A stretch of DNA of 64,000 bases, from NCBI RefSeq assembly GCF_964355755.1, contig NC_092670.1, positions 12,833,201 through 12,897,200 of the forward strand, read 5' to 3'. The stretch comes from Antedon mediterranea. Taxonomy: Eukaryota; Echinodermata; Crinoidea; Comatulida; Antedonidae. A model generated the notes under the pieces. It was not told the origin of the DNA. It was given only the letters and a program-made list of their open reading frames with translations, and did not search any database. Position 1 is the first letter of the stretch; every line of letters begins with the position of its first letter. This document shows, piece by piece, positions 1 to 64,000 of this stretch. The position numbers and the translations under genes were made by a program.

Positions 1-149
1 TCCCTTTTTTTGCACCTATAAATTAAAAAAGTTGTAAGGTAGAGGTGCTCTACCCTTCTTGAATTTAATTGTGGACACAGAAATATAGCAGAGCTCAGAT
101 AGCAATGAACCATCCAGCGTCAAAGGTTGGGTTAAAAAACAACCCTAAA

Positions 150-542
150 TTAATCCACCATGTTTGTGAAAAGTTCTGCTTTCAGACAGATATAAGATTT
201 TGTGAAAGTGAAAAAAATTGGAACAATAAATACCAAATAGGAAAACGTGAATACCACAGTGTATAATTGGCAGACTGATATGGCTACAGGGCGATTACAA
301 GCATGCTCTGGCCCTTTATCTTGAAAGGAGAAGACATTATAGGGACTTACAGGAATGTTTTTTCTTTTTAGCAACATACACCCTATCGCCACCCCAAATG
401 CACACTTTCCAACATACTTGAAAAAAATACTCCAAAAAATCAAATTAAATGTAGAGATGAAATACGTCAATCCAATACAGTACACCAACATAAACCATAT
501 CAAATTACAGCTATTATTAATACCTTGACGAATGCTCAGCAA
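150..542 (-). other. Unassigned hydrophobic open reading frame near the window edge
   Basis: A 130-codon frame opens here. Its first half is hydrophobic, with roughly two membrane-like stretches (residues about 10-30 and 30-56), and a GTAAGT donor-like site follows the codons for KRKNIP near position 340. I do not recognise the protein. It could be an exon of a gene continuing outside the window or a chance frame in AT-rich DNA. No acceptor with a good pyrimidine tract was identified. Confidence 0.15.
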
Positions 543-822
543 CCAGATTCAATATATTAAATGTTTGGTGGCAACCAAAATATTTTAATTAATTCGGCAT
601 TCTTCAATTAATTATGCAAGAATTGATTTTGTTTATATTATTAGATGTTGTATTGTACAATACATTAACCTTCTGAATTGACATAAAAACCATGATAAAT
701 TCTATATACTTAATCAGAGCCATGAGACACTAACTCACTATAATTGTACATTTTATTCAATATTTTATAAAATAGCGAATTATTATGCAGAATAGCTTCA
801 GCATTGTTAAAAGCTAAGTTAA

Positions 823-1047
823 ACCAAGGCAATCTAACAGGACACTGAACTCGCCTTCTCAAGATAGGAACTCGTAACAATCTTTTGATCTTATGTCTTG
901 GCTGTGACAAATACCCGCAGTACTGTACTATGGTCATATTCTCTGCGACGCATGGTGTATGTAAGTGGCGTGGCACTGATCGTGTCGCAGCCATACATAA
1001 ACCCTTTGATCTTCCAACTTCCTTTAACCCTCCTGTTAATGGCAAAT
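823..1047 (-). repeat. Dispersed repeat family A, copy 1
   Basis: Shares long blocks with 12066-12287 and 17641-17841: a shared block containing GATAGGAACTCGTAA, then a block around TTTGATCTTATGTC, then GGCTGTGACAAATAC, and then an inverted block GTGTCGCAGCCATAC followed by AAACCCTTTGATC. The arms GGCTGYGACA and TGTCGCAGCC are inverted relative to each other, so the element can fold back. The apparent 141-codon minus-strand frame over it is a by-product of the repeat. Confidence 0.65.
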
Positions 1048-1359
1048 ACAATTTGCTGTTTGGGTTTTTAAAATAAAATAGCTTTAATTCTTGTAGGCAA
1101 TTGTCTAACACAGCATTAATATCATTATTGGTCAAACATTTATACAGTTAACACATTTTAAAAATTCATCTATTAAATAAAAAATACTAAATTTCTGTTA
1201 TGAAAATCTATATAAAACTTTCTATATAATAAATATAATCTGTTTCTTGTATATAAATTTAAATATTCGGCAATTCTAAAAGATATAAATTATGAAGTAA
1301 GCAAGCAATATTTATGTTGTGCTTAAAGACATGCATTTTAAAAATATTATTTAATATGC

Positions 1360-1365
1360 TTTATT
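1360..1365 (-). promoter_or_regulatory. Poly(A) signal for the SLC35F-like gene
   Basis: AATAAA on the minus strand, about 55 nt downstream of the stop codon at 1420-1422. Position and sequence fit a cleavage/polyadenylation signal. Confidence 0.5.
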
Positions 1366-1419
1366 TAAAATATAATTTATATATGTTTTGGTCCTATAAA
1401 GTCAGACCCCACAATAAAA

Positions 1420-4400
1420 TTACTCTTGGTTAGTTTTCTTTTCCACTTCTTCATCCTTTTTTTCTGGTGAGTTTCTACGACAACTTTCTACATTAAAGCA
1501 AGCCAACTTTTCTTGAAGTGATTCCGGTAAAATCATTAGTATAAACCCACCAACAATTAACACAGTGCCACCAATTTTTATCCAACCAAACGCATCATCT
1601 CTGAACACTAAATCAGCAACTGTAATGGAAACAAAATATTGTACAGTAGTATGTATGTGTAATACAAACAGGTGTTATGTATAATAAACTGTGTATGTAA
1701 AAAAACACCAATATCATCATAGGAAAATGTAGAAGTTGGTATCACTAGGGCCAGGCCATGAAATTTTGATACTTGACATATCGGAGAGAAATCATGAATA
1801 ATTACTTATGGCATAAATTAGGACATTATAGAGGGAGCTATATATGCATAGATGCTATAGAAATAGATCGAATAGGTTGTACCAACAGTTTTCGGCAAGC
1901 CATATTGTGTGATGCAATTAAGATCAAGAGTTAAAATCAAACTTTTGGAACGTAATTAATAACAAACTCTGATAACAAACCTGCATTTAGTGGTATACCA
2001 ACCACAGTACCGAGAGCAATGAAGAGTGGGTATGTCAACGCAATTCCAAAGTTCACAAGGAAGTTAAACACTACAAAAGAGAAGAGAAAGTAGTTTCAAA
2101 TTACAAACAAAATCAAATCGCAAACTTGCATTCCTCTGCGACTCTTATTCTTTCTATGTTTTGTACATGGTTATCAAATTAGTCCTATATGTACCCGTAT
2201 GTACACCTCTATTCCTTTAACATGTTCTTTTTGTTCGCTTTTTTTTTATTTGATAGTTTATAGTAATCTGAAAGGATGAATCCTATTGAGAGGAGTTCAA
2301 CACCCTAATTGCATGCTTCGTCTCAGTGCTGTAGCCACACGAAATAAAGTGGTGCAGTTGACGCAAGAAAAGGGAACAACAATCTCTGTTCAAGCCACTG
2401 GGTTGTCAAAGGCCTTTGTGAAAAATAGGTCAGGTTGAAACCTTACCTACCGTTCTGGTTGAAACCTTACCTACCGTTCTGGTTGAAACCTTACCTACCG
2501 TTCTGGTTGAAACCTTACCTACCATTCTGGTTGAAACCTTACCTACCGTTCTGGTTGAAACCTTACCTACCGTTCTGGATGATATAATTTTGTCCACCAG
2601 CATTTCAAGATGTATGACAACCAATAACTACTTACCGACAGACAGAGCTGCACTGCCGCACAGATAGTCCCATGGCATAGTGTCCCAAGACCATGTTTCA
2701 ACATCAGTGTAGTACAGGATGAGCATGATAGGCCAGAACAACACAAAGTCACAAAGACCAAGGACAGTAAGGAACAATGATACCTGTCCAGAAGTAGCAT
2801 CCCCAACATACTTCTTAAACAGCACCTGAAAGATGATGAACAATACTTGCTTTTGTAACCCACAATTTTGTATGGTGGTCTCTAATGGTATACATTGGAG
2901 TTATGTAATTGGGCAATGGGGGGAAGCACTTGTACATTATGAAATAAAGTGCTAAACTTAATGCAGTAGAATCCCTATTAAGGAGTTATCCTCGAAACCT
3001 AACAAAGTCTCCCCGTAAATAGGGGTTTCCCAAAGAAGGGTGTTCCGCTACAAATTAGGAGGTGGTTGTTAAAATACATTTGGGGTGTAACTACCTAAAG
3101 AAGTGTGCTTATGAAAGGTCCATTATAAGATGTTGAAATAAATGGTGAAAATAATGGACAAGACAGCCACTTGGATGAGGCAAGTATTACCTGGGAAGGG
3201 TCAAATTGACTAACCTTGTAGACTGCAGCACCTATGGCGGACCCTATTGAAAGGAGAATCCCAAGCATCGTTGGACCACCAAATCCATCTGCATACGATA
3301 TCAATACAATGCCTCCAGTTGACAAAACAACTGACAGACTCTGAAACATAAATATCCGAAATAATAGGAGCATCATTTTCAGAATGCATTTTAAAAGGGA
3401 AGCATTTGGGACCTACTGTATTATTTTTATAGGAACATTTAATCAAATTCCAGTTTTGTGCACGTTAGTGTAAACACGACAATAATTGAGTGTAAAGCCA
3501 AAAAATATTATTAATATTGAATAATGTTCCTATAAGAGGACCCCTTCAGGACCCCTATTAAGAGAAACTTTTAGGACCTCAACAAAATGTCTCTTGCCTA
3601 CTTAAAGTACACCTTCAGGACCTTAAAGTATTTAAAGGGGTACTACTGTAGCTACATTGTATACACCTAAGCTGTTATTGTCCAGCCTCTATGTTCCACT
3701 CAATGACTTACCCTTACTGGAAGGAGTGACAGTTTTTCTTCAAGCCACACCCATGACAGTATGTATATGAAAGCAGTGTTAGAAGCAAAAAGAGCTGTAA
3801 CATCTGCAGCTGCAATCACTCCCAAAGCCCGCACATACATGTAGTTGGTGATGCCCCAGCAGATGGCGAATGGTAAGGTCAGCTTTAAGCCTGTCACAAT
3901 GGTGAGACCTCGACTGCCATAAACTGCCTGATCTTCACTGAAATATAACCAAATATAATAAGAAATATCTATAAATGGAAAGTGAAAAATAACAAGATGA
4001 TAATGGACCATGTCAAAATTATTCTAATGCAGTTACTACAATTTAGGAGTATCAGTCACTGGTCACTTACAAGCTTGTATAAAAAACTCTAGATCTCCTC
4101 AAAACAAATCAGTCTGCCTTTGTATTTACTCTTTTACTCAAACCTAAACTTATTTTCTGGGTAATCATACAATGACTGCCTCTTCTACTTATTCTTGAAA
4201 GAAAGTAAAATCATGTTACAACTTACAACATAACCGGCCAAAAAGTGTTTTTTTTTTTAAATAAGTACAAACCGTGATGACGAATCCAGGAAGTTCAAAT
4301 AGGGTGGGGGATCCTCTTCCCCTATGAATCGGCCTATGCCCAGATAAGATTACACAGGTAATATTTGTCTGGGGCTCGTATAATACCTTTAATTCAAGTA

Positions 4401-5598
4401 CTTACTTATAGACAGCTTTCAACCCAGCACGACGTTTATCTTTGGAGAGTAGCACAACTCCAAGTAGGTAGCCTGGATAACAAACTAACATCCACGTAGT
4501 TGAAAACCAGATTGTAAAAAACGGCGCGTCGAACGTATCCGAGTACGTACTCTTGGTAAACTGTGTAGAGCCGACCCACGACACGCCAATTCCTATCACG
4601 ACAATGAACCCCAAGAGAGTCTTCTGTACACTGGAAGCACCATCGGGAATGACATCCGGCTCCTCTGGTTCAACTAACTGTACATCCACTAAATTATTAT
4701 AAGAAAAAAATAGAACTATGATACAGATCTGGGAAATGCTAGGCTTTGAAATTAGGGGTTAATTAGCCAATTTCATACTCATGTGGGTTTCCTGAAAGTC
4801 CTGATGAGGGATGACTTAAATCAAACATTAAATGGACATTAGTTTAATACACATGCATGACTGTCATTTTATTATCTTGAATTTATGTTAACATTTGATT
4901 TGCATAGATTTGTTAATATAACATTTGACCAGGGAGTTGTAAAATAATTATTTTACAACTCCCTGATTTGACATACCCATACTGCATGCATGTAGGCCTA
5001 GGAAGTGTCCTATACTATGGATCATTTATAATAGAATGGTATGAATCGAGTACACTTACTTTTTCAATGGAATGCATGCAATACAATAATAATAAGACTT
5101 GGTTGAAATGATGGTGAACATGAAATTAGTAATGTTGAACTGCAAAAATAATGATTTTAATTTATTAAAACCTTAGCAAGAGAATATACTTGTTAAGCGC
5201 CCACCTCTGAATAAATTTAAGGGGAGAGAGGGGGATTTTTTTTCAATTAATATTATTTTACTATATTTTTATTAGGTCAACAACGTTGATTTATGCTAGT
5301 ATCACTAATATCAGTTTATTAGAATTTTGTTTTTAGAGGTGACTTGAAAATCAGGGGAGATGGGACACTACTCAATATAACAAGTATATTTTGTTTGCCC
5401 TTAGTGTTGCAATTGATTGACATGGCAATTATACAAAAATGTCAAAAACCTAATCAAAAACAAATAAATCATAAATTGTATCGTCATTGAAACACTATTT
5501 ATACCTTTTCCATGATCATTGGAGAAGCTTTTGCTTGTTGGCTGTGACATGTTTGTATCTAGGCCTACCTCTGCAGTGACAGTATATTTAGCGCTCAT
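1420..5598 (-). CDS. SLC35F3/F4-like solute transporter
   Basis: Seven coding exons join in phase: 5598-5505, 4688-4406, 3937-3712, 3340-3215, 2825-2636, 2070-1981, 1619-1420 (1116 nt, 371 residues). The start is a true ATG at 5598. Every boundary has GT/AG and the split codons rebuild sensible residues, for example GTG across exon 1/2. The protein has about ten membrane helices of the EamA/DMT fold. Hallmarks of the SLC35F3/F4 branch are GVSWVGSTQF and FDAPFF in the first membrane segment, ADVTALFASNTAFIYILSW, SYADGFGG, and NFGIALTYP near the end. Human SLC35F3 has been linked to thiamine transport; the substrate here is unknown. At 371 residues it is shorter than human F3/F4, mainly at the N-terminus, so a further 5' coding exon cannot be excluded. 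The C-terminal tail is Lys/Glu-rich and cytosolic. Introns carry a 24-bp minisatellite, two family-D repeats and a perfect palindrome. Confidence 0.9.
2433..2576. repeat. 24-bp minisatellite, six copies
   Basis: Six near-identical 24-bp units starting GGTTGAAACC and ending TACCGTTCT fill exactly 144 bp. One unit carries a single change (ATTCT for GTTCT). It lies in the intron between the fifth and sixth coding exons of the SLC35F-like gene, ending 60 nt from the 5' splice site at 2636. Confidence 0.9.
2968..3062. repeat. Dispersed repeat family D copy (CCCTATTAAGG-type)
   Basis: Contains words such as CCCTATTAAGGAG, AATAGGGGTTTCCC and AAAGAAGGGTGTTCC. These recur in both orientations near 3528-3655, 18327-18452, 48430-48585, 48925-49155 and 53851-53991. 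Family membership is by eye; no terminal repeats were defined. Confidence 0.5.
3528..3655. repeat. Dispersed repeat family D copy
   Basis: Runs of AGAGGACCCCTTCAGGACC, CCCCTATTAAGAGAAAC and GGGGTACTACTGTAG match the same family as 2968-3062. It sits in the intron between coding exons 3 and 4 of the SLC35F-like gene. Confidence 0.45.
4930..4965. repeat. Perfect 36-bp palindrome
   Basis: CAGGGAGTTGTAAAATAA is followed immediately by its exact reverse complement, with no spacer. It lies in the first intron of the SLC35F-like gene. It could extrude as a cruciform or mark a fold-back insertion. Confidence 0.95.
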
Positions 5599-8388
5599 TT
5601 TTTCTCTTTATCTTGTGCCTCTTAGTCAGTCAGTCTATATTAAAAATGCAAGTCACCGAGTCCAAAAACAAAATATATGTCTCGTCCTCAATGGGTTAGT
5701 CTCGTCCTAAAATAATATTAAATACTGTATAAGATAACTACATTTTGATATTGAATTTGAAAGAATATTTAGTATAGTATTACCCATTACTGGCCATGTA
5801 TATGTTTGCCCATTTGAAAAATCCTGAAACCTTTCAAAAAAGGCCTACTAATAATATAAGCACACATGTCCTGCTTATGATTAACACTTCTTTATCAAAG
5901 GGTGGACTAGTCTATACTCACTAGCACTAGGCCTAGGGTCTAGGCTTGATAACTGTTGTAGGCTAGCCTATTCTGTGCTAGACTAGCCTAGTTCTACAAT
6001 ACCATTACTTGAGTCCTTTCTATAGGCCTAGTTATAGGATATCACTCTAACTAGCCTAGACGAGGCCTTGCTTATCTACTAAAACAGTACTACTACACTT
6101 AAGGCCTACTACTAGCTAGGCCTCATCATGCCACTACTACAAGCTAGGCCTAGAGTCTGAGACACGCACATTTGCTTCAAAGTTCACTCTGTGAGACAGC
6201 CGAGATATTATTAAATTATTACTATTAGCTTACATTCTAGCTAGGACCTGTGTTACTTTGAAAGAAGTATACAAGAACAATATCACGGGAATGCCATGAT
6301 TACACCATTACACTATATCGCAAAAAAATAAACATAGCTTCCGAGGTTCGTATTCCACCACACATTAAACAAACAGGAGGCACGTGCTCTCCGGCTGATT
6401 AACATGGTTGAATGCGTGCGACGTGGTCGATCCACCTGGTGATTATCTAATTTGCATAAAATATACAAACTACAATCCCACCCAATTTGTTATTTCTTGA
6501 AAATCTTTTTTTTTAAGACTGGTAATTCTTTTTTAATATTTGTTATTTCTGCATAATAATTGGCGGTTAAACTGTAAATAAATAATTGAAAACAACACAA
6601 ATAAAACTTCGAAAAAAAGTGTACAACAATACGACCTTTATTTATATTAACTTTTTAATGAAGCTACGTCTCACCAGAACGTAAAATGGTATGATAGCAT
6701 GGGAAGATTACTCTTCCAAGCATCAGTTGCAGGGTAGGCTATACAATGTTATCACCACCAGTTTCCATTTTGTTCCATTAAATATTGTTATTCGACCCTT
6801 GTGCACTGATTATATCACTAAACGGTAGAAGCCATTTCACTCACTCAAAGATTGATCGTTCCATATTTTTAGTCGCGTGTGCATGCAACGTGACTCTACA
6901 GCTCACTATGTCGGTCGGTTGGTCGGTAAACACTAACTTGAGCACTAACTCGGCACTAACGCGGCTCCAATATATATATATTTACCCTTGGTTTAGTACG
7001 TGCACTGTGTAATGAGATAACAATTCATTGTTGTACCTCACACCCGAAAAAATCACATTTATATATTTAAATTGAACAGATAAAGAAACACAATGTTGGC
7101 TTAAATTGAAAAAGTAATGACCATGCGTGATAGAAAATCTCCCACCTCTGCAAACACCTCACAAGCAGCATACAATCGTCGCCCGGAGCCTGCAATTATT
7201 TCACCCGCAGAGAGCGAAAGCTAGTACTTAATTGCTTGTAGTCAAACAATAAACTTTCGCATCTTTCAAGCAATTAAGCGTGACGGATAGGAAAAATTGC
7301 TTTAAAAAAAAATACGAATAGCTGCTAAAATTAGGCTCATGCATCATTATTCATAATCTATTCCTTTAATTTATCCTACATTAGGCCTAATGTATTGAAA
7401 TTAATGCCTTCATATGAGTTTCCGTACCTAGCGCACGTTGTCGGAAATTTTCTGTCAATATTTATCAATTTTTTTATATGATATAATGTCTACATAGGAA
7501 TATTAATATAATATTATATTATTATTATTATTTCGGAAATTGCAATGGAAAAGACAGGGTTGGCTCTTCCATTCCACCATTTTTATAGTGTCTCCATTAG
7601 TCTGGGTTCCAGACGGAGTTTTGTCTTAATATTAGTGAAAAGATAAATATTTTGGCACATATGGCGTTTCATACGTATACTACTTGATTTTGGATACTCC
7701 GTCTGGGGAAACACGCACAAGTCACGTGGTTTGACACCAAGAATTCTTGGTGCATACGATTATCCGGTTGACTAGTTTCAGCTGCATGCGATTGGCTACT
7801 CTCTCGTACACCGTTTAAATATTCATATTTAAGAATTTCAAAGACTCAACAAATAAGATGATGCGCATGCCTAGTAGTCTGGTAAACATTTGATGGGATC
7901 TTTGAAACATGAAAACTCGTCTTGATATATGATAGGCTAGCTTCTCCGCAAATCAAACATTGAATGGATCATTTATTACGCGGAGATAATTTTGATTTAA
8001 TTCCCACCCAGACCCTGTCCTGTTCTGTGTGGTGGTGTAGCCCTGTTGTGTGCCGGTGGTATGTAGGCCTACTTCATTGGCGTTTTATTTGGCAGGTCAT
8101 ACGTGCGAGTTGAGTAGGACCTACGAAAGAGGCAAGGCCAAGGACTAAACAATTAATAAACAAAACAACTTGGCATTACTATTTTATATTTCAACAGTCT
8201 CGATCGTACATTAAGCACTGGTAGGCCTACGTACTCGATCTCTTTCATTTTGAAACAAAATGATCATTGGTTGATTCGAAATCCATATTTACATACCGCC
8301 CGCCCCATATAGCCAAATACGGTATGATAACCTACGTCATTCTTATCGTATGTTTGCGGTCTGCAAATCGATTTCTATACGTGTTTCA
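5599..8388. other. Gene-free stretch with a CTAG/GGCCTA-rich island at 5930-6170
   Basis: No convincing coding exon was seen. From 5930 to 6170, just upstream of the SLC35F-like start, the words CTAG, TAGGCCTA and CTAGCCTA recur every 10-20 nt. This region probably holds the 5' UTR, promoter and any non-coding first exon of the SLC35F-like gene. Short frames of 60-75 codons look like chance. An ATT microsatellite-like run lies near 7505-7531. Confidence 0.45.
7609..7706. mobile_element. MITE-like element with CCAGACGGAGT inverted ends
   Basis: CCAGACGGAGT at the left is inverted as ACTCCGTCTGG at the right, enclosing about 75 bp. The internal sequence, including CATATGGCGTTTCATACGTA, recurs at 14688-14769, which makes it a dispersed non-autonomous element. 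Confidence 0.65.
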
Positions 8389-8463
8389 CAAGTCTGTATT
8401 TTCAGAAAAAAATCGCGGTCGAAATAAAAACAAATAAAGATAAAAAAAGATAATACAGACTTG
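8389..8463. repeat. 12-bp inverted repeat just downstream of the SLC46-like stop
   Basis: CAAGTCTGTATT (8389-8400) and its reverse complement AATACAGACTTG (8452-8463) enclose an A-rich 51-bp loop. The right arm lies 8 nt past the stop codon at 8472-8474, so the hairpin would form in the 3' UTR of the SLC46-like transcript. It may be a small MITE. Confidence 0.55.
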
Positions 8464-8471
8464 GGGCAAGT

Positions 8472-11092
8472 CTATGTCTCCATTAGAAGAGGAATGTTTT
8501 CGTTAAATTCTGAATTAGATGACTCTGTTGTTTCCTCCGTTTTACCAAAATTCCACTGAATAAATCTGTAAGAGAAACAAATATAGTCATAATCTAGAGG
8601 ATAATGCATAATATATTTATGTAGTAGGCCTAATAAATTATATTCTTAACCTAATAACTCCTTTGATAGACCATTTATAATTGCAAACACAAGAAAATTT
8701 ATTTCTGTATAGGCCCACATGCCTTTGGCAATTTTTGTACATTATGTTAACTACTGAATACAAAAAACATTCTCTTTATTTTAGGAGAATACTTACATTA
8801 CCACAAGCATATTCAACAATGATCCAATAAACATTATATAGAATATTAAACTTGGCTGGCTTTCAACACTAGCCGCATAAGTGACACCAACCCAAATAGG
8901 TCCCAGCAAGAATCCAATATTGTCAAGTGCACCAGCCTGGGCAAATACGGCTCCTAGTTACATAAAAATGATAACATTAATTAATTTGTTTGAATGTTGT
9001 GTAGTAGGCCTATTTTTTAGTGAAATATTATGCTTATGATGTGATGATATTTGTGAATACAAATGATGTTTAGACCTACACCACAAAAGAGAAAAAAAAA
9101 ACTGTTGAAAATCTGCCAACGTTTAGAACCAGTTTCGACTGAAAACAAATCTATAGGCCTATACTTGCGTTTATTCGTTTCGATGGCTCTTTGCCAAATC
9201 AGAAATTAAAAACTTAACTTTGACGATTCCAATCTGTTTTTCTACAAAAACATTCGGCTGCATTTAGACTAACCTTGTTCGTTTTGTTCTACCAGTTTCG
9301 ACAAACGTGCCTCTACGATTGCCTTTGGTAAGACTGCTAAAACTGCCAATGGTATTGCTAAATAAAAATTACAATTAAAGTTAGGCTTTAGTATAGAAAA
9401 ATAATGTTCAAACAATTTAGGCCCATACCACGCATGATTTAATAGACGAAATATTTCACTTCTTACCGTAGGCATATTCTGGCAGCTTAGTTTTTAAATG
9501 TGTGTTCACATAACATTCGATTTAGATGTTATATTATATACATTATAATGAAAAACAAAATATTCTATCATCACACTTACATAAGTACACTAAGGTGTCA
9601 GAGGTCACGGCGATGACTATTGATGATGCCATTGCTGATATAGACCCAATATAGAAAAGGGTGTAATCGTTTGTTTTAAACAACTTTTGCAATAATTTGG
9701 TAATACACAACATTCCTGAAAAATAAAACAGCAATTATTATTCCTATGTACCAGGCACAGAAACGTCATTATTCTATTAAGCTCTGTCTATACACTATTA
9801 AACTAGTTTGACAACAAAAATTGTGATGTGTCCAAAAATAAAGTTTGATAGTGTAGACAGAGCTTAAGTCTGGTCCTTTTGCAGTAATTTTCGTCTCTAG
9901 TGATATCAATTCAAAATTCAATCTATTTCTAAAGAAAACACAATTGTAACCAATTCTGTTATACCAGAAACCTAAGTTACCGCACTGAAAAATAATAATA
10001 TATTTAGCAGATCAAGATCCTAACAGTATATATGACTGACAAAATGGGTCTACATGTCAAAGGTCATGTTTTTAAGCTGCATAAAAATGTAGGGAAAGCG
10101 CAACAACAGGATTTGAACCTGTCATGATTTACGCATGAAAACATTACCTCATTTAGTTTAAAGTATTTTAATAAACATAATTTGTATCAATTAGAGAAAT
10201 ACTTACCTACGGTGTTGGATAGAAAATAGGATGATGTGAAGTAGCCGGCGCCGCTAGTTGACATATTCAAAGGTGGACCGATAGCATACAGTTGAAGTCC
10301 ATGAAACAATGCATTTACCATCGAAGAGTTTAAGATACGAACAAACATCCACAGTAACATTATCTTTCGACGATTATTTGTATTATTTAATATTACATTT
10401 ATCATATCAGCTACTACATTCTTGAAAGAATATTTCTTTGTTAATACCGTCGTGTCAATAGACTCTTCTATCATGAAAACGATGTAGAAAATAGAAAAAA
10501 CTAATAGGACTGTTATAAATATAAAAGGCTCAATAAATCCATTATTGTCTATCCAAACGGAAAAAACTAACTGTCCAAGTGCAATACCCAAAAAGTTGAC
10601 GCCAAGCAGTACGGACATTCGAAAGGTAAAGTTTGCTGTGTTCGAGATATCGCTAAGATACGAACCAACACCAGATCGGAGTAGGATTGTATTACCGGTA
10701 AGTCCAATTGAAAGATTACCAATAAGTAGATATTCGATTGGTAATCGATACACTAAAACAATAGTGAAACTGATCGACGTTACAAGCATCCCTACCGTCG
10801 GTAAAATCATTGTAATCTTCCTGCCGATACAATCACTCCATGTTGAGATGTATAAAATAACAAAAACCGCCGGAAGAGATTGACATATCAGAAATATTGT
10901 TGTCCAATTTGCTAAAAGTATCTGGGCGCTACTTACTTCCACGTCTCTATTACTCGAATTAAGTTGCAGTTGAAGAATATACTCCGTGAACACCACTCCT
11001 TGTATGGAGAGAAGGGCGAACGCCAGGTAAATTACCAGAACAGAAATTTCTGTCAGTCCGCTGATTTTTTTAAGTAGGCCTAGGGAAGACAT
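8472..11092 (-). CDS. SLC46-like major facilitator transporter
   Basis: Five coding exons join in phase: 11092-10207, 9715-9581, 9357-9274, 8953-8797, 8565-8472 (1356 nt, 451 residues, close to the 450-460 of SLC46A1-A3). It is a twelve-helix major facilitator. The helix 2-3 loop carries SDCIGRKI, the DxxGRK-type MFS signature. LPIEYLLIGNLSIGLTGN that follows matches the SLC46 pattern. The last exons encode AVFAQAGALDNIGFLLGPIW, typical of helix 10-11 in this family, and a short acidic cytosolic tail ending PLLMET. SLC46 members are proton-coupled carriers of folate or small peptide-like ligands; the substrate here cannot be assigned. Potential N-glycosylation sites (NSS, NWT) lie in the first extracellular loop. 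The large first exon holds the N-terminal half, as is usual in this family. A MITE sits in intron 1. Confidence 0.9.
9777..9867. mobile_element. TTAA-flanked palindromic MITE, copy a
   Basis: TTAA precedes GCTCTGTCTA and TTAA follows TAGACAGAGC. The inverted ends extend through ACTATTAAACTAGTTTGACA and its partner. This is a short (91 bp) member of the family seen ten times in the window. TTAA on both sides suggests piggyBac-type target duplication. It lies in an intron of the SLC46-like gene. Confidence 0.8.
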
Positions 11093-12065
11093 AATAATGG
11101 TATTCGGCTTGTCGTCAGTAAATGACAGCCATTCTAATTCGACTAAAGATGAATAGGTCTACTACCAGTGCTTATTATTTATGATTATAGTCTCATAAAC
11201 CTATAGGCACGGTTCCACAAAGAGTACCAGCGTTTAGTGTATCAGGGCTACATCCATAATCAGAAAATATGGGATGTTTCATAAGGGTACCTCAAGGAAA
11301 CATTAAGTAAACGTTTGCAACTGTTTCAGGCATGCTCGGGAAAAAAACTGATGAGCACCACATTTAAAGGCTATTTTCACAAGATCAATCTACCTCTGTA
11401 TTACAATGTTATAGAAAATACTTACAAGGTAACAAATTATTATTACAAGGTAACAAATGCAATAGGCCTAATAGTTAACATTGAAAAAAAACTCAATATA
11501 ATTTTATTATTATATAATATAAACCCGGATAGAAGATACCATCCATTCTATACACTCTATTTCTGGAATGATAATAAACACATTTGGCAAATGAAAATAT
11601 TTAGATAATAAATGATATAGATCGTTTAATTTTCCTACTCTACCGTTTCGAAGCCCTATTAATTTCAGTCGGACAATGATGAAAGTCCACGAGGACGGAA
11701 CACACTACAATAGAATTTTAAGAACTATTGTATCTTCCAAAGGTTAGTGCTAATTCCAGCAACGACTTTCCGCGTTTTCTTTAAATAAGACATAATTTGG
11801 ATATTTTACAAGGAATTTCAAATCAGCGGAACTATTGCCAATGACTATTATTATTGCTAGTACAAATCATACCATTATTAAATAAATAGATGTTTCATTA
11901 CAAAATGCTTGCCAAGAAAATGTAACTCTTATACATTGAAGTAAGTTTATGTAACGAATTGAAATTAAATTCTTTCTGCTAGTCTCTTTTCATTTCATTT
12001 TAAAATGATATAAAAATGATGTGAATGATAATAAAGAAGCAAATGTCTAAAAATATACCATGTTG
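11093..12065. other. Intergenic region, no feature recognised
   Basis: This is the upstream region of the SLC46-like gene. AT-rich sequence with a 97-codon plus-strand frame (11315-11608) that shows no family resemblance. No promoter element could be assigned. Confidence 0.4.
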
Positions 12066-12287
12066 TTAAGCCAAGGCAATTTAATCAAGGCACTGAGCTC
12101 GCTTTGCCAAGATAGGAACTCGTAAGAACAGCCCTTTGATCTTATGTCTGGCTGCGACAAATACCAACAGACGTACAATGTACATATTCTCCTTCTCCTT
12201 GTCTGCAAGGGGCGTGGAACTGATCGTGTCGCAGCCACAGATAAACCCTTTGATAACCGGAGCCCAGCATCCTGTTGTTAGATTGCA
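12066..12287 (-). repeat. Dispersed repeat family A, copy 2
   Basis: The best preserved copy. GGCTGCGACAAATAC on one side and GTGTCGCAGCCACAG on the other form inverted arms, with AAACCCTTTGAT and GCATCCTGTTGTTAGATTGC at the far end. It ends about 7 nt from the fucosyltransferase stop codon, so it provides most of the proximal 3' UTR of that gene. Confidence 0.75.
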
Positions 12288-12293
12288 TCCAGA

Positions 12294-13625
12294 CTATTTC
12301 CCACTATGTCTTTTTGTAGGCTTGAATGGATATCGATTCTTCGAAGATGGTTTGCATTTTTTATTCCACCATTCTCCATTAATATTATGGTCTTGTTTTG
12401 GAGGTTTAACGTCAAGTAAAGAGCATATTCGCGATGGCGAGAAGTTATCGTTTTCTTTAACCACACGACCCATTTTTTTCCAATCAAAGAATGCATTATA
12501 CATCTCCACATCATTTTCAATTAGATTAATATATTTAACAAAATCTTTCAAAGTATCAAAATCCGAAATATGAATAAATGAATTTGGTGGTGCTACTTTT
12601 TCATAATCCTTTCTTGAAGGTCCATATACAATAGGGACAACATTTAAATCGTACAAGAAGGGCCATTCCCAAAACTTTTCTGTAATATAATCATTACATT
12701 CACTGTTTTCAAGAGCAAGGAAAAATTTGTAATTTTTTAGAGCTTGACACACCTGGTTCCAACTGGTACAAGTTAGATTGCCACAATGTCCATATATATC
12801 AATTGGCAACTGTGTCTGAAGATATTTTACAAATTCGAATCGGTTATACGTCGAGCTTACGCAATTGTGCGCGATCCATGCCATTAGTTTTGTTTTACCG
12901 CGTAACCAGTTTTTGCCCGTTGCCACATTATTCGTTTGAGGATGTTCGAAAGGTATATATCGACCGTAAGGTACGTGTATGTCCGACTCAAAGCTGTATG
13001 ACATAGTCAGGTTAAAATGAAACCAACTCGGTGGAGCTTTGACCATTCCTAACAATCGAGTCGGGCTCTCCCACGTCTGCCAAATCCAAATTTGAGCCGG
13101 TGATCGATTCTTCTGAAATAACTTATATTCTTGGTTACGAGTATGAAAACTTGCGTGGAATATCACAATATCAGCGTTGGCCAATTTAGACACATTTTCA
13201 GAATATGTTATGTATACAGAACATTCTAAATCTGAGCAATTTACTTGTCCTTCGTTACCGCCATAAGCAAAGTGTTTACGCGCAATTTCTGGAATCCACC
13301 ATATCAAGACTGTTTTCATACAACGTGGTACGTTCGGCTGAGATAACTGCTTGACCAATGTGGTTTCAAATCCCACTGATTGTGTGATAGGGTTCGAATC
13401 AGACGAAATCTTTCGAGATAATCCTGTGTCAATAGATTTTCCATCCAGTGATACATTCGTTATACAACCGGCATTATTGTTCAAATTGAGTAGTACGTTT
13501 GTTTTGGAACTATATCTTATCGTTGGCATCGTATAGAACATTCTGTTATAGTACACAATAATTGATAGTAAACAAAGTGTAATTACAAAAAGGAAGCGTT
13601 TGCTGTACATCTTGTTGGTAAGCAT
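12294..13625 (-). CDS. Alpha-1,3-fucosyltransferase (GT10 family), intronless
   Basis: A single 443-codon frame beginning at the ATG at 13625 (A at -3). It is a type II Golgi enzyme: a short cytosolic tail (MLTNKMYSKR), one signal-anchor helix (about residues 11-26), a stem of about 60 residues, then the catalytic domain. It would transfer L-fucose from GDP-fucose to a glycan acceptor. Family motifs appear in order: ADIVIFHASF, QIWIWQTWESP (acceptor-side motif), NLTMSYSFESDIHVPYG, and the GDP-fucose binding block YKFFLALENSECNDYITEKFWEWP followed by VVPIVYGPSRKDYE and APPNSFIHI. An odd feature is WEWPFLYDLNVVPIV, where most vertebrate enzymes have a shorter N-x-L linker. Cysteines near residues 290-310 and SRICSLLD at the end match the conserved disulfide positions. 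Being intronless is common for FUT genes. Acceptor specificity cannot be read from the sequence. Confidence 0.93.
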   Translation of the reverse strand: MLTNKMYSKRFLFVITLCLLSIIVYYNRMFYTMPTIRYSSKTNVLLNLNNNAGCITNVSLDGKSIDTGLSRKISSDSNPITQSVGFETTLVKQLSQPNVPRCMKTVLIWWIPEIARKHFAYGGNEGQVNCSDLECSVYITYSENVSKLANADIVIFHASFHTRNQEYKLFQKNRSPAQIWIWQTWESPTRLLGMVKAPPSWFHFNLTMSYSFESDIHVPYGRYIPFEHPQTNNVATGKNWLRGKTKLMAWIAHNCVSSTYNRFEFVKYLQTQLPIDIYGHCGNLTCTSWNQVCQALKNYKFFLALENSECNDYITEKFWEWPFLYDLNVVPIVYGPSRKDYEKVAPPNSFIHISDFDTLKDFVKYINLIENDVEMYNAFFDWKKMGRVVKENDNFSPSRICSLLDVKPPKQDHNINGEWWNKKCKPSSKNRYPFKPTKRHSGK

Positions 13626-14687
13626 TGTTTACCGAAAAATTCAATCATATCATTTAACAGCATAACAAGTACGGTATAGGACATATATTTGCTGGCCGTG
13701 AGAAGCACAATACCGTGTAAGTAAATGCAAACAACGTGATCTGAAAATATATTTCTAGTCTTAGGCTGGTAGAGTACTGTTTCTGTACTTTCTGTTTGAC
13801 CATCTAGAAAAATCACAATAATATATTTTAATTATATTGACCAGGTAGATGCAGTAGTGGGGAACCAGGCCCGGGTGGAAAATATTGAATCTGTGATTCT
13901 ACTGTATCGTCATACCCAGCGTTAAAGTTTTGTGGGGAAAAAGCAATAGGCCTATTTAGTGGAAAAAAGGTGGAGACAAGAAACTGTGGATTCTATTTTC
14001 ACTAAAATTCCTTTTCAACAACACACAGTATTCTTTATGTAAATGGAGGTTATATTTAATTTAAGGGCCTACTAATTCTTGTGAACAAAGAGTATACCTT
14101 TAAATACTTACATTTTACCTTTGAAAAATGCAATATTTGTAAAGATCCAATTTGTGTATGATTAACATATACACCACGTTATTGGTCTTGTTCCAAAGCT
14201 TGTTTAATTCAAAAATTAGATTGCCTTATTTAAAGCAATATGGACTTGCTTGCTTCTTCTCTCTAATATTAACTGCACATGCACAACGCATACAATGGTG
14301 TTTGTTAAGGAGTGGATGGTTGTTGTACACTTATCTTTTAGTGGTGCGTAACAATAACGTCTGACTGAAAAAAGTCCGGTGTCCCATCAGACGTAGTCCC
14401 CCTATCTTTATGAACTTATTTTTATGAGGCAAACAGTGATTAGTGAGGGTTTAAGTTTTATTTATGAATTTTGTATTGTGTACACATATTAATTTATTGA
14501 CGAGTAGCACACTTTTGCCACCATCATTATCCTTCCACACCACTCTGTTTTCCATCCACATAACCGATAGAACGACGCGAGTCAGTCCTCCATTTTATCT
14601 ACGTATGATTTACCGAAAACCAAACTAAAGACTTCTTTATAAATCAAAGAAACAGAAACGCATTCGCGCTACGCCCTCTAGAAAAAT

Positions 14688-14769
14688 AGACGGAGTTTTG
14701 ACTTAATATTAGCAAAAAGATAAATAGTTTGGCCCATATGGCGTTTCATACGTATAATACTTGAGCTTG
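14688..14769. mobile_element. Second copy of the 7609-7706 MITE-like element
   Basis: GACGGAGTTTTG followed by CTTAATATTAGYRAAAAGAT and CATATGGCGTTTCATACGTA match 7609-7706 over about 80 bp. The right inverted end is missing, so this copy is truncated. Confidence 0.65.
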
Positions 14770-15346
14770 TATTTTTTTTTTTTAGATTTTTTTTAAATTT
14801 ATTTATTTGTATATCTGAGAGCAAACACAATGTCTATGTTTATTTTATATGCAAATGAAAATAAATGGAGATAATTCACAACTGATAAATGAATGAATGA
14901 ATTGCCTCATATTCTCGTAGATTTTATTGATATTCCTCAGTAGGAATTTTATTATGAAAAAAGGTACTTTTTTAATATAAGGCAACCTTTATTTTGTATA
15001 AATGGTATACGGGAACGTAAGAAGGTACAATCAGATTACTACTTTACTACTACTAGCAGAAATTTCTAAAATCAGACTCCAGGGAGCCTTTTACAATACA
15101 AGAACAATTAAAGAAACAGCACAATTATGAATTAAGAAGAATTTATTTTTTTCTTAAATAACAGGAACAAAGAAGAAAGCTCTTAAGTAATATGCTAAAA
15201 ATTAAGGTTTCTGAATATACGTCTGTGGCTCGTAAACGTACAATTGGGTCTAATAAAACAGGTTAGCATTGTTCACAAACATAGGCCTACTAATCCACTA
15301 ATATGTAGCCTACGTTTTATAGTCAGTTCGAAGATAAAACTCTATA

Positions 15347-15362
15347 CCCCCCCCCCCCCCCC
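15347..15362. repeat. Poly-C tract (16 C)
   Basis: Sixteen consecutive C residues in otherwise AT-rich DNA. Length is prone to sequencing error and polymorphism. Confidence 0.9.
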
Positions 15363-15787
15363 GCAACCCGGATAAATGTTCGTTAAGAAATGTTTTCGAA
15401 ATATAATATTTACATTAGTAGAATTGAATGAGTTCAACAGTCTGAGTCTCTACAATATAAATCAACTGCACATAAAGGCTATAATTAAATCAATTATTAA
15501 TATTTTTGGAGTTTTAAGATAAAACTATTAATTTAATAAACTACATTAGGGTATTGGAATTCCAAAAGGGAATCCAGATTCTGTGTTTACTACACCCATA
15601 AACCATTAAACAATATTATAGGCCTGGTTAAATTTTAAAAACCTTTAAAGATTTTGCTATGGACAACTAATGTTATATCAATTAAAAAGAATAAGCTTCG
15701 TTAGGATTCGATAATACACTACATCACAAATCCTAATGCTATCATTGGCGTTTCATATCTCCAACGTGGTAGGCGGTCCATACATGA

Positions 15788-18100
15788 TCAAAGTGGTCTA
15801 TATATTGGAGCACGTTTGATGAATCCATGCCTTTGCTTTTTCTATAGAGACAACAGTTAGATTCAATTTGTTAACGAAATGCATTGATTAATAGACCAAA
15901 TAAATATAATTATACCAAACCGCAATATGGTAGTGATATGGGCATATATGGTAGTGATATGAAATAGTCATGTCTATATATGGGCACATCACATTTGATG
16001 TCACATAAAGTTTGATGATGTAGACTTAATAGACGCGTAATGGTCGCAAAATAGAAATCCTGGTTAAACAAGACTATTCATATAATAAATGTAAAGCTCT
16101 GTGAAACTTTATGTGACAAACCAACGTGATGTGCCCATATATGGACATGATGATGTCATATTACTACCATATTTGGAAACATCACTCTTTTTTGTCAAAC
16201 TAGTTTGATAATGTAGACAGACTTTAGCTTTGCTTACCAAAGAGCTGATCCGAATACTACAAAGAACGATGGCGAAAATGGAAATAACGAGTTCGTTGGC
16301 AGCACCAATCAACAGTATTTCTTCCAATCGGAGACAATCTGACTAAATTATAAAGATACAGAAAATAAAGTTTATGTAATAAATTACAATTAATATGCGT
16401 CATGGAAGCAACACAATATTTCATATATTTTACAGACTTGTGGATTTATAAAATACGGTATCATTTTCATGTTTGATCTCTGTCAAAGATAGGCTACATA
16501 CGTTTTCCTCCAAGACGAGAGCATACGCCTTCAGTACAATCGCTGCAATGGAGGCCAACGAAGCAATGCATGACATCGTGAGATATGTAATAACCTATAG
16601 AAGAAAAGTAAAACTCCAGGTATTAATAGAGATAATTAATTAGTAGTTTAAAACCATGGAGAAATAATTCTCCTCATGATATTATAGAGTTGAGAAATGC
16701 AATTACGGATAAGTAGTAGAAAGTGCAAGATGATTGAAACTTGTTCCTTTATTTATTAGCTCTGAGAAACACCAAGGCTATAAACTCAAAAGTAATTGTC
16801 GATTCTGTATAATATTTTTCTACTTATTTTAGTCGGGATTGATTGCATCGTTGGATATTCATACGCGGGGTTTCACTAACATCATGATGATTGTGGTACA
16901 ATAATGTACAAAGTGTAAACATAGAAACATTTTGATTTGTACATAACTTACCCAACCTCTGGACACTGAAGTGGCAGCAAAGAGTCCCATCCATCCAGAC
17001 AATATGAACTACAAATTTACAATAAAAAAAAACCCAAAATATTTAATAAAGATAACCGTTAATTAGTCAGATGATTGCCATATACTCGATCGTAAGTAGG
17101 CCTATTACTCAGGTGGGACTCGAATCATCTCTCACTCCATAGATCACAAGTCTGGCGTTCATAAACAGTACATAATAAACAAATATTCTCAACAATCCAA
17201 CTAACAGCAGTTTACATTAGGTTACTTAACTAAAAAAACAAAAGCTCATTCCATTTGTCTCGACTAATCTACTTTCAAAAGTTCTGTTTATCCTAGATGT
17301 AAAATTACGCCAACAAATATGAGTCCACAGGTGACAAGTCAAAACGCCCGCTGGTGGCGCTACGTAAACACTTTTTCCCCTGACTTGGAGAACTATGAAA
17401 CAATTGTCGTATTCGATTTAGACTTTCACCGTTGAGTACAGTTTTTATGTTGAGTACTTCTTTAACGGAATATTTTGAGCGTTGAGATTGTTCTTAACGA
17501 AAAAGCTTTCGTTGTCAACGTTTTCTATTCAAATGACTTTCTGTTAAGCACAAATTTAATTACAATTCGAATACAAAAAGTACTCAACGGATCTTTACGT
17601 TGACAACGAAAGTTCCCAATCGAATATGACAAATGATTAGTAAAACCAGGGAAATCCAACAACAGAACTCTGAGCGCGCCTTGCCAAGAGAGGAACTCAT
17701 AACCGTTCTTTGATTTTAGGCCTGGCTTCGACAAATACAAGTACCCTGTGGACATTATTCTGTAAAGGGCGTGGAACTGATCGTGCCGGCCACAGATAAA
17801 CCCTTTGATCTCCGTAGCTCAGCATCCTGTTGTTAGATTGCTTTGGTAAAACAATGTGTACACACCCATGCACCACTCCAGACTCCGACATAAACTTGAG
17901 CAAACTGGCAATCCACAAACAGCAGGATCAGGACACCACACACAAGCATAAGTACACCTAACATCACCTGCAGAATGGCAGAGCCTTTCAGGGTACGTGG
18001 ATCGGGCTTACTAGCGCCTTCACGTTCAACGGTGTAACATACGTCTCCATATGGGTTCACATTAGCCCCTATTAACGACGTTCTGTCATAATCGACTTGC
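15788..18100 (-). CDS. MS4A/CD20-like four-helix membrane protein, 5' end missing
   Basis: Five exons join in phase: 18100-17866, 17008-16952, 16594-16502, 16342-16238, 15841-15788 (180 residues plus one split codon at the 5' end). The first listed exon begins at an acceptor (TTAACAG) with codon position 3, so the start codon lies further upstream and was not found. Four hydrophobic helices follow: LKGSAILQVMLGVLMLVCGV with an extracellular loop to VYVGVWSGAW; FILSGWMGLFAATS; VITYLTMSCIASLASIAAIV; and EEILLIGAANELVISIFAIV. The helix 1 to helix 2 text (GxLQxxLGVL and WSGxWFILSG) is typical of MS4A proteins. MS4A members act as membrane organisers or ion-channel-associated proteins; no specific role can be given here. 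The last exon (KKQRHGFIKR..) is chosen by its pyrimidine tract and is less certain. A MITE and a family-A repeat lie within about 25 nt of two donor sites. Confidence 0.72.
15924..16027. mobile_element. Degenerate fragment of the palindromic MITE family, copy b1
   Basis: AATATGGTAGTGATATG appears twice in tandem, followed by ATATATGGGCACATCACAT and CATAAAGTTTGATGATGTAG. This is the right part of the family consensus, with the left end missing. It lies downstream of the MS4A-like intron-exon block. Confidence 0.65.
16092..16228. mobile_element. Palindromic MITE, copy b2, abutting a splice donor
   Basis: AAAGCTCTGTGAAACTTTATG at the left pairs with the family right end GTTTGATAATGTAGACAG. The centre is ATGTGCCCATATATGGACAT. 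Its right end lies about 9 nt from the 5' splice site of the MS4A-like exon that ends at 16238. Confidence 0.75.
17641..17841 (-). repeat. Dispersed repeat family A, copy 3
   Basis: Contains GAGGAACTCATAA, GGCTTCGACAAATAC, GGCGTGGAACTGATCGTG, CACAGATAAACCCTTTGATC and AGCATCCTGTTGTTAGATTGC, all shared with 12066-12287. It ends about 25 nt from the splice donor of the MS4A-like exon at 17866. Confidence 0.75.
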
Positions 18101-18326
18101 CTGTTAATTGAAAATCAAAGTAAAATTAACACGGAATATTATTTGCATTTCTTAAAATATAATATTGATACAAAACAATGTTTATAATGTTTTTAGTCGA
18201 ATCCTCGTGTATTCTGGGTGTATTGAAACTGCCCTCTCGAAATGTCTATCATCAAACATGCGCGTGCATCATCTCTCGAGATGTTACTGTTGTATACAGT
18301 ACTATATAGGTCTATACAATAGAACC

Positions 18327-18452
18327 ACACTTTCGGGGCCTAATGATGTCCCCCATTAAAAGTGTCTCATGGATAGGAATTGTCCCCTTGTTCGCATCCT
18401 TTCATTGGAAATTCTCCTCTTAGTGGTCTCCCAAAGAAGGGGGTTTTACTGT
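18327..18452. repeat. Dispersed repeat family D copy
   Basis: GATGTCCCCCATTAAAAGTG, GGAATTGTCCCCTTGTT and CCCAAAGAAGGGGGTTTTAC match the family words at 2968-3062. Confidence 0.45.
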
Positions 18453-19090
18453 TAAATTGCTTGTATAGCTACTTGAACGTCGCAACAAAATGACGTAACC
18501 GCACCACAAGCAATTGGACCCAATCACGTCACAATGGATCATCCGAACTGTCCCTTGTGATTGGTCAACTCATCTTGTGCGTTGGCTATGTGTACGGTAT
18601 TATTTTATTTAAGCTATAGCATTATAGCATTGTATAAAGAACAATTGCACACAAGAACCTGTAACGAGTGTTATAACAAACACTGTGTAAGTAATTGTAA
18701 ACATAGGTAGTATTTTTGTTTAACGAAAACGTTGACATTTCAAGTCATTCCAAGAACACAAATGTAACCATAACAGACGTCAATCGTTTTCCGGGTATGG
18801 TATTGTTAATAGTAAAAGTATTGTTCCGATTTGTATTGCCCTTCGATGACATAAGGTCCTATATGAATCATCACAAATCGGCAGAAATTTGGCAATAGGG
18901 AGAGAGAGGGGGGCGTGGGTCTTAGGTAAAAAATGAAATGTATAAATATATAAATTTAATAAACTAGGCCTATATTAAATCCAAAGGCAAATTACTGAAA
19001 AAATGACAATGCTGTGGGTATCAGTGGCTGGATCTCAATGGAGATACAAAAAAAGCTAAATCAAAACGATAAATAAAAAACAGCCAGAAA

Positions 19091-19130
19091 AGTTAGCAGA
19101 GCTTTCGGGCAACACATAGCCCTTCATCAG
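19091..19130 (-). ncRNA. Hammerhead-ribozyme-like core, possible Penelope-element remnant
   Basis: On the minus strand CTGATGA is followed by a GGGC/GCCC stem with an 8-nt loop, then GAAA, then AGC-TCT-GCT-A as a candidate stem III and cleavage site. These are the conserved core elements of hammerhead ribozymes, in order. I could not find a convincing stem I, so activity is doubtful. Penelope-like retroelements are known to carry such motifs near their ends. Confidence 0.4.
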
Positions 19131-22100
19131 TGCTAGGCCTATATAAATATAGGCTAACTAAGAACATCAAAAATAATATTGAATAGGCCTACATGTTCGT
19201 ACATTTTTGTGACTGTCGTGGGCCCGTCAGGGGTTCGAGGAGTTCTCTATTGAAATTTTCTTAAAATTATTATTATGGTAAGATCGTCCTGGGAAAAATG
19301 TATCTATAATATGTGATTGTGATTTTAGGCGAGACTGTTATGAACTCGTGGCCACTACATGATATTTTTAGTTTCACTGACCATATGAAACGAAAATTGA
19401 TGTAAAATATTGTCGACGTAGGTCTAGGCCTATCCTACGCTGTCTTTTAATAGGCCTTTTTCTTGGCTTAGACGGGGTCGTATCATAACCTTTGTGTAAT
19501 TATTATGGTTGAATGTGTAAATACCCAAGCGTTATTTCTCGTGTTGCAAATATAAAATATAAAATAACTCAGTGTACTTCCAAACGTATTATAACTAATA
19601 AAACGCATACTTTAAATTCACATAAACAAATTGAAAATAAATTGTCTGTACTTACGTTTTGTTATCTATGTACGTATACATTATTATTTCATACTCCAAC
19701 GCCAGACAGGACTGTTCTTTCTTTAATATCGGGAACTGACTCGGAATAAAATGTTGTAAAATGGCCGATATGCTTGTTTAGAGTGCGTGTACTTTGTCCC
19801 TTTGTGCTACAACAATGTTTACTTTTTACGATACATAATAGTGGTAATCATTATACTTAGTACCGTGTTCCTATAGCATTGTATTATTATTCTAGGCCTA
19901 TTATGTTTTAATTTTATGTCCAGGGTATGTTTTAGTCACTAATAATCTAGACTTCCGTAGAGTTAGTCAGGCTGCAGTGTGAGGAGGTGGGGATGCACAG
20001 CGCACACTCACTTCAGTGATGGAAAATTCGCCTTCCTGTGTGTAAACCATAGTCTTCAACTAAAAACGGAACTTTTTCAGACGTTATGTAGCTCAGCTCT
20101 CATGCTGTCTCTGCTTATATAAAAACAAATTATGAAATAAGGAAACTAGGCCTATATCGATAATTATGTGAATGTATGATAATATCTTATTAATTTTTTT
20201 GACATCATTTGGTAGAAATCTGACGAATCTTTTCTTTCGCAATATACCATTTATTCGAATAAACGCCTCGAGGCGTTTAAAGTTGGGGAAGGTTTTTAGA
20301 GGCAAGTTTATTCGATAGAGGCGTTAAAAAATACAACAATTGATATTAAGAAGTGATAAAATACAGTAATAATTCCGCTTGGTCAATGCTTGTAGATTCA
20401 AAAATTCTTTGAAGGTGAGTTTATTCAAACGATGTTCTTTATGGAAGAGGGGCCTTATCGCGGGAGGAGTTTATTCAAAGCGGGTACGGTTTATTAAAAT
20501 AAATACGGTACGGTATATAAAGAAACTTCGAGAAACGTTAACACAACATTATTAGACAGATTTATATACAGAGTGCACATTGTTCTGCTCCCATACTACA
20601 TCAATGTGATTACTCGAAAACGTACCGGTACATCAAAGATTATTAACGAATTTTGGTCAGAGTGTTCAAGGTGTGACTTATTTTTTTTCGTTTATGGTTC
20701 ATTCTTTTATTACGCAACCAAATTAGTTATACTGGGAATTCATAATTAATAATTAAGTTAGATCGATCAATCACCTAATATTATGAATCATCCATCATTA
20801 GTAAAGGTGATACTTGTGTCCGCGTACAAATGTCGGTGGAAAGGTGCGATTCTCCGCCCTGAAATGTGTGAGAAATGAGACAATACCGTATTTTGTAATG
20901 TGAAAATAAAACGTTATATAATATATAAGTTGAGAGCTAAAAAGTAAAAGTACTTGATTCAGTATCCCTATCTTTAATGATGATTCAACACGACCTATTG
21001 TCAGAATTAAATTACATGTTGCAATAACTGAGTAGTTGGCCTATACGTGTGCCCAAGCATGACCATTGGACCACTTTTTTGAAGTTTTTCAAAAAGGCTT
21101 ATGTATGCCTAAAGGCGGCCTAAGAAATGCTATCTAACGATAAACTCCTCACAGTCTGAGAACGGTGGTAGTGAACACTCTGATATGACCAAGTATTAGG
21201 ACGAGCAGGGAAGAGAGGGTCAAATCTGGGACGAGGATCAATTTTAGGCCTATACCTGTTAAATATAACTATGTGGTGAATGTTATTCAAGTGAAATTCG
21301 AATGAACAAATTTCTGGTCCTCGGTACATTTTAATTTTATTTGTATCGAACATTATGCCTGTTAGGTCCGGAACAATGGCCCAAATGTTTCTTTTTATAT
21401 TCTGAGTGCCAAAACCAATCATTATGCTGAAATCCGGCCTATTCTAAATAAATATATTTTTCAGTTTGTCAGTTAACGACTGTACGACCACTTTTAGGGA
21501 GGCCTATGGAATTTACCCAGAGGTAAAAACAGGTAAAAGGTATTTATTCTGGTCCTCAAGCTTAACCAATGTCATGTGAACAACATTCGGAAAGATTGTT
21601 TCCGAAATATTAATACTACAGTCTTAATAGGCCTATAAATTATCTACCAACAGGATGAAGAGATTACTGTAGTCCCTGGCAGTCATCCAAAAACAGAATT
21701 CCGATTTCATAACACCAACTGCCATCATAATATTAAAATGATTGTAATGCTTATCGTTATTGCATCATATCCCCGCAAAAAATCGAACCACTTTATTCAA
21801 ACAATTATTGCGCAATACAATACGATAACCCTGAACTATTTTTCTTGAAGAAGAATGGAATTATCAACAGCGCCCTCTGTTTTAAATATCAGTTCCAACT
21901 TCTATTGAACGACGCTCCCCTAATATAACTTTTGGCAACCGCGCCAAGTAAATGTGTCGCATAATTCGATAGGGTTTATTCACGTTCCGAGTGCTGAACC
22001 AAGGTCAGATTCAGCCCAGTGGTTACATATCAACGGTAAAAATCACTATCCGTTATGATTCATTATTTTTAATCACGATTTTCAGGATTTGGTACAAAGG

Positions 22101-22488
22101 GTTCAATTAATGAGTTGGAAACATTTCCGAAGTTTTCCGGATCATTTCACAGATACACACGTTTTAATCATGGCTATTGTAAAGCATTATTGTAGGCAAA
22201 TTTAATAACATGTAACATGAAAACAATGATGTTTGTTTGAAATCACGTGGTGTTTTTTTCTATTCTTTTGTACGGATGACTAGTTCCAGAGGCAAAAGAT
22301 AACATACATTACTACTATATTATAACTTATAGTAATTAAAACTAATGAAAGCGGCAGTCTGCCTGACATTAATAATCAGAAGAAATGTCAATGATTTTTT
22401 GCAGATTGAACAATTTGATTTAATATTTTCAGTAATGCTCTTTGCTCTTCAAATTACAGTAGGACTAGAACTCCTGCTTTTGGACACC

Positions 22489-22649
22489 CTTAAATCTGGT
22501 CTACACTGTCAAACTGACCAAAAATGTGATGTGCCCATATGGACATGATGATATCATATATCACCAACGTATTTGGGAATATCACTACCATATTTGGACC
22601 CATCACACATTTTTGTCAAACTAGTTTTGATAGCATAAACAGAGCTTAT
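22489..22649. mobile_element. Palindromic MITE, copy c
   Basis: Left end CTGGTCTACACTGTCAAACT, centre ATGTGATGTGCCCATATGGAC, right end TTTTGTCAAACTAGTTTTGAT and CAGAGCTTA. Several internal changes make it one of the older copies. Confidence 0.75.
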
Positions 22650-24084
22650 GGTCTTCTTATTAAGGGGAACTTTTTCGAACGTTGGGCAATACTGTTGTAA
22701 TACAGCCAACCAGGGGACAACAACCCTATATATTAAGGTGACACTTTGTAGGACCCGCTTAAAGATATTCTCCTGTAATTACAAACCACAAAAATAAATC
22801 ATTCAAATTAATTATGCGACTTTTATATTTTATTCAGTTTACTTTGACGATATATTACCTCCTTGGCGTGATAAGTTTACGAGAAGGTAAAAAAAAAAGA
22901 AAAACCAAAATATGCAGATTTGTTATACGGAAGAATCGAATTCCAAAAATAATCATATAATGTAATATAAATATTTTATTATTATACTAGAATTTTAAAT
23001 TATACAATTTCTTTTACTTTAATGGCAGCGATAATAAATGTCCTTTAAAAATTAACATTTCTAACTGGAATGATTTCACACTTTTCCCATGTTCTTGGCA
23101 ACAACACCATAAGTTTGTTGAAAATATATGTTATTTATTGTAACTCAGTTAAATCATGGTTAAATCAACATTCAAATTAAATTCTTTCATTCCTAGATTT
23201 CTGGTGGGTAAATGGATGGACATTTTTTGAAAAATTTTCCCCTTTTTAAAAACATTCGAGTACTGTACGAGTTCAAATTATTGATTGGATTTGACAATTC
23301 GGTAATAATACGAACACAAGCACGAAAGTAAATTAAATTTTGAATGCACGGTACAGTATGAAGTGAATAACCTAAATTTATTCATTATTCTTAGCCTGTG
23401 TAAAAATGGAAACCCTCCAATTGCTGTACGGTTTATAAACATAAAATGCATCATGCGAAAATCGTTTGGAATCATGTTGGTTAGATTTAAATTGATCCCT
23501 CCCGCAACAAAATAATATGCTTCAGTGCACATATGCAAATGAGAAGGAAACATGACACAAATTGATTTTGCACCTACAAACAAATATTGCGATTGTTACA
23601 ATCAGTAAGTTTTAGCATCGTCTGAACAATACATTGTTTCATTATTCATTTAAATTATTAATTTATGGTTGCGTCCTCGTCAAAAGACGCCTACAGACAA
23701 GGTAGCGAATACAACATGGTTATAAGGAGGGCGAGGGAAGCAGATACATCAACATCCAGGGACAATGGAAAACTGTTTATAATGTACTCTGAACAGTCAT
23801 GGACACAGTACAACCTTTGTAGTGTACTACACAGTCCTGAGTACAGTAGTACAACATGCACAGTAACCATTACAACTGGATACTAAACACATCCGTTAAG
23901 CTCACTTTTTGATAATGTTTGTATTTGGTGCAGCATTGATAAGACGCCAACTTCCGATACTATGTTAGAGCAGACAATACCACATCGGGTATCAGGGTGA
24001 ACGAACAAAGCAGGAAGATAAACGCCTTTTCAATAATACGCCGGATGTTGATAATACAACATTATCGTTCTGGTTGCGCTATTA

Positions 24085-27000
24085 TTAGAAGAAACATGCC
24101 TCATCTGGAAACACCGAATCGGGCACCAGCTGGTCTTGACATTTTCTTGAATTCGTCGATGGTGACATCGGTGTGGTCGGACACTTAAACCATGGATGGT
24201 CAAGAATCTCGGCAGCGGTCAATCGTTGCGATGGCTCGACTCGCAGCATGCTACGAATCAAGCATTTCGCCTGTGATGATACGCTGTCCGGGAGTGTGTA
24301 TTTGCCACGCCGAATCTTGTCGAATAGCGCCGTAGGATTGGAATCGTGGAATGGGTATCGGCCCACAAGCATGGTATACAGCATAATTCCGAGGCTCCAG
24401 ACATCTGCACAGCGACCAGAGTACGTAGTACTGGTGGTCAAGATCTCGGGGCTGACATACGCAGGACAACCATGTTTGTCACTCATTGCATCTACTTCAA
24501 CATTCTCCAATAAATAAGCATCATCGAGTTTATCCAGCTTTAATCTTGTTCTGCAAAGATAACAAAAAAATTACGTTAAATATTTATTTACCAATCAAAT
24601 TCTAGTTTGTTTACCTTCATTGTAGAAAACAAAATAAAAAACCCCAATCTGATTATAATCTAAATATAGCAGAACATTGATGTCATTAAAAGTGTGGTTA
24701 CAATAGGCAATAGACACAATGGTATATATAGTAGATATATACAATCAGGAAGTCAATAGATAAAAATATTATCCTAGTATCAGGTGATGGTAGTGGCCAT
24801 GAACAAATGGTGATGCAATAACACAGTTCATTTAGGATGCAAGTGTATTGTGGGAATACACAAACTTTTGGAATTACTATTTATTAATATCCAAAACTAA
24901 ACTCATTTTTTACATTTATATCACAAGAATTTCTTACTGTAAATAAATTTAAATGTTTTATGTTTGAGGTATACGGGTTTATTTTCCAATCGAACAACTC
25001 CAAACAACATCACATCATACTGAAATAAGTTTATATACTATTTTCAGAATATGAATTTTCATTTCTCATTTATTTATTTTATAATTTATTTTTTGTTGTT
25101 CACTGTGTAAAATCAACCTGTTAATTACTATTAATAACTAACTGGTTGACTGGTAAATATGAGTTCAACAAGTACTATGGGTTAGTCACAAGTTAGTGAC
25201 TAGAGAAAAAAAAAAATGATAATTTGATAAATAATAATGTTCATTCCCTTCTTAGGGTATTACAGTATATACTATAGTGTATCATATAAATAAGCAGGCT
25301 CTCAATGCACTGTACATAAAATTGAGAGAGTAAACATGAACAACTTTAGCAATATTGTTTTAAATGGAAACACACATTTGCCTCCTACACTGTACTGTAC
25401 CTACATGGGACAGCACAGTTAGACAGTCCTCATATTAAATTTAGGTTATAAGGTTACTGGATAGTGTCATGTTACTTTAATGTAGGATGTGAATGTGTGA
25501 GTCATTATTGTGTTCCTTTGTTCCCTGTTTTCTTCTAATTTGAACCATGTGAATATCATCAATAACATAAGACAGGAAATTGTCTGGGACTAAAAAGAAA
25601 ATTAATTTAGTGTGCAATTAATTAGCACAGGTAGGGTAACCGGATTTATTCAATTTACACGGATAAATACAGCTGCCCAACAGCTTATTTATGAACTAAA
25701 CCCCTATTTAAATAATGGTTTCTGCCATTCAATATTTTTTCTATGTTGAAAATATGTACAGTTTGTTCACCAGATAAATGAAAAGCCTATAATTATATAA
25801 CTGTTGGCCCATCATTGAAATTCCTATTGAATAATGGATTATTCTATTTAGAATTCTAGAGTGAGATCAGGTCAACCATACCTTTGCCTATGGTTCAACC
25901 ATAGTTCAACAGAAGCCTATTTCAAACAAAATCCCCTATTGCATAATGGGCTCTCCCAATCAGTATGTGGTACAGTTTAGTGAGACTGGAGACTGCACTG
26001 TAAATTGTGCAATCATTTTGTGTGCAGTGTACCGTGAGCTATTTTGGCATGATGGAATTATTATGGTATTGCATAAGACGAAGACGAATCATACATTATC
26101 AATACACTCTCATCCATAATATGTTTCTGCTGTCCATCACGACTGTATTGAGTAACTTTTTAATTATAATTGTGAAAACGAATTGTCTTTCATTTTAATT
26201 AATGTACTGTAATATCAGATAGTCCTCATAAAATGGGAAAAATAAATGGAATGCGAGATAGTCAAATTCTTAATTCAGGTCTAGCTTTATCAAATTCTTC
26301 ATCGAATAAAGAAGTGTTGCAAGTACTGTTATAAATGTACTCAACATTGTGTAATAAATCTATTATTTAACAACCCCATGCAATAGAAAGTTAATGTCAA
26401 ATTTCAACAGCATGAGGTCTATGTTAAATTTACCTTCATCTAAAAACATCCTTCTATTAACGAGCATAATGCAAGTGGATGACTGTGATAAATTTACAGG
26501 ATTCACATGGATACAGAATTTAAATGGTTAGACAAATCATTTTTTGACGTCCTCAAATCATCATTACAGTTACTGTACAGTACATCTTTAATTTAATAAC
26601 ATTCCATGATAATGATACCTTAAAAGTAAGATGGCTAGACTATACCATGGATTAAAGAATAGAAGGATATGCATCGACGGTGACATCAAACGATTTTACA
26701 ACGCGCTTGCCTATACTAAAGCACTGCTGCCAATCAAACAAACACGTTCATTGAACTCCGTGTCTCTAACCGCGGCCCTCTGTAAAACGCTGCGAATCAA
26801 CTGTTACATTTTTTGAGACCAAAACGTAACCATGTAGAAATCGTATGCGCAGTCTGAATGTTCTATTGACATGTCTGCGTCGATGATTAATTGATAACAA
26901 ACATATATTGCTGAATAATTCTGTTTTAGTTTCATCACAATCGGACTACGAAAAGTTCACTTTCTTACGACTGGTAATTTTAGGTAGTTGGTAATATTAA

Positions 27001-29036
27001 TAAAATATGCCATTTTTATATTTGAATTATCATTATTTGCCTGCCATCTTCTGTCATTAAAAATTGCGTTAATCTATAGAATATTAAATTATGCATTTGA
27101 CCATGTATGTTGTTAGCGTGGCCGGTGTTCAGACATACAACAATCGTGTTTTTTAATATATGGCTAAGCAGTGGTTTCTTCATAAATCTCCTTAATTATC
27201 GATGTGATTATATTTAAACTGTAGTGCCTGGTGATTGGCTAGGGGTTATGTCATCCACATCACATCCAATCACCGGGCCTAATTGAATGAAAACAGCGAT
27301 CCCTGATCCGGGATTGGCTGGCTATGTATAGTTGCGATTCGTTACCTAGCGGTCGTTTTGAAAAGTACACGCAGGGCAAACTTGATCACGAACAAACGAA
27401 GTAGGCCTACCTATTATTATTATTCACACAAGAAGTAAGACAACGGTGAGTATTTAAGATTAGCCTAGGCCTACCTAGGCAGTATCAATGTCGGCAAATC
27501 ATAGGGTTTACTAGCCCAGTTTAGCCTAGTTAGTACAAGGCCTGGGCCTAGCTAGGCTAGCATTCTTGCTGATTTTGTAATTTTACAACAAATGAGACAA
27601 CTAATAGTTATTGTCTCAGATGTAGGGCTACTACAGGTCATAAAATGCTACTTTAATCATCATAAAAAAATCATTAGCGTAGATCAATCGCGGCAGAAAC
27701 CAACATAGTCAATAGTTGACCATCTACAAACATCATGCCACCAAAGAACGCGCGAAAGAAGCGTAGTAGCCAACAAGGTTAAATGTCGTTGCACATGTGC
27801 AGTAAACAATATATTAGGCACGCGACCGTTTCGTTGTTACCATGCGGTTAATTAAACTGTAACATTGTGGGCGGTCCGCGGTCTGTCGGCGAGAGTCAAG
27901 GAACCCTTGATCTCACGTCGATGCATATCCTTCTATTCTTTAATCCATGACTATACCTGCCAACTCTCGCGCACAATGGACAAGTCTCATGCACAAGGGC
28001 CAATTTGTTATGCCTCAAGCGTACGTGGCTATTTCTCACGCATCCATAAAATATTCAGAAAAAACATTTTTAATTTAATGTCTCGCGCATTGGCCACTGT
28101 AAAAGTTAGCAGGTATACCAATTAACTTACTGCACGTCAAAAAATATTTATTTAATTTTCTCTCACCTTTGTGAATCACGAAAAACAAACTTGCGGAGCT
28201 TCAAATCACGAAGTACAACACCTAAACTGTGACAGTGCGCTACAGCTGCGACGATCTGCTTAAAATATTGCTTTGCTTCGTCCTCTGGTAGCTTTCGGTT
28301 GCTACGGACATGCGAGTGCATGTCCCCGTAGCCACGTTCAAAGAATGCGTAAGCGTATGAATCTCCTAGTAATATTTCTAGCACCTGGTTAATGTTTTCA
28401 TGTTGTCCTACGTGAAAATTAGCTTTTAATACTTCTTGGTATTTCCGAATGTCTATTGCCTGAGAATGAAAAATAAACACGCAATTTTTACTGCTATACC
28501 GTTACATTTATAGTTCACTACTACTGTCAAAACGATAAATTATAATGTTAATTCATTTCATGTGACACTGACAGATCTTTTCAGTTACAATCTGTAATGA
28601 TTTTCTCCTAGCAGTTTTCATTTGCATACAACATTAACATTTGTACTTAAATTTGAATATGAATAATCTCAACGACAGGTCCAAAACTTAAAATTGTGAA
28701 ATGACGATAATGGAGTTATGTTGCAAATAGTTTAAAAGGATGAATTCATAAATGTTATTAATATTATTTTACATAAAAACATACCTTGCACACACATTCT
28801 TCTAAGGTTAGACTGTTTACGGCTTTGAACAGCTTACTATCCACTTCGTCCAGTAAAACATAGTTCCCAACTTTACAAACTACATTCGGTTGCTGTGGCG
28901 TAAAATTTGGTGGTGTTGGCGCTGATAAGTTCGGACTAAGAGAAGCGGTAAAATCTCCAGGTGAATCTACAACATGGCTATACGCCTTGTTATTATCGCT
29001 TTGGATTGCAATTGGTTGAGATCTTTGAACGCTCAT
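24085..29036 (-). CDS. TRIB: Tribbles pseudokinase
   Basis: Three exons join in phase: 29036-28785, 28459-28167, 24550-24085 (1011 nt, 336 residues; vertebrate TRIB1-3 have about 340-370). The order is: an N-terminal Ser/Pro-rich region (1-55), a degenerate N-lobe ([18 protein letters not shown], then VCK as the usual lysine), the Tribbles-specific catalytic-loop text [26 protein letters not shown] where the kinase DFG should stand, the C-lobe [14 protein letters not shown] and [20 protein letters not shown], the helix end ILDHPWF, and the C-terminal COP1-binding motif DQLVPD. Tribbles proteins are scaffolds that bring substrates such as C/EBP to the COP1 ubiquitin ligase and bind MEK. The missing DFG and the conserved COP1 motif indicate scaffold rather than kinase function. 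Intron 2 is about 3.6 kb and carries a candidate opposite-strand promoter at 27.2-27.8 kb. Confidence 0.95.
27230..27446 (+). promoter_or_regulatory. Candidate CCAAT-box promoter and non-coding first exon on the plus strand
   Basis: ATTGG/CCAAT boxes at about 27233, 27283 and 27312 precede sequence ending CAACG|GTGAGT at 27445, a near-consensus splice donor. A CTAG/GGCCTA-rich island follows at once (27460-27570), as it does after other gene starts in this window. The first two CCAAT boxes are arms of an imperfect inverted repeat (GGTGATTGG / CCAATCACC). It lies inside the second Tribbles intron on the opposite strand. No downstream gene was traced. Confidence 0.3.
27734..27776 (+). CDS. Possible short basic N-terminal coding exon
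   Basis: ATG with A at -3 opens a 14-codon frame, [14 protein letters not shown], followed by a donor-like CAAG|GTTAAA. The very basic composition and the position downstream of the candidate promoter at 27230-27446 are suggestive. I found no following exon on the plus strand, so it may be chance. Confidence 0.2.
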
Positions 29037-31659
29037 TTGGAATCAAGGGTTTTATATTGTTTTGTAATAAAAAAATTTTAAAACAAAACAAAACCTTTAA
29101 ATTTCTAGGTATTTTTAAATGTGTTCACTCAGCTGCTGTGATACTGTTCCTTCCTTATTATAATTAAAATTATATATTATATCAGGTGACAAATTTTAGC
29201 AGTTTTATTCTTTACTAGAATAATTAGTCTTTGGTATAAAAAAGTATGTACAATGACAAAGTCTTCTTAGAAATATTAAACAATAACATCGGTCCCTGAG
29301 ACAAAAACATTAAAATCTCGCAAAAGATAGTTCATTCATAAAATATGACGAAACAACTGAACTGATGTTGAACTAATATTGCTGAAAATCAAACTTATCT
29401 TCGTATAATTTGATTAACAAATGTCGATAAAACTATTTACACTGTTTAGCCTTCAACTAAGGTTCATTTAAAATAAAATAATTTTCCTATTTTATTTAAT
29501 TTGACTGACGAAAACCTCTTTCACGCCCTTGATGTTTACGTTGATGTATGTTGGTGGGGCGGCGGTTCTTTAGCGGCACGGTTGCTGTTCAAGGTGGAGT
29601 CGACTTCGCAGAATCACCAAGTATTTTACTTACAATTTGTGTTATTACTTCAAGGTAGATTTGCTCTTGTCTGCTTGGATACTAGCCTAGTTGTTGATGT
29701 TTTGAACAATTTCCACCTATCTGCCCGCTAAAGGGGACGGATTTACCGTCAGTCTTTCTCGCTAGTTGCGAGAGTTTTCTGTTTCGCAACGATTGCAGGC
29801 CATTTTGCAACGTGTGAGTGTGTCATGAATGAGTACAATGTCTTTCATATACCACTTCTACAAATCTGTTTACTTGTATTAATACGCGCCAGGTTATAGT
29901 ATTTCGCAATAAATTCTTACTTATAAATTATGATATTTTATCATATTATATATAAAGCAACTATTCATAAAATATATTTAAAAACCTATATCAAATAATT
30001 TCTTGTCTTAGTTAAATATGTGCATAAAACAACACAAACTAAATGGGGACTATGTTTTTCATTAAGATTGTAAATTGGCTAGACACAACAAAAAATTGGC
30101 AATGGAATATTTCGGGATGTTGCAATCTTAAAAATGACGCAAGCGAGGCCGGTCTCAGTTTACCAAATATGGGCATTCAACTTCCATATTTGGTAATGTA
30201 ATCGTGACCTAATGACGGGCGTATCCAATCATCACGTTCCAATGTAAATGCGGATATCGTACGGTTTTTCATTGTTTACAGTATTTTGTGTGTGTAGCTA
30301 GCTGCTGATACGACGACGATGAATCAGGCAGGAATTTAGTGACGTAAATTTAGAGGAAACCGCATGCAAACGATCAAAAGAACAGAAGGGATTTTGCGGG
30401 ACGGTTACCCTCTTTCTAACATCATCATTCTTTTGTCTTCGTCGTTCAGAATATTTGGCTAGCCTATTTATTTATAATATACGTCAACCGGTGTACCTAC
30501 CATTTATAGGTACCTAGCCATAAGCCTAGGCCTATTGATATTTGTCATGAGCTTTGCACAAATCAACATTAATAGTAATAATACATAGTTTTAGGCCTAT
30601 TTCAGCCCCCAGTAATTAAATTCATCAATCAACCAGGGAGACCCTGGCTATATTAATTTCTGCATAGGCATGTGCATTCCTCCTAGGCCTATCTTATTGC
30701 TGGAAGATAAAAATAAAAACATCATAAAAAAACAAGCGATTTTATATAATTTACATACCAATTTCGTTTATTAAAATCACGATTGAAAGGCGGTCTGAAT
30801 ATCACACGCGCGCGACTCATCACGTACACGGATATGTAAAACGCATTGATAACAAACAAAAATCAAAAGATATTCCATAATAATATGAAACACTGATCCA
30901 TTTAAAAAATGTAAAATCTGCTTTTTAAAATTTACCATTAATTTTATTCTATACTATACGTACGCGCGCACTTCCTCGTCGCGATCGATCGAATTGACGT
31001 TTCATTCATGTGCGAGAGGAAGATCGGCGCGCGGCGCAAATACGATGCACCAAGTGGGCGTACAGTATTATTATATCAAAAGATTGTATAATTATTTATT
31101 ATGGACATGATTTGAATAGCGGCGCTATACAATATTTGCTTTTATAATGATAGAAAATTACAATACTGTATTGTAATTTTGCATCTTCAATACTATTTTT
31201 GTTAAAAACCCTATTATTAACCGGCTAATTGTCATCGCAAAAAAGTCTAAAATTGCAATGAAAATAGAACATAACATTTATTTAACAGCAGTACTTAGAA
31301 TCTCCAACTTGCACGATTGTAAATGGTCTACAAATTGTGTTTGTGTAGAAGAAGAAGCTGCGTGAGCATTTAAAAAAGTGGTCTGCTGTCCTCTATTTTT
31401 TTAGTCGCTATTTAACATCGGTCTCTGAATTGCCTTTTTTTAGGCTTATGATAACTTAACAGATAGTAATACAGTACTAGTACAATACCGTATATGCATT
31501 ATTAGCATTAATGGCATATAAATACAACATTTTATCTATCTAAACTCCTCTATAAAAGGCACTAATATTATTTGGCATGCATAGAAAGTACATACATATT
31601 TTTTAAAAGTAAAGTTTACCTATATAATAAACTACAAGGATTCCTTAAACAAAAAAAGG

Positions 31660-31782
31660 GTTATCTATACTATCAAAAAAAGTGTGATGTGGCCAAATAT
31701 GGTAATAATATGACATCATCATGTCCATATATGGGCACATCACATTTTTTTAAACAATTGATAGTGTAGACAGGGCTTTAAA
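31660..31782. mobile_element. Palindromic MITE, copy d
   Basis: Left end GTTATCTATACTATCAAA, centre ATGACATCATCATGTCCATA and ATGGGCACATCACA, right end TTGATAGTGTAGACAGGGCTT. A member of the window-wide family. Confidence 0.8.
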
Positions 31783-31949
31783 ACTAAGATGTATCTAATC
31801 TAATACAACAAACTTAAATATATTTTACTTGATAAAACCAATTGACTAAAATTAGCCTCCGATTGCTCTTGGTCTATGTTTTTAATGGCTAAGCCTAACC
31901 TACCATTACTGAACAATTTATTTTATGTTACCATTTTCAAAAATACCTG

Positions 31950-32082
31950 TTAAGCTCTGTCTACACTATCAAACTTTATGTGACAAGAAATGTGATGTGC
32001 CCATATATGGACATGTCATATCACTACCATATTTCACACTATTTTTTGTCAAACAAGTTTGATAGTGTAGAAAGAGTTTTAA
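31950..32082. mobile_element. TTAA-flanked palindromic MITE, copy e
   Basis: TTAAGCTCTGTCTACAC at the left and GTGTAGAAAGAGTTTTAA at the right give TTAA at both ends. The inside has TGTGATGTGCCCATATATGG and TTTTTTGTCAAACAAGTTTG. This is the clearest evidence, with copy a, of a TTAA target. Confidence 0.85.
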
Positions 32083-32237
32083 AAGCAATTTATTGTAGTA
32101 AATCTAACTGGTAAAACCAGTAAGAACACTGAATATACATGCTATACTAATACAAATACTTTCTGAAACTAAAACCACAACTAGGCATAATATCAAAATC
32201 AACGTAATACTATGTAGAAAATAAATATTATGGATTG

Positions 32238-32243
32238 TTTATT
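32238..32243 (-). promoter_or_regulatory. Poly(A) signal for NSMCE2
   Basis: AATAAA on the minus strand about 95 nt downstream of the NSMCE2 stop codon (32337-32339). Confidence 0.45.
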
Positions 32244-32336
32244 TATTTCCGTCATGGCCAATGTATTAATTTTCATATTTTTTCAGGTGTATAAACTTTC
32301 TTTGGCGTAAAATTCTTTTTATTCTTGACATAAACT

Positions 32337-35300
32337 CTAAGGCACTCTATGACGATTTTTTCGCTGTATCATCAATCGTAATTCTTTATCTTCATTTAAG
32401 TCTTCCATTTTCAAAGGGTTCTGGTTTCCACATCCACATACTGGACACCTGCAAAGAGACAGGAAACTTAATAGTTATTTTATCAGTGAATTTATGACCT
32501 CTCTGTGACCCGATTGTAATGTAAACAATATGGCCAAGAATGATTGAATAACTGTAAACATAGCGTTTGGACGTCGCAATGAATTTTTGTTTAATAATTA
32601 CATTTGCCATAATCCCATTACAAATTACCTTTTTAACATACCAAAATGGCTAAAGGAGTGAGTAAGTGGTCTTGCTAGAGATAGAGTAACACATTGAACC
32701 AAGATGAATTTCTTAGATTCTTTTAAAAACACTTTTTCTAATCAATTCAGAGAAAAGTACCAAAAAGCCAATTTATTTAGATTGTGGTTTACCATCTCCA
32801 CATATAAATACGTCTATATTTTCTGGGAAGTGCATTCATATGGCAAACCTGGACGAAATGACCCACCATAGACATTCTCCCAGGCGAAAGCCTGTTTCAT
32901 AGACATATAGATCTAGTAGGCCTAGCATGTAAAAAAATCACTTTAATTTGGAATTTCAAAACTTTATACAGTTCAAATCAGATTGTATACAAATGCCTAT
33001 CAAGAAAAATTGTTTGTTCTTTCTGAATTATTATTACTTAGGTAATAAATAAGAAAGAAATACTGTACTACTATAAGGAATAAATACTACTACACTCCGA
33101 GTTCATAAGTTCTAATAAACGCAGCATTATATAGAGTACAGTACTTACATAACCTTTCTCCTAGAAGTCCTAATATAGTTGCTAATGGCTGCTTTCTCGT
33201 AGCTGTGTCCGCAGTGCTTGTTTTTCATTGGTTCCGTCATCTCAGACTGTGTTATTGGACATTTGAGACTGATCTCCATTTGTGTCATCACAAACTCCTG
33301 GCTATCTTCAAATTCAGTTTCTGATTGAGATGGTTGGTATACAGAACCTATAAAACCAATGAATACATAGTAATAAGTCAACTGTCCCAATACAGGACAC
33401 CATGTTACAGGCCAGAAAAACCAGTAATATTTCACAGAAAATGTTTGATGGGCAGTAACACTTAATTATATAGGCTCAATAAAATATGGGTTAAAGGACA
33501 AAATAAAAAATAAAGCCTTCTTTACGCTGATCCAGAGAGAATGAAAGAGGAAGAGAACGGAAAGAGAATGACGGGAATGAAGGAGAAAGAAAATAAATGG
33601 GGAAGGAAATGAGAAGAAGAGAATAAACAGAATGGAGGAAGAAATAGAAGAAGGAAGAGAATAGACAGAATGAAATAAGTTTAAAAACTCTCTTTATATA
33701 TTTGGTAAAATCAACTGGGGTAGGGCAAAACATTTTGAACAAGTCAACTTTTTTCAAATACAATTAAAATAGGAACACTGAATGTAAATCTTTATATAAG
33801 GTTTAATTCTCTGTATACTTCATTGCTTTATCATATTTTAGACATAGCGATTTTTATCAAAAATACCAGTATTATCTATAATATAACATTATTGAATGAC
33901 CTGTGCAGTGGGTTGTCCCCCAAAAAAAAAAGAAAACAAGGCCATATACATGGCTGCAGTCGCTTGCGCAAATTTGAGTTAGTGTTTACCAACCGGCATA
34001 GTGAGCTGTAGAGTAGCCTAACAATAGGAACACTTGTTTACCTGGGTTTTGTACCTGCCAAATTTGCTTCTGCATATCCTGGTAATGATCATGTTCCTCT
34101 AGAGGCGTCTTGTTGTCCTCTGCTTCAAGTTCCTTTACGGTACTCTCTAACATTTTAATAACACTTACTTCTGAAGAGCCAATATTAGAGTCATTGGCAA
34201 CCTTAATATATGAAAGATTGTCATCAAAATGTTATAAATAATTATCATAATTATAATCTTATTATTTAAAATGTCATATACAAATTAATAGCTATAATAT
34301 AGAGACAACACATTTCTTGGAAAGTAAAATTAGAATGTTTTAAGCCGGAGGAGATTGTAGCCTGCATTCATATTAGACTTAGCCCTGGCTAATCAATTTT
34401 GCAGGAAAGATATGTTGTCCTGAAAATGTATTGGTTCGAATGCCACTTTAATGGATTGTCCCATATTAGTTCACTTTGATCAACAATTGGATGGAAAAAA
34501 AATATTTACCTAAAAAAAATGTAATTTAAAGCAAAACATTGTCAACTGGCTGTCAGCCAATAGGTGTTGAATTTAACCATTTGTCTTTTCATAAGAGAAA
34601 ACATTGTTTTTTTATATTAAAACTACAAAATGGCTAATCTTCAGTTTTCATGTTTTTGGGGGACAATACATCTTTAATATTTAGGGTCAGTGTGATCAAG
34701 GCTTAAGCTATAATATGTTATATTTTACGACTTTCAACCCTGTTAATGGTGACGTTTGGTCACTGTAGGGTGATGATGAAATAAAATTAAAAAAAAGCTA
34801 ACCATTACTGGATCCATTGGTTGCTATACATTATTTACAATGGTAAACTACACACCTGTTGTCTTACTGTATCAACTGCTTGTTTAAACTGATCCAAACT
34901 TCTCTCTAGAGCTATCATCTCAAGCATTGTGTTTTCCATCTCTTTCAACTGTTCTGATTTGCCTGTTAAAATAATCAATGCAAAATTAAATAAATAGTTT
35001 TGGCAACAGAATCATTTCTCCCAGTACAGCAGTAAATTCAAATAATATTTTTAATCAATTCAAAGAAGCATAATTAATTGTTAAGGATCCCACAAGTATG
35101 TAAGCGCAATGCAAGTAGTTGACCAATCAGGACGCAATCATCATCCATTGCATCATGATTGGGCAAATTAATTTGTTGCTAATGTGTGACGCACCTCTAG
35201 TAAACATTGAACAACCGGTTGCGCGAGGTAGTTTGTGATGTGTTTAAAACGTGCAAATCTGTTAAAATGCATCACACTTGGGGGTTGGAACATTACACTA

Positions 35301-35527
35301 ACACAGTACATGAATTAATGATGCTAGTCAGATTTTTTACCATTCATTGCGCAATATCATTGCCTAAAAAAAAGAAGATAATTAATTAATCAGACTATAC
35401 CATCATACTCTACCAGGTCCAGTGCTACCTCTATAGTGTTCTGCATCCCAGATGGTATCATTTCTTTGGTTCTATTCAGTTGAGACATGGTAGAATCTAA
35501 AACTGCAAAATGTGCTTGACTAGACAT
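32337..35527 (-). CDS. NSMCE2: E3 SUMO-protein ligase NSE2 (MMS21)
   Basis: Five coding exons join in phase: 35527-35401, 34962-34856, 34201-34042, 33347-33149, 32448-32337 (705 nt, 234 residues; human NSE2 has 247). NSE2 is the SUMO ligase subunit of the SMC5/6 complex, active in DNA repair and chromosome maintenance in the nucleus. The N-terminal half is helical and coiled (residues about 1-110) and binds SMC5; it contains TIEVALDLVEYD, close to the human text. The C-terminal SP-RING begins SLKCPITQSEMTEPMKNKHC. Zinc ligands are the Cys and His of CGHSYE and two cysteines in MCPVCGCGNQ. Gln/Asp-rich acidic text (FEDSQEFVMTQMEI) precedes the ring, as in vertebrates. A splice acceptor (TTTTACAG) 31 nt upstream of the start indicates a separate non-coding first exon. 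The fourth intron holds a 150-bp polypurine tract. Confidence 0.95.
33531..33680. repeat. Polypurine/polypyrimidine tract
   Basis: About 150 bp almost free of pyrimidines on the plus strand (GAAAGAGGAAGAGAACGG and similar). It lies upstream of the fourth NSMCE2 coding exon, as a polypyrimidine run in the transcript. Such tracts can form triplex DNA. The 90-codon minus frame rich in Ser/Phe/Leu over it is an artefact of the composition. Confidence 0.8.
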
Positions 35528-37980
35528 TGTTGTTCTGGATTTCAGATTATTACTGTAAAAAAACAAAATTTTTATTAATTAATTATTATTATAGCATATC
35601 TTTATTATATTAATATATTATTATAATTATTATAGCATATAATCTGATATATGATTGAAAGTAAAATTAAAAAACCTAGGCCTAGGCCAAGCTACTATAG
35701 GCCTACTAGGCCTAAACATAAATAAATGTAGGGCCTAGCCTTATTTTATTAAATTATCATTTGTTTTTTTAGATAGGAAGCCTTTTTAATTTATTCTCTG
35801 AAAAAAGGCCTAAAAATAAATAATCAATAAATTATAGCAAGAGAAATGGATGGATAAGCCGTGGCTCATATATAGGGCTTCTAACCTAGACTTGTCTTGG
35901 CTAACGTATCTAGTTATCTAGGCAGGATGGCTTTTAGGGATGCTTCTCCGGGGATAGTAGGATGTAGGCTAGCCTGGCCTCTAGGCCTATAACCACCTCT
36001 ACTCTAGTCTAGACTAGCCTAGCCTCTAGCCTCTCCTAGCTAGTGTAGTAGGCCTATCTAGGCCTAGCCTAGCTAGGCTAGGTGGGCTAAAATAAAAAGG
36101 TACTAGCCTAGGCCTATCTATAGGGCCAGGCTACTGCCTGCACTAGACCGGTTGTTGGATTATTCATAAACTCCTTATCATTAAAAACTAATGAAATGAG
36201 GTGTAACATGATTAGGAGAAAAAGTAAAACAGAACACGTCGGTCAACCTTTTTTAGCAAAACACCGCAATTCGTCAAAATGTTTTTTTTCCATCATAAAA
36301 TTTTGTTTGGCGCGTTAAACTAACGCCATCTACGGCCATTTTAACTTTCAACTTTGTAAAACTTAACCATGGAGAAAAAATAAACATGGATTGTTGTTGT
36401 CTCTATCTCGGGGGCCGGTGCAATATTTCAAATTTTGGGTTATGTAACAATCATTATATGGATGGATTCGATTCAAATACACTCCTACACTAACTGTAGT
36501 AGGATACTGCAATGATAATTCCAAAAAATAAAAAACTGTAATACCATTTAGGATCGGAGAATAATAATTATTATAATAAATAGAGGACTTTTGGGATTTA
36601 AATTAAATTTAGGGGGATCGGAACAGACGATCGGGAGTAGTACGAACGATCACTCCAAGACGATCGTCCGTGGTCCCGACCCTCTGACAACGCATAACAA
36701 TAACATTAAAAAGTTGCAATCAATAATAAAACGGTATTAATAATAAGTACACACCGATTATTATTATTATGGTTTAGTCGAAACGACGGAAAAAAAATAC
36801 AACACCAGACTAATTAATAACTTTTTATTCTGAAAAAGCATTTATTGGTTTCAAATTTTAATTTAAATATTATAAATTATTTAAATATTAATCATCTAAG
36901 CGTAAAATTAATGTTAGTTTTATTCTTGAAGCTGAAATCAACTTCATTTGATCATCTTGTTTTTACTTTAGGCCTATGCACGATAAACAACAAAAGATAA
37001 AACCAAAAAAATTAGAACATGAGTTTTAATTCAAAGTTTAACCGTTTATCACTATTTTCGATGAATAATAATTGCATTGACGATTAAATGACGTCGTTAT
37101 CAGTAATGCTGTAACAATTAGAAATTAAATTCAGTTTGTTGTATTGACCGCTGGACTGCGAGAAATGAGTATGTTGCTCAATTGATTACATTTTATTCAT
37201 TGAATATTTGATTTGATAGACACAGAGAACCGTAATTGCGAGTCAGGGGCGAATCTAATCAAGTGACGTCATGAGTTTTTAAGTAAATCGATTTAAATAA
37301 TTAAAATTATCCACAATTAAAAAGCGAGAAAAGTCGTCAATACGAATAAAGTTTGATAAAGAAAATACATCTTTGATCCAAATTGTTAAGGACCAAAATG
37401 GAAATATATTATTTAACTTTCTTTGGTTATCCTGGTTCAATATTAGTTTCGTTTATTATTGTTCCATTGTGCCATTTTATTCATGTTATGTTTTTTGAAA
37501 TGAACCAAATAAATAAAATCAAATCCGGCGCCCTCTATCATCTCAAAAGAAGAAAAGGGGGAGGAGGAAGAAATTAAAATCCAAAAGTTGTGTTTGTTGT
37601 TGTTTTTTGTTGTTCGTCGGCGGTCGGTATCTCGTGCGTTGTGTCAAACATCACTTTCGATAAGTTCAATAATAGTACTGTGCTTAGGTCATATGAGATC
37701 CGCACAATCTAGTATGGATAGCTTTCAGTTCGTGTATATATATACAAAGAATTGTAATTAAACTTATGCTGCTATTTAATTCTCTCTCTTTAATTCTAGC
37801 TAGGCCTCCTCTTGCTCTTTGATTGCTGTGTGTGTCGACTCGAGTGTGAGGGGGTACTCTGCGCGTTTTTTAAACATTTTCCACCACACGACGTGGGCTA
37901 AAGTTGGCCTAGTCTTCTACTCCTTGCCTGTATTTGTATATCAAGTGTCAACTGTTGTATTAGGTCAATGATAAAATAAA
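35528..37980. other. NSMCE2 to SLC6-like intergenic region with CTAG/GGCCTA island at 35660-36150
   Basis: Head-to-head spacing of about 2.4 kb between two divergent genes, so it must hold both promoters. From 35660 to 36150 the words CCTAGGCC, TAGGCCTA and CTAGCCTAG recur densely. A plain TATATATATA run lies at about 37735-37745, some 240 nt before the SLC6-like start, and a C/T-rich stretch follows it. No other coding exon was seen. Confidence 0.5.
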
Positions 37981-40900
37981 ATGGACGATTCGACAACAAT
38001 GCAGGTAAATAGTAAAAATATTTTTTTTCAACTTATAACTAGCTAGGGCCTAGCTGGCTAAGGCTACTACTACTACTAGGCCTACGCGAGTACTAGCTAG
38101 TGTATACTAGTAATTATTAGTAGGCCTAAATAAGTGTATAGCCTTGTAGTACTTCTACTGTATAGGCCAGTAAGTATTATTTATAATAATTAATATATTC
38201 ATTCAGCAAGCAAGTAAAGAAAAAAAAGAAATTTCAATCAATGCTTTTTTTGTTTCTACATTCTATTGAAAAATGTAGTTCAAAGAAAAAGTTATTATAA
38301 ATGATGATGTACCTACCATTCGACCAGTAATTTTGCATATAGACTTCACAACACATGAAGATAAAAACTTTAATTATACACTATTTTTTATATTTTATAA
38401 TTAAATACTATACATTAGGCCTATTCCTTTTAAACAGACTTCACCACCACCAGGTACTTTTAAGTCTAAAGTGGGACTTGTATTATCATGCGTTGGTTGT
38501 ATGGTTGGAACTGGAAACATATGGCGTTTTCCACGGATTGTTGCAAACAATAGTGGAGATGAAGGTAATATTTAATTTCTGCACAGTGCATCAATTCTAT
38601 ACCTAAATACCTAATATTAGCCTCATAAGGGTCCTCATCATTAAAAGATGCCACTGAATGTGAAGAGACAACTGTAAAAGTAAAGGACAATTTTTAGAAT
38701 TGTTTTTTAGTTTTTGGAACTTTTTTAGAATGACCTCAAAGTGGGGAACAGGAGGTTGATTTGCAGCAATTATTAACATACTTGTTTGTATATGTTTCAA
38801 ATATCAATTTCTTTTCTCCTTTCCTCAAGTGTGTGCAGTTTTATTTCTGTTTGAAAAAGTCTTCCTACTTGCACCTTTTCTAATTTAGTGATAGTGTTTT
38901 GTATGTGATGAGCTTCCATATAATGAAGCCATACTCAAGTCTTCAACTCTCTTTTGCGATTGTAACACTGTGTTTCCGCAGCCATAACACAAATTATCGG
39001 TGAATTTTTTTTTTAGCAATGAGATACTGTAATTAATACAAAATCAAGTTGAATGAAATTGGTTAAAGCTCAGGTACAGGCATGAATTTTAAATATAATA
39101 TTTGGTTAATTGTACATAAATCAAATATTTGTAATAGCCTCACTATTTACAAAATTTGTGTACAAAAGAATAGAGATTTTACTGTGTAATTTGAACTATC
39201 CCCGCACTGATAAAAAAATGCTTATTTTCAACAAACTCGTGTAACACAAATAAAATCTAAAAAAATTATGAAACATAGGGGAAACTATAGATCGATAATT
39301 ATTGGAATGTATGATCAATAGAAATTTTTTGCCCGCACCTGGCCTTTAAACCCTTACTGTTTTCAGAGAACCTTTAATCGTTAAATTATCGGCGAATTAT
39401 TTTTTAAAGCAATGAGATACTGTAGTCAATAAAAAATCAAGTTGAATGAAATTAGCTAAACCCTTTACTGTTTTCAGAGAACCTTTAATTGTTAATTATC
39501 AGTTTTTTAAATTAAATTTTGGCTCATTGAATTCTAATTTATGATAAAATAAATATTGCATTAATTGTATATTATACAAAGCTAATTATAATTTCATTCA
39601 ATTCTATCTACGTTTGCATATTTTATTAATTTATGCCCCTTTTGTATAAATAATAAAATGTTTACTTTCCAAATAAAGTTAATTTTATCTGAAAACTACT
39701 GTACCGGTACAGTATATTAAAATTTTGACATTTTCTAAAATGGATTCATAATTCTGTAAGCATTAATATATTATACAATTTACATAAATGCATTTAATTC
39801 TTGGGTGAGATTACTATACTACTGAACTATGACCTCCAGATCAATCAATCTTCCTCTGATGGCTAAAGCTCTGTCTACTGATGTACACTATCAAACTAGT
39901 TTGACAAAAAAAGTTTAATGTGCCCAAATATGGTGGGGATGCCTAAATATGTTAGTGATGACATCATCATGGGCACATCACACTTTTTGTGTCATATAAA
40001 GTTTGATAGGGTAGACAGCTTAAGGTTAGATTCGAGCCCAAGTGCGGTTAGTTATAAATTGACCATCTTTTTTGTGCAGTAAAGTAGGCTGTGGTTCAAG
40101 TCTCAATCCTAAAAAGTTTCCTGTTTTACTTTTTCCTAAGTACAGAAGAAAGTACAATTTTTGAATAGATCCTAATAAATTTTTGTATAACTGGAAAATT
40201 ATTACCTTTTTATTGAACCTTTGTGACATTTTGTTGACAAACTACTGTGTGGAATGATCTATACAGCGCTACACAGCGTCTCCAAGACCATTCTAAATAG
40301 TTTGTATTGTTCTTTTAATACTGTAAATTGTACTTAAAAGGTAGAGTAGGGCAAAACATACTGACCAATTATAAATGTATTAATTATTTACTGTAGTCAT
40401 AGTGCAGCCAGATTTGCTAATAATATCAAGCATTTTATGATACCATAAAACTTGAAACTTAACATCATAAAGAATTAATGTACATTAAAACAGTTAAAAA
40501 CAAGACAAAACAAATCTGGATTTGAAGGGTCTAGATGGGAATTAATAAAGAAGTGGAGCTGTAGCTTGGTGGTTAACACACTTGTCTTCTAATCCCAACG
40601 TCCAGGGTTTAATCATGACCTAGTGTCAGGGTTGTAACTCCTACTATTTCAACTCCACTCCCTAAGTCTCAAATAAGACTTAGTTTATAATATAAGCAAG
40701 ATAAATTATAAAATAAAATAGTTTATCCATCCTGTAATTGGCGAGTTGCTCGCTGTTGGATGCAAAAAAAAAAAATTATTTTAGAAATATAATATATTAT
40801 TTTTAAACAATTGGAATGGAGTTGTGTGGATTCTATGTACATTAAAATAGATTGAACCTGCAGCGCCACAAGACTGGGATTTTTAGACTTGAACTCCACT

Positions 40901-43900
40901 TCAATTTGTAATGTGAATAAAACTGTATTTTTAGTTTTTCAGTATTTAAAAAACAATCAAACATAATTTTTGCTTTACTACTAATAGTACTATACTAATT
41001 ATTTTATTTTTATTCATACGCATCCAACAGCAAGCACAAACTCGCCAATTAAAGGATGGATAAACTATTTATAATTTACCGTGCTTACAGTAAACTCATT
41101 TGAGGCTTAGGGAGTGGAGTTGAAAGAGCTGTGAGTTACAACCCTGGCACTTGGTCAGGATTGAACCCAGACACAGACTTTTTGGATTGGAAGACAAGCA
41201 CTACTAATAAATAAATGTATTTTGTTTTGTTTTCTCCTGTTTCATTTAATATTTGTAATACTGTTTTTGATTTTGTTGTTTAACATTTTAAATGTACATT
41301 ATTGATGAAGTCCTGAGACAAGCTTTTGCTTCTATAAGTGAGAGGGCCCCATGGATTTCATTGTTATCCTGTAAATTAAACAAAACAAAATTCACATTGT
41401 TTACTTCACCTGATCATTTCTGTTGACACAAATCGGCGAATTCATCTGAATAAATAATGAATTGATTAGTTGATTAAATATTGCACTCAATTTAAAGTAT
41501 AGGTAGTGCTGTAGGTCAATCTGTCCTAATAATTTGAAAATATCAGAAAGAGCTGGTATCGTTTGGGATTTTTAAGCCTTGGACATTTAGGCCCTTTGCT
41601 GTTGGTATTATAAAGCATGATGATATGCATTATAAAGCTTATACTCGAATGAATGCACGTGAAGACACATAAAAGAATAAATACAGAAAACATATTGTGA
41701 CCTGTGACCTATACAAACAGATTATCCTATTCATACCTAAAACCTCAGTTTCACTGTATTTATTTATTCTCTCAGCATAATAATATGACAATACAATAAC
41801 ATAGCAGTACAATGAATTGTTTAACTTCTCAAAAACTGAATTACAGTATATAAAGTTTGTATTTAATATTATAGACATTTTGAATGGAATGGTTAAGTTT
41901 GAGAATGTTGTCTAGTCCAGATTGTGATGATAACTTTGATACCTCTCTAAAGAAAAATAAATATCTATTTAAAATCATGTGACAGACAGAAATAAATAGA
42001 GAAAAATTGTTTGTGTTTAGCCCAAAAGTTTGTTTTTATAATTGGCGTATACCACTTACTTAAATCAATCCAATCAATGTATTTCTCAAAATAAAAATAA
42101 TCCAATGTAAAACTTAACATCACTGATATTGGTAATCAATTGTTGCCAATACAGTAAGTTACCAAAATATTACTCTGTGGTAGGGGCCTAATTTTTAAAG
42201 ACATAATTTTTTTTTAATTGCAATTTGTTGGAGTTCTTTGATTTGTTAATAATATTTTATAATTGATTGATTGATACATTTGATTTTTTCAGGCTGCCTT
42301 CAATTCATCCTTGTGTGGATTTTGTTCCTGTTCATATGGTCAATACCCATGGTGCTTATAGAGTATGGTGCGGGTCGTTTCACCAAAGTCTCCACAATAT
42401 TGTCATTTAAACGACTAGTAGGTCTTAAAAGCTCTTGGTGTGGTGCTTGGGTGGCCCTCGTTGACTTGGGAATTGCGTAAGTCTATTTGAATTTTTTCAT
42501 ACAAGACCATAAGAAACTCGCTAATTATACTAAGGTTTAATGTCCCCTGAATAAGAGTTGGCTGTTGTGTTAACATACATTGGTCCTTGTTTGTTTTGTT
42601 TCACAGGGAAGTGTTCCCTTTAAGGCCAACCACTGACGAGTGTTAACATTAAGCAGAAAATCGAGTATCTTGTCCCATGTACAGTCTCAATCTATCCTAA
42701 GCGGAAACCGTCCGTCTTCTAAATGTTGTGTGTAAACGAAAGGTCATAAGGAATAAAATGGATTCAGTCTATATTTGTATTTACTGTTACCACTCGTCTG
42801 TGTAAATTGACCTTAATAGTGTTGTCCCAAAAGACGGTTCTACTGTATTATATTGCATAAGTTAATTTAAAAATGTGATAATTTCGTGTTGTTTTTTCCA
42901 GATCATATTACTCAGTTGTTCTTGGATGGTGTTTCTACTACTTCTGTTATTACTTAGTCAATGATCTTCCAACATCATATGAGCAGAGTTATGCCACATT
43001 TAATGACTTTGCTGTGGTGAGTTTGATTTAATATGCATTTTATTATTCTGTCCTTTCTTTTTAACACAATACAATGTTTTTTAAAAGTTTGAATTAGAAA
43101 AAGCTTGAGAAAACATTTTTAAAACAGAAAATCATATGAAAGCTTGGTTCCTACTATGATGCAACGCAAGAACGCATACGTAATGCAAGAACGCATACGT
43201 AACGCAAGAACGCATACGTAACGCAAGAACGCATACGTAACGCAAGAACGCATATGTAACGCAAGAACGCATACGTAACGCAAGAACGCATACGTAACGC
43301 AAGAACGCATACGTAACGCAAGAACGCATACGTAACGCAAGAACGCATACGTAACGCAAGAACGCATACGTAACGCAAGAATGCATACATAATGCAAGAA
43401 CGCATACGTAATGCAATTTAGTTGACCGATGATAGGCGACCGTTTGAATAATCCAATAATCGCTTGTTATAGGTCAAATCAATTGCGTTCCACTTAATCT
43501 CTGTTTACACTATCAAACTAGTTTGAAGTGTGATGTGCCCAAATATGGTAGTGATATACCCAAATATAGTAGCACTACTATATTGGGGGTATATCACTAC
43601 TATATTTGGGCACATCACACTTTTTTGTCACATACAAAGTGGTCTTGGTTTGTTGTAACTGCTGTTAGATTATGTTTATTTTATTTTCTTTGTAATGTGT
43701 GTAGGATTCTGCATGGCCTGTTTTCTTCCACTTTTTGTCTGTGAGTTTAGCAGCGTTAGCCATAGCTTGGGGAGTCAAGTCCATTGAACTTGTCAACACT
43801 GCAACTGTGCCAATATTTCTCTGTTTGATTCTTTTCACCCTAATCTGGTCTCTTACTCTTGAGTATGCCGGTGAAGGGCTTAAGTTTCTCTTCAGTCCTG

Positions 43901-46900
43901 ATTGGGGTAAGTTTTTTAAAGTTTATTCGTTTGGTTTATTTTATATTAGTATTCAGTGTATATAAAGATCATGATACCAGTTGACTGTACAGGTGTAAAC
44001 TTTAATTTTAATAAAACTGTATTTGTAAATTTGAAATGTAATGTGGTTTCAATGTATTATGTTCATATAAACCAATAATGAACTTGACATCAAACAGAGT
44101 TTTGTCTAACTAACCAGCTTGACTGATAGATCAACTGGTTATCTAGGCAAAACTGTCTTTTACAGTAAATTGATGTGTCATACTGGAGGATAGCATATGG
44201 TACATTAATTTCTGCACTCATAATTTAACGTGTAACTTTTATGTTATGTTCGCGCATATAACCATACATTTTGTGTACCCTTTATCTCTGTTTTTATCTT
44301 TAATCACAAAGATCACACCTATATTATTCGTCAAAATTACTAATTTAAATCTTGTTTAAATTGGTTTATATTTTAATGAACAATACCATTTGTAAAGTTG
44401 TGTTAGTTAATATTATACACTATATCATTATTACACTAATAGTATCTTACCATACCAGCATTTATAACCCTAAGCATTGTTATTCTTTGTCTATTTATAG
44501 ATGTGTTTATATACTGTATGCCTCTGCACTACCACTAATGCATAATTGTTAATAATTTATTATAATTTAAGTGTTAATTTATTCATTATACTTTCTGCAT
44601 GTTTGTACATTGCATACTTATAATTAATATAAATTAGAAACTAAGACAATTGTATACTATGTTTGTGATACTTTTTCTATAGATGAATTAGCAGAAGCAC
44701 GATTATGGATCGATGCCGTAAGTCAGAACGCATTTGACACTGGTGCAGCCAGTGGTCTGTTCTTATCTTACGCGGCTTATATGACAGCCGAGCACAGTAT
44801 TGTTAAAATCGGTTTTCTCATTCCGATTGGCAATAACTTGGTCAGGTACTAGAAGAACAAATTGCTCTAAATTTAGTGAATTCATTATCTTTACATTCTT
44901 AGATAAACCTATTATTTTCCAGTTCTCTTTCAAGATAGAACACCTCTCTAAAACAATGGGAATGCCGATTGTGAAGCAAGAGGCGTATTCTGACTGGTTA
45001 CCCACAAACATCTCGATGTGACCTTAGCCCACTGCTCGCATACTAGAAAAGCAAAGTGCTAGATCGGCTGATTATCTGCTCAAAACAGCCCAGTCGAATA
45101 TGCCTAGTATGTCAGAAATGCACCATCCCATTATTACTATTAGAGGAGGGTTTTAATTGAGAGAGGACAGGAAATGATTTGTTTATTCAGAGAGGTGGCA
45201 CCTCATTCTCACTACTTTTATGCATTTTTATTGCTAGAATTTCAATTTATATTTATCAGGCTTTCAAACAATTGTAGGCATACATGCAGACCCAAACATC
45301 TTTCCACATTTAGATAAACTCATTATTTTCATGTTCTCTTTTAAGATATTTTAATACCCCCATAAACAATGGAAGATGCCAAATGTTGTGCAAAATAATG
45401 TAAAAAAGGACTGTTCCATTATTAGATGAGGGTTTTACTTGTTAATTGGTTTATTCAGGGAGGTGGCACCTCATTCTCACTGACATTTAAATTATTGTGA
45501 TATCATTTATCGAGCTTTTCAACATTTTTTAAGGCCTACAGGCAGACACAACGTATTTACCTAGTAAACAAACATCATTTTCATGTTCTGTTTCAGATTT
45601 AGTTAATAGTTTTGTGTTTTGTTTTCAAATTCATTTGATTATTATTGTTGTGTATCATGAATTTGAATTAAATAATGCATTTAATGCAACAGTTAAAAAA
45701 TACAAATTTTATTAGACAATCAAATAAAATGGCATAGCAGATATCTACAGCATATCTGGGAAGAAGTGAATTCTGTTACTGTTTATAGGAGACTTATATT
45801 CAGTCAAATTAGTACTGGAAGAAGTGAAGTATATGCCTTTAGCCATAAGTGAAGAAATAGATTCAGTCACATTAGTACTGGAAGACGTGAATTATATGCC
45901 TTCTTCCATTAGTGAAGAAATAGATTCAGTCATATTAGTACTGGAAGATGTGAATTATATTCCCACTGCGTATAGATGAAGAAGTAGATTCCATTAAGTA
46001 CTGGAAGAAGAAGTATAATATGTCTGCTGCCATAGAAGAAGAAATAAATACAATCAAATTAATACTGGAAGAAGTGAATTATATGTCTGCTGCTATAGGA
46101 GAAGAAGTAGATTCAACCTACCATCTGGACATATTGAGTTGGGTGCTGTATAGGCCGGAGAGTGATGATGTCATGATACAGGAATCTGACTAGCATGTGA
46201 TAGGCATGGGTTTGAGCCTGTCTCTGTACCATATTGATTGTATCCTTAGGCAAAATGCTTTTGTTCTCATTGCGTCATCAATTTGATGGCACATAAAGCT
46301 GTTGGTTTTACTGTATGTACAAAAAAAATAAAGAACTTTGTACACTATTCGAAAAGAAGATTATGGCATCCTCTCCTGGTGTGCTGATCTTGACTCCTTG
46401 CTGCCGTGGATCCGTACAGAGCTTATTTCGAATTGACTCAGTTACCAGTTAAGCCTGCAGACGATAAAAAATACTTTTATATTTCCAGCCAATATATTGA
46501 TATAGTTCACATATTAATTGGAATAATTGAAATATCATTACAGATAAGCTTACTGACGTAGAAACCTGGAAAGAGGCGATAGTCCAGAATGCGTATGATG
46601 TTGGAGCAGGCTTCGGTCTCTTTCACACATATGCTACATACATATCAGACGAAGTTGCCTTAGTCCCTTTAGGGGTTTTCACGCCCATAGGAAATAATCT
46701 AGTCAGGTACACTCCCAAAATATTTCTCAGTAACTTGGGTGCATGCGATGAAGTCATCTTATCCTCTTTAAATGTATACTGGTGGAAGTCTTCCATCCTT
46801 CATTTTTTTTCATCTAACTCCATCCTAAAGAGTTGAAGAGTTTTATTAATTAATATCATTGTGCATGTTATTCACTCACCTTAACCGCTTTAAATACAAT

Positions 46901-49900
46901 GTGATTATAATAGTGGAGGTTTTTCATCATAACTTTTGGTCTGTAATTGATGAATATGCCTGTTTCATTTTAAATTTTTATAGTACCCCAACCCCACAGT
47001 CTGAAGAGTAAAAATCAATCAGAATTAATTTATTTTACAGTTTATTTCTTCAACATAAGACATACTAAAGTGTAGTATAATGTATAGGGAATTGTATCAA
47101 AATGGCTTAATAAAGCAGCAACTGATAATATCCAGTATCATAGGCAAATTGTGTAATACTGTGTCATACTGTATCACATGTGACCCCAGTATTATGTTAA
47201 GGTTAGGTTTATGACCTATGATACATGTCACATGTGATACATATGACACAGTATTACACAATTTGCCTATGATAACATTATAGACATAAGAATCGGCTGA
47301 ATACTATGAGAATGCCATCGACTTTGACAAAATGTTGTGTTTGTTATACAGAAGACAGTGTCTATATTCAATTGAGCAAGAGTTTATAACAGTGCTGTGA
47401 CAACTCGGTCATCATTTTATTGTCTGTCTGATAGAGTTTTAAAGTCAGCTGAAGTTTATTGTCTCATAATAATTTTATTTTATTTGGTTTACCGGTTGCC
47501 GGTACTGTGTTGATTTTGCAATTTCTCTTATTAATTATATACTGTATAAATACAAGCTTTTCTTTTAACCTTTGACTTTAACATTAACAATATGCCAAAT
47601 ATCTATTCTGTCTCAAGCATGCCTGTTTTTATACTGTATCATTTTTTTCTATTGGGATTCTGTACCAGTACACCTATGCATAATAAATAATGCATTGACA
47701 CTTTGTCACTACAATTTGCATGCGTCGGAGGTAAATTTAAATACACATCTACCTGCACAAATTCAAGGCCTCAGAAACATGCATGTAAGAGAATCATGAG
47801 GAACGGATGCTAATGAGAAGGGGAAATATCATATGCATATTTTATTCTGTGTTATTAATTATGTTTTCTTTAGCCCCAGCTTTGCACAGATCAAAGTGCT
47901 TTACAAGAACCAATCATTTATACCCAAAAATTGTGTTTAAATGACTGTATTTTAATCATAGAATTACTGTTTAGATGCATCACCACCACACACACACCCA
48001 CCTTCCCTAGTTTCCTCTTTTTTAAAGTTTGCATCTGCCAAGAGTGCACCCTATTTTTAAACCTAAAATGGAATTATGAACTAATTATTGACATCTATTT
48101 TTGACAACAGACTATTATTGTTTTAAACTCCCCTGTTCTTTGGTCTGCTCTTGTCTGCACATGACTATAATATTGGAATATTTGTATTGTATGTTACTAG
48201 CACAGTATGACCTACTATTCATATGCTATATGTTTGGTTAACTATCCATAACTAACCCACTAAGCTTCAATATATCAACCATTATCTATTTGGGCCTATT
48301 TTTGTCTTGCTATTATTGGTGACTATAGGCCTAAGCATATCAGTTTTATTACCGGTCACGGTACCTTTCATATCAAAGTTCAATAATAATTGAATACTAC
48401 ACTGCAATCATATTCATGTTTACTCTGTAGCATTTCAGTAGAACCTAAAGGAACACCTTTGGGAGCCAGCCAAGTGTAACCCCCGAATAGAGGTTGACCA
48501 TAGTGTTAAAAGACATATTCAGCTTGTTTGTTTTACTGCAAAATGCCCCTTAATAGAGGTGTCCGAAAGGAGGGGTTCCACTATACATTTTGCATTTACC
48601 ATAACAAAATTCACTCACATTTGGTTATTGTTATAACCGTATTGCATAATATTTCTTATTCTATGCATGTTATTTTTTTTTAAATAACATTCAAATTACG
48701 CTTAGTAATATCTAATATTTAATAATTAGTGTATTTAATTCATATTTTAATCACGTAGGCTGAGAGTTCATGTGTGCCCTCCTATTAAAAATTTTTTGTT
48801 ATATATCCATATAATAGTTATATTTATATATATTTTTGTTGATATAAAAACAGTTGCTTTATCTATCGTTTTAGAATTTGTATTCGCTTTAATAAATTAA
48901 TCATTTATTTTATCCAAATATTAAAGGGACACCTTTGGGACTGAACAAATTGTCCCATTAGTAAGGGAGTCCAGCGTTAAAACATATTTCCCCTCATTCA
49001 TTTCACAGGAAAGTGTCTCCTTAATAAGGGTGTACCTTGAATAGGGGTTTGTTTTTGTGTTAAAACATAATATATTTCCCTTCATTTGCTTTAGGGGTGT
49101 CATGTCCTTCAAATAAGAGTTCCCCCTCCCACAAATAAGGGTGTCTCAATGTAAGGATTTTATTGTAGTCATAAACAATTCATTATGTATCACTACCAAT
49201 TTTTATTATTTTTTTACCCATTTCAGCTTATCCTGTGGGATGCTTACATTTGCTACAGTGTTCGCGACACGTTTACAAGCAAACGACACAATAGAAGAAA
49301 TTGTAGATATTCTAAAAGACAACGGACCAGCCAACACTGGCTTAACTTTTATATGGTAAATATTTAAAGACAATAGCAGTCTATTTTTTAACCCTCCAAT
49401 TGCCATTTTTGTTTAAATATCATGTTGTTTTTTCTGGCAATAAATAAATGAATGAAAACAATTATGGTATATTTCTTTTTATTTTATCAACCAGCCAGCC
49501 AATTTTTTCTGGAGAAATAATACTCAGAATTGTTCTGTTCTCTTTCCAAATTTTCTATTCTTTCTTCTTTCGTTGTTCGGGTCTGAAAAGTGTTCCTCAA
49601 ATCCAAAACCGGTCCGTTATGTGGAATTGGCGTTAAACTGACTTCCTCATGTAAAAGAAACTGCAGCAGCATTGATTGTTGATTATTTTACATTTTTGTT
49701 CATAGGTTTCCCTTGCTGTACGAGACAATCACCGGAGGGCGTGTTTTAGCTGTGTTGTTTTTCTTTGCTCTGTCGTTAGCTGGATTGAGCTCCATGATTG
49801 CTAATGTTGAGTTGTTCGTTCATAATGTCAAAGATCTTGGAGGTACTGTAAATTATTTATGAATAGCATCAAAAATGTTTTTGTATTTTATTTTTAATAT

Positions 49901-52459
49901 ATAATACCCTCTATTTTCTATTTGGGTTTCTATGAGTTATTTTGAGAAATCACTTGATATCATTTCATCTCTGTACAACAATTTTCGGTTTCAACATCTA
50001 TTTACACTAGTAATTAAAAGTAATAAAGTTGTTAAGTATAAAATGAATTAATGACGTGATACTAAAAGTAATGGAAAATGAGTTTTTATTGTTATCTCAT
50101 GATCAACCGTCGCCAACAAAAGATAAAATTGAAAATAAGCTGATAAAATGTTGTTTTGATATAGAAAACAAAATTAACAGTTTTCATTCATATTGATTGT
50201 GCCATGCAAACCTTAAAACAATATATTACAGAACTTTCTCTACTACATGTGAAATAGACAAAGTCATTGAAACCTTCTCATAAGTCCTTGCTCAGGTTCG
50301 AGTCTCTTCTTGTTGTTCATAGTTATTGCGGTTCTTTCTAAGCTCTGTCTGCACTATCAAACTTTATGCGACAAAAAAATGTGATGTGCCAATACAGCAT
50401 ATGAACATGATGATGTCATATTATTACCATATTTAGACATATACAGTAACTACCATATTTGGGCACTTTTTTTTGTCAAACTAGTTTGATAGTGTAGACA
50501 GAGCTTTAGGGAGGGTAAGCACTGGAGGTCCAGTGTTGTATATCTCTGCCTTGCAGCTTGTAAATACATCTCTCTGGAGAGTGAAAGGGTGTTATTCCTG
50601 TGTTCTCAGTACCCTGTCCTGGATAAAAACTTTTTGTCACCTGAGTGCTAAGGGGAGAAGAAAGTTGTCTGGGCTGTTTTTTTCTGTAGGATACAAGTCA
50701 CAATTCATTCCTACCTACCTTCACATTTACATAAAGTATAACATATTTTTTTTTTCAGTGAAACGATGGCAAGCCACGATTGGATGTACTATTATCATAT
50801 TTTTAATAGGTGTTGGTTCAGCTGTCAACTTGCAATTCTTACTTAACCAAGTAAGATACCACACAATTTTTCTACTAAATGGCTTTGCATAGAAATGATG
50901 AAAGTATTTAATTAATTTAACTCATTGAAATATATTACAAAATAAAAGGTCACTGCTGTAAACATAAACAGTTTTTCCAAATAATTGTATGTGTACATAA
51001 TTTGTAGTTACTGCAGTAACTGCAGTAGAATAATTTTAAACAGCGTTCATAGAACTTTTTACTCTCACCTGCTTCATACCACTGTAGAACATTTCTGTAA
51101 AATATTTCTGTTTATGAGAAGTTACAAATCTTTGTCATAATTATTAAATTATTATTTACACAATTTTCTCTTTTAAAGGATTTTGTTTGGGGATTCGCAT
51201 TAATTATATCTGGAACCTTGTTCCTGTACATGATTTATAGATATGGAGTTAGAAATTTCCGCCAAGATATGTTTAATAACTACAGCATATCTGACTGGCA
51301 ACTTCCTTTAGTTTGGGAATGGATTGTTAAGTAAGTCTGTGTTTGGATACTTATTCTAGATGTGTTTTTGATTTCTGATGACTGACGACCCAACTATATA
51401 ATGTTAGTTCATTGTGCGCATACAAGAATATTGGGACTTGCTTTCTCGCTCCCCCCACTTTAAGACAGGTTTAATGGTTTCTAGGTCCAGGCGATGACAG
51501 ACGACACATTCATTGATTGACCTGACCTAGTTAGATTGTTGGTTGTCACATATTTTCCCTATTGTTTCATGCAGTACCTTTTTCCCTTCAACAACAATGT
51601 CCTCAAATTGCAAACAAACAATACAACAACTTACTGTAAATTTCTTGAATTGAAAGTTTAATTATAGAATGTCCAAAAGCTGATCATGCATTAGAACAAT
51701 TGATTAGAACTTCTACCATAAAATAGAACTAAATAACATCACTTGAAACAAAATAAACAAATTTCATTGATGATAATTTTAAATATTTTATATTTATTCT
51801 CTACTTCTCTAAGATTCATTGCACCTATTGAGGCAGTTGGACTGTTGGTGTGGTGGGCAATTGATACCATTTCAAATTCTGACGGTGAGGAACCGTGGTA
51901 TGGGTTTTCACCTGAGAGTTTTATGGCGTGTATAGTTCAGGTGAGATTTTATACAATTTGGCCCTCTATAAATAAACCTATAGTAACAACAAATCTTCTA
52001 TACTACGAGTCGTCTGTCGAAAGAACTTTAAACATGTTTAATTTTCTCCCAGGGCATATGGTAGACACTGCATTGTGGATGCTGTGGGGGGTCATAGGCC
52101 TTATCTGTATTAATATTTGTTCATTTCCAGTTAAAATTATTTTTTTACATTGGTTACTTTACCGTACTGTAGCAATGCATTTTCTTTTTGTAGGTTAGTT
52201 TTAACCAATGAAACTATAAAATTATGTATAAATTATTATTTTTTTTTTTCATAAGTGGGTTGGTTTCATGGCAATATTGGTTACTATTAATCTGCTGTAT
52301 GTAAAGTATTGGCTAAATGTGAAACAAGAAAAGGAAGATAAAAACCCTCTGAGCTCTCACGACACACATGCTAACTCACACTTAAGTCTACACTCAAGTC
52401 TACACTCAAATTCCAATCCAAGTTATGGTACGTACGGAGACGAAGAAACCAAATACTGA
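37981..52459 (+). CDS. SLC6/NSS-type sodium-coupled transporter with alternative TM6 exons
   Basis: Twelve coding exons join in phase: 37981-38004, 38438-38564, 42293-42476, 42902-43016, 43705-43906, one of 44683-44845 or 46544-46706, 49227-49355, 49706-49842, 50759-50850, 51179-51330, 51814-51940, 52256-52459 (1656 nt, 551 residues). The start ATG has A at -3 and G at +4. The LeuT-type fold is clear. TM1 is GLVLSCVGCMVGTGNIWRFP, with glycine where monoamine carriers have aspartate, so an amino-acid-like or other substrate is more likely than an amine. TM5 to loop has EYAGEGLKFLFSPDW, a text more like bacterial NSS proteins than animal SLC6. TM8 has AGLSSMIANVE, with the Ser pair of the Na2 site. 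TM12 is WVGFMAILVTINLLYVKYW, followed by a His/Ser-rich tail ending DEETKY. The third intracellular text and overall length suggest a divergent, little-studied SLC6 branch. Substrate unknown. Confidence 0.92.
38040..38170. other. CTAG/GGCCTA-rich island in the first intron of the SLC6-like gene
   Basis: AGCTAGGGCCTAGCTGGC, ACTAGGCCTACGCG and AGTACTAGCTAGTG follow the first coding exon directly. The same composition is seen at 5930-6170, 27460-27570 and 35660-36150, next to other gene starts. Confidence 0.5.
39865..40023. mobile_element. Palindromic MITE, copy f
   Basis: AAAGCTCTGTCTACTG, then ACACTATCAAACTAGTTTGAC on the left; GTCATATAAAGTTTGATAGG and GTAGACAGCTTAAG on the right. It lies in the second intron of the SLC6-like gene. 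Confidence 0.8.
40555..40766 (+). repeat. tRNA-derived SINE, forward copy
   Basis: GGAGCTGTAGCTTGGTGGTT resembles a tRNA 5' half with a pol III A box (TAGCTTGGTGG, 40562-40572). A B-box-like GGGTTTAATCA follows at 40606-40616. The loop CTTGTCTTCTAATC suggests a tRNA-Arg(UCU)-type ancestor. The unrelated body continues to GTTGCTCGCTGTTGGATGC, which is shared with the inverted copy at 41019-41204. Confidence 0.7.
41019..41204 (-). repeat. tRNA-derived SINE, inverted copy
   Basis: In reverse orientation it repeats the body of 40555-40766, including CATCCAACAGCAAGC, CTCGCCAATTAAAGGATGG, GGGAGTGGAGTTGAAAG and a B-box region TTGAACCCAGAC. The two copies are about 250 bp apart and could pair in the pre-mRNA. 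Confidence 0.7.
43164..43410. repeat. 19-bp minisatellite, 13 copies
   Basis: The unit ACGCAAGAACGCATACGTA repeats 13 times over exactly 247 bp, with a few C-to-T type changes in the outermost units. It lies in the fourth intron of the SLC6-like gene, 148 nt after the donor at 43016. Every unit carries the palindrome TACGTA or a close variant. Open frames of 80-94 codons on the minus strand are an artefact of the repeat. Confidence 0.95.
43494..43637. mobile_element. Palindromic MITE, copy g
   Basis: TTAATCTCTGTTTACACTATC at the left, then CAAACTAGTTTGAAGTGTGAT, two ATATGGTAGTGATATACCC-like units, and TTGGGCACATCACACTTTTTT. The right inverted end is lost 68 nt before the next coding exon. 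Confidence 0.75.
44097..44157. repeat. Imperfect inverted repeat in the intron before exon 6a
   Basis: GAGTTTTGTCTAACTAACCAG is partnered by CTGGTTATCTAGGCAAAACTG across about 15 bp. Arms of about 20 nt with a few mismatches. Confidence 0.6.
44683..44845 (+). CDS. Alternative exon 6a of the SLC6-like transporter (TM6)
   Basis: Acceptor TTTTTCTATAG and donor GTCAG|GTACTA bound a 163-nt exon. With the G left by exon 5 it encodes 54 residues, including WIDAVSQNAFDTGAASGLF then LSYAAYM and PIGNNLV. It corresponds to helix 6 and the start of helix 7. It differs from exon 6b at the positions equal to LeuT F253 (Phe here) and F259 (Ser here). Confidence 0.9.
44885..45600. repeat. Degenerate tandem duplications downstream of exon 6a
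   Basis: Three related stretches start near 44895, 45308 and 45570 with TTAGATAAACYCATTATTTTC or similar text. GGTGGCACCTCATTCTCACT appears at about 45190 and 45465, each preceded by GAGGGTTTTA. The period is about 270-400 bp with many changes. Confidence 0.6.
45795..46115. repeat. Imperfect tandem repeat of about 60-70 bp between exons 6a and 6b
   Basis: About five units carry the words TTAGTACTGGAAGAAGTGAA, TATATGYCT and AGTGAAGAAATAGATTCAGTC, with increasing divergence. It lies about 430 bp before exon 6b. Part of the array is open in one frame, but no splice sites frame it. Confidence 0.7.
46544..46706 (+). CDS. Alternative exon 6b of the SLC6-like transporter (TM6)
   Basis: Acceptor ATCATTACAG and donor GTCAG|GTACAC bound a second 163-nt exon in the same phase as 6a. 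It encodes 54 residues, including WKEAIVQNAYDVGAGFGLF then HTYATYI and PIGNNLV. About 26 of 54 residues match 6a. The LeuT F253 and F259 positions are Tyr and Phe here. Its presence instead of 6a keeps the reading frame; its presence in addition to 6a breaks it. Confidence 0.9.
47137..47273. repeat. Long inverted repeat in the intron after exon 6b
   Basis: ATCATAGGCAAATTGTGTAA (from 47137) is mirrored by TTACACAATTTGCCTATGAT (to 47273). The arms continue inward through ACTGTGTCATACTGTATCAC and CACATGTGAC, giving about 47 nt each with a loop of about 40 nt. Confidence 0.9.
48430..48585. repeat. Dispersed repeat family D copy
   Basis: AGGAACACCTTTGGGAGCC, CCCCGAATAGAGGTTG, CCCCTTAATAGAGGTGTCC and GGAGGGGTTCCACTAT are shared with other family-D copies. 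Confidence 0.5.
48925..49155. repeat. Dispersed repeat family D copy
   Basis: GGGACACCTTTGGGACTG, GTCCCATTAGTAAGGGAG and CTCCTTAATAAGGGTGTACC recur within the copy, in the intron before exon 7 of the SLC6-like gene (ends about 70 nt from its acceptor). Confidence 0.5.
50338..50508. mobile_element. Palindromic MITE, copy h
   Basis: CTAAGCTCTGTCTGCACTATC at the left and GTTTGATAGTGTAGACAGAGC at the right; centre CATGATGATGTCATATTATT. About 170 bp, in the intron before exon 9 of the SLC6-like gene. Confidence 0.85.
51941..52198 (+). other. Open reading extension past exon 11 (possible alternative C-terminus)
   Basis: The last intron stays open in the frame of exon 11 for 85 further codons, to a stop at 52196-52198. 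The extension includes a strongly hydrophobic run (LWMLWGVIGLICINICSF) that could act as a membrane helix in place of TM12. A CTCCCAG acceptor-like site at 52052 would instead give a stop after three codons. Confidence 0.25.
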
Positions 52460-53129
52460 AGTTTAGTAAGATCTGATATTTCTGAAAGGCTAAAAGAGAG
52501 TTTTTAAAAAGCCTAACGAAAAAAAACTTAAACTTTGACCTTAACTCCTTGCATCCAGTATGTAAATGCTACCTTTACATTCAACTCAAATTGAATAATT
52601 GTACATCACAAAGTTTTGGTTTAAATTTAAGATCAGCTAAAAACAACAAACATGTCTGTAAGTGTACATATTGAGAAATCACAACTCTATCCTATAGAAT
52701 AACTACATCATATGAAACATATTTTTATAAGATTATGTTTATATTATAATATATAGCAATTATATTTGATAACAAGAAAATGGAGAAACAGTATGTAATA
52801 CAATAATACTAATTAATATTGTATATTATGATTATGCAATGTTTTAATCATTCCATTATTGATTCAAATATTCTATTTTATTTTGGCAATATCAAACTGC
52901 AATATTATGATTTTATTTTGCAATAGATAATCATATATTAATTATATATAATAGGACTAATAATATAAAAATTTAATTAGTAAAGTATTGACATATATTT
53001 TTAAAAATTATTAATAATTATTATACTGACTTTGTAAGCCAGTCTGGTGTAAAAAAAGTAAACATGAGTAAGGTATTCTTTATGAACGTGAACGTAAGCT
53101 AAAAAACAAACAAAAATAGAATTTAAACA

Positions 53130-53553
53130 AACAAAAATAGAATTTTTGCACACAGACGGTAGAGCAGAAACCTGCTCAGGATATATACAGATTCTATGTA
53201 GGACAAGCTACTCGGTTTACCGTTACCACTCATATTTGATTGATCTTCATTTTGTACTTCATTTCCATGCCGCTTTAACCTCCCATTATTTTTCGACCAG
53301 GCTCTCATTTTCAACTGAATGAACTTCAAAAAATTGAACTCTGCTCTTTCTGTATGATAGGTTTTCTGCTTACTGTTACCGCCCATCTGCATAAATTGGT
53401 CTTCATTTGGTACTTCATTTCCATGCCACTTTAACCTCCCTAGTATTTTTCAACCAGACTCTCATTGAATTGATTGGACTACACGAATTATACTCTTCCC
53501 TTTCTGTATAATAGTCAAATGTCTTAACCACTCGGCTACCTTAACTCTATATG
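53130..53553 (-). repeat. Tandem pair of tRNA-derived SINE-like units
   Basis: On the minus strand GGTAGCCGAGTGGTTAAGAC (53521-53541) matches the 5' part of a Ser/Leu-type tRNA, including the A box. The body GGAAATGAAGTACCAAATGA and GAGGTTAAAGYGGCATGGAA occurs twice, about 170 bp apart. Confidence 0.6.
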
Positions 53554-53850
53554 GTTCCAATCTTATCAGCCATCCATGTGTGTATATTTTGGTCCACTTA
53601 ACCAGGAAAGAGTGACTAACTTAATAAGGTGGTGATTTTAATTCAAGTCAATGCAAATGCAAAAACAATAGCAATAATTCTACTCAGGGTTAACTATGCA
53701 AATCTTTGTTTGTAAATTGAGTAAAAAATGTCAATGAACTGTGTGTCTTGACAAAATCATAGAAGCTGTTCAGCCATAGTTAGTTAGCGATAAACTGTGC
53801 CCATGAAACCAACTTACATGGAGAAATAACTACAGTAAGTCTGAACTATC

Positions 53851-53991
53851 CCTCCTTTTGGACACCTCTATTAAGGGGAAACTCATATTCAAGAAACACC
53901 TCTTTTCAAGAGACACCTCTATACAGGGAACACCACTATTCATGGTAAACCTCGATTCTGAAGGTGTCTCCTAATACAGGTTCTACTGTAC
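53851..53991. repeat. Dispersed repeat family D copy
   Basis: TTTGGACACCTCTATTAAGG, GAGACACCTCTATACAGGG and GGTGTCTCCTAATACAGGTT repeat the family words several times within one copy. Confidence 0.55.
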
Positions 53992-54540
53992 TACCACCTG
54001 CATTTAAGTATTGTGCAATTGTGTTTTAGGCTGAAGTTATGATTAAATATTTAATGAACGTTATACGGTTACGACGGTCGTTTACTATGGAAAAACAATC
54101 CACCATGAAATATGCTAAAAATTAACAAAATAAACAAAATAGAAAATATCCTCTGCATACTGCACTGATAAAGGTTTAACTTTATTAAGAATAATTATAA
54201 ACAAACCTTCTTTTGCATTAAACCAGCTATACATTATTGTAACTTTATATCGAATACGTAAATAAATAAATAATAAAACTTATCATATGGTTTTAATTGT
54301 TTTTGTCTACGAAATTACAATATTATAAACATAGGTAGATTGACTATACTGTATAATAGGAATAAATACATTGTTTTTTAAAATCTAAAATGAAATCCAC
54401 TATTACACAAACTCACGAATGAGAACAGATTCGGCGAACCTGGGTTAATGTATTTGAGTATTTTTAAAGTATATTCGAACGTCCGCTCTCGGCGCTGTTT
54501 TCGAATCAAATATTTAATTGTCACTCACTAATATTGTTTT

Positions 54541-54546
54541 TTTATT
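54541..54546 (-). promoter_or_regulatory. Poly(A) signal for the SLC32-like gene
   Basis: AATAAA on the minus strand about 35 nt downstream of the stop codon at 54582-54584. Confidence 0.45.
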
Positions 54547-54581
54547 ATTATATCTATTCTGATAAATAATGATTTGTTGTT

Positions 54582-56952
54582 TTATGGAAATGACGTAGCA
54601 AACGTGATAAGTAACTCCGTTGTTGACGCGATCGTCATAAATATTCCAAATAGAAACGCAATGACAGCAATTGTAACGCAAGTGATAATTTGAATATTTG
54701 ACATGTACTGGAATTTAAGTTTTATATAAAATATGCAGGGACATATGAAGCTCATCCAGGGACTAACCAAACTACCAATGAACCCCATGAATTTGGCGAA
54801 ATGTGGAACTATCACTGCAAAAAATAAACAACTTAGGACGATGACAGCTCGGAAAATGGTAGCCCAAACTGGAGGTGGGTCTTTTGGGGTGGGACCATAA
54901 CAAGGGGGTAACGCGTTGACCCTTAGTAGGTCAAAGTTATCAATGATAAAGAAAAGAAAGAGAGGATAAGTGAAAATAGCTTTGAGAACCAGAAGCAAAC
55001 TAACCGCAATGAAAACCGGTCCTGCGGGCATATTATACACAATGAATTCTTTTACATCATTTCCGAACGCAATGTAAGGTGTGATTGAGTAAGCTAATAG
55101 AAGAATTGTACAGAATCCATACGAAAAGTTAATCATAGAATCGAACTTTGACCGATCTTTCATAGTTTCTTCAACACCAGCAATGGCAAAACTCGCTTCA
55201 AAGTTGAATAGGAGTACTCCACAGCTGACAGTGAACGCCCGGATGCCAACGTTCGGTGTGTATTCAAATTGCCAGGTGCTTGAATTAATCTCCATGGCTG
55301 AATAGACTATGACACTTATAAACATACTAGAAATGGCAAGAATGGCTATGAAACTGCTGATGGAGATCTTGATTAAAGTCCTTAAGAAGATACTCGGTAA
55401 AACCAACACTGTTGTTACGACAGTCCACCACAGTTTGGAAAGTCCGAGTTTTGGAAACGTTTCTACCAACATTGCTCCTGCTAGTTCGAGATACAGAGTT
55501 GCCACAGCCATACAGTATATGATTTGAATGATAACGATGAACCGTCTGCCGTGTTCTCCCCAGCATGCCTGTGCTATATCTGCATAACTTGATCTGGTCC
55601 TTACTTTCTTAATCTTTCCATCTGGTGTTTCAACATCATCGTACAAACATCGTGCAATCAACTGAATAGAAAATCAAAACTGTCATTATTCGTAAAGGCA
55701 CATTAACTTATTTAGCTAAGGTAACAATAGATACATACAGCAGAACGATAAGCCTTCTGACATATGCCTATTATGTTATGTTCAAGTTTTCTGTAAAGGT
55801 TCGCGATTATATCAGGTAATTTCTTTTCCTATTTTAAGACAACATGAAAAATAATTCAATATTGATGCAGACATAACCAACTTTAATTGAATTAGCCCTA
55901 TAGACAAATGACTAAATATAGCTCAAATATTAACCTTTTTAAAATAAATTGCGCATGCGCACATACAATTAGTAAGATTCGATGGATGATGACGTACAAG
56001 AACTGTAACTAACAATCGTTAAACACTTACCTTACTCGTGTATACTAAAACGATACAGGCTAAACAAAATATTACGATTGCTGCTACAAGTCCACCCTCC
56101 TTAAATGCGTAAGGAATACTCAATATACCGACACCAAATATGCAGTTACATATATTACAAGCAGCCTGAAAGGCGGAGCCTTCTCCAAAGTCTCCAAATC
56201 TTCCACTATTTACTGCAAAATATAAATGATCAAAACCTGTCTACACTATCAAACTAGTTTGTGATATATCCAAATATGATGATATGACATCATCGTGTCC
56301 ATTATTATGGGCACATCACATTATTTTGTCGCATTAAGTTTGATAGTGTAGACAAAACTTTACATATCGAATCAGTTTATTATCACTTGCAATCATTTTC
56401 AGGTCCAATTTATCATTAACAGAATGTAATCACCAGTTACAGCATTAGAGAGCTTAATAATTGCAGTCCTTCTTTTGTTCACACATTTCAAGTTTTCAAG
56501 TTCAAGTTTATTGTTTCACACAATACAATACAATAGAACAGTAACATAAATTAATAAAAACAATTGTGTGAGGAGGACGCATTAAGCCAAGGCTTTAAGT
56601 TTGGTCCTCCAGATAATTAATATATTTAATTATTTAATTTAAGTTAATTGACAAGTTAATATTTTATAGTATGTCAAAACGTTACGTCTCGCAGGAAGAA
56701 TTACGAAGGCTTAGAGAACATAACTCTACGTAGAGTTCTATGCAAGCCATTTTAAGCTTCCGTATAAAATGAATGAAACTTACTTCCATCAAAGTTGATA
56801 AAAAACGTTCCGTTGGTTTGTGAAAAATGTACAGTTGGATCTTGACTACTTGCAGGAGATTTTTGTTTCGTTGTATCACAAGTGATTCCGTTTGAGGTTT
56901 CGTCAAATGTTGAAACGAGTTTTGTCTTTTCGTTGTAGTCATCTAGCTCCAT
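54582..56952 (-). CDS. SLC32/VIAAT-like vesicular amino-acid transporter
   Basis: Three coding exons join in phase: 56952-56784, 56212-56031, 55661-54582 (1431 nt, 476 residues; vertebrate VIAAT has about 525). It belongs to the amino-acid/auxin permease (AAAP) fold with about ten helices. The cytosolic N-terminus (1-60) is polar. TM1 region: SAFQAACNICNCIFGVGILS then IPYAFKEGG, the usual unwound first helix. Next come TSKLIARCLYDD and SYADIAQACWG, matching the VIAAT loop. Later helices include LYLELAGAMLVETFP, FNFEASFAIAGVEETM and VPHFAKFMGFIGSL, the last being typical of SLC32. SLC32 loads GABA and glycine into synaptic vesicles using the proton gradient; SLC36 and SLC38 share the fold, so the substrate is inferred only. 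An acceptor (TTTACACACAG) just upstream of the start suggests a non-coding first exon. Most of the protein is in one 1080-nt exon. MITEs occupy intron 1 and the 5' flank. Confidence 0.9.
56232..56361. mobile_element. Palindromic MITE, copy i, next to a splice acceptor
   Basis: CTGTCTACACTATCAAACTAG at the left, ATGACATCATCGTGTCC in the centre, AAGTTTGATAGTGTAGACA at the right. It lies in intron 1 of the SLC32-like gene, with its edge about 19 nt from the acceptor at 56213, so it probably supplies the branch-point region. Confidence 0.85.
56485..56620. repeat. Interspersed-repeat tail with CAATACAATACAATAG run
   Basis: TTCAAGTTCAAGTTTATTG and CACACAATACAATACAATAG, then GGAGGACGC and GGTCCTCC as inverted words. 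It looks like the 3' part of a retroposed element in intron 1 of the SLC32-like gene. I see no second copy in the window. Confidence 0.35.
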
Positions 56953-57030
56953 AGTTTACCTGTGTGTAAAGAGAATAAACTTCATGCAACGAGAAAGTTC
57001 TAAAACAAAGTATTCAGATTGATAACAAAG

Positions 57031-57141
57031 AAAGGTCTGTCTACACTATCAAACTAGTTTAACAAAAAAAATATGATGTGCGCAAATATGGTAGTGATAT
57101 GACATTTTCACATAAAATTTGATAGTGTAGACAGAGCCTAA
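57031..57141. mobile_element. Palindromic MITE, copy j
   Basis: GGTCTGTCTACACTATCAAAC at the left, GGTAGTGATATGACAT inside, AATTTGATAGTGTAGACAGAG at the right. It lies about 80 bp upstream of the SLC32-like start exon. Confidence 0.8.
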
Positions 57142-58943
57142 GTCAAGTAGAATAGTTTATTGAAGGCAAATAGTATAGTATGTAAAGTCATTGACATCAC
57201 GAATAAACACGCACCGCGTATTACCATTTTATCAACTTTTGAGCGTGCGCGTAAAAAGCCGCACCATTACAACATTGTTTAAACGCATTGTTAAGATCAA
57301 TTTTATTAACAATTTATCATGAGGGGATGCTATTTGTATAGGTTATCTGTAATCGTTTGTTGTAACTTAATTTATGTTTGTAAATCACACAAAGCCTTCT
57401 GAATTAAACAGTTTCCTAAGTAAGCGTAATTTGATTTTCTCAATTAATAATATTGAGTTTCCATTCTTGATCGGTATTATTGTTAATATAATTTATTTAA
57501 TTAATATTAGAAATTCTTTATAATAGTTTCAATGAAGCGTTGATACTGCGACAGATAGGAGCCTACTAGTCTGAGAAGAACCGTAATAAGTATAATAATT
57601 GTAAAATCTTAAAGATCATTGCACCGAGACAGCCATCCACTTTTTCATGGATCCAATTTTCTTCACCATTGGAGAGAGTTTTCGATCTGCAACGTTAAAC
57701 GTTTGCGCATGCGTAATTACATTCATAACTTTTAGGCTAGGCGAGTTAATTCACATATACTGTATGACGTACCATCAGACAATGCAACTACAACTACTGA
57801 CCAATCAGAAACAACATATTATTAACACCACGGCCAAGCCGAAACACTGAATCATCGACGGTAAGGCAAAACAAAATTAGAAAGAAACTACTGTAAAAGA
57901 ACTGTAATAACTTAGGCCTAATGATAGTTTTTCTAACTTTACGGAGATGGGTATTAATTTCATTAGCTATATAGCACCAGTACTAGACTATGAAACAAAC
58001 TGCATTTAGTTTTACTACCAAGAAAATGGTATCGAATCTCGTATCTATTCATACATTGGCCTAAGCTAGGCCATCCTACGTGGAACTGAGCTCAACCAAG
58101 CAAACAAAGCGATGGGCTGCTGTGCGTAATATGTGTGAGCGATCTAGGTACTCATTGTCAGGCTCAAGTCATATCGTCTGGCAGGGGAGGAGAATGACTT
58201 ATTCGTCATAGATAATAAATACATTGATAATGTATTGCAGAACTCAGTTTGAGGATGATCGTCTGACGATTGTTCAGCTTGTATCGAAAGCTAAGCAAAA
58301 GGAAATGTTCTAGGTTCCTAAGGCTTATTAGGCCCTATATTATTGTCACGCTGATTGTTAAATGTGTTACAATACGACATATCCACCCACCCCTCCCACT
58401 CATCCCTTCCCACACACCGTATTTGGTTCCCAATTTGACGCAACGGAATCACGTAAGTACAACGCAAGTGAGTTGATAAAGAGTTCGAATCTATATATAA
58501 ATTTACGTAAGGGCAAAATTCGGTAAATCGCGCCTTACTTCTAGAATTTTTACTCGATGGTATATAAAGTTGGTTCGTACTTTCGGTACTGATTTTAACC
58601 ACCTGATTTAACCCTGTTTACTAATTAAATTAAGTTAGATAATTAGTTATTGACGATTAAAACGAATTTAGGTTCAACGATTTGCCCCAAATAGGGGTGT
58701 TTTCCGATCGTGGTATACACTGTCTAATGGATGTCCATCTTGAAAAATACCCGCCACAAAAATGCGAGGAGGCTTCGCATTTTCCTATCTCCTCCTACGA
58801 TAATTGTTTTTAATAGCTGAAAACCGGTTGAACAGTTCGAGTACAGCATCATAATGTTGAAGACAGGCCGATTTTCTTTAAAAAATACTATTTTGATACA
58901 TTTAATATACGTTTTTACAAATGTATTGATTTGTGATGAATGG

Positions 58944-59467
58944 AACATTCCAAATTATTTGGTTTAACCATACAGGTATAAATTTAGATTTATGGGCCCC
59001 CTTGGAGAATAAACATAAATAGTATTGCAATGCTGTACAATACTGTTAAGGTATTAACCACTTTTGATCGCAATTTGAATCGCAAATTTCTTACTGTGAG
59101 TGTTGGTACTGTTAGATGTAATATAAAAATATATACAAATAAACTTTATTACTGTGAGTGTGGGTAGGCCCTACTGTTAGATTATAAAAATATAATATAC
59201 AAATAAACATTCCAAATTATTTGGTTTAACCATAGAGGTATAGATTTAGATTTATGGGCCCCCTTGGAAAATAAACATAAATAGTATTGCAATGCTGTAC
59301 AATACTGTTAAGGTATTAACCACTTTTGATCGCAATTTGAATCGCAAATTTCTTACTGTGAGTGTTGGTACTGTTAGATGTAATATAAAAATATATACAA
59401 ATAAACTTTATTACTGTGAGTGTGGGTAGGCCCTACTGTTAGATTATAAACATATAATATACAAATA
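58944..59467. repeat. 262-bp tandem duplication
   Basis: The block starting AACATTCCAAATTATTTGG at 58944 restarts at 59206, with only a few differences (CATACAGG/CATAGAGG, GGAGAATA/GGAAAATA). Inside each copy the text TTACTGTGAGTGTKGGTA and CTGTTAGAT repeats once more. Low divergence implies a recent event. Confidence 0.95.
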
Positions 59468-60011
59468 AATAAACGTTATTACTGACAGTTGCTTCTCAAC
59501 GTTTGTATTAATTAATAATTAAAAAATATATAAACGTCGTAGTGGTGTATCGTTACATGTACTTTACTATTTCAATCGACTATGACAGTGAGAGTTTTAA
59601 CAAAGTACCGTATTAAATCGTAAATGTTTTACTGTATTTAGTGGTATATTATTTATAGGCCTATAAAACATTAAAAACAATATTTCGTTACTGAGTGGAT
59701 AAGAATATATTTTAAAATGTTTCCTCTTTGTACCTATCTTCTTCCCCCATCCCTCAACCCTTAATGTTACATACAAAACACAAATTGGGTTTGTTTAAAT
59801 GAGTCCAAATAAAAAAATTTGACTCATTTTGTTTCTCTCTCGGAAGTAATTCTCAGGGTGCTAATTTTGGTTGACTACATAAATCATTGTGTATATTTAT
59901 TCGTTTCTGTAAACGACAATGTATTATAGTCCTGCGGTACGTACATTTGAAATCTCCATTTTTTTCTCGCTGGAAATACTGTGTATTCGAGAACCATCTG
60001 TGGGCACGACC

Positions 60012-60060
60012 TAGATGGTACGCGAGCGAAGCGAGCGTGCCATCTAGTAATAATAATAAT
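60012..60060. mobile_element. Hairpin followed by CTAGT and a TAA run, possible Helitron 3' end
   Basis: TAGATGGTACGC and GYGTGCCATCTA form an almost perfect stem around GAGCGAAGCGAGC, followed by CTAGT and (TAA)n. Helitrons end in a hairpin and CTRRT. Here the CTAGT overlaps the stem, so the match is imperfect. Confidence 0.3.
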
Positions 60061-63000
60061 AATAGCTCGTCATAGTGAGAGAACCAAGCTTTAAATTCCA
60101 TAAAACACACGTAGGCCTACTCATGTGGTGCATTGTTGATGTAGGTCTATTAGCAACTTTAGTAATAGTAACTGAAAGTACGTCATGTGTATTAGAAGAT
60201 TATTAAATTTCAAGCGACCTTGGCTTTTTGATCAATATGAAATGCAGCAGACAAAACTTGTCGGGTATTTTGTAGTAATTCAATCGATTCTGTAACATCT
60301 CACTAGATTTAACTGTTTCTGATAGTATCTTATTAGTAACAAACACATCGGACACAGGAGCAAATGCACTCTTGAAAGTTCAACGTCCACCTCAAACATT
60401 CGCACTAAAGAAATTTAACTTCATGGAGCTTGAATTGTTTAGTAGGCCTATACTTAAACTTCTTAATGATGCAATCCTTGGAATCCTCCCGACGACACAA
60501 GTAGGTAGGCCTACGTATAGATAAGTCTAGTGACAATTATACAGCCTGCAGTTAGTTGGCAACAATCTAGAAGTGATGACGTGTTTGTCACACATCTGTG
60601 TCACATTCAAACTATATTATGCATCTTTTAAATCAAATCAGATTTAAAGTAACAAATGAAATATATAATAAAGAAGAAAATATATAAAATTCCCAAAAAC
60701 AATTTTTTAAACTAATTAATGTTACTTTACAATGAAATTAAAGTACAGAGCACCTTAACTTTTGAACTATTTCAACTTAATATTGTGATACAACCCACGA
60801 TAATCATTTCAACGAAACTGCGTATAACATATTCGATCGTTATTAAGTGCGAAATTTCATTTATTAAATAAACACGATCTTCAAGGATTTATAATACCTT
60901 TAATTAGATAGATCTTCAATTTATCTTCTAAAGAAAGTTTCCGCCTAATTTGTTTAGTCCGGTTGAGTACCCACAATCTCACAATAACTCTTCATTTGTC
61001 AATTGTAGCCTGAACTCTGTTCGACATGCTTCCGTATTATCTGTATTGATCACGTAAATTAAGACTGTCACTCTGGCTATTTATTATCATTGAAACGTTT
61101 TAATGGATTTCGCAAAATTTACATAGACAGTATTAATTTCGGATTAGATCGTCTTAACTGTTATTCTTCTGTTTGTACTGTACTTAATACCATTTTTGTA
61201 TTTTATTAAGGTAATTGATGACGGTGTGTTATTGGTTTTAATTAAACAAATCGGTCTTTAATTCAATTGTGTTTGTTTATTCTGTAAACTATAATTTGTG
61301 TTACGCACCTACTCACATTTTAACACGTCTACACATTACATTAAATTGCCGTTGGAATGTGTAGAGAAAACGCAAAAATAGTGCAAAATATTCAATAACA
61401 ACAAAGACGATGATGATAAATCAATAAAATCTTCCAGAATTAACAAGAAATCGTTGTACATAGGCTAATAAAACAATAGAGCATTTTCATGATTCGAAAG
61501 AAGATTAGATCCAAAAATTAAAATTCACTTAAAAATTTAAATTAGACAAAATAACTTGAATCTTGAATCCACTCAATTCACTAAGATCATGGTTTAGTTT
61601 AAAGTCTACAGATATTTGACAAATATAGTGTAAAGTAGGCCCCTATACATTAATTTCCAAACTCGATTAATGTAGTTTTGAGTAGGCCTAAACTGAAATA
61701 GATGACAAAATTCATCCGATTTGTAGCAGCCTGTTGTTCTCTCCTTTTGGAGCTGTGATGTTGAGTCTATGATAAATAGAGCCTAATTTTGGATAAATAG
61801 GTTTTTTGGGTTCTGTTGTTAGTAGTTATTTGATGTTATGTCCGTATTTTGTAGGTAGGCCTGTTTGTAATTAGATATTTGGTAGACTACTACCGTCTAT
61901 TGTGTTGTAGCGATTGATAAATTTAATTGACTAACTTTATTCACCAGGAGTAGATTGTTTTCATTGATGTAGTAATATCGAAAAATATTCTAATAACGAC
62001 AGATTGTGAAATGAACCTTCATTAACCTTCTTGTATTCATTATTGTAATTCAACCAATTAAATACATGGATTGATTAACAAGATAACACTTCTCGCGGCT
62101 ATTTAGTGAAACATTATTCTGAAAGACTTAAAACAGCAGCGCCTCCAAGTGTGCAGATGATAGATCAGTACTATAGTAAGGCCAGTATTATATCTTGAAG
62201 ATCGTTACTGATATCGGCGCGGGAAACCAAGCTAGAATCGATTGATAAAGCCAGGGGTTTTATGGCACCAGAGCTAGATAATGCAAAAATCAATGTGTAA
62301 ACTTGTTTTCGTAAAACATTTAGCACATGGACTATGATTGACAGCGTTTACAAACCACGGTGCAAAAAGGATGTTACTACATGTCTTAATTAAAAGTTTG
62401 TACAAATAAGAGTATGTTATATATCGCAATTTGTCTACAAAATAAATTAAGTAAAATAATTAAGTTGATGGAACATATCAGGGGTATTTTTAATTATAAT
62501 TATGGCTATAAATGGCGAATGGTTTATCCTCATTTAGAGATGATTATCTAGAAAAAGGAAATGTCGCTCGAAATCATCAAAGATTCTTTTTTAAACCGAC
62601 GTTCGTTCATGACTCAGTACACAATGGATTATGCTGTAGGCCTAAACAGGCGACCAATCGATACCTTACTAAAAATACCAAATGACAGAAACCATTGTTA
62701 TTAAGCTATTAAGATTATACTAAATATAGATAGGCGTACTATTTTGATGGTGAAAAGATAAATGTGCTGTACCCACGAAGATTATCAGCTATTAATTGGC
62801 AAACATTTTTTTTATATTCTCATTGATTTGCTTTTTACTTATGTTTACAATGATCAACATTCCAAATTTTCAGTTCAGTTTTACAGTTTGAGAAACATTA
62901 GGCCAAGATTAAAAAGATCCAGAGTCGATGGCAGTGATATTGTTACTAAATAAATCTAAAATGTAAAAAGTTCAGATTTGATGGAGAAAAAATTGAATAG

Positions 63001-64000
63001 CGTAGATTAAAACAAACAACAAACATTTAAACATACCGATGTTAGTTGCACACTTTTGGTAAATGTTTGACTTTTGAAAATTTAAATTCGTAAAAATAAA
63101 AACAGTTAGGAAATTAAGAGGCGATGGTAAGAAGAAGTGGAAGAGCGTACCAATTTATTGACACAGAGAGAAAACATTGGTGCCGCCGAGGTCAAGATTT
63201 GACATTTGCAATTGCAAAAACACCAGTTGTTTTCAGACTATTTTGAGCAGACGGAAAACCTTTTTTTCAGTTTTGTGCATAGCCTAACTGTGTTGGCAAA
63301 AATCTAATTTAACAGAATGTTATGCATATAGAAAAAAAGTAAAATTTAGCAAAGTTAAGTCTAGTTATTAAGTCAAGACATATTACAAATACATACCTTT
63401 AAAATACCACCACAGAATATTCGTTGGAATGTTGTTCGTTGATGATGAATCACAACAATATAAAACAATAAAATAAACTCTCCTCGGAACGATCAGATCG
63501 AAGCGCGTGCTCTCAACTAACTTATTAAGTTTGATATTTATTAATCATGTCATAGAGCTATCCGACAAGGAGGAGCAAACCAATGATGGTTTGATCAAGC
63601 GATACCCTTATATTATTGAAACTATTGATGAGTTCAATCGAGTAGAAAACCAGTTCTAACCGCGACCGTGTTGTGACGTAGGTGCGTATTCTTATGGTCA
63701 TCGACGCGTAAAATTCTTACGTCTTATTTAAGCCGATAAACATTAATAATTACAAGGCGTTAAAGCAAAGTGAATTAGAAGTATCATGATGTATCTATTG
63801 CAAACTGACATTTACCGATGTAAAAAACAGGATAACACAATTTAGGAAAATCCAATAACATAACTTTCAAGATGCGTTTAGCCTCCGAATATCGCTGCGC
63901 TTAACACAAACAGCGCATACGTTATTCGTAACTGCAATGGGAACCATGATATTGCGCCGGGACACCAGCTTCAATTATATATGCAGTATTTAAATACCGG

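What the first reader, a model, noticed from the sequence alone, without database searches (positions are those of the whole stretch)
44683..46706. Two mutually exclusive exons swap the substrate-pocket helix of an SLC6-like transporter
Seen directly: exons 44683-44845 and 46544-46706 are both 163 nt, have the same entry and exit phase, both end GTCAG|GTAC, and encode 54-residue blocks of about 48% identity. Since 163 is not divisible by 3, using both or neither breaks the frame. The block covers TM6 and the start of TM7. From LeuT, TM6 residues F253, T254, S256 and F259 line the substrate site. By my alignment the first is Phe (6a) or Tyr (6b), the last Ser (6a) or Phe (6b), while both exons place Asp at T254. 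Inference: one gene makes two transporters with different substrate selectivity. I do not know of a described SLC6 gene with alternative TM6 exons; I could not search.
Basis: partly seen in the sequence, partly recalled or inferred. Interest (0 to 1): 0.88.

Follow-up and report, generated by a model that had tools for sequence, protein, structure and literature searches.

The report
Feather-star transporter with swappable pocket helix
A gene of the feather star Antedon carries two alternative versions of the exon for the helix that lines the transporter's substrate pocket, so one gene can probably make two transporters that share an ion-driven engine but hold their cargo differently.

Summary
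Observation confirmed. The window is Antedon mediterranea (crinoid). An NSS/SLC6 gene (37981-52459, +), with no close paralogue found in its genome, has two tandem exons, 6a (44683-44845) and 6b (46544-46706): both 163 nt, same phases, 26/54 residues identical. Either alone gives 551 aa; both or neither truncates (272 or 239 aa). Third codon positions are saturated, so the duplication is old. NCBI calls the 6a protein 'isoform X1'. In a second crinoid, Anneissia japonica, 'isoform X2' carries a 6b-type block (shared rare residues; tree support 100/98, though alternatives are not formally rejected). Ion-site residues are the same in both exons (LeuT positions 250, 254, 286, 290). Pocket residues differ: 253 Phe/Tyr, 258 Ala/Gly, 259 Ser/Phe, the last being the 'volumetric sensor'. 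Mutually exclusive splicing is very likely; altered substrate selectivity is plausible but untested, and no RNA reads could be reached. My paper searches listed no SLC6 precedent. New variant of a known kind.

The parts
37981..38004 (+). exon 1 (coding part), MDDSTTMQ
   Evidence: identical to the start of P0001
38438..38564 (+). exon 2, TM1
42293..42476 (+). exon 3, TM2 and start of TM3
42902..43016 (+). exon 4, rest of TM3
43705..43906 (+). exon 5, TM4-TM5; the next exon is entered in phase 1 (shared upstream exon)
44683..44845 (+). exon 6a, alternative exon: TM6 (helix 223-237, break 238-242 GAASG, helix 243-248), following loop, start of TM7
   Evidence: the annotated isoform X1 P0001 uses it
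46544..46706 (+). exon 6b, alternative exon: same segment, GAGFG at the break; 6b-type block in Anneissia japonica isoform X2 (P0006)
44846..46543 (.). intron between the two alternative exons, 1698 nt: too long for exclusion by donor-branch-point proximity
   Evidence: under 50 bp is the limit used in PMC5740500
49227..49355 (+). exon 7, TM7 (shared downstream exon); its first base completes the Ser272 codon (LeuT position 290)
49706..49842 (+). exon 8, TM8
50759..50850 (+). exon 9
51179..51330 (+). exon 10
51814..51940 (+). exon 11
52256..52459 (+). exon 12 with stop codon

Best explanation
One gene encodes two Na+-coupled NSS/SLC6 transporters of LeuT fold that differ only in exon 6, chosen by mutually exclusive splicing. 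Shown: two same-length, same-phase, anciently diverged homologous exons; only single use keeps the frame; a 6b-type block occurs in an annotated isoform of another crinoid. Inferred: exon 6a, with the stronger acceptor, is the default and the weak-acceptor exon 6b is switched on in certain cells; double or zero inclusion is removed by nonsense-mediated decay. The shared ion-site residues keep coupling the same. The swapped residues at LeuT positions 253, 258 and 259 reshape the side-chain pocket (a small Ser 'sensor' in 6a, a bulky aromatic in 6b), so the two isoforms most likely prefer different amino-acid-like substrates.
Against: No junction reads were available. What the second cluster members are was not seen. 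Exon 6b evolves fast: 31/54 identical to Anneissia against 270/353 outside the block. Over the whole block Anneissia is as close to 6a as to 6b (33 and 32 of 55); it also shares with 6a some less common residues (A223 in 6, I260 in 5 of 119 rows). Trees joining 6a with Anneissia, or 6a with 6b, are not rejected (p-AU 0.136 and 0.083), 6b is a flagged long branch, and the 6b-Anneissia pair falls beside prokaryote-type rows (95/75) and not beside 6a. Position 241 is naturally variable (14 residue types in 119 rows), so Ser/Phe alone need not change the substrate. The Anneissia model shows TM6 as a continuous helix (129-154; pLDDT 66-75 over residues 141-160), but that protein lacks TM1-2.
Confidence: 0.66

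Rival explanations
1. The exons are mutually exclusive, but the swap tunes transport kinetics, conformational cycling or surface expression through the loop after TM6 and the start of TM7, not substrate choice.
For: 12 of the 28 differences lie at 249-264, which the isoform A model gives as loop (249-256) and start of TM7. The basic residue at 259 (Lys or Arg in 104 of 119 rows) is Pro in 6b and Anneissia.
Against: Three positions of the pocket stretch also differ (235, 240, 241), one of them the known volumetric sensor.
Confidence: 0.25
2. Exon 6b (or its skipping or double inclusion) serves to lower productive expression: frame-breaking combinations feed nonsense-mediated decay and 6b protein is little or never made.
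For: 163 nt is not divisible by 3, so double or zero inclusion truncates. Weak 6b acceptor. Faster evolution of 6b.
Against: A poison exon need not keep an open 53-codon frame with the ion-site residues, nor be present in an annotated Anneissia protein.
Confidence: 0.06
3. Exon 6b is a decaying relic of an exon duplication and is no longer spliced in Antedon.
For: Long branch of 6b (0.56); weak acceptor.
Against: No stop or frameshift, intact splice dinucleotides, core residues retained despite saturated third positions, and an annotated Anneissia isoform with a 6b-type block.
Confidence: 0.04
4. Exon 6b belongs to a second, nested or neighbouring transporter gene or is an assembly error.
For: None found; the idea follows only from the duplicated exon.
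Against: Exons 2-12 other than exon 6 match once each in the assembly and no close second copy was among the 50 candidates scored; the third-position divergence excludes a recent assembly duplicate.
Confidence: 0.01

Closest known systems
Mutually exclusive exons in human transporter genes: SLC12A1 (PMC9741552), SLC39A14 and SLC25A3 (PMC5740500); passages only
   Same: One of two or more alternative exons per mRNA in a membrane transporter.
   Different: Other families. Here it is an NSS/SLC6 gene and the exchanged piece is the unwound pocket helix itself. That the SLC12A1 (NKCC2) exons change ion affinity is recalled, not read.
LeuT and MhsT, bacterial NSS
   Different: Bacterial, one form only; Thr at LeuT 254 (MhsT Thr; LeuT recalled) where this clade has Asp in 119 of 119 other rows.
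Animal YocR/YhdH/HI_0736-like sodium-dependent transporters (Acanthaster, Patiria, Diadema, Haliotis and others)
   Same: Same subfamily; the 120 listed rows have 37-72% identity apart from P0001 itself.
   Different: None of the 118 listed rows beside the two crinoid-labelled ones has L257 or P259 of 6b.
KHK, PKM, ACOX1 type of tandem exon events (PMC9741552 section 10, read)
   Same: Duplicated exon near or over a ligand site.
   [quoted passage not shown] here three pocket positions differ (235, 240, 241) while the ion-site residues are kept.

Membership tests
Mutually exclusive tandem duplicated exons | Adjacent homologous exons of like length and same phases | tested here: met
   163/163 nt, phase 1 in, 2 out, 26/54 identical
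Mutually exclusive tandem duplicated exons | Only single inclusion gives a full protein | tested here: met
   551 aa against 272 and 239 aa
Mutually exclusive tandem duplicated exons | Each exon joined to both shared neighbours in RNA; joined-exon reads absent or frame-breaking | not testable with these tools
   No RNA reads; the indirect sign is the isoform labels
NSS/SLC6 (PF00209) | SNF domain above the curated cut-off | tested here: met
   164.8 and 161.1 bits against 27
NSS/SLC6 (PF00209) | LeuT fold with broken TM6 | tested here: met
NSS/SLC6 (PF00209) | Na+-coupled substrate transport | not tested
   No assay; Asn is present at LeuT position 286

The most novel reading that the evidence does not exclude
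In crinoids an SLC6-type gene has become a natural pocket-swapping device: splicing exchanges the unwound TM6 segment so that one ion-coupling scaffold, with an Asp at LeuT position 254, drives two different substrate pockets. 6b carries a bulky aromatic sensor (Phe, Trp in Anneissia) as many prokaryote-type members do (Trp), and 6a a small one. As far as my searches reach, it would be the first NSS transporter with substrate specificity set by mutually exclusive exons.
Probability: 0.45. Interest if true: 0.75.

Novelty: new variant of a known kind. Interest (0 to 1): 0.6.

Why it matters
In a survey of human genes, tandem exon swaps tend to avoid ligand sites or keep ligand residues (PMC9741552 section 10). 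Here the pocket helix of a neurotransmitter-transporter-fold protein is exchanged while the ion sites stay fixed. If the two isoforms carry different substrates, they form a natural matched pair for asking which TM6 residues set specificity in SLC6, and a first handle on an animal branch whose records are mostly named 'uncharacterized' or 'putative', with some borrowed names such as GABA or dopamine transporter-like.

Tried and rejected
Further copies of exon 6 in the window: none. RNA pairing that could dictate exclusivity: only a 33-bp perfect inverted repeat inside intron 7 (47136-47274) and a weak low-complexity pair, 46306-46331 with 48670-48695; no docking/selector pattern could be tested without a second genome. 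Similarity between the introns flanking 6a and 6b: only words of 8-10 bases. Database search with the 6b region alone: 11 candidates, none at E <= 1; this says little, since P0006, which is within the length limits, was not found either. Search for short 6b fragments, hoping for transcript pieces: 2 candidates, none at E <= 0.001. Short intron and U2/U12 clash as the excluding mechanism: rejected, the intron is 1698 nt and all sites are GT-AG without a U12-like donor (U12 consensus recalled). A model of Anneissia X2 was not informative for TM6. Literature: eight of the ten paper searches looked for mutually exclusive or duplicated exons in SLC6 or transporters. None listed an SLC6 case, judged by titles and starts of abstracts (25 of 37 papers shown); of those hits only PMC9741552 and PMC5740500 were opened.

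Full report
What was checked. The window encodes, on the + strand from 37981 to 52459, a protein of 551 aa from 12 exons. It is 100% identical to an NCBI record, 'uncharacterized sodium-dependent transporter YhdH-like isoform X1 [Antedon mediterranea]' (P0001). The window lies in a 354-Mb, 18-contig assembly. Both isoforms match only Pfam SNF, PF00209, at E <= 0.001 (164.8 and 161.1 bits, cut-off 27). The best solved structure by sequence is MhsT (E 7e-36 for isoform A, 2e-37 for isoform B).

The duplicated exon. Exons 44683-44845 and 46544-46706 are both 163 nt, enter in phase 1, leave in phase 2 and end GTCAG|GTAC. The encoded blocks are 26/54 identical, the isoforms 523/551. Either exon alone gives 551 aa; both give 272 aa and neither gives 239 aa. 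The window has no third copy. In the whole assembly, 12 of 26 matches to P0001 lie in this gene (exons 2-5, 6a, 6b and 7-12) and the other 14 are distant, 26-46% identical; 50 candidates were scored and the tool calls its counts lower bounds. I therefore take the gene as having no close paralogue. Codon-position identity is 32, 38 and 16 of 53; dN is 0.45 and dS is undefined. So the duplication is old and both copies have been held as coding sequence.

A second species. Of the 120 best proteins listed (of 3210 with E <= 1e-5), two are labelled as crinoid: P0001 and P0006, 'isoform X2 [Anneissia japonica]' (unlabelled rows were not identified). The Anneissia block is as close to 6a (33/55) as to 6b (32/55) overall. 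Of ten residues it shares with 6a against 6b, six are common (50-104 of 119 other rows) and four less so (5-19 rows). With 6b it shares V237, L257 and P259, found in 1, 0 and 0 of 119 other rows. A tree of 40 hand-chosen rows on 55 columns joins 6b with Anneissia at 100/98. Forced alternatives (6a with Anneissia, 6a with 6b) are worse by 22.2 and 25.3 log units but not rejected by the AU test (p 0.136 and 0.083). The pair falls beside prokaryote-type rows (95/75), then sponge rows, and 6b is a long branch, so its deeper origin is open. I read this as 6b orthology, hence a duplication older than the Antedon-Anneissia split. Whether Anneissia also keeps 6a was not seen. The P0001 and P0006 clusters each hold two sequences, which fits X1/X2 pairs differing by exon 6 but does not prove it.

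Rates. 6b evolves faster than the rest of the protein: 31/54 against 270/353 identical to Anneissia. 6a is more conserved than the rest against three labelled sea urchins (37/54, or 69%, against 57-60% outside), but not against the brittle star Amphiura (32/54, 59%, against 67%) or the three sea-star rows counted (30-31/54 against 59-62%).

How exclusivity may work. The intron between the exons is 1698 nt and all sites are GT-AG, so steric or U2/U12 exclusion does not apply. In 629 human clusters those two account for 9% and 0.79%, while 60% have exons not divisible by 3 (PMC5740500, passages). The 6b acceptor has the weakest pyrimidine tract of 12 (0.5, longest run 2). The 6a and 6b donors score 3.6 and 3.9, lower than all of the 12 but exon 8 (3.0), on a recalled human-like matrix. 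I infer a default 6a and an activated 6b, with frame-broken products removed by nonsense-mediated decay. No RNA-structure signal was found.

Known or new. Mutually exclusive tandem exons are a known kind, enriched among human and fly genes for transmembrane ion transport (PMC9741552, passages). In that survey such regions tend to avoid ligand sites, and 80.6% of ligand residues inside them are kept (section 10). A swap of the pocket helix in an NSS/SLC6 gene did not appear in the listings of eight searches. I therefore call it a new variant of a known kind. NCBI's isoform labels mean that isoforms of both crinoid genes are catalogued, though I found no description of them.

Noticed in passing
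45798-46115: Tandem array of five 63-nt units (21 codons) between exons 6a and 6b, with GGAAGAAGTGAA-like stretches; partly open reading frames broken by stops. Possibly an intronic splicing enhancer or a relic of another coding repeat.
   Followed up: partly
43163-43416: Array of 13.4 copies of a 19-nt unit (AACGCAAGAACGCATACGT), 96% matches, in the intron before exon 5.
   Followed up: no
9788, 31959, 39881, 50347, 56239, 57039 and others: Dispersed short element with inverted ends GTCTACACTATCAAACT: 17 end matches with up to 3 mismatches in the window, six times as facing pairs 54-136 nt apart (MITE-like).
   Followed up: partly
47136-47274: Perfect 33-bp inverted repeat with a 73-nt loop in intron 7; no other copy in the window at up to 6 mismatches.
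   Followed up: partly
54585-55673: Minus-strand frame of an Aa_trans (PF01490) amino-acid transporter just downstream.
   Followed up: partly
12297-13628: Minus-strand uninterrupted frame of a GT10 fucosyltransferase (444 codons from stop to stop; PF00852).
   Followed up: partly
33148-33465: Minus-strand frame with zf-Nse (PF11789), perhaps an NSE2-like SUMO ligase (the name is recalled).
   Followed up: partly
whole subfamily (P0001-P0120): Asp at the LeuT T254 position together with Ser at 290: the acidic residue sits elsewhere than in LeuT (E290). Could be a separate solution to chloride independence; Asp in 119 of 119 other rows and Ser in 119 of 119.
   Followed up: partly
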